The notes under the pieces are model-generated. The model was not told the DNA's origin, searched no databases, and saw only the letters and a program-made list of their open reading frames with translations. Shown piece after piece: positions 1-20,453 of a stretch of 20,453 bases of DNA. The DNA comes from a virus: positions 1-20,453 of the IMG/VR virus record IMGVR_UViG_3300025759_000908. One strand, written 5' to 3'. Both the position numbers and the translations under genes were made by a program. Positions within the stretch are counted from its first letter, which is position 1, and every line of letters begins with the position of its first letter.

Positions 1-46
1 ACATGGATATCGCTCGAAGACTTGGGATGGGACAGTAGATTTAGCG

Positions 47-101
47 TCTCAAAGGCGGGATTCGCTATATATACTATTAATAGGGAATCCCGCCTTTGAG
101 A
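47..101. terminator. Perfect 17-bp inverted repeat next to the polA stop
   Basis: The arms at 47-63 and 85-101 are exact reverse complements over 17 bases, separated by a 21-base AT-rich loop. The right arm ends seven bases from the polA stop codon (108-110), so the polA mRNA would carry this hairpin at its 3' end. There is no T-tract on the minus strand after the stem and only a short one (four T) on the plus strand, so it could be a terminator, an mRNA-stabilising hairpin or a protein-binding palindrome. In bases 1-46 no gene can be supported; short frames there are open from the window edge but too short to judge. Confidence 0.6.
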
Positions 102-107
102 GCGGTT

Positions 108-2009
108 TTACCCTACCTCTCCCCAGTTACTACCCAACTCCTCATCCACCTTGGATGGTACTTTCAGAACGTCATCAAGACCGTGCTCCATGATCTCGGT
201 AATGCGTGACGCTTGCTTCTGATCCTGTACCGAAAAGCACAGTTCGTCATGCACCGTGAGCGAAGGAACCAAGCCCTCGTTATAGCAATCCAACATCGCT
301 CGTTTGGTTTGGTCGGCGGCTGATCCTTGGATCAACTTGTTAAGTGCCTTGTATGTAAACGCCCTGCGCAAGTTCATGCCGTGCTTTTTCTGCGCATCCT
401 CTAACGGGAGCGGCTTCTCATACCCGTAGGTGCGAGGCTCCCATAAATGGAAGCGGCACCGCCTACCAAGCAACGTGCGTATCGAACCGTGCTTGGATGC
501 CTGTACCGTTGCCAGTTCCGCAAGCCCCTTAACAAAAGGCACCTTCGAATGGTGCGTGGACAGCAATGCCTTGGCCTCGTCCGGCGTGATCGACAACTGA
601 GCCGCCAGCTTTGCAACTCCCATGCCATACATGATCCCAAGGTTCACGGTCTTGGCTTGCTTTCGGGTAATCCCCGCGAAGTCTGCCACCATCTGGTGTA
701 GATCGACATCGCCTGAGTGGTACTCTTTGACAATCTGATCCACCATGTCATGCCTATGCACACCCGACACGCTTGCCGCAAAGTGAACCAAGAGCCTTGG
801 CTCCTGACTGGCGTAGTCAAACGAACCCCACTGGCACCCGTCCTCCGGAATGAACAGCCCACGAATGAGCTTCTTGATGTCCGGATCACGCGCAGGGATT
901 TGCTGCAGGTTCGGGTTTGAGGACGAGAACCTTCCGGTTACAGTGCCTCCGTCATCGCTCCGTAGCTGGTGGAACTCGCAGTGTATGCGTCCCTTGTGAC
1001 TGTGCCGCTGTATGGTTTCAATGAACGTACCGTCTGCCTTGTCAAACTCGCGCAGCTTAACGATAGCCTGAGCCACTTCGTTCGGGTGAGAGGACAGATA
1101 CTGTTTGGTGAAGGACGGGGCACCAGCTTCCGTATTTGGATACGATAGGTCCAAAGCCTCAAAGACTTTCTTTACTGACTCTGCAGCCCACGGTTCTATC
1201 TGCACCCCGCTCTTGTGTTTGATGAACTCCTTGAGCGTCTTGACCTGTTTGCGTAGCCCGTTCCTAGCTTGATCCGCCTTGTCCAGATCAACGCGCACCC
1301 CGTTCTTACGCATCTCCAACATCAAAGGTATGAGGCCCGTTTCGAGATCAAAGATTGCGCCCAAGTCTTGTTCGCTGATCTCTATCTTGAGCCGATGCCA
1401 AAGCTTCAGCGTCATGATTGCGTCCTGCTCCGCGTATGCACCAACGTACATCGGAGGCAGACGCCACATCTCTGACTTGGGATCAAAGCCAAAGTCCTTT
1501 GCTGCAGCGCGTAACATCTTCTCGTTCTTACGCATGTCAATCCAGTCACGACCCAGATTGTTTAGGCTATATGAAAACCTGTTCTCGTCTATCAAAGGAG
1601 CAGCAACCATCGTGTCGATGATCCGACCCTGCACCTCTATGCCCTCCGCGTGTAGCCACCCTGCATCATAGGTTGCATTGTGCATGATCTTATCAATCCG
1701 AGGTGTAGCCATCTGCTTTTTGAACCAGCGCAGCGTGACCTTCGGATCAAGATTGTGCCCGTTCTGGTGCCGGATAGGAAAGTACCCAGAGTAATCCCCC
1801 GCTGCTACCGCAATGCCCACAATATTTCCGTCACCCCTAGCCCATCCGGGGCCAAGGGTGGTGAGGTTCGGGTCTCTCGTCTCAAGGTCCACGGCTATTT
1901 CTTTGTAGCCCGTCAGGTCGGGCAACTCGAAAGGGATATTCCAATCGGGATCAAAGTTATCCATTTCCATGCGCTCAATGAAACTAATCGTCTTATCTTT
2001 TTTCGCCAT
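108..2009 (-). CDS. polA: Family A DNA polymerase with 3'-5' exonuclease, Leu762 type
   Basis: Replicative phage DNA polymerase of 633 residues. The proofreading domain shows DLE at 41-43 (Exo I), N111-D115 (Exo II) and Y192-D196 (Exo III). The polymerase domain shows TGRFSSSNPNLQQIP at 358-372, motif A with D398 and E403, motif B with R449, K453 and Y461, and motif C VHDE at 586-589. There is no 5' nuclease domain, as in T7-like enzymes. The residue aligned with E. coli Pol I Phe762 is Leu457 (codon 639-641). The ATG at 2009 lies inside the last codons of the upstream gene (17-base overlap), suggesting translational coupling. It is the promoter-distal gene of the leftward replication operon. 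Function is certain at family level; the Leu762 reading rests on an ungapped alignment of motif B. Confidence 0.97.
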   Translation of the reverse strand: MAKKDKTISFIERMEMDNFDPDWNIPFELPDLTGYKEIAVDLETRDPNLTTLGPGWARGDGNIVGIAVAAGDYSGYFPIRHQNGHNLDPKVTLRWFKKQMATPRIDKIMHNATYDAGWLHAEGIEVQGRIIDTMVAAPLIDENRFSYSLNNLGRDWIDMRKNEKMLRAAAKDFGFDPKSEMWRLPPMYVGAYAEQDAIMTLKLWHRLKIEISEQDLGAIFDLETGLIPLMLEMRKNGVRVDLDKADQARNGLRKQVKTLKEFIKHKSGVQIEPWAAESVKKVFEALDLSYPNTEAGAPSFTKQYLSSHPNEVAQAIVKLREFDKADGTFIETIQRHSHKGRIHCEFHQLRSDDGGTVTGRFSSSNPNLQQIPARDPDIKKLIRGLFIPEDGCQWGSFDYASQEPRLLVHFAASVSGVHRHDMVDQIVKEYHSGDVDLHQMVADFAGITRKQAKTVNLGIMYGMGVAKLAAQLSITPDEAKALLSTHHSKVPFVKGLAELATVQASKHGSIRTLLGRRCRFHLWEPRTYGYEKPLPLEDAQKKHGMNLRRAFTYKALNKLIQGSAADQTKRAMLDCYNEGLVPSLTVHDELCFSVQDQKQASRITEIMEHGLDDVLKVPSKVDEELGSNWGEVG

Positions 2010-2298
2010 TTGATAAACCTATTTCTGCGCCCAGTGCGCTGTAACCTGCCTTGTCCACCCACGAGTCTTGATGTGACGTGTCATTGAGCAGCCGTGTTGT
2101 TTTCAACCAGTCCATCATCAACGCTACATGCGCGGGAGTAATAGGGGCAAACTTCCCGTTCTGTTTAATTGCCCTAGAAACAATGACGTTCCACCCATCT
2201 GCAATGGCCCTGAACGATTGTGTTGCATCCCCGTAGTCCTCTTGCCTGTCACCAGATATCAGAGACTTGGCTTTGTCTAGCACCTCATCTCTTTTCAT
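1993..2298 (-). CDS. Small conserved phage protein, DUF6378-like
   Basis: 101 residues. The pattern GDRQEDYGDA near residues 16-25, a central ITPAHVALMMDWLKTTRL segment (about 53-70) and a C-terminal DKAGYSALGAE stretch match what I remember of the DUF6378 phage family, whose biochemical role is not established. The start overlaps the helicase stop in an ATGA arrangement and its own end overlaps the polA start by 17 bases, so it is translated as part of the helicase-polymerase block. This position suggests a role in replication or nucleotide metabolism, but that is inference. The family name is from memory, without a database search. Confidence 0.75.
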   Translation of the reverse strand: MKRDEVLDKAKSLISGDRQEDYGDATQSFRAIADGWNVIVSRAIKQNGKFAPITPAHVALMMDWLKTTRLLNDTSHQDSWVDKAGYSALGAEIGLSNGEKR

Positions 2299-3824
2299 AG
2301 CATGTACCTGTACCGTTTGTCTGATTCCAAAATGTGCAGGTTCTCTTTGGTCCTAGTCACCGCAACATAGAACACCCGATGCTCCGCGTCTGGGTTCTTG
2401 GACTCCTCACACGCCTTCGTTGAACCCAAATACACCATGCAGTTCTCGTCCTCCCCACCCTTCATCGCGTGGATGGTTGAGATTTTAATACGAGGTGTAT
2501 CAGAGATGTTCTCCCCCCGTGCCTCAAGCGACTCTATGTATAGCCTGTCCTCGTTACCAAGGTTCATTACGTCCGTAGCCGGACGATTTAGCGGAGCAAC
2601 CATGCCAAACTCTGATACAAGATCATCGTAAGAAAGCATCGCGTCATCCGCTGCAGCATCCAACAAACCAACCGCTCCCCGCTTGACCACCCGATAGTCC
2701 CCCATCTTCGGGACGTTCTTGTATAGGTCCCTGATCCTCGCAAGACCAACACGCTCCCCATCTTGCAGCTTCCGCCATACGTCTAGGCCATCGGCAACCG
2801 CTTCGCTTACGCTCCCCCGTCCTCGAAAACTATACAGGTATCCATACGCTCGAACCTGCTTTGCCAACTCCCAAGCATAGGAATTAGTACGAGCCATCAA
2901 GGTCCACGAACCTTTCCACAAGGGCACCGTCTCAATGTTTACATGGTATCTAATGGAGCCTTCTCTGTCCGTTGGCTCGAACTCTTTCACAATGCGGTTA
3001 TCTATCCGCTTTACAATCATCTGAGACAGATTGTGAACAGCCTGCGGCATCCTGTAGGACTGGCTCAATACAATCCTTTTGTCTGAGCAACTTAGGAAGT
3101 CTTCTACCTTTACGCCCGTCCACTCATGGATAGCCTGATCGTCATCCCCTGCAATGATAGTTCGCTTGGCATCCTCCGACATCTTCGCAACCATCTGCCA
3201 CTGTGACGGCGTTAAATCTTGGGCCTCGTCCACAATCAACAGGTCTAGCTCCGGAGGATTAACAATCTCCACATACCGTGAAATAAAATCCCCGAAATCT
3301 AGCTTTGCTTCCTGCGTCTTGTACTTAGTCAGCGTGGCTTCCACATTCACCAGCTTGGAAAATGCTAGGCCATAATTTCCCGAGTCGTTGAACTCCTCTT
3401 CAAGAGAGAGCAAGCGAGACCGCGCTCGGTCGATTATGTTTAGGTACTGAGCACCTGACCCCGACAGTGTTGTCTTGATTAACCCGTCCGCTGCATCAAC
3501 CCCGTCTCTCGCCAGTAGGTCAAGACGTAGGAGACCTGACAGCTTTCTGTAATCATCAGCCCCCATAACATCGGAGGACTGTAGCCCAAGACCGTGGAAC
3601 GCCGTGGCATGCAACGTCCTGCAGTGCGGCAACTCTTTTGGCTTGAGACTAAACTTCAGACAAGCCCGTTCCATAGCCTCCTGAATGGACTTGCGAGTAA
3701 ATGAAACAAACGCAAATCTGTGAGGCGCACCGCCCTCCTCAAAGTAATCGTTCACCCGCTCCATCAACGTATGTGTTTTCCCAGTTCCGGGCGGTCCCAG
3801 TATCAGTTCACTATTCGTAATCAT
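2295..3824 (-). CDS. UvrD/PcrA-like superfamily 1 DNA helicase
   Basis: 509 residues with the complete SF1A set: Walker A GPPGTGKT at 10-17, motif Ia FVSFTRKS around 39-46, Walker B LLIVDEAQD at 195-203, motif III AGDDDQAIHEW at 225-235, motif IV LSQSYRMP at 253-260, motif V STIHAMKGGE at 449-458 and motif VI FYVAVTRTK at 485-493. It is shorter than bacterial UvrD (about 720 residues), with reduced accessory subdomains. Expected activity is ATP-driven 3'-5' translocation on single-stranded DNA, probably unwinding at the phage fork or in recombination. The start at 3824 overlaps the AlpA-like gene by 14 bases; an AAGGG/AGGGA stretch lies just upstream. No dedicated hexameric replicative helicase is visible in the window, so this or the SNF2-like protein may be the fork helicase. 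Confidence 0.95.
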   Translation of the reverse strand: MITNSELILGPPGTGKTHTLMERVNDYFEEGGAPHRFAFVSFTRKSIQEAMERACLKFSLKPKELPHCRTLHATAFHGLGLQSSDVMGADDYRKLSGLLRLDLLARDGVDAADGLIKTTLSGSGAQYLNIIDRARSRLLSLEEEFNDSGNYGLAFSKLVNVEATLTKYKTQEAKLDFGDFISRYVEIVNPPELDLLIVDEAQDLTPSQWQMVAKMSEDAKRTIIAGDDDQAIHEWTGVKVEDFLSCSDKRIVLSQSYRMPQAVHNLSQMIVKRIDNRIVKEFEPTDREGSIRYHVNIETVPLWKGSWTLMARTNSYAWELAKQVRAYGYLYSFRGRGSVSEAVADGLDVWRKLQDGERVGLARIRDLYKNVPKMGDYRVVKRGAVGLLDAAADDAMLSYDDLVSEFGMVAPLNRPATDVMNLGNEDRLYIESLEARGENISDTPRIKISTIHAMKGGEDENCMVYLGSTKACEESKNPDAEHRVFYVAVTRTKENLHILESDKRYRYML

Positions 3825-4029
3825 CTTCCCTAGCCCTTTCGTTTACCCATTGTTCCACTTCGCTCAGAACCCAACGCTTGGTCTGTCGCTGCTTGGGTTT
3901 CATCGGTCCAAGCATTATGGGCCGTGGAAATTGGCCCTGTTTCACCCACTTGTAGAGCGTTGAGGTCGATACTCCCAAAAGCTTTGCGACCTCGGACACC
4001 CTTAACAAACGGTTAGAAGGGGATGTCAT
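3811..4029 (-). CDS. AlpA/excisionase-type helix-turn-helix protein
   Basis: 72 residues. LLRVSEVAKLLGVSTSTLYKWVKQGQFPRPI at 8-38 is a typical MerR-like winged helix-turn-helix of AlpA and Xis-like proteins, followed by a basic stretch (KPKQRQTKRW) and the usual W..SEVEQWV closing helix. Such proteins bind DNA as transcription factors or recombination directionality factors. The start at 4029 has GGAG seven bases upstream and lies inside the end of the primase gene (17-base overlap); the end overlaps the helicase start. Its place in the middle of a replication operon, far from any integrase in this window, suggests regulation or an origin-related role rather than excision, but this is inference. 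Confidence 0.88.
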   Translation of the reverse strand: MTSPSNRLLRVSEVAKLLGVSTSTLYKWVKQGQFPRPIMLGPMKPKQRQTKRWVLSEVEQWVNERAREDDYE

Positions 4030-5542
4030 TTGGAATCTCCTTTACATCTAGTTCTACATCCGTTTCCTCGAACGCAGGCACACGCCATACACGCGCCGTT
4101 GTTCTCTTCCCGTCAGCCTTGCGATAGTTCAGGACATACTCGGCGTCCTTGCCCCCGTTCAGCTTCTTTAATGCTTCCGTAACCTCGGCTCTTGTGTACT
4201 GATTGAAGTTACGATTATGCAAATAATCCATGAGACCCGAGATCATGAACGAGGTAAACCCGCCCTCGGTCCACGGCTTTCCATGCGTTATTTCCTCTGC
4301 CTGCACAGCCCGTATCCTACTGGTGCAGTACATGCGTAGGTGATCTTTAAACTGGCCTGAGTAGGTCAGTTCTTCTGGCACCTCTATTCGTGTGGAGTTT
4401 GTCATGAGCGCAGAGATAAGCATCTGCCACCTTGCTGGACGCATGGTAGGAGGCATAACACTTAGCTGATCCATACATGCCCGTTGAAACAGCGTCTGGT
4501 TTTGTAACTGCTCCGTTGATAGCTGCACCCGCCGCCCTGTAACGTCCAAGAAGTGTAGCCTTGGCTCCGACAACATGGTCACAAGACCGCCTAGCTTGGG
4601 CGCATCCGGTACGTCATCACCCACACCGTACTTTCTGGTGCGGCATACGTCCGGATCACAGTAGCTTTTGATAGGCTCTTGCTTACAGGTGTAGAAATAA
4701 TCCTTCTTGCCCACCGATTTCTGCAGCGCAGATATCTCAGAGGCCGGAAGTGGAGAGGCCGTAAGGTTTCGGTTCATCTCTTCTAGTTTCTCAACCCAAT
4801 CATCCGCCCACTTCTTACGGCAGTACACGCCACAGTTGAACAGCGTTGAGTTTCTATCACTTGAGATTGCACCCTGCGAACAGATGTGTTGTAGGCATGG
4901 CGGTCCATCAAAGAACTCTTCCTTGCCCCCAAGTCTTAAAGCTTCCAGATCATCTAGCGTGGTCTCGGACTTCTCCGCATGATCCAGAAAATCATCCAAC
5001 TCTAACGCCTCGACGTTGCTATCAAAGCAGTATCGAAGCGTCTCCTCCGCCTTGAAGTACGGTAGGTTAATAAAGTTACCCACGTCTCCCTGATCTGATA
5101 ATATTGTGTCCTGCTTGGGGAAAATCTCTGAACCTGAGAACCCCAAAGCAATAGACATCTCGGTCAGGAACTCTCGAACCACCGCCGCCGACTCTTTCTG
5201 ATTAAGAAACAGGTAGAGGTGCGCTCCACCAGACTTAGAACGGCAGTGAGACAACGGGAACTTTAACTGCGTAATCTTTTGCTGCAGTTGCTTGTGATCC
5301 AGATCGTAAACATCAATGTCAATGCACCCAAAACGGCAGGCATTCTCCTCGTCTATCGGTATGGACCCAACACCTAACGATCCATCCAAATGTTTTTGCA
5401 TAGCCTCCTCGGTCAGAGGATCACGCACAATCCAACTGTCGGCTTCCGTTTTACCGTTCCGGCCCACACGTTTTATTTTTGTAGAGCCATACGCTACCCG
5501 CGAACCAGCGAAGATAGCCAGCATCCTACTAGCTTGTGTCAT
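4013..5542 (-). CDS. Archaeo-eukaryotic-type primase (TOTE/phage AEP family)
   Basis: 509 residues. The catalytic core has the acidic pair D75-x-D77 in GCIDIDVYD and the S104-x3-H108 motif in SKSGGAHLYLF, followed by EIFPKQ at 139-144 and GNFINLPYF at 155-163, as in AEP-superfamily primases. A middle domain has cysteines C216, C221, C286, C295 and C300 in GPPCLQHIC and YTCKQ..SYCDPDVCRTRKYG contexts, probably a metal or Fe-S site. The C-terminus ends in NDIPF, resembling the SSB C-terminal tail. Expected role is RNA or DNA primer synthesis for PolA. The start at 5542 has CAGGGA upstream. It lies between the SSB-like gene (70-base gap holding a C-rich/G-rich hairpin-prone stretch) and the AlpA-like gene. 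Confidence 0.9.
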   Translation of the reverse strand: MTQASRMLAIFAGSRVAYGSTKIKRVGRNGKTEADSWIVRDPLTEEAMQKHLDGSLGVGSIPIDEENACRFGCIDIDVYDLDHKQLQQKITQLKFPLSHCRSKSGGAHLYLFLNQKESAAVVREFLTEMSIALGFSGSEIFPKQDTILSDQGDVGNFINLPYFKAEETLRYCFDSNVEALELDDFLDHAEKSETTLDDLEALRLGGKEEFFDGPPCLQHICSQGAISSDRNSTLFNCGVYCRKKWADDWVEKLEEMNRNLTASPLPASEISALQKSVGKKDYFYTCKQEPIKSYCDPDVCRTRKYGVGDDVPDAPKLGGLVTMLSEPRLHFLDVTGRRVQLSTEQLQNQTLFQRACMDQLSVMPPTMRPARWQMLISALMTNSTRIEVPEELTYSGQFKDHLRMYCTSRIRAVQAEEITHGKPWTEGGFTSFMISGLMDYLHNRNFNQYTRAEVTEALKKLNGGKDAEYVLNYRKADGKRTTARVWRVPAFEETDVELDVKEIPNDIPF

Positions 5543-5612
5543 TACAATAATCCCTGAGAAAGTGGGGGGAGCCTCGCAGTGCGAAACCTGACCCGCGCCC
5601 CCCTAAAGCAGA

Positions 5613-6407
5613 TTAGAACGGGATTTCGTCATTCCGTTCTGCAGAGGCTGGCTTGGAGGTTTCAACCTCTGGTGCTGCTTTAACCTCACCCGCTGCAACC
5701 GACTGCCTAAACAGCATGGCTTCTTGCAACTGGTCTTTCTCTTTAACCAACCCGACCTTTTCAATAGCCCAGTTGTTCCATGTACCCTGATCGTTACTCT
5801 CCTCAACAGATCGGAGACGCCAGATCGTGGCAAAGACCGCAGGAGTAACCATCGCACCCGACTTAGGATGCTTAACTTTCTGCATGGCGATCTGTGTTTT
5901 CCAACGGCGGCTTACTTTAAGGGCAGTAGATTTCATATCTACTACCGCAGGTTGATAAGAACCGTCTTCCTCAACAATCAACACAAAGTGTTGGTCTGAT
6001 TTCACCAGTTCATTGCCGTTGGGTAACATTTCCTTGGACCCTGACCGTGTTGTCTTGGTCAGTACAGGATCAGTGGCGGCAATCTCTCCTTTGAACCCGC
6101 CGCCCAAGTCACGCGGCACGAACTCTAGGTATTTGGTACACTGATAGCAGGGGATAACCTGTATACCTTTCTCGCCTTCCCATATCTGAAATGTCACATT
6201 GTTAAACGCATCACCCTGCTGAGAGCCTTCAATGTACTCAGCGTTGCGCTTGTTTAACTGTGGAGACATAGCCTGAAGCAACCGTACAAACGGTATCTGC
6301 ATCTCGCTACTGTCAAACGATGCACCTTCCCCCGCTGTGGCAAAGATATCGTCCATTACGTCTGTGCTTAACTCTGCACTTTTTTTATTTGCTACCGCGT
6401 TACCCAT
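5613..6407 (-). CDS. Phage single-stranded DNA-binding-like protein
   Basis: 264 residues from the ATG at 6407, preferred because GGGGGA lies eight bases upstream; a TTG five codons earlier (6422) is in frame but would place the SD sequence inside the gene. The protein has a central region rich in beta-strand-like segments (VTFQIWEGEKGIQVIPCYQ; GGFKGEIAATDP; HFVLIVEEDG) and a low-complexity A/E/P/S-rich linker ending in NDEIPF, the acidic-IPF tail typical of SSB proteins that recruit partners. Similar phage proteins are annotated as ssDNA-binding proteins as far as I recall. Position directly upstream of the primase supports the call. The fold itself was not tested. Confidence 0.7.
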   Translation of the reverse strand: MGNAVANKKSAELSTDVMDDIFATAGEGASFDSSEMQIPFVRLLQAMSPQLNKRNAEYIEGSQQGDAFNNVTFQIWEGEKGIQVIPCYQCTKYLEFVPRDLGGGFKGEIAATDPVLTKTTRSGSKEMLPNGNELVKSDQHFVLIVEEDGSYQPAVVDMKSTALKVSRRWKTQIAMQKVKHPKSGAMVTPAVFATIWRLRSVEESNDQGTWNNWAIEKVGLVKEKDQLQEAMLFRQSVAAGEVKAAPEVETSKPASAERNDEIPF

Positions 6408-6693
6408 TTTTATGTCCCCCAAGAATAGATTTAATCAAAGAGATGCGATCCTTCGCCATGTTCTTCGCAACCTTCATACCTATCATCCTATTGTATAAAG
6501 CTCTTTGATGCCCTTTTAGATCAGCCTCCAGTTCCAAAAGAGTTTGAAGCTCTTCGTCAATCTGTCTCTCAATCAACTGATCTTCCATGCACTCTTCGAA
6601 ATCTGTCTCGTCATTGTCCATGAAGCCACCATACTCATCAGTGTGGTCTTCATCATCCATCTCTTCCAACATTTTATTCTTATACGCACCCAT
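6400..6693 (-). CDS. Acidic, helical small protein of unknown function
   Basis: 97 residues. The first 45 are strongly acidic (runs such as MDDEDHTDEY and DNDETDFEE), the second half is a predicted amphipathic helix or coiled coil (QIDEELQTLLELEADLKGHQRAL) with a basic end. No family recognised. The start has a perfect GGAGG ten bases upstream and overlaps the preceding stop by one base (TAATG); the end overlaps the SSB-like start by eight bases. The tight coupling to the SSB-like gene suggests a replication accessory role, and the acidic half could mimic DNA, but neither is shown by the sequence. Confidence 0.75.
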   Translation of the reverse strand: MGAYKNKMLEEMDDEDHTDEYGGFMDNDETDFEECMEDQLIERQIDEELQTLLELEADLKGHQRALYNRMIGMKVAKNMAKDRISLIKSILGGHKNG

Positions 6694-7253
6694 TATACTT
6701 TCCTCCGGATTTCTGCCGCGTTTGCGATGAATGCCCCAAACATGTCGAGGTCGATAGGCTTCCCGTCCGTCACACGCTCTTTGATAAACGCTTTCAACGT
6801 AGAGGGATGAACGTGGGTCTTGGTATTCGGTTCGAAACCACGGTCACTTAGGATGCCAACAACATCTTTCGCCATGTTGTCTTGCCCCTTACCGAAGGTG
6901 CAGATCACATCGTTCTTTATAATGTCATCTAGCCCCTGCTCCCGAAGCCAAGAGAAAGCCTCTTCTCTCCGCGATACTGGGATACTGGCATGCACCATCA
7001 TCTTTCGCTGCACAGTCAAGCCGTCTACATCAAGACGCTCAACGCCCATCTCATCCATGAGTGATGGTATTTGTTCGACCGATAGCTTGTGCTTCTCAGC
7101 CTTCAATGCTTTCAAGTGCGCCTCGGCATCGACCATCTGGTCTTCGATCCCGCGCATTGTACGCACTAGATCACTGAGGTTTTTCCCAGTGCTTGTATCA
7201 ACTCCAGCCAACGCTTGGCCTTCGTCAAACATATCGTCAAAAATATCGTTCAT
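6693..7253 (-). CDS. Conserved phage protein of unknown function, first gene of the replication operon
   Basis: 186 residues. Residues about 33-60 form a likely coiled coil (RGIEDQMVDAEAHLKALKAEKHKLSVEQ), followed by a conserved-looking core (IPSLMDEMGVERLDVDGLTVQRKMMVHASIP) and a C-terminal segment with HVHPSTLKAFIKERV. I recall proteins of this general look in many marine phages but know no function. GAGGATC lies about seven bases before the ATG at 7253. As the promoter-proximal gene it would be the first product made from the leftward early operon. Confidence 0.8.
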   Translation of the reverse strand: MNDIFDDMFDEGQALAGVDTSTGKNLSDLVRTMRGIEDQMVDAEAHLKALKAEKHKLSVEQIPSLMDEMGVERLDVDGLTVQRKMMVHASIPVSRREEAFSWLREQGLDDIIKNDVICTFGKGQDNMAKDVVGILSDRGFEPNTKTHVHPSTLKAFIKERVTDGKPIDLDMFGAFIANAAEIRRKV

Positions 7254-7278
7254 AAGTTGATCCTCTTCAGGGTTGTAG

Positions 7279-7310
7279 TTGACGGGTCAGATTATTATCT
7301 GTAGAATAAT
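7279..7310 (+). promoter_or_regulatory. Sigma70-type promoter for the SNF2 helicase with overlapping palindrome
   Basis: TTGACG at 7279-7284 and TAGAAT at 7302-7307 are separated by exactly 17 bases, giving a predicted transcript start near 7314 and a leader of about 33 bases before the ATG at 7347 (AAGGGA as ribosome site). An inverted repeat, ATTATT at 7291-7296 and AATAAT at 7305-7310, spans the spacer and the -10 box and could be an operator. The leftward operon starts at 7253, so its own promoter must also lie in or near this 93-base gap; I see only weak leftward candidates. Confidence 0.65.
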
Positions 7311-7346
7311 AAACAATCCGTAAAATAGACAATAAGGGAAACTGTC

Positions 7347-8798
7347 ATGGACTTCAAGTACAATTTTAAAAAAAATCCGTTCGACCATCAAAGGGATGCG
7401 TTGGAGGAGGGGCTGTTGCGACCTGAGTTTGGTTACTTCATGGAGATGGGGACCGGAAAGTCTAAGGTTCTTATAGATAATATGGGCATGCTATATCTAA
7501 GGCATGACATAGATTTCGCCTTGGTCATCGCCCCCAAGGGCGTGTATCGAAACTGGGTGGAGAAAGAAATACCGGAGCACATGTCTGACAATGTGTACTA
7601 CCGTGTAATCCGCTGGGTTGCAGGGGGAAACAAAAAACAGCAAGAAGAAATGAGGGCGGTTCAAGAACCCTTCGAGGGCTTGACGATCTTCGTCATGAAC
7701 GTTGAAGCTTTCAGTTCCCTCAAAGGTAGGACCGCAGGGGAATGGTTTTCTAAACGATACGGGTCCCGTGGTATGATTGCCGTGGATGAAAGCACCACGA
7801 TCAAAAACCCCAAGGCCAAACGCACCAAGGCCCTGCTCAAGATTGCTCAGAACTTTAGATACAGGCGGCTGCTCACCGGATCACCCGTTACCAAAAGCCC
7901 GATGGATATCTGGGCGCAAGCAGAGTTTCTACGCTCCGGAATCATGGGCTTCGAATCATTCTGGGCCTTTCAAAGTCGATACGCCGTTATGCAAAAGGTA
8001 AAAATGGGTGCCACTGCCTTCACTCAAATACTGGGATACAAAAACATAGACGAACTCACCGACAGAATAGATTCGTTTTCCTTTCGGGTCCTAAAGAAAG
8101 ACTGCCTCGACTTGCCCGAAAAGATATACACCTATCGAAATGTATCTATGACGCCGGAGCAACGCCGAATGTATGAAGGACTTCGGACCAATGCTATGGT
8201 GATGTTCGAGGATGGTGAAATGACCACGGCCCCCGCTGTAATCACCCAACTCCTACGCATGCAGCAAGTTATGTCCGGTCATCTCAAGACAGATGAGGGC
8301 GAGATGCTTACGTTCCCCTCAACCAGATTGGATGCGCTGCTTGAAATAATAGAAGAACACCAAGGCAAAGCCATAATCTGGTCACGGTTTCGGCACGACA
8401 TACAAACAATTACTGAGGCATTAAACAAACGGTTTGGTGAGGGCTGTGCCGCTGCATACTTCGGGGATACATCCGATGATAAACGTAGCCAGATCGTGAA
8501 GGACTTTCAAAACGGGGATAAACTCAGGTTCTTTGTTGGCAACCCCGCAACCGCAGGGTACGGTCTGACATTGACTGAAGCAAACCTCGTGGTCTACTAT
8601 GCCAATGACTTCAACCTCGAAACTAGAATACAATCAGAGGACCGCGCTCACCGCATCGGGCAACATAACCCAGTGACATACGTTGATCTCATCACAGAGA
8701 AAACGATTGATGAAAAGATCGTCAAAGCTTTGAGAAACAAAATCAACATAGGTGCAGCGGTTCTAGGGGAACAAGCAAGAGAATGGCTAACCGTGTAA
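7347..8798 (+). CDS. SNF2/DEAD-like superfamily 2 helicase
   Basis: 483 residues. Motif I MGTGKS at 34-39, motif Ia region IAPKGVYRNW at 61-70, motif II VDEST at 146-150 (the phage SNF2-type variant of DEAH), motif III LLTGSP at 175-180, motif IV AIIWSRF at 342-348, motif V GNPATAGYGLTLTEAN at 398-413 and motif VI RIQSEDRAHRIGQ at 427-439. Complete two-lobe SF2 ATPase of the SNF2 branch without extra domains; expected to translocate on double-stranded DNA. In phages such proteins sit with replication genes and may remodel the fork, recombination intermediates or bound proteins. It is divergent from the leftward replication operon and has its own promoter; its last 16 bases overlap the next gene. 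Confidence 0.95.
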   Translation: MDFKYNFKKNPFDHQRDALEEGLLRPEFGYFMEMGTGKSKVLIDNMGMLYLRHDIDFALVIAPKGVYRNWVEKEIPEHMSDNVYYRVIRWVAGGNKKQQEEMRAVQEPFEGLTIFVMNVEAFSSLKGRTAGEWFSKRYGSRGMIAVDESTTIKNPKAKRTKALLKIAQNFRYRRLLTGSPVTKSPMDIWAQAEFLRSGIMGFESFWAFQSRYAVMQKVKMGATAFTQILGYKNIDELTDRIDSFSFRVLKKDCLDLPEKIYTYRNVSMTPEQRRMYEGLRTNAMVMFEDGEMTTAPAVITQLLRMQQVMSGHLKTDEGEMLTFPSTRLDALLEIIEEHQGKAIIWSRFRHDIQTITEALNKRFGEGCAAAYFGDTSDDKRSQIVKDFQNGDKLRFFVGNPATAGYGLTLTEANLVVYYANDFNLETRIQSEDRAHRIGQHNPVTYVDLITEKTIDEKIVKALRNKINIGAAVLGEQAREWLTV

Positions 8799-9043
8799 AA
8801 AAACCCGCAACCCACGAGGACATCATCGAAACAATGGTGGACTTTAAAAAAGGGTTGCGGACCCTCGACACTGGGGCCACGGTCCTATCAGAACAAACAG
8901 GCTTGACTGAGGACGTGGCAAGGGCGTATCTGAGGGGGTTAAAAAAGTCATCCCTCAACGTCACACAGATACGAGGCTATAGTAAAGAAAAGCCCGAAAC
9001 CCTCGCGGGTAAGAAGGGCAAATGGAACGAGGCCCGACGATAA
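8783..9043 (+). CDS. Small basic protein coupled to the SNF2 helicase
   Basis: 86 residues, strongly basic, with a helix-turn-helix-like segment (LSEQTGLTEDVARAYLRGLKK, about 35-55) and a lysine/arginine-rich C-terminus. The ATG at 8783 lies inside the last codons of the helicase (16-base overlap), so translation is probably coupled. No family recognised; a DNA-binding partner or regulator is a reasonable guess. The stop codon (9041-9043) lies in the loop of the following terminator hairpin. Confidence 0.75.
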   Translation: MANRVKKPATHEDIIETMVDFKKGLRTLDTGATVLSEQTGLTEDVARAYLRGLKKSSLNVTQIRGYSKEKPETLAGKKGKWNEARR

Positions 9044-9058
9044 AATCGGGCCTCGTTC
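9025..9058. terminator. Strong hairpin between convergent operons
   Basis: The arms at 9025-9037 and 9046-9058 pair perfectly over 13 bases around an eight-base loop that contains the stop codon of the preceding gene. It is GC-rich in the middle and followed by a modest T-containing stretch on the plus strand. Transcription from both sides converges here (rightward helicase operon, leftward 13.1-9.1 kb operon), so it can serve both directions. Confidence 0.8.
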
Positions 9059-9080
9059 TGTCGTTCATAGAAGAAAAAAA

Positions 9081-9224
9081 CTATTCTTCGTCAGAAAACT
9101 TATTAATAATTAACGATAACTGTTGCAGCATGGACCTCCGCTCTCGCACCGCGATCCTCCGAAGGATTTCCAAATCATCTGACCGAATTGTCACGGTCAC
9201 GTATTTCTTATCAGTCTTCTGCAA
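9081..9224 (-). CDS. Short ribbon-helix-helix (CopG/Arc-like) DNA-binding protein, TTG start
   Basis: 47 residues. The start is TTG at 9222-9224 with GGAG seven bases upstream; an in-frame TAG lies a little further upstream and there is no better start. The N-terminal part KKYVTVTIRSDDLEILRRIA (6-25) has the beta strand plus helix of ribbon-helix-helix repressors, and the second half (RERRSMLQQLSLIINKF) is the second helix with its capping Ser. The gene overlaps the end of the upstream gene by 14 bases, as elsewhere in this operon, and stops just before a T-rich stretch and the shared hairpin. Such proteins act as dimers that bind short repeated operators, so it is one candidate reader of the repeats in this window. 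Family assignment is by pattern only. Confidence 0.75.
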   Translation of the reverse strand: MQKTDKKYVTVTIRSDDLEILRRIAVRERRSMLQQLSLIINKFSDEE

Positions 9225-9792
9225 TAGTCTTCTCCAGTTCTAGAACTTCTTTCGACGGTGGAAAGAAAGCCCCAACGTCTATCGACCACCGAATGAACGA
9301 ACCCCTAGATGAAAGCCCCGGACGTTGGTGCGTGATGTTCTTAACAAGCTTACCCTGAGCAAACAATCTATGTAGTGAATTACTTACCGTCTGACTGTCT
9401 AACTCCAACTCATAGGCCAGTTCTCCACACGACCATGCATCGTCCTGAACGTTCTCGTGAGTATCGCCCATTACATCCAACACCAAACGATCTACCTCGT
9501 CCGGTGTGGGAACCTTTTTCACAGATGCTTGCACAGGGATCGGCTCCGCCGTTGAACCGTTCATAGGCTTAACACCCACGGCTCTCCAAGGGGTTCTATC
9601 TCTCTTGTCCGGAGCGTTTGCCACAACAACATACGTCTCCATCAACCCCTCTTCCACCCCATGCTTTCGCACAAAGATCGGGTCAAAGAAAACGCTCTCT
9701 CCACCCGTTGTTACCCCAAAACCGTGGCCCTGTGGAAAGATGTTTTCTACATAAACTTCGTGACTTTGTATTAATCCAGTTAGTTGCTGCAT
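9211..9792 (-). CDS. Two-domain protein: possible OB/cold-shock-like N-terminus and winged-helix C-terminus
   Basis: 193 residues. Residues about 12-75 (VYVENIFPQGHGFGVTTGGE, then SVFFDP) look like a small beta-barrel of cold-shock or S1 type, with the aromatic-rich GFGV/VFF pattern. A linker rich in P and V follows. Residues about 95-170 look like a winged helix (DAWSCGELAYELELDSQTVSNSLHRLFAQGKLVKN). This suggests a nucleic-acid-binding regulator. A perfect AGGAGG precedes the ATG at 9792. Both domain readings are by eye and moderate in certainty; that this is a real gene is secure. Confidence 0.8.
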   Translation of the reverse strand: MQQLTGLIQSHEVYVENIFPQGHGFGVTTGGESVFFDPIFVRKHGVEEGLMETYVVVANAPDKRDRTPWRAVGVKPMNGSTAEPIPVQASVKKVPTPDEVDRLVLDVMGDTHENVQDDAWSCGELAYELELDSQTVSNSLHRLFAQGKLVKNITHQRPGLSSRGSFIRWSIDVGAFFPPSKEVLELEKTIAED

Positions 9793-9800
9793 TGTTCCTC

Positions 9801-10055
9801 CTAATGCATTGTTGTTGCGTCACCAGACGCTTTGCTACATTGAGCTATTACGTTGATACCCATCATCTCACGGGCGTCTTCAGGCCCGTGAACATCAATC
9901 ATCATATCAACCAATATCCCAAACATGACCGGAACCATTAGGTCCGGATCACGCTTCTCTTCGTGAAGTTCTGCCAGAAACTCCCCGAACCTCTCAACAC
10001 AGTCCTCAAACTCTTCTTCGGACCACATGCTCTTATCTGTAACAACAGTTACCAT
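9801..10055 (-). CDS. Acidic small protein of unknown function
   Basis: 84 residues, mostly helical and acidic (WSEEEFEDCVERFGEFLAELHEE at 11-33), with a hydrophobic middle (LMVPVMFGILVDMMIDV) that is too charged at both ends to call a membrane segment confidently. No family recognised. AAGGAG precedes the ATG at 10055, which overlaps the preceding stop by one base. Confidence 0.7.
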   Translation of the reverse strand: MVTVVTDKSMWSEEEFEDCVERFGEFLAELHEEKRDPDLMVPVMFGILVDMMIDVHGPEDAREMMGINVIAQCSKASGDATTMH

Positions 10056-10309
10056 TATTCTCTCCTTCGTCTTAAAATGTCTCGGGCTTGCCGCAGGCTT
10101 AAACCTGCGGCTCTTGCGGCTTCCTGTACCCCAACACCCTCATCCACCAAAGAAATCAAAGCAACTGTTTCCGGACGCTTCTGCCTGCCCGAACACTCAG
10201 ATGTATGCTTCTGACCGTACTTCTGACTGCCACCGTTGTGATCTAACATGCGCTTGTTGTCCGCCGCCGTTACGGTCAGATATTGTATTCTCCGCTCTTG
10301 TGGGGTCAT
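10055..10309 (-). CDS. Small helix-turn-helix DNA-binding protein
   Basis: 84 residues. The C-terminal half (VALISLVDEGVGVQEAARAAGLSLRQARDILRRRRE, about 49-84) is a resolvase/Trp-repressor-like helix-turn-helix with an arginine tail. The N-terminal half contains HNGGSQKYGQKHTSEC, a His/Cys-bearing stretch of unknown meaning. GGAGG lies seven bases before the ATG at 10309; the gene overlaps its upstream neighbour by four bases (ATGA). Probably a regulator; the target is unknown. Confidence 0.75.
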   Translation of the reverse strand: MTPQERRIQYLTVTAADNKRMLDHNGGSQKYGQKHTSECSGRQKRPETVALISLVDEGVGVQEAARAAGLSLRQARDILRRRRE

Positions 10310-10653
10310 TCAATTACCTCCACCGTCTCAATTTCTACAGAAGATACTCGCACCACGGCCCCTATCTTCTCATCGTACTCAATCGTTACTACATCCCCCG
10401 CCGTGGCCCGTTTCGACAGCCCTTTGATGGATAGAAGCTTATCGCCACGAGGACGCCGATACAGCCTGATCTCTGTCTCAGTGTATCCAGAACCGTCATC
10501 ATAAACCGCTCTAACAATCTGCTTCGCACCGTTGTCTATGTTCACGTAACCTCGGTGTACCAAGTTGCGTAAGAATAAATTCACAACGCTCTTATTGGCG
10601 TCTATGATGCTTTTGTTGAGCATCCTTTGTGTGATCGTGATCGTGGCTTTCAT
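10306..10653 (-). CDS. Small phage protein of unknown function
   Basis: 115 residues from the ATG at 10653, chosen because AAGGAAAG precedes it and because it overlaps the upstream stop as TAATG, the pattern used elsewhere here; an ATG six codons earlier would place the ribosome site inside the gene. The N-terminus KATITITQRMLNKSIIDANKSVVNLFLRN is strand plus helix; the C-terminal half is beta-rich with a basic centre (RLYRRPRGDK) and ends in an E/V-rich strand. No family recognised. Confidence 0.7.
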   Translation of the reverse strand: MKATITITQRMLNKSIIDANKSVVNLFLRNLVHRGYVNIDNGAKQIVRAVYDDGSGYTETEIRLYRRPRGDKLLSIKGLSKRATAGDVVTIEYDEKIGAVVRVSSVEIETVEVIE

Positions 10654-10838
10654 TACTTTCCTTCCTTCCATGCGTTGTGGGCATCAACGCCCATGTTAAA
10701 AATAAGCTCGTGTCGTAACTCCTCAACCAAAAGATCAGAGAATACATCAACGTCAGGGTTTAACTTAATGTCCTCCTCAACCTTCTTGGATATCTCAACT
10801 AACCTCTCCACAATGTAATGAGCGCATACCTTAGTCAT
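10653..10838 (-). CDS. Very small helical protein of unknown function
   Basis: 61 residues, almost entirely helix-forming, with alternating charged and hydrophobic residues (IVERLVEISKKVEEDIKLN, LLVEELRHELIFNMG). GAAGGA lies upstream of the ATG at 10838. It overlaps both neighbours (one and eight bases). No family recognised. Confidence 0.65.
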   Translation of the reverse strand: MTKVCAHYIVERLVEISKKVEEDIKLNPDVDVFSDLLVEELRHELIFNMGVDAHNAWKEGK

Positions 10839-11169
10839 GAAATATCCTTCCCAGTTTCATCGTCGCTTCCTTTCTATCCTGCGTGTAATACTTACACGCC
10901 AACATCAAAGCATTCTGCAATGTCTCGTACTCTAACTCAGTCAAAACCTCTCGCGCCTTGGCCCTGAGCAACTTGTAATCCCAGTGAGCGTCAGTCTCCT
11001 CCCCCTGTATGGGTGAGGTTACGTTACTATCAAACGTCCTCGAATAATCCTTCGCCATTGATTGCACCAAAGAAAGAGCATGGCCCTCGCTCAATGCCTC
11101 AACCTCCCGAAAAATGTCCCTCGTGTCTTGGCCCCTCGTGCCATATCGTAACCAAACCTTGTATCTCAT
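10831..11169 (-). CDS. Small phage protein of unknown function
   Basis: 112 residues from the ATG at 11169, which overlaps the upstream stop as ATGA and has GGAAGG at a good distance; an ATG two codons earlier is also possible. The N-terminus RYKVWLRYGTRGQDTRDIFREVEALSEGHALSLVQSMAKDY is beta-alpha like; the remainder is helical and includes a Trp/Tyr motif HWDYKLL. No family recognised. Confidence 0.7.
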   Translation of the reverse strand: MRYKVWLRYGTRGQDTRDIFREVEALSEGHALSLVQSMAKDYSRTFDSNVTSPIQGEETDAHWDYKLLRAKAREVLTELEYETLQNALMLACKYYTQDRKEATMKLGRIFHD

Positions 11170-11345
11170 TCCCATTCCTTCCTGTCCTCCTCCTGCTCAT
11201 AGCCGCGATAGTAATCCGCAACCTGCTCATCGGTCATGTCAGTGATCCTCGCACCCTTAACAATGCCCTCCGGATACCAATGCGGGTCCGGACGCCGCCT
11301 GTAATAAGCGTCCGCACTGCCACGATCATACGGTGACTTTATCAT
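11166..11345 (-). CDS. Small RMF-like basic/aromatic phage protein
   Basis: 59 residues from the ATG at 11345, which has GGAGG seven bases upstream and overlaps the preceding stop as ATGA; a start 16 codons earlier lacks this. SPYDRGSADAYYRRRPDPHWY at 4-24 and YYRGYEQEED near the end form two RG/YY-type repeats reminiscent of ribosome modulation factor, with the same order (RG, aromatic pair, P-H/Y, later RG-aromatic-E). Short proteins of this kind are common in phages. Ribosome binding is a suggestion only. Confidence 0.65.
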   Translation of the reverse strand: MIKSPYDRGSADAYYRRRPDPHWYPEGIVKGARITDMTDEQVADYYRGYEQEEDRKEWE

Positions 11346-11716
11346 GCGCTGACCTCCAACCCATGCTTCCTCGCTATGCGCTCCAATGCCCAAACAATCT
11401 GATCAGACCAATCCTCGCACCGCGAACCTTGGTCATGCGCGTGCTGCAAATCAGACAACAAATCTAACTGCTTGTCCTCTAAACAATCCTGACCCCACGA
11501 TAAGGCAACCGCCTCCCTCGCCCTCATGTTAGAGCCGTCTATTCCACCGCCCTCCATGTCAGTGAAATAATGCTCGTCTGATATGAATACGCCAACCGCG
11601 CACATCGCACCGTCCTCACCACGGTACATGCAACTATCCCCCATATCATCTAACGATGGACCGTCCATGCTTCTTAAATGAGCCGATGCCTTGTTGAATA
11701 TCTCTTGCTGCTTCAT
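11342..11716 (-). CDS. Small phage protein with CMYR...CAVG motif
   Basis: 124 residues. Helical N-terminus (KQQEIFNKASAHLRSM), then the motif CMYRGEDGAMCAVGVFISDEHY at about 29-50, which I recall from many phage hypothetical proteins without known function, then a helical C-terminus with DLLSDLQHAHDQG. AGGAGAAG precedes the ATG at 11716. The two cysteines ten residues apart may matter structurally. Confidence 0.75.
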   Translation of the reverse strand: MKQQEIFNKASAHLRSMDGPSLDDMGDSCMYRGEDGAMCAVGVFISDEHYFTDMEGGGIDGSNMRAREAVALSWGQDCLEDKQLDLLSDLQHAHDQGSRCEDWSDQIVWALERIARKHGLEVSA

Positions 11717-11955
11717 GTCTCTTCTCCTGAACCGTTTTGTGGGTAACGTAATATGAAATTATCAACGTGAAACTTAACCATCTTGCGAGTGTTATGAACA
11801 AACCGCTTGCCGCTTCCTCGCTGAGTAGCTTGCCAATGACCGTGGCAGTTTTTCCACGGCTTGTTGACAAACCGAAACCCACGGTAATCATATTCAGGCA
11901 AATCAAGCTCTCGCCCCAGACTGTTATGAGTGATCTTTTTGAATTTATACGTCAT
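11713..11955 (-). CDS. Small basic protein of unknown function
   Basis: 80 residues, basic, with YDYRGFRFVNKPWKNCHGHWQAT at 23-45, probably a small beta-sheet with aromatic residues, and KRFVHNTRKMVKFHVDNFILRYP later. Overlaps the next gene by four bases (ATGA). AAGGAG precedes the ATG at 11955. No family recognised; a nucleic-acid-binding role would fit the charge but is not shown. Confidence 0.7.
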   Translation of the reverse strand: MTYKFKKITHNSLGRELDLPEYDYRGFRFVNKPWKNCHGHWQATQRGSGKRFVHNTRKMVKFHVDNFILRYPQNGSGEET

Positions 11956-12173
11956 GCCTCATCTCCTTCATCAATGCGAACTAAGGCCGCTTCAGCTTCC
12001 CTGAAATCAGATAAATCCTCATCAGATATAAACTCAGAACTATGATCAACACGCCATTGAACGCGCCTAGATATCTCGTCATCCAACCATTCTGTCAGCT
12101 CAGTAAACTCTTCAAAACTCTTGACCATCGGATCAGGGTCCAAACTGTCTACCGCATACGTTAATTTCCACAT
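11952..12173 (-). CDS. Small acidic protein of unknown function
   Basis: 73 residues from the ATG at 12173, which has GGGGAGGA just upstream; a longer frame to 12290 is an unlikely extension into the ArdC gene. The protein begins with MWKLTYAVDSLDPDP and continues as an acidic helix-rich chain (FEEFTELTEWLDDEISRRVQW; EDLSDFREAEAAL). No family recognised. Confidence 0.7.
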   Translation of the reverse strand: MWKLTYAVDSLDPDPMVKSFEEFTELTEWLDDEISRRVQWRVDHSSEFISDEDLSDFREAEAALVRIDEGDEA

Positions 12174-12189
12174 GTTATATCCTCCCCTC

Positions 12190-13074
12190 TCAGGCCGCTT
12201 GCGCGACCTGAGCATTAGATGATTGCAAAATGTACTCAGATGCCTTCTGAGCGGCGGACGTGGCCTTGATGATGGCGTTGGGATGCTCACCCAACATGCG
12301 TATCCAAGAGTTCAAATATTTGGCATGGTCCGGAGCCGGATCAACATCAACCTTACTAATGATCGACAACATAACCGCGCCCAATTCAGCAACCAACTCC
12401 TCCATCGCATACTTGGCATCGCCAAACCGATTGCCAAACTCACGATCCAAGCGAGACTTATGACCCGTCCAATGAACCAACTCATGAAACGCCGTGCCAT
12501 AATACCCACTCGCGTCCTTGAATTGTGAACGCAATGGAACCGTCACACTGTCAGACCCGCGATTGTAATAAGCACGATTGCCCTGAGTGTGATGAAACGT
12601 GGCACCACATGCCTCTATCAAGGCATCAGCATCAACAGCGTCCTCCCAAGCCTGATCCTCCGGAGCTTGGTCCTTGATCCAATCACCGTTCCAACCCTCA
12701 ACCTGATCAGCGTTAAACACATAAAATGCCTTCAACATTGGAACCGTCTTGTCCTCGTCGGTCTTCTTGTCCTTGATCTTAATCGGACTGTAAAAAACAA
12801 CAGGAATGCCAGACGATCCCTTCTTGACCTTGGCACCCAATGACTTCCACTGCTTAAACGTGCCAAAGACCGGAGAGCTATAACCTTGCAACGCGATCAC
12901 AAGGCCAAGGTTCATGCGATTGATCCCAGTGTAATGACGCTTCTTGGCACTCAACGGCTCACCCGTTGCACCAACCGCCTTGCGCCACGGCTTGGCCCAA
13001 TCCGCACCGTGCTCCTTCATCATGCCAACAACATTGTCAGCGATATTCTTCATTAGTTCTTGCTGCTTGCTCAT
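12190..13074 (-). CDS. ardC: ArdC-like antirestriction protein with zincin metallopeptidase domain
   Basis: 294 residues. The N-terminal part (about 5-120; WAKPWRKAVGATGEPLSAKK, YTGINRMNL, YSSPVFGTFKQWKSLGAKVKKGSSG) is the ssDNA-binding ArdC-N domain (DUF1738). The C-terminal part has the metal-binding H197-E198-x2-H201 in FHELVHWTGHKSRLDR and the EELVAELGA helix at 225-233 that carries the third ligand. ArdC of plasmid R388 protects incoming DNA from type I and II restriction, and related phage and conjugative proteins are thought to do the same at entry. It is the promoter-proximal gene of the leftward 13.1-9.1 kb operon, with GGAGG before the ATG at 13074, so it would be made early, consistent with defence against host restriction. 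Confidence 0.93.
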   Translation of the reverse strand: MSKQQELMKNIADNVVGMMKEHGADWAKPWRKAVGATGEPLSAKKRHYTGINRMNLGLVIALQGYSSPVFGTFKQWKSLGAKVKKGSSGIPVVFYSPIKIKDKKTDEDKTVPMLKAFYVFNADQVEGWNGDWIKDQAPEDQAWEDAVDADALIEACGATFHHTQGNRAYYNRGSDSVTVPLRSQFKDASGYYGTAFHELVHWTGHKSRLDREFGNRFGDAKYAMEELVAELGAVMLSIISKVDVDPAPDHAKYLNSWIRMLGEHPNAIIKATSAAQKASEYILQSSNAQVAQAA

Positions 13075-13342
13075 CTTAAACCTCCATAAATGATGATACC
13101 CTACTCATATGGCATGGTACGTTACTGATTACAAGAGTACATAAAGACCTTTTTCCAGATATTTTAAAAAAAAAAAAAAAACTAAAAAAATCCTGTAATC
13201 TTTGTAATCTTGTAATCACCCTAACAATTATCCTTTTAGAACATGGACTAAGCCAGCCCAGAGTGATTACAAGGTGATTACAATGATTACAAAACCCCTA
13301 GAAATAGTCCTTAATTGTGACACGGTACTCGCCCTCCGGTTG

Positions 13343-13369
13343 CGCCCGACTACTTTTAGTTGGCGTTTT
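13343..13369 (+). terminator. Hairpin with short T-run between the two rightward repeat triplets
   Basis: CGCCCGACTA at 13343-13352 pairs with TAGTTGGCG at 13357-13365 (one bulge, one G-T pair, four-base loop), followed by TTTTC. It resembles a weak intrinsic terminator that would insulate the gene at 13424 from readthrough, or a structure within an origin. Confidence 0.4.
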
Positions 13370-13389
13370 CTGGTGAAATTGATTACAAT
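13360..13389 (+). promoter_or_regulatory. Candidate promoter for the terS-like operon overlapping GATTACA
   Basis: TTGGCG at 13360-13365 and TACAAT at 13384-13389 are 18 bases apart. The -10 box is formed by the 3' half of one GATTACA copy plus the following bases, so a protein bound to the repeat would block it. The predicted start is near 13396, and AGGGAG precedes the ATG at 13424. Confidence 0.45.
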
Positions 13390-13423
13390 GATTACAAACT
13401 GATTACACCGAAAAGGGAGCAAA

Positions 13424-13981
13424 ATGGCACAAGAAACGGGCAAACATCGCCCGTGTTTGACAACACGGCAGGAGACATTTGCCAAGCATGTTGCAGAAGG
13501 CATCTATACTAATACGAGCAGCGCAAGAATGGCTGGGTACTCGCACCGTCTGTCGGGGAAGCAAGCGGCGGTGTTGTTAAACGGTCGGGATTATCCGCAT
13601 GTTGTGGAGCGTGTGAAGGAACTTAGGGAGGAAAGAGCACGGCGTTACGGCGTCACCATCATGGGTCAGCTTGAACGGCTCTCAAAGCTATCTCGTGGGG
13701 CAGAAGAGGATGGTCAATATTCTGCAGCAATCAACGCTGAAAAAATTCGGTCAGCTTTGGGTGGCTTGACGGTGGACCGGAGGGAGAATGTTAACACAAT
13801 AGATCAACTATCACGGGATGAAATTGTTGGTCGGCTCACTGATCTGCAGAAAAAGTACCCGCAAGCCTTCGATATAGAAGCTGAATACAAGGATGTTACC
13901 GATGAGCAAGGGACCGGAGGCGAACTTTTGGAATACAATGAGGAAATCACTGCCGAAAAAGACGTTCGCAACTCGGATTGA
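13424..13981 (+). CDS. Terminase small subunit-like protein
   Basis: 185 residues. The N-terminus CLTTRQETFAKHVAEGIYTNTSSARMAGYS (11-40) is the typical start of Terminase_2-type small subunits, with a helix-turn-helix that recognises DNA, followed by VVERVKELREERARRYGVTIMGQLERLSKLSRGAEEDGQYSAAINAEK, the helical oligomerisation region common in this family. The acidic tail (EEITAEKDVRNSD) fits a large-subunit contact. TerS proteins bind the packaging start site. No large terminase gene follows; a nuclease gene does, which is unusual. It begins just after a GATTACA triplet. A different DNA-binding role is possible. Confidence 0.65.
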   Translation: MAQETGKHRPCLTTRQETFAKHVAEGIYTNTSSARMAGYSHRLSGKQAAVLLNGRDYPHVVERVKELREERARRYGVTIMGQLERLSKLSRGAEEDGQYSAAINAEKIRSALGGLTVDRRENVNTIDQLSRDEIVGRLTDLQKKYPQAFDIEAEYKDVTDEQGTGGELLEYNEEITAEKDVRNSD

Positions 13982-14357
13982 GAACAAGCATGGCGGGGGA
14001 ATACCCGATGTACATGTAATCTGGAATGGAATACCCTTTTGGGTAGAGTTAAAAGTAGCCTCCGGTACACGAATAAAACTAACTCCCAATCAAGTTGCGT
14101 GGAATGCAGCATATTGGGCGCGTGGCGGTCTGAATTTCATCTTGGTCAAAGACCCCGTTAGCAAGTTGCTTCTTTTATTTGACGGTTGTCATGGGTCCGA
14201 GGCCCTTGATGCAGGCATCAAGAGCGGTTGCTGCCGCCGGTACGGTACTTTTGATGAATTATTTTCGGCTCTTCGACCTCGGATGGAGGGTCATTTGCTG
14301 AAATCTTGCGGCTTCCAACCAAGTCTTGCGGCTTCCGGCGCGGAATCCGCTTACTAA
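13902..14357 (+). CDS. VRR-NUC family nuclease
   Basis: 151 residues from the ATG at 13902 (AAGGA eight bases upstream; an ATG three codons earlier has no usable site). The core shows E27 in RIEN, D36 in GGGIPDV, the ExK pair E49-K51 in FWVELK and Q64 in LTPNQVAW, the PD-(D/E)xK pattern of stand-alone VRR-NUC proteins of phages, which cut branched or flap DNA. The gene overlaps the TerS-like gene by 80 bases in another frame, unusually long for this genome. The C-terminal 20 residues are encoded partly by a 13-base direct repeat (14304 and 14324) and may be a recent extension. Possible roles are resolving replication or packaging intermediates. Confidence 0.88.
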   Translation: MSKGPEANFWNTMRKSLPKKTFATRIENKHGGGIPDVHVIWNGIPFWVELKVASGTRIKLTPNQVAWNAAYWARGGLNFILVKDPVSKLLLLFDGCHGSEALDAGIKSGCCRRYGTFDELFSALRPRMEGHLLKSCGFQPSLAASGAESAY

Positions 14358-14395
14358 AACCACCTGTATCCGCGCAGCGGGTGTAGGTGGTTTTA
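14355..14395. terminator. Long hairpin terminator after the nuclease gene
   Basis: T/A-rich ends and a GC-rich core give an almost continuous stem: 14355-14365 with 14385-14395 is perfect over 11 bases, and the inner part pairs with a few G-T wobbles down to a three-base loop at 14374-14376. It ends in TTTT on the plus strand and is preceded by AAAA, so it can terminate in both directions. It overlaps the nuclease stop codon. Confidence 0.85.
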
Positions 14396-14428
14396 AAAAA
14401 TAGAGTGTGCGCAGCACTCAATTTCTTT

Positions 14429-14464
14429 TCTTTGAAGCAGGCGGCGACTAGCCGCTCATTTTTT
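14429..14464 (+). repeat. 30-base repeat, copy 1, forming a second intrinsic terminator
   Basis: Bases 14429-14458 are identical to 17488-17517. The repeat contains the hairpin GCGGC-GACTA-GCCGC (14441-14455); here it is followed by TCA and six T, making a standard rightward terminator directly behind the 14355 hairpin. The other copy lacks the T-run. A small hairpin (GAGTG/CACTC) lies just before, at 14403-14419. Confidence 0.8.
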
Positions 14465-14476
14465 CTTGAGTTATGC

Positions 14477-14499
14477 GGTGGCCCCTGATTGGGACCACC
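14477..14499. terminator. Hairpin after the leftward tiny-gene operon
   Basis: GGTGG at 14477-14481 pairs with CCACC at 14495-14499, extended inside by CCC/GGG with one bulged A. It lies just beyond the last stop of the leftward operon (14508-14510). There is no T-run in the leftward direction, so its strength as a terminator is doubtful. Confidence 0.5.
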
Positions 14500-14507
14500 T
14501 GTTTAGT

Positions 14508-14765
14508 TTACATGTCGAAGCCCATCCGGTTGCAATACTCGGTTCGGGTTTCGTCTGCCTCCTCAAACATTAGCTGCGCTGTCTTTTTTTCCTCTTTGTC
14601 GATGGCTGACCCGTCTGTCATGAGGATGTCTTTGAGTTCTGTCCCCGTCAGTCCCAGCATGCCTGCGTAGGTGAGGATAGAGAGATCAGGGTTGAGGTCG
14701 TAGTATTCCCTGATCTCGTCCGCGCAGAACGTGCCGAAGTCGATGAAGTCTATTTGATGAGCCAT
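14508..14765 (-). CDS. Small acidic protein of unknown function
   Basis: 85 residues from the ATG at 14765, preceded by AAAGGGA; the longer frame to 14882 lacks a ribosome site and would overlap the neighbour fully. Residues 5-20 (IDFIDFGTFCADEIRE) and the rest are helical and acidic; EEKKTAQLMFEEADETRTEYCNRMGF closes the protein. Last gene of the leftward block. No family recognised. Confidence 0.65.
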   Translation of the reverse strand: MAHQIDFIDFGTFCADEIREYYDLNPDLSILTYAGMLGLTGTELKDILMTDGSAIDKEEKKTAQLMFEEADETRTEYCNRMGFDM

Positions 14766-15040
14766 ATTAGGTCCCTTTCTGGTTTGGATGGACGTTTTAC
14801 TTGATCGAATGCTCCTTGACCGAAGAGGCCAACGAACTGATCTTTGGTTGGGGCAAGCTCTCTTGGTGGTTTGTAGACCCACGTTGCCAGCCCCTGATCG
14901 ACCGCTTGTTGTTGGTAGTAGTCGATTAGCTTTGTGTATTGTCGAGAAACGCTGCGGTTGTCCCGCAACGCCTCTTCTAGGTAGAGCAGCCGATCCTTGA
15001 GGGGTAGCTGCTCCAGTTGTTTAGTTAGGGATGTATTCAA
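14750..15040 (-). CDS. Small phage protein of unknown function with TTG start
   Basis: 96 residues. The start is TTG at 15038-15040, with AAAGGAG nine bases upstream; the chain has no other Met, so no alternative ATG exists. The N-terminal half is a helix-rich segment (LTKQLEQLPLKDRLLYLEEALRDN), the C-terminal half has Trp/Tyr-rich short motifs. It overlaps both neighbours by 16-20 bases. Confidence 0.65.
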   Translation of the reverse strand: MNTSLTKQLEQLPLKDRLLYLEEALRDNRSVSRQYTKLIDYYQQQAVDQGLATWVYKPPRELAPTKDQFVGLFGQGAFDQVKRPSKPERDLIWLIK

Positions 15041-15281
15041 TCGCGGTAGCTCCTTTCTTTAGAACCGCTCGACGGATTACTTCGCCGTCTAGGTAGAACC
15101 GATACTCTCGGTCTCCGTTGTCCAACATCCGATGCGTAGTGGTATGTCGCAGGAAGATGTGGGAGTTACTGGCAGAGGTGCCGACCTTGACCGTCACCTC
15201 GCCTGTTGCTTTGACGCCATACGATTTGTCTGACTTGTATACGCAGGCAGTGATTTGATTCCAGATGGGCCAGCTTCTCAT
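15021..15281 (-). CDS. Small beta-rich protein of unknown function
   Basis: 86 residues. Alternating residues suggest strands throughout (GVKATGEVTVKVGTS; SHIFLRHTTTHRML; REYRFYLDGEVIRRAVL). The sequence up to position 30 has ITACVYKSDKSYG. ATGA overlap with the upstream gene. No family recognised. Confidence 0.65.
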   Translation of the reverse strand: MRSWPIWNQITACVYKSDKSYGVKATGEVTVKVGTSASNSHIFLRHTTTHRMLDNGDREYRFYLDGEVIRRAVLKKGATAIEYIPN

Positions 15282-15475
15282 TTGAACAGCCCATCATATT
15301 CGTGCGTTGACAGGAAGTGGCGGAAGTCGTTGTCCACCCGTTCCTGATACGCTTCCCACTCGTCGCGGAACTGTTGAGCGTCATCACCCTGCATCCAGAA
15401 TGACCAGCCGCCCTCGTGTTCTACAACCTTTAGGCCGTAGCCAAGGTCCTCCATTTGATATCCACCTATCCTCAT
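15278..15475 (-). CDS. Small phage protein of unknown function
   Basis: 65 residues from the ATG at 15475, which overlaps the upstream stop as ATGA with a GGAGG-free but purine-rich leader; the longer frame to 15709 runs through two other genes and is unlikely. The sequence LGYGLKVVEHEGGWSFWMQGDDAQQFRDEWEAY (11-43) reads as a strand-turn-strand followed by an acidic helix rich in Trp. No family recognised. Confidence 0.65.
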   Translation of the reverse strand: MRIGGYQMEDLGYGLKVVEHEGGWSFWMQGDDAQQFRDEWEAYQERVDNDFRHFLSTHEYDGLFK

Positions 15476-15666
15476 GCTGCGTCCTTTCTGACTGGTTGCC
15501 CTGCTTGGTCGCACAGGGCGATGATGCGGTCGTATGCTCTCGCCGCTTCGTCGTTGCGGTCTGAGTGGAGCATCATCATCATGAACTCCAAGTTGAACTT
15601 GATTGCGTTGCCAAGCGTTTGGCCTGTTTCTTGCGGTACTCCTACGGTGTATTTTTTTGTAGTCAT
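15472..15666 (-). CDS. Very small protein of unknown function
   Basis: 64 residues from the ATG at 15666, with GGAGG seven bases upstream and an ATGA overlap with the preceding gene. Contains NLEFMMMMLHSDRNDEAARAYDRIIALCDQAG, a helical pair that looks like a TPR-type or repeat-like helix hairpin. No family recognised. Confidence 0.65.
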   Translation of the reverse strand: MTTKKYTVGVPQETGQTLGNAIKFNLEFMMMMLHSDRNDEAARAYDRIIALCDQAGQPVRKDAA

Positions 15667-15881
15667 ACGTTGTCCTCCGAGTAAATTTCTGACGATTGCC
15701 ATGTGCCATCGCCTTTGAAGATGTTGAGTTGTTTGGTCCTCCCTTCGTGCAGCATCCTCCGACCTTCGACTAATGCCAGAGTTTTGTTTTTGTGGAACGA
15801 GCTTATCATCCACTCTCCGTTGGTGTGAGAGAGCCGCCACCGCGACCCCCTCTTCCAGACGTTACTGTCTAGCCAAGCCAT
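15663..15881 (-). CDS. DUF2188-like small protein
   Basis: 72 residues. WKRGSRWRLSHTNGEWMISSFHKNKTLALVEGRRMLHEG (9-47) followed by QLNIFKGDGTWQSSEIYSEDNV matches the pattern of DUF2188 proteins: a strand pair, a helix of 'tKaeAl..gr', then a strand with a DGt turn. DUF2188 has no firm function. The start overlaps the preceding stop by one base. Confidence 0.6.
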   Translation of the reverse strand: MAWLDSNVWKRGSRWRLSHTNGEWMISSFHKNKTLALVEGRRMLHEGRTKQLNIFKGDGTWQSSEIYSEDNV

Positions 15882-16201
15882 CAGTCTACAGTGACCGTAA
15901 AGGTTGTACCTGATGCAACGGTTATGTCCTTGTCCGAGAAGTCGTACTCGTCGATGATCTCGACAACGGCATCTTGGAGACCACCGTAGCTGTTGAGGTG
16001 CTCAACCGCGATCTCTCCAATGTCGTAGCTGTGGTCGCTAACGTCGAACTCCTCTATCTGATTTTCCAGACTGTCAATCTTGGCCTGCAGTTCTTCGATC
16101 TTGGCGTCAGTCTCGCTTTTGTTTGCGGACTGAACGATTGAGATGATGAGTTGTGCCAGCGCATTTGCGTCAGCGTCGATCTTGATATCTTCGTCGAACA
16201 T
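15881..16201 (-). CDS. Coiled-coil protein of unknown function
   Basis: 106 residues. Residues 20-52 (IISIVQSANKSETDAKIEELQAKIDSLENQIEEF) form a heptad-like coiled coil; the C-terminal half is acidic with a strand-like end (ITVASGTTFTVTV). AGGAGAA precedes the ATG at 16201. No family recognised. The 50-base gap to the next gene holds a GC-rich hairpin (GCGGG/CCCGC, about 16223-16243). Confidence 0.7.
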   Translation of the reverse strand: MFDEDIKIDADANALAQLIISIVQSANKSETDAKIEELQAKIDSLENQIEEFDVSDHSYDIGEIAVEHLNSYGGLQDAVVEIIDEYDFSDKDITVASGTTFTVTVD

Positions 16202-16251
16202 GTGGTTCTCCTAGTTGATTGGTGCGGGAGCCGAGGCCCCCGCGTTGGTAA

Positions 16252-16689
16252 TTACTGAGCGGTGATGTGGTAGCCCTGCTTGTAGAACAGGCCCAACAAC
16301 TGCTTGCGGTCGCTGGCTTCACGAGCGGCCTTGTCCAGCAGGTGCTGCTTTAGGATCGGATCGTCCTCGTGAGCGGCGTCCTCCAATATCCGCTCCTCGT
16401 ATGCTTCGGACCTGCGAACGGCGTCCTGCCGACGATGTTCATCCAAGCTCGGCATGTTGAGTACGAACTCACGAGCCTCCTCGAACGCTAGGTCGGTGTC
16501 CTGAAACTTGTCTTTAGAGAAGTAACGGTACTCGGTGGAGTCGGACTCTGTTGCTCTGTACTCGACTGCGAACCGTACTTCAGAGCCGTAGTTGGGTCTT
16601 GGTTCTAGGTAGAAGTTGACCTCGAACCTGTAGTAACCCAGCGCTTCGCCGTGGTCCTTGAGATCGTTAAGCTTTTGAAAGATGACCAT
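16252..16689 (-). CDS. Phage protein of unknown function, first gene of the leftward block
   Basis: 145 residues. N-terminal half is beta-rich (YYRFEVNFYLEPRPNYGSEVRFAVEYRATESD), the second half helical and charged with a DxxxA/E-R-rich pattern (HRRQDAVRRSEAYEERILEDAAHEDD). AAAGGAG lies nine bases before the ATG at 16689. An inverted repeat TGTAATG/CATTACA sits just upstream (about 16712-16742) and may regulate this operon. No family recognised. Confidence 0.7.
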   Translation of the reverse strand: MVIFQKLNDLKDHGEALGYYRFEVNFYLEPRPNYGSEVRFAVEYRATESDSTEYRYFSKDKFQDTDLAFEEAREFVLNMPSLDEHRRQDAVRRSEAYEERILEDAAHEDDPILKQHLLDKAAREASDRKQLLGLFYKQGYHITAQ

Positions 16690-16975
16690 TGTTGGTACTC
16701 CTTTAAAGTTATGTAATGTCTTATGAAACTGTGTGCATTACAACCGATGCTTGCCGCCTTTCAAAATCGCACCGAAGACTTGCCGACCGCACTCTTAGCG
16801 TGTCGGCGTCGAGGGAACGGTCAAGGGGTCTAAGCGAAGCGACAGAAAATGTGGGGAAATCATACTTGGTTCTGATGCCGCGTCATTTGCTGCACCGTCT
16901 TGGAGCGGGTACTCCGCACTATCACAAATGATGGGAGCGTCAGGTTCTGATTTGCGTACATTTTGTGATAGGCCC

Positions 16976-17040
16976 CGACCCCCAGTTGTGAGATCGTTCT
17001 TCACGATCATGGCTTCGGGTAAGAAGCCATTTGGGGGTTG
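16976..17040. ncRNA. Three-way-junction RNA element (candidate)
   Basis: A closing stem of nine pairs, CGACCCCCA (16976-16984) with TGGGGGTTG (17032-17040, one G-T pair), encloses two hairpins: GATCGT/ACGATC (16992-16997, 17003-17008) and the eight-base ATGGCTTC/GAAGCCAT (17009-17016, 17023-17030), directly abutting. This compact cloverleaf-like form with coaxial hairpins is typical of structured RNAs. I do not recognise it as a tRNA or a known riboswitch. Confidence 0.5.
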
Positions 17041-17487
17041 ACGGTGCATTTTGTAAGTGGCCCAACGGGGTTTTAATGCCCACGGGGGTTCATATATATA
17101 TTACATAATGTGCCACAGGCGACCTGAGAGGCAGGCCCATGTTGCGCCTAAAATTAAGTCCAGACAAAAAATCGGCTAGTACGATTTGTTTGGTTGGTGA
17201 TTGTCGCGTCTCGCTATGACGCTAAGTAGTACACCTAGCGCACGAGACTTTGACCTCTTGAGGGGCAAAGTTGCTGGGCTGGCGGGAGTGGAATACAATC
17301 ATTCATTTTTGGTGTAAGCTGGTGCCCCTCTCAGACGCCATAACGGAACGTAGTATCGCATGGGGGTTTCTTAGCGCCCTAGGCGCGTCACCCATGCAAC
17401 GGTCTGTTTCCATAAAGAGGGATCGAACACATCTTTGTTCGCCGACTACAGTTCGGAGACTGTATGGCTCCGGTTCAGGGGCCATTC

Positions 17488-17517
17488 TCTTTGAAGCAGG
17501 CGGCGACTAGCCGCTCA
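17488..17517. repeat. 30-base repeat, copy 2
   Basis: Exact copy of 14429-14458, direct orientation, 3059 bases apart. The internal stem GCGGC/GCCGC (17500-17514) is followed here by AACTTATCC instead of a T-run, so it is not a terminator, and it lies among the other stems of the structured region. Confidence 0.85.
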
Positions 17518-17920
17518 ACTTATCCTTGCGTCAGGGATGGAAGCCCGCAGGGTCAAGACCCCTTGAGGGCTTGATTCACGACAGCCCGCTCGGACGCCCA
17601 GTTAAAACCACAGGACCAAGTAATAAATTCCCAGCAACGTGATAAGCCTTAGCAAAAGCACGAGCCGTTCCCAGACAAGCAATCTCCAGAGAAAGCACAT
17701 GCCTCTTGGAAAACACAAGGCCCTAGAACAACCCTATGTTTTCTGGAAGGCAATGTTTCGGGGGTTACTACGCCTAATTGCAACGGTAGCCAGACAACCT
17801 CGACCCCCATCCCCCCCATTTAGGAGGTACACGGGTCGTGCGGCGTCCTATAGTGTTAGTCCGGTAAAATTGTTTCGGTGTTTTTTCGTTCGGAAAAAAT
17901 CTGGGTGCAAAATCATTTCT

Positions 17921-17947
17921 CTTTGGTTATAGTTCCGATAACCAAGG
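17921..17947 (+). promoter_or_regulatory. Hairpin in the leader of the first late gene
   Basis: TTGGTTAT (17923-17930) and ATAACCAA (17938-17945) pair perfectly around seven bases, extended to ten pairs with one G-T. It ends six bases before GAGG, the probable ribosome site of the gene at 17964, so it could modulate translation or mark a processing or operator site. A T6/A6 stem (17881-17900) lies just upstream. Confidence 0.5.
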
Positions 17948-17963
17948 TCCGAGGTTCGATAAC

Positions 17964-19649
17964 ATGGCAGAGTTTACTCCATCACCGTTGAGGATGTCTT
18001 CTGAGACGCGCCCTTTTCTTTACAATCTTTTGGACAATGTAATTGGCGTTGACGATGATTACCGGACCATTGGTGAGGAGGCTGGTTCCAAGCTTCGCGA
18101 GGACCCCTTGGGTGTTTTGAAATCTTTATACGAGGGCGGCAGGCAGAGTATTCGTGATTTTAGGGGGGACGTTAAAGACGAGGGTATTGTTACGGCTTTG
18201 ACGGACATTCCATTGGAGATGAGCAAGGGCATGATGTCTTCTGTTTCTCGTTTAAAGGGTGGCATTGAGGGTTACAAGGCTAGTGGTTTGGATGAGGGGG
18301 AGGCTCGTGACGCTCAGTTGGGCGATGTTCTTACTGCTTCTGGGATTGCGGAGTTGTTGCCTATTGGCAAGGTGGCTAGTGTTCCTTTATCGGTGGCTGC
18401 TTTAAGGCAGGTAGACAAGGGCGCTGGCTCTGTTTTTGATAAGGTTACGGATGCGAAGCAGAGGGCTGCGGCTGAAGAGTTTGGGGCATTGGATATGGAT
18501 ATGCCTGCTTCTCGCCTTGGTTTATTTACTACTCCTAATCGGTCTCGTGAGGGAACGATGGACGATGACCCACAATTTGGAGTTTTAGCTTCAGGTGGGG
18601 TTAGAGATTTATCTGATGCGGAGTCGGCCTTAGCTTCAGGTGCTTCTCGTGAGTTTATTGCGGAGAATTACGGCATTCGTTTTATAGACATTCGAGACCC
18701 TTCTGGAACGTTGAAGGACCGCAGGGCTGGTTTTGTTTCTGACCCGAATAGTATTAAGTTTAGTTTTCCGGATAAGTTGGAGGGTTCTCATAAGTTAGGT
18801 GACTTAGTTTCTTTGGGTTTGAGTGCTTCTGAGCGGTTTATTTCCAACTACCGTCCTGACGCATTAGACAACATCAGTGTTGAGTTCAGGGATTTAACCG
18901 ATAAGGGTTATGCTGGATATTATGATTCGGATGCTGATCTTATTGTTGTGAATAGCATGGCTCCTTTATCTGAGCAGAAGAAGACTATTCGTCATGAGAT
19001 GGAGCATATGTTATTAGATCAGGGTGGTCTTGAGGACGATGTTTTGGGCGCGAGTCCGGAGGGAATGTTTGATTTTAAGGTGGGTAGGTTAAATTCTATT
19101 GAGGGTAAGATTGCGTTTCATGAGAAGCGGTTATCCGATGGCCGTGGCGGTAACGTTGATACGGCGTCGATAGAGGATTTAAAGGAGGAGCGTGATGCGT
19201 TATTGAATCGCACTTCTTTTGAGATGTATATGGGAAATCCGGGGGAGCATCAGGCTCGTATTTCGGAGGGTGATTTAACTGGTGCGAAGAGGATACCTCC
19301 TACGCAGCAATTTAATACTCAGATAAACAGGCAAGCAAAAGGCTCTGGTTTATTGGAGCGTGGTGTTGAGGCTGGTTTAGGTGCTTTATTGCCGGAGAGT
19401 AGGTTTGTTGAGTTAGCTCGAAAGTACCCTGCCGTTCGTAAGTTAGCATATTCGGGAAGGCTGGACCCGTCTGCGTTTGAGAAGCATGCGAGGGTTTCTA
19501 TGAGTGCTGACGATACTCGGGTTTTTAGCCCTCAGTATCCTGTCACGACTAGAGAGGACAGTTTATTAACACCAAGCATACCGTTTGCGAACGGTGGCAG
19601 TGTTGCTTCTAGGCTCACGGGCCTTGGTTCAATGGGGTATATGATATGA
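17964..19649 (+). CDS. Virion-associated zincin-like metallopeptidase (large polyvalent-type)
   Basis: 561 residues. H344-E345-x2-H348 in TIRHEMEHMLLDQGG is a zincin motif, and MYMGNPGEHQARISEG (421-436) resembles the Y..xGE.eAR segment that supplies the third metal ligand (E428) in polyvalent phage metallopeptidases. The 320 N-terminal residues show no known fold; 40-180 are helix-rich with Gly/Ala stretches, as in internal virion proteins. The end (SIPFANGGSVASRL) has the FANGG motif common in phage tail or internal proteins. It probably enters the cell or cleaves virion or wall-linked proteins. GAGG lies nine bases before the ATG. Codons strongly prefer T at the third position (TTA, GTT, GGT), unlike the left half of the window. 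It overlaps the transglycosylase gene by four bases. Confidence 0.75.
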   Translation: MAEFTPSPLRMSSETRPFLYNLLDNVIGVDDDYRTIGEEAGSKLREDPLGVLKSLYEGGRQSIRDFRGDVKDEGIVTALTDIPLEMSKGMMSSVSRLKGGIEGYKASGLDEGEARDAQLGDVLTASGIAELLPIGKVASVPLSVAALRQVDKGAGSVFDKVTDAKQRAAAEEFGALDMDMPASRLGLFTTPNRSREGTMDDDPQFGVLASGGVRDLSDAESALASGASREFIAENYGIRFIDIRDPSGTLKDRRAGFVSDPNSIKFSFPDKLEGSHKLGDLVSLGLSASERFISNYRPDALDNISVEFRDLTDKGYAGYYDSDADLIVVNSMAPLSEQKKTIRHEMEHMLLDQGGLEDDVLGASPEGMFDFKVGRLNSIEGKIAFHEKRLSDGRGGNVDTASIEDLKEERDALLNRTSFEMYMGNPGEHQARISEGDLTGAKRIPPTQQFNTQINRQAKGSGLLERGVEAGLGALLPESRFVELARKYPAVRKLAYSGRLDPSAFEKHARVSMSADDTRVFSPQYPVTTREDSLLTPSIPFANGGSVASRLTGLGSMGYMI

Positions 19650-20453
19650 GTCAGCTTGACGGATACATACAGAAGTACGCTAGTAAGTTTGGTGTTCGAC
19701 CGGATATTTTAGCTAGGATGGTTTTTCAGGAGTCGAGCAACAATCCAAGGGCGGTTGGTCCTGAGACTTCTCAGGGGACAGCGAAGGGCGCGGCTCAAGC
19801 TCTTGACAGCACGGCCCGAGACCCCGGTTATGGTGTAGCTCCTTTAAAGAATCAGTTTGATCTTGAGGACAGTGTTCGGTTTGGGGCTGAGTATTTAGCC
19901 ATGAACTTAGAGAAGTTTGGGGGGGATTATGAGTTAGCTCTTGCTGGATATCATTCTGGCCCTTCTAGGGTTGAGAAGTTGTTGGCTCAGGGCAAAAACA
20001 TTTTAGACATGTCGGAGCAGTTTCCTAACACAGTCAAGCATGTTGACAAGGTTTTAGGAAAGCGAAACGAGAGGGGTATTCGTCCGTTTCTAGTTGCGGG
20101 AACCACGGTTAATGATGAGGCAGAATCGGACCTTGCGAACATAGCTTTTGAGAACATGACGGACGAAGACATTGTGATGGCTCAGGAGGTTAAACCTTCG
20201 GGCATTACGGGCGGAGCGGCTAGTGGCGTTAATCCTCGGATGGAGGCGATAGCTGCGGCTGTCATGGAGGCTAAGAAGGGTGACAAGGAACGTTCTGGTA
20301 TTGGTAATATTATGAAGGGCATTTCTATGATGGAGTCTTCACCACGTCCCATGCTTACGCCGACGAGTGCCTTGCAGGTTTCTCAACGACCTCCTAGTGC
20401 TATGGATAGGTTTACGGGCGGCATTGGTAGTTTAAAGGACAGTATTGGAAAAA
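19646..20453 (+). CDS. Lytic transglycosylase (SLT-like), incomplete at window end
   Basis: The frame starts with ATG at 19646 (ATGA overlap with the metallopeptidase stop) and runs open to the window edge, 269 codons. VFQESSNNPRAVGP at 26-39 holds the catalytic E29 with the ESxxNP signature, GAAQAL at 48-53 is the GxxQ motif, and ALAGYHSGPSRVEK at 98-111 is the AYNAGP-like motif. This cleaves peptidoglycan during DNA entry or exit. After about residue 130 the chain becomes low-complexity and helical, so the lytic domain is the head of a longer virion protein, as in T7 gp16-type proteins. The 3' end is not in the window. Confidence 0.88.
   Translation, partial: MSQLDGYIQKYASKFGVRPDILARMVFQESSNNPRAVGPETSQGTAKGAAQALDSTARDPGYGVAPLKNQFDLEDSVRFGAEYLAMNLEKFGGDYELALAGYHSGPSRVEKLLAQGKNILDMSEQFPNTVKHVDKVLGKRNERGIRPFLVAGTTVNDEAESDLANIAFENMTDEDIVMAQEVKPSGITGGAASGVNPRMEAIAAAVMEAKKGDKERSGIGNIMKGISMMESSPRPMLTPTSALQVSQRPPSAMDRFTGGIGSLKDSIGK

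Follow-up and report, generated by a model that had tools for sequence, protein, structure and literature searches.

The locus and its repeat array

The window, by which we mean the complete stretch of DNA analysed here, is a 20,453-base record in a virus collection. It contains a gene-free region flanked by two divergent genes: an ArdC-like gene on the minus strand (12190-13074; ArdcN, 7e-28; MPTase-PolyVal, 1e-42) and a TerS-like gene on the plus strand (13424-13981), which matched phrog_51 at 2e-10 and Terminase_2 at 9e-5, the latter match falling below the cutoff of that family. TerS is followed by a VRR-Nuc-like nuclease gene (13893-14357, plus strand; phrog_2165, 4e-17). The replication genes of the window include those for a family A polymerase, helicases of the UvrD and SNF2 types, a primase of the AEP-TOTE type (4013-5542, minus strand) and Pam3-phage-like proteins. 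DNA comparison with INPHARED revealed no close phage. In a near-identical relative, 40,423 bases long, the layout is that of a tailed phage: the replication genes lie to one side of the gene-free region, and TerS, the terminase large subunit, the portal and further structural genes lie across from them (the large subunit and portal were recognised by eye from their N-termini).

The gene-free region holds ten exact copies of GATTACA between 13127 and 13407, seven on the plus strand and three on the minus strand. A single forward copy (13127-13133), which occupies the same place in relatives, is followed by a reverse triplet (13194-13217, minus strand; starts at 13194, 13203 and 13211) and by two forward triplets on the plus strand, at 13265-13291 (starts at 13265, 13276 and 13285) and 13381-13407 (starts at 13381, 13390 and 13401). 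The last of these adjoins TerS and is extra in the lineage of the window compared with many relatives. Start-to-start steps inside the three triplets are 9 and 8, 11 and 9, and 9 and 11 bases. The first copy, with its leading T added, reads TGATTACA, and this longer word is shared by eight of the ten copies. The initial annotation had described ten copies in these orientations, most of them grouped as triplets 8-11 bases apart in a gene-free divergent region, and the recounted positions and the gene map confirm it with one small correction: the start at 13126 applies only if the leading T is included.

Such an arrangement is not a product of chance, as had also been claimed. GATTACA occurs 15 times in the whole window, against 2.2 occurrences expected from dinucleotide shuffles, and for the 282-bp stretch of the array, in which 0.03 copies are expected, a Poisson estimate gives a probability of about 2e-22 for ten or more. 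The region has the sequence attributes of an iteron-type origin, namely multiple short direct repeats in non-coding DNA and an adjoining A/T-rich stretch (13160-13191), which includes a run of 16 A residues (13166-13181) and may be easily melted. An A/T tract is also kept at the place of the A16 run in other lineages. Two contigs of the same metagenome (L122 and L064) end in or beside the A16 tract, and many long contigs with a primase have no TerS; arrays may often break assemblies.

Conservation of position and respelling of the words

Relatives keep the array in place, in every case immediately upstream of the TerS-like gene. The check suggested initially, conservation at the same location in related phages, thus shows an array that is kept in position but respelled: the 8-bp word varies by lineage (TGATTACA, TGAGTACA, TGTTTACA, TGGATACA and others). 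A repeated word precedes TerS in most of the loci compared, which were 80 TerS loci and five more from genome assemblies; the words comprise TGATTACA, TGAGTACA, TGTTTACA, TGAGAACA, TGAGGACA, TGTTGACA, TGATGACA, TGGGTACA, TCGTGACA, TCGTAACA and others. All ten sites are kept in close relatives, and most of them in a sister clade, in which about half are spelled GAGTACA. Contigs that appear otherwise unrelated and carry arrays have a TerS homologue downstream (55-67% identical), followed in most cases by the VRR-Nuc gene, a recurring neighbour, while the gene on the opposite side changes. ArdC and other neighbouring genes, which are not conserved at the array, were rejected as partners of the word, and distant ArdC relatives with a different gene upstream are without the array.

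Where loci are near-identical, the spacers hardly vary and it is mainly the words that differ, all of them at once. Gene conversion alone was rejected as the cause of this pattern, as the words switch across the whole array while the spacers between copies stay put. Within the group of the window there is one array per genome.

Several further observations were made during these searches. A triple GATTACA was found in 119 contigs, most of which resemble ordinary tandem or coding repeats rather than two-strand arrays. Two contigs have TGATTACA arrays (L038, 22-113; L048, 32-181) with no TerS-like gene visible by eye in the part examined, and may represent other phages or satellites sharing this word. 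A cluster of CTAGGAAA repeats lies upstream of the terminase small subunit gene of Pelagibacter phage HTVC023P (L235). The reading frames of two TerS homologues each have one internal stop codon, TGA in G018 (39887-40405) and TAG in G045 (11259-11813). A search of 26 further long contigs detected TerS in only 4 of them, and so yielded few new pairs.

TerS and other candidate readers of the words

The constant position of the array just upstream of TerS makes this protein an obvious candidate for the reader of the words. The geometry of the array recalls lambda cosB, with its R sites upstream of Nu1, and TerS was the only candidate noticed in the 40-kb relative. A packaging site of the pac or cosB kind, bound by TerS, would account for these features. 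The site does not, however, track its cognate TerS: in several sets of loci a TerS identical over the compared region stands beside different words, and the 198-aa proteins of G011 and G012, whose words differ, are 100% identical. No column of the TerS alignment exceeds 0.47 normalised mutual information (MI) with the word. TerS was thus rejected as the reader; terminase-binding repeats, suggested initially, are not supported as the source of specificity, and we consider a packaging site very improbable. Binding of TerS to this DNA, with no influence on how the words are spelled, may nevertheless occur.

Three other small proteins of the DNA-binding type were considered as phage regulators that might bind the words: the AlpA-like protein, the RHH-type protein and an OB/winged-helix protein (9211-9792). 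In the last of these the N-terminal half is conserved and the winged-helix tail is swapped between G011 and G012, as might be expected of a reader of their different words. Its C-terminal domain is, however, missing in G009 and G010, and neither in this protein nor in AlpA does any column rise above 0.57 normalised MI. AlpA shows no covariation with the word, and both it and the RHH protein are identical in G011 and G012 in spite of the different words. The OB/winged-helix protein was rejected as the reader, and binding of the words by any of the three is strongly disfavoured and very improbable.

Promoters of T7-type RNA polymerases were also considered, prompted by the sequence ACACTATAGGG beside the iterons of some relatives, and were set aside; PF00940 gave no match in 9 relatives, a result that does not establish absence, as the control search was likewise without a match anywhere. 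In L222, L226 and L228 a single iteron-like word upstream of TerS is followed by CACTATAGGG, which resembles promoters of the T7/SP6 class.

Covariation of the primase tail with the word

Over the DNA that they share, the genomes G011 (TTGAGTCA) and G012 (TGTTTACA) have an identity of mostly 94-99%, and other small proteins besides TerS, AlpA and RHH are identical between them. The 14 differences between the two primases are concentrated at the C-terminal end, with 12 in the last 75 alignment columns. A similar concentration was seen for G009 (TGAGTACA) and L343 (TGAGAACA), with 11 of 16 differences in the same columns, whereas in a control pair sharing one word (L411 and L413) this applied to only 2 of 14.

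Covariation was examined in the 22 genomes with both an array and a full primase, with similar residues grouped for the calculation of normalised MI. Residue 472 (window numbering; Asn in the window, codon 4127-4129, minus strand) follows base 3 of the word without exception: the 13 genomes with A have Asn, the 3 with G have His and the 6 with T have Ala or Ser. Its normalised MI is 1.00, and the next of the 400 variable primase columns reaches 0.50. Over 12 conserved proteins with about 2,600 variable columns, no other column partitions perfectly with base 3, the best value in the 11 other proteins being 0.67, for the polymerase (17 genomes). Associations with bases 4 and 5 are only moderate. 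Residue 470 (Val in the window, codon 4133-4135, minus strand) is among the best columns for base 4, with Lys or Arg always accompanying G and His always accompanying T, and residue 482 (Thr, codon 4097-4099, minus strand) ranks first, but weakly, for base 5.

The words of G011 and L319 were aligned by hand after some primases had been seen. With an automatic word caller, forcing TGNNNACA, residue 472 was still first for base 3 (0.83 vs 0.49), although this caller fails on G011 and is ambiguous as to the orientation of the near-palindromic TTT/TAA words. A held-out test used two assembly contigs with G at base 3, each verified to carry array and primase together. His had been predicted beforehand and Arg was found at position 472; the literal prediction therefore failed, and the wider expectation that Asn, Ala and Ser would be absent was borne out. 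The Arg-G pairing is itself chemically apt. In a separate case, the Maricaulis-labelled MAG of L229 (G054), seven primase homologues lie on different contigs and probably belong to several phages.

The primase tail and the array might simply travel together, by descent or recombination, without any contact between them. Related genomes do share both tail and word, and the sample comprises 22 genomes. Against this, TerS and VRR lie nearer to the array and do not covary with it, whereas the primase does so at a distance of about 8 kb, and in its tail only. On a tree of the N-terminal part of the primase the TTT word group needs three or more changes along branches with good support, so that at least three switches were independent. 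The pairings also look chemically sensible: Asn commonly contacts A, His or Arg commonly contacts G and small side chains commonly face T, and Lys or Arg with G at base 4 is likewise sensible. We therefore regard linkage without contact as very unlikely; binding of the words by the primase tail is strongly indicated by the sequence comparisons. The initial suggestion of replication initiator iterons is thereby supported, through covariation with the C-terminal domain of the primase, although this protein was not among the readers then named.

The primase and its predicted wing

The primase belongs to the AEP-TOTE family (Pfam, 3.5e-16; 59.9 bits against a curated cutoff of 27) and matched phrog_21866, a primase family, at 3e-91. 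Foldseek matched its N-terminal half to the CAPP prim-pol (about 1e-11), and also to the S-2L PrimPol and RSF1010 RepB'. Apart from AEP-TOTE, only a weak PriCT_1 match was found in Pfam, and no helicase domain was detected; opening of the duplex would therefore need a partner.

AlphaFold2 models (pLDDT 82 for the whole primase, 76 for the tail alone) predict a winged-helix arrangement for the C-terminal domain (residues 394-490; 4073-4363, minus strand), which we propose to be DNA-binding. Of the covarying residues, 470 and 472 occupy alternate positions of the first strand of the predicted wing (468-474), and 482 lies on the partner strand. VIA-align produced only middling matches of the tail to winged-helix proteins (Z 5-7), TcpK and SCCmec Cch among them.

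Role of the array

We infer that the array is an iteron-type replication origin read by the phage's own AEP-TOTE primase, with hypervariable specificity, and assign this reading a probability of roughly 0.7. The array is taken as an origin because its proposed reader is a replication primase. In the mechanism envisaged, the C-terminal winged-helix domain would bind each 8-bp word through its beta-wing, with residue 472 reading base 3 and residue 470 probably reading base 4. Several primases might gather on the inverted triplets next to the A/T-rich stretch, at which the duplex would open and replication begin, aided by the phage helicases and the family A polymerase. Word and wing would change together under pressure for new specificity, the pressure plausibly being the avoidance of cross-talk with, or parasitism by, related phages or satellites.

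Base composition gives a mixed picture on this point. In eight of nine genomes the GC skew has a negative sign on the left of the array and a positive sign on its right, and a side effect of 0.062 (95% interval 0.050-0.076) remains after correction for gene strand. A scan for skew breakpoints was sharp at the array in G001 only; in other genomes the array ranked 3 of 40 (G002), 14 of 40 (G009), 9 of 51 (G011) and 13 of 49 (G003).

Word arrays are also present in cultured phages of Acinetobacter and Providencia with distant primases, those of the Acinetobacter phages being about 33-34% identical over the matched part. The words upstream of the Acinetobacter primase genes are CGGTTGC (in DMU1 and three others) and CGGTTCC or CGGTTAC in others. 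The tails of these primases vary at matching places, but in Bhz9 and Bhz20 the same wing accompanies a different commonest word, which makes the residue-base pattern less certain in these phages. In DMU1 (L527) clusters of CGGTTGC begin at 20963 and 43113, upstream of the primase and of TerS, that is, at the starts of both operons.

The last arrangement would also suit a bidirectional operator, another of the initial suggestions, through which the primase, or a complex containing it, would control divergent early and TerS operons, the origin being located elsewhere. The array of the window does sit between divergent operons, and promoter-like cores containing TATAG flank the triplets in relatives. 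The covarying protein is, however, a replication primase and no known regulator, only one array occurs per genome in the group of the window, and the sign of the skew changes near it. An operator in place of an origin thus seems unlikely, although the array may be an operator as well as an origin.

In a wider form of the origin reading, an AEP primase would act as an origin-specific initiator, with a simple, re-writable base code in its beta-wing, throughout a marine phage group that is widespread and has distant relatives among the phages of Acinetobacter and Providencia. Diversifying selection by competing phages, satellites or origin-targeting nucleases would have divided these phages into “incompatibility groups”. 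We give this wider proposal about an even chance. If it is true, the sequence of the primase tail would predict the origin word, and metagenome contigs could be sorted into groups of origin specificity. The paired changes in protein and DNA would provide a natural data set on the evolution of binding specificity, and the rapid, concerted respelling would point to an unseen conflict at the origins of marine phages.

Comparison with known systems

Winged-helix primase initiators and the covariation of initiators with iterons are both known already; their combination in phages appears to be new, in that the titles and abstracts surveyed, which cover the literature incompletely, included none describing such a pairing of primase tail and origin word. 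The alpha protein of phage P4, a Toprim primase, binds origin repeats by its own winged-helix domain (PMC4234260). The likeness lies in a primase with a winged-helix domain and in the origin repeats, the domain being predicted, the origin putative and binding deduced from covariation in the present case. The P4 protein joins a Toprim primase and a helicase in one chain, whereas ours is an AEP-TOTE primase of hypervariable specificity in which no helicase domain was detected, and it belongs to a tailed phage that encodes a polymerase of its own. The P4 alpha origin domain is absent among the fold matches listed for the tail, which says nothing either way. ORF904 of pRN1 is an AEP primase-helicase with a C-terminal winged helix (PMC4234260) and in this respect resembles the window's primase; its origin is a stem-loop without iterons, and no covarying set of words is described in that paper.

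A precedent for the proposed mode of reading is TcpK, a winged-helix protein which recognises 9-nt tandem repeats at the oriT of pCW3 by its wing in the major groove (PMC6137059). TcpK, one of the middling fold matches, shares with our model the reading of short tandem repeats by a beta-wing, but it is a conjugation relaxosome protein with a 9-nt box and no primase. Short iterons are likewise recognised by the C-terminal domains of the initiators SaPI Rep and SCCmec Cch2 (PMC7581432), and the C-terminus of Cch was a fold match of the same middling rank; those initiators are helicases and not primases.

A functional parallel is offered by RepA of the PLE satellites of Vibrio cholerae, whose DNA-binding domain covaries with the origin iterons, the nuclease Odn being the likely source of pressure (PMC8263062). 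As in PLE, the proposed DNA-binding domain of the putative initiator covaries with the iterons. The resemblance is functional only, as PLE is a satellite with a RepA_N domain (for which the primase gave no Pfam match with E as high as 1), semi-palindromic iterons of about 30 bp and swaps of whole domains, whereas the system described here involves 8-bp words and changes at the level of single residues in a phage primase. If our reading is true, the AEP-TOTE primase would join the initiators that choose their own origin, and would do so by the wing-based reading of bases.
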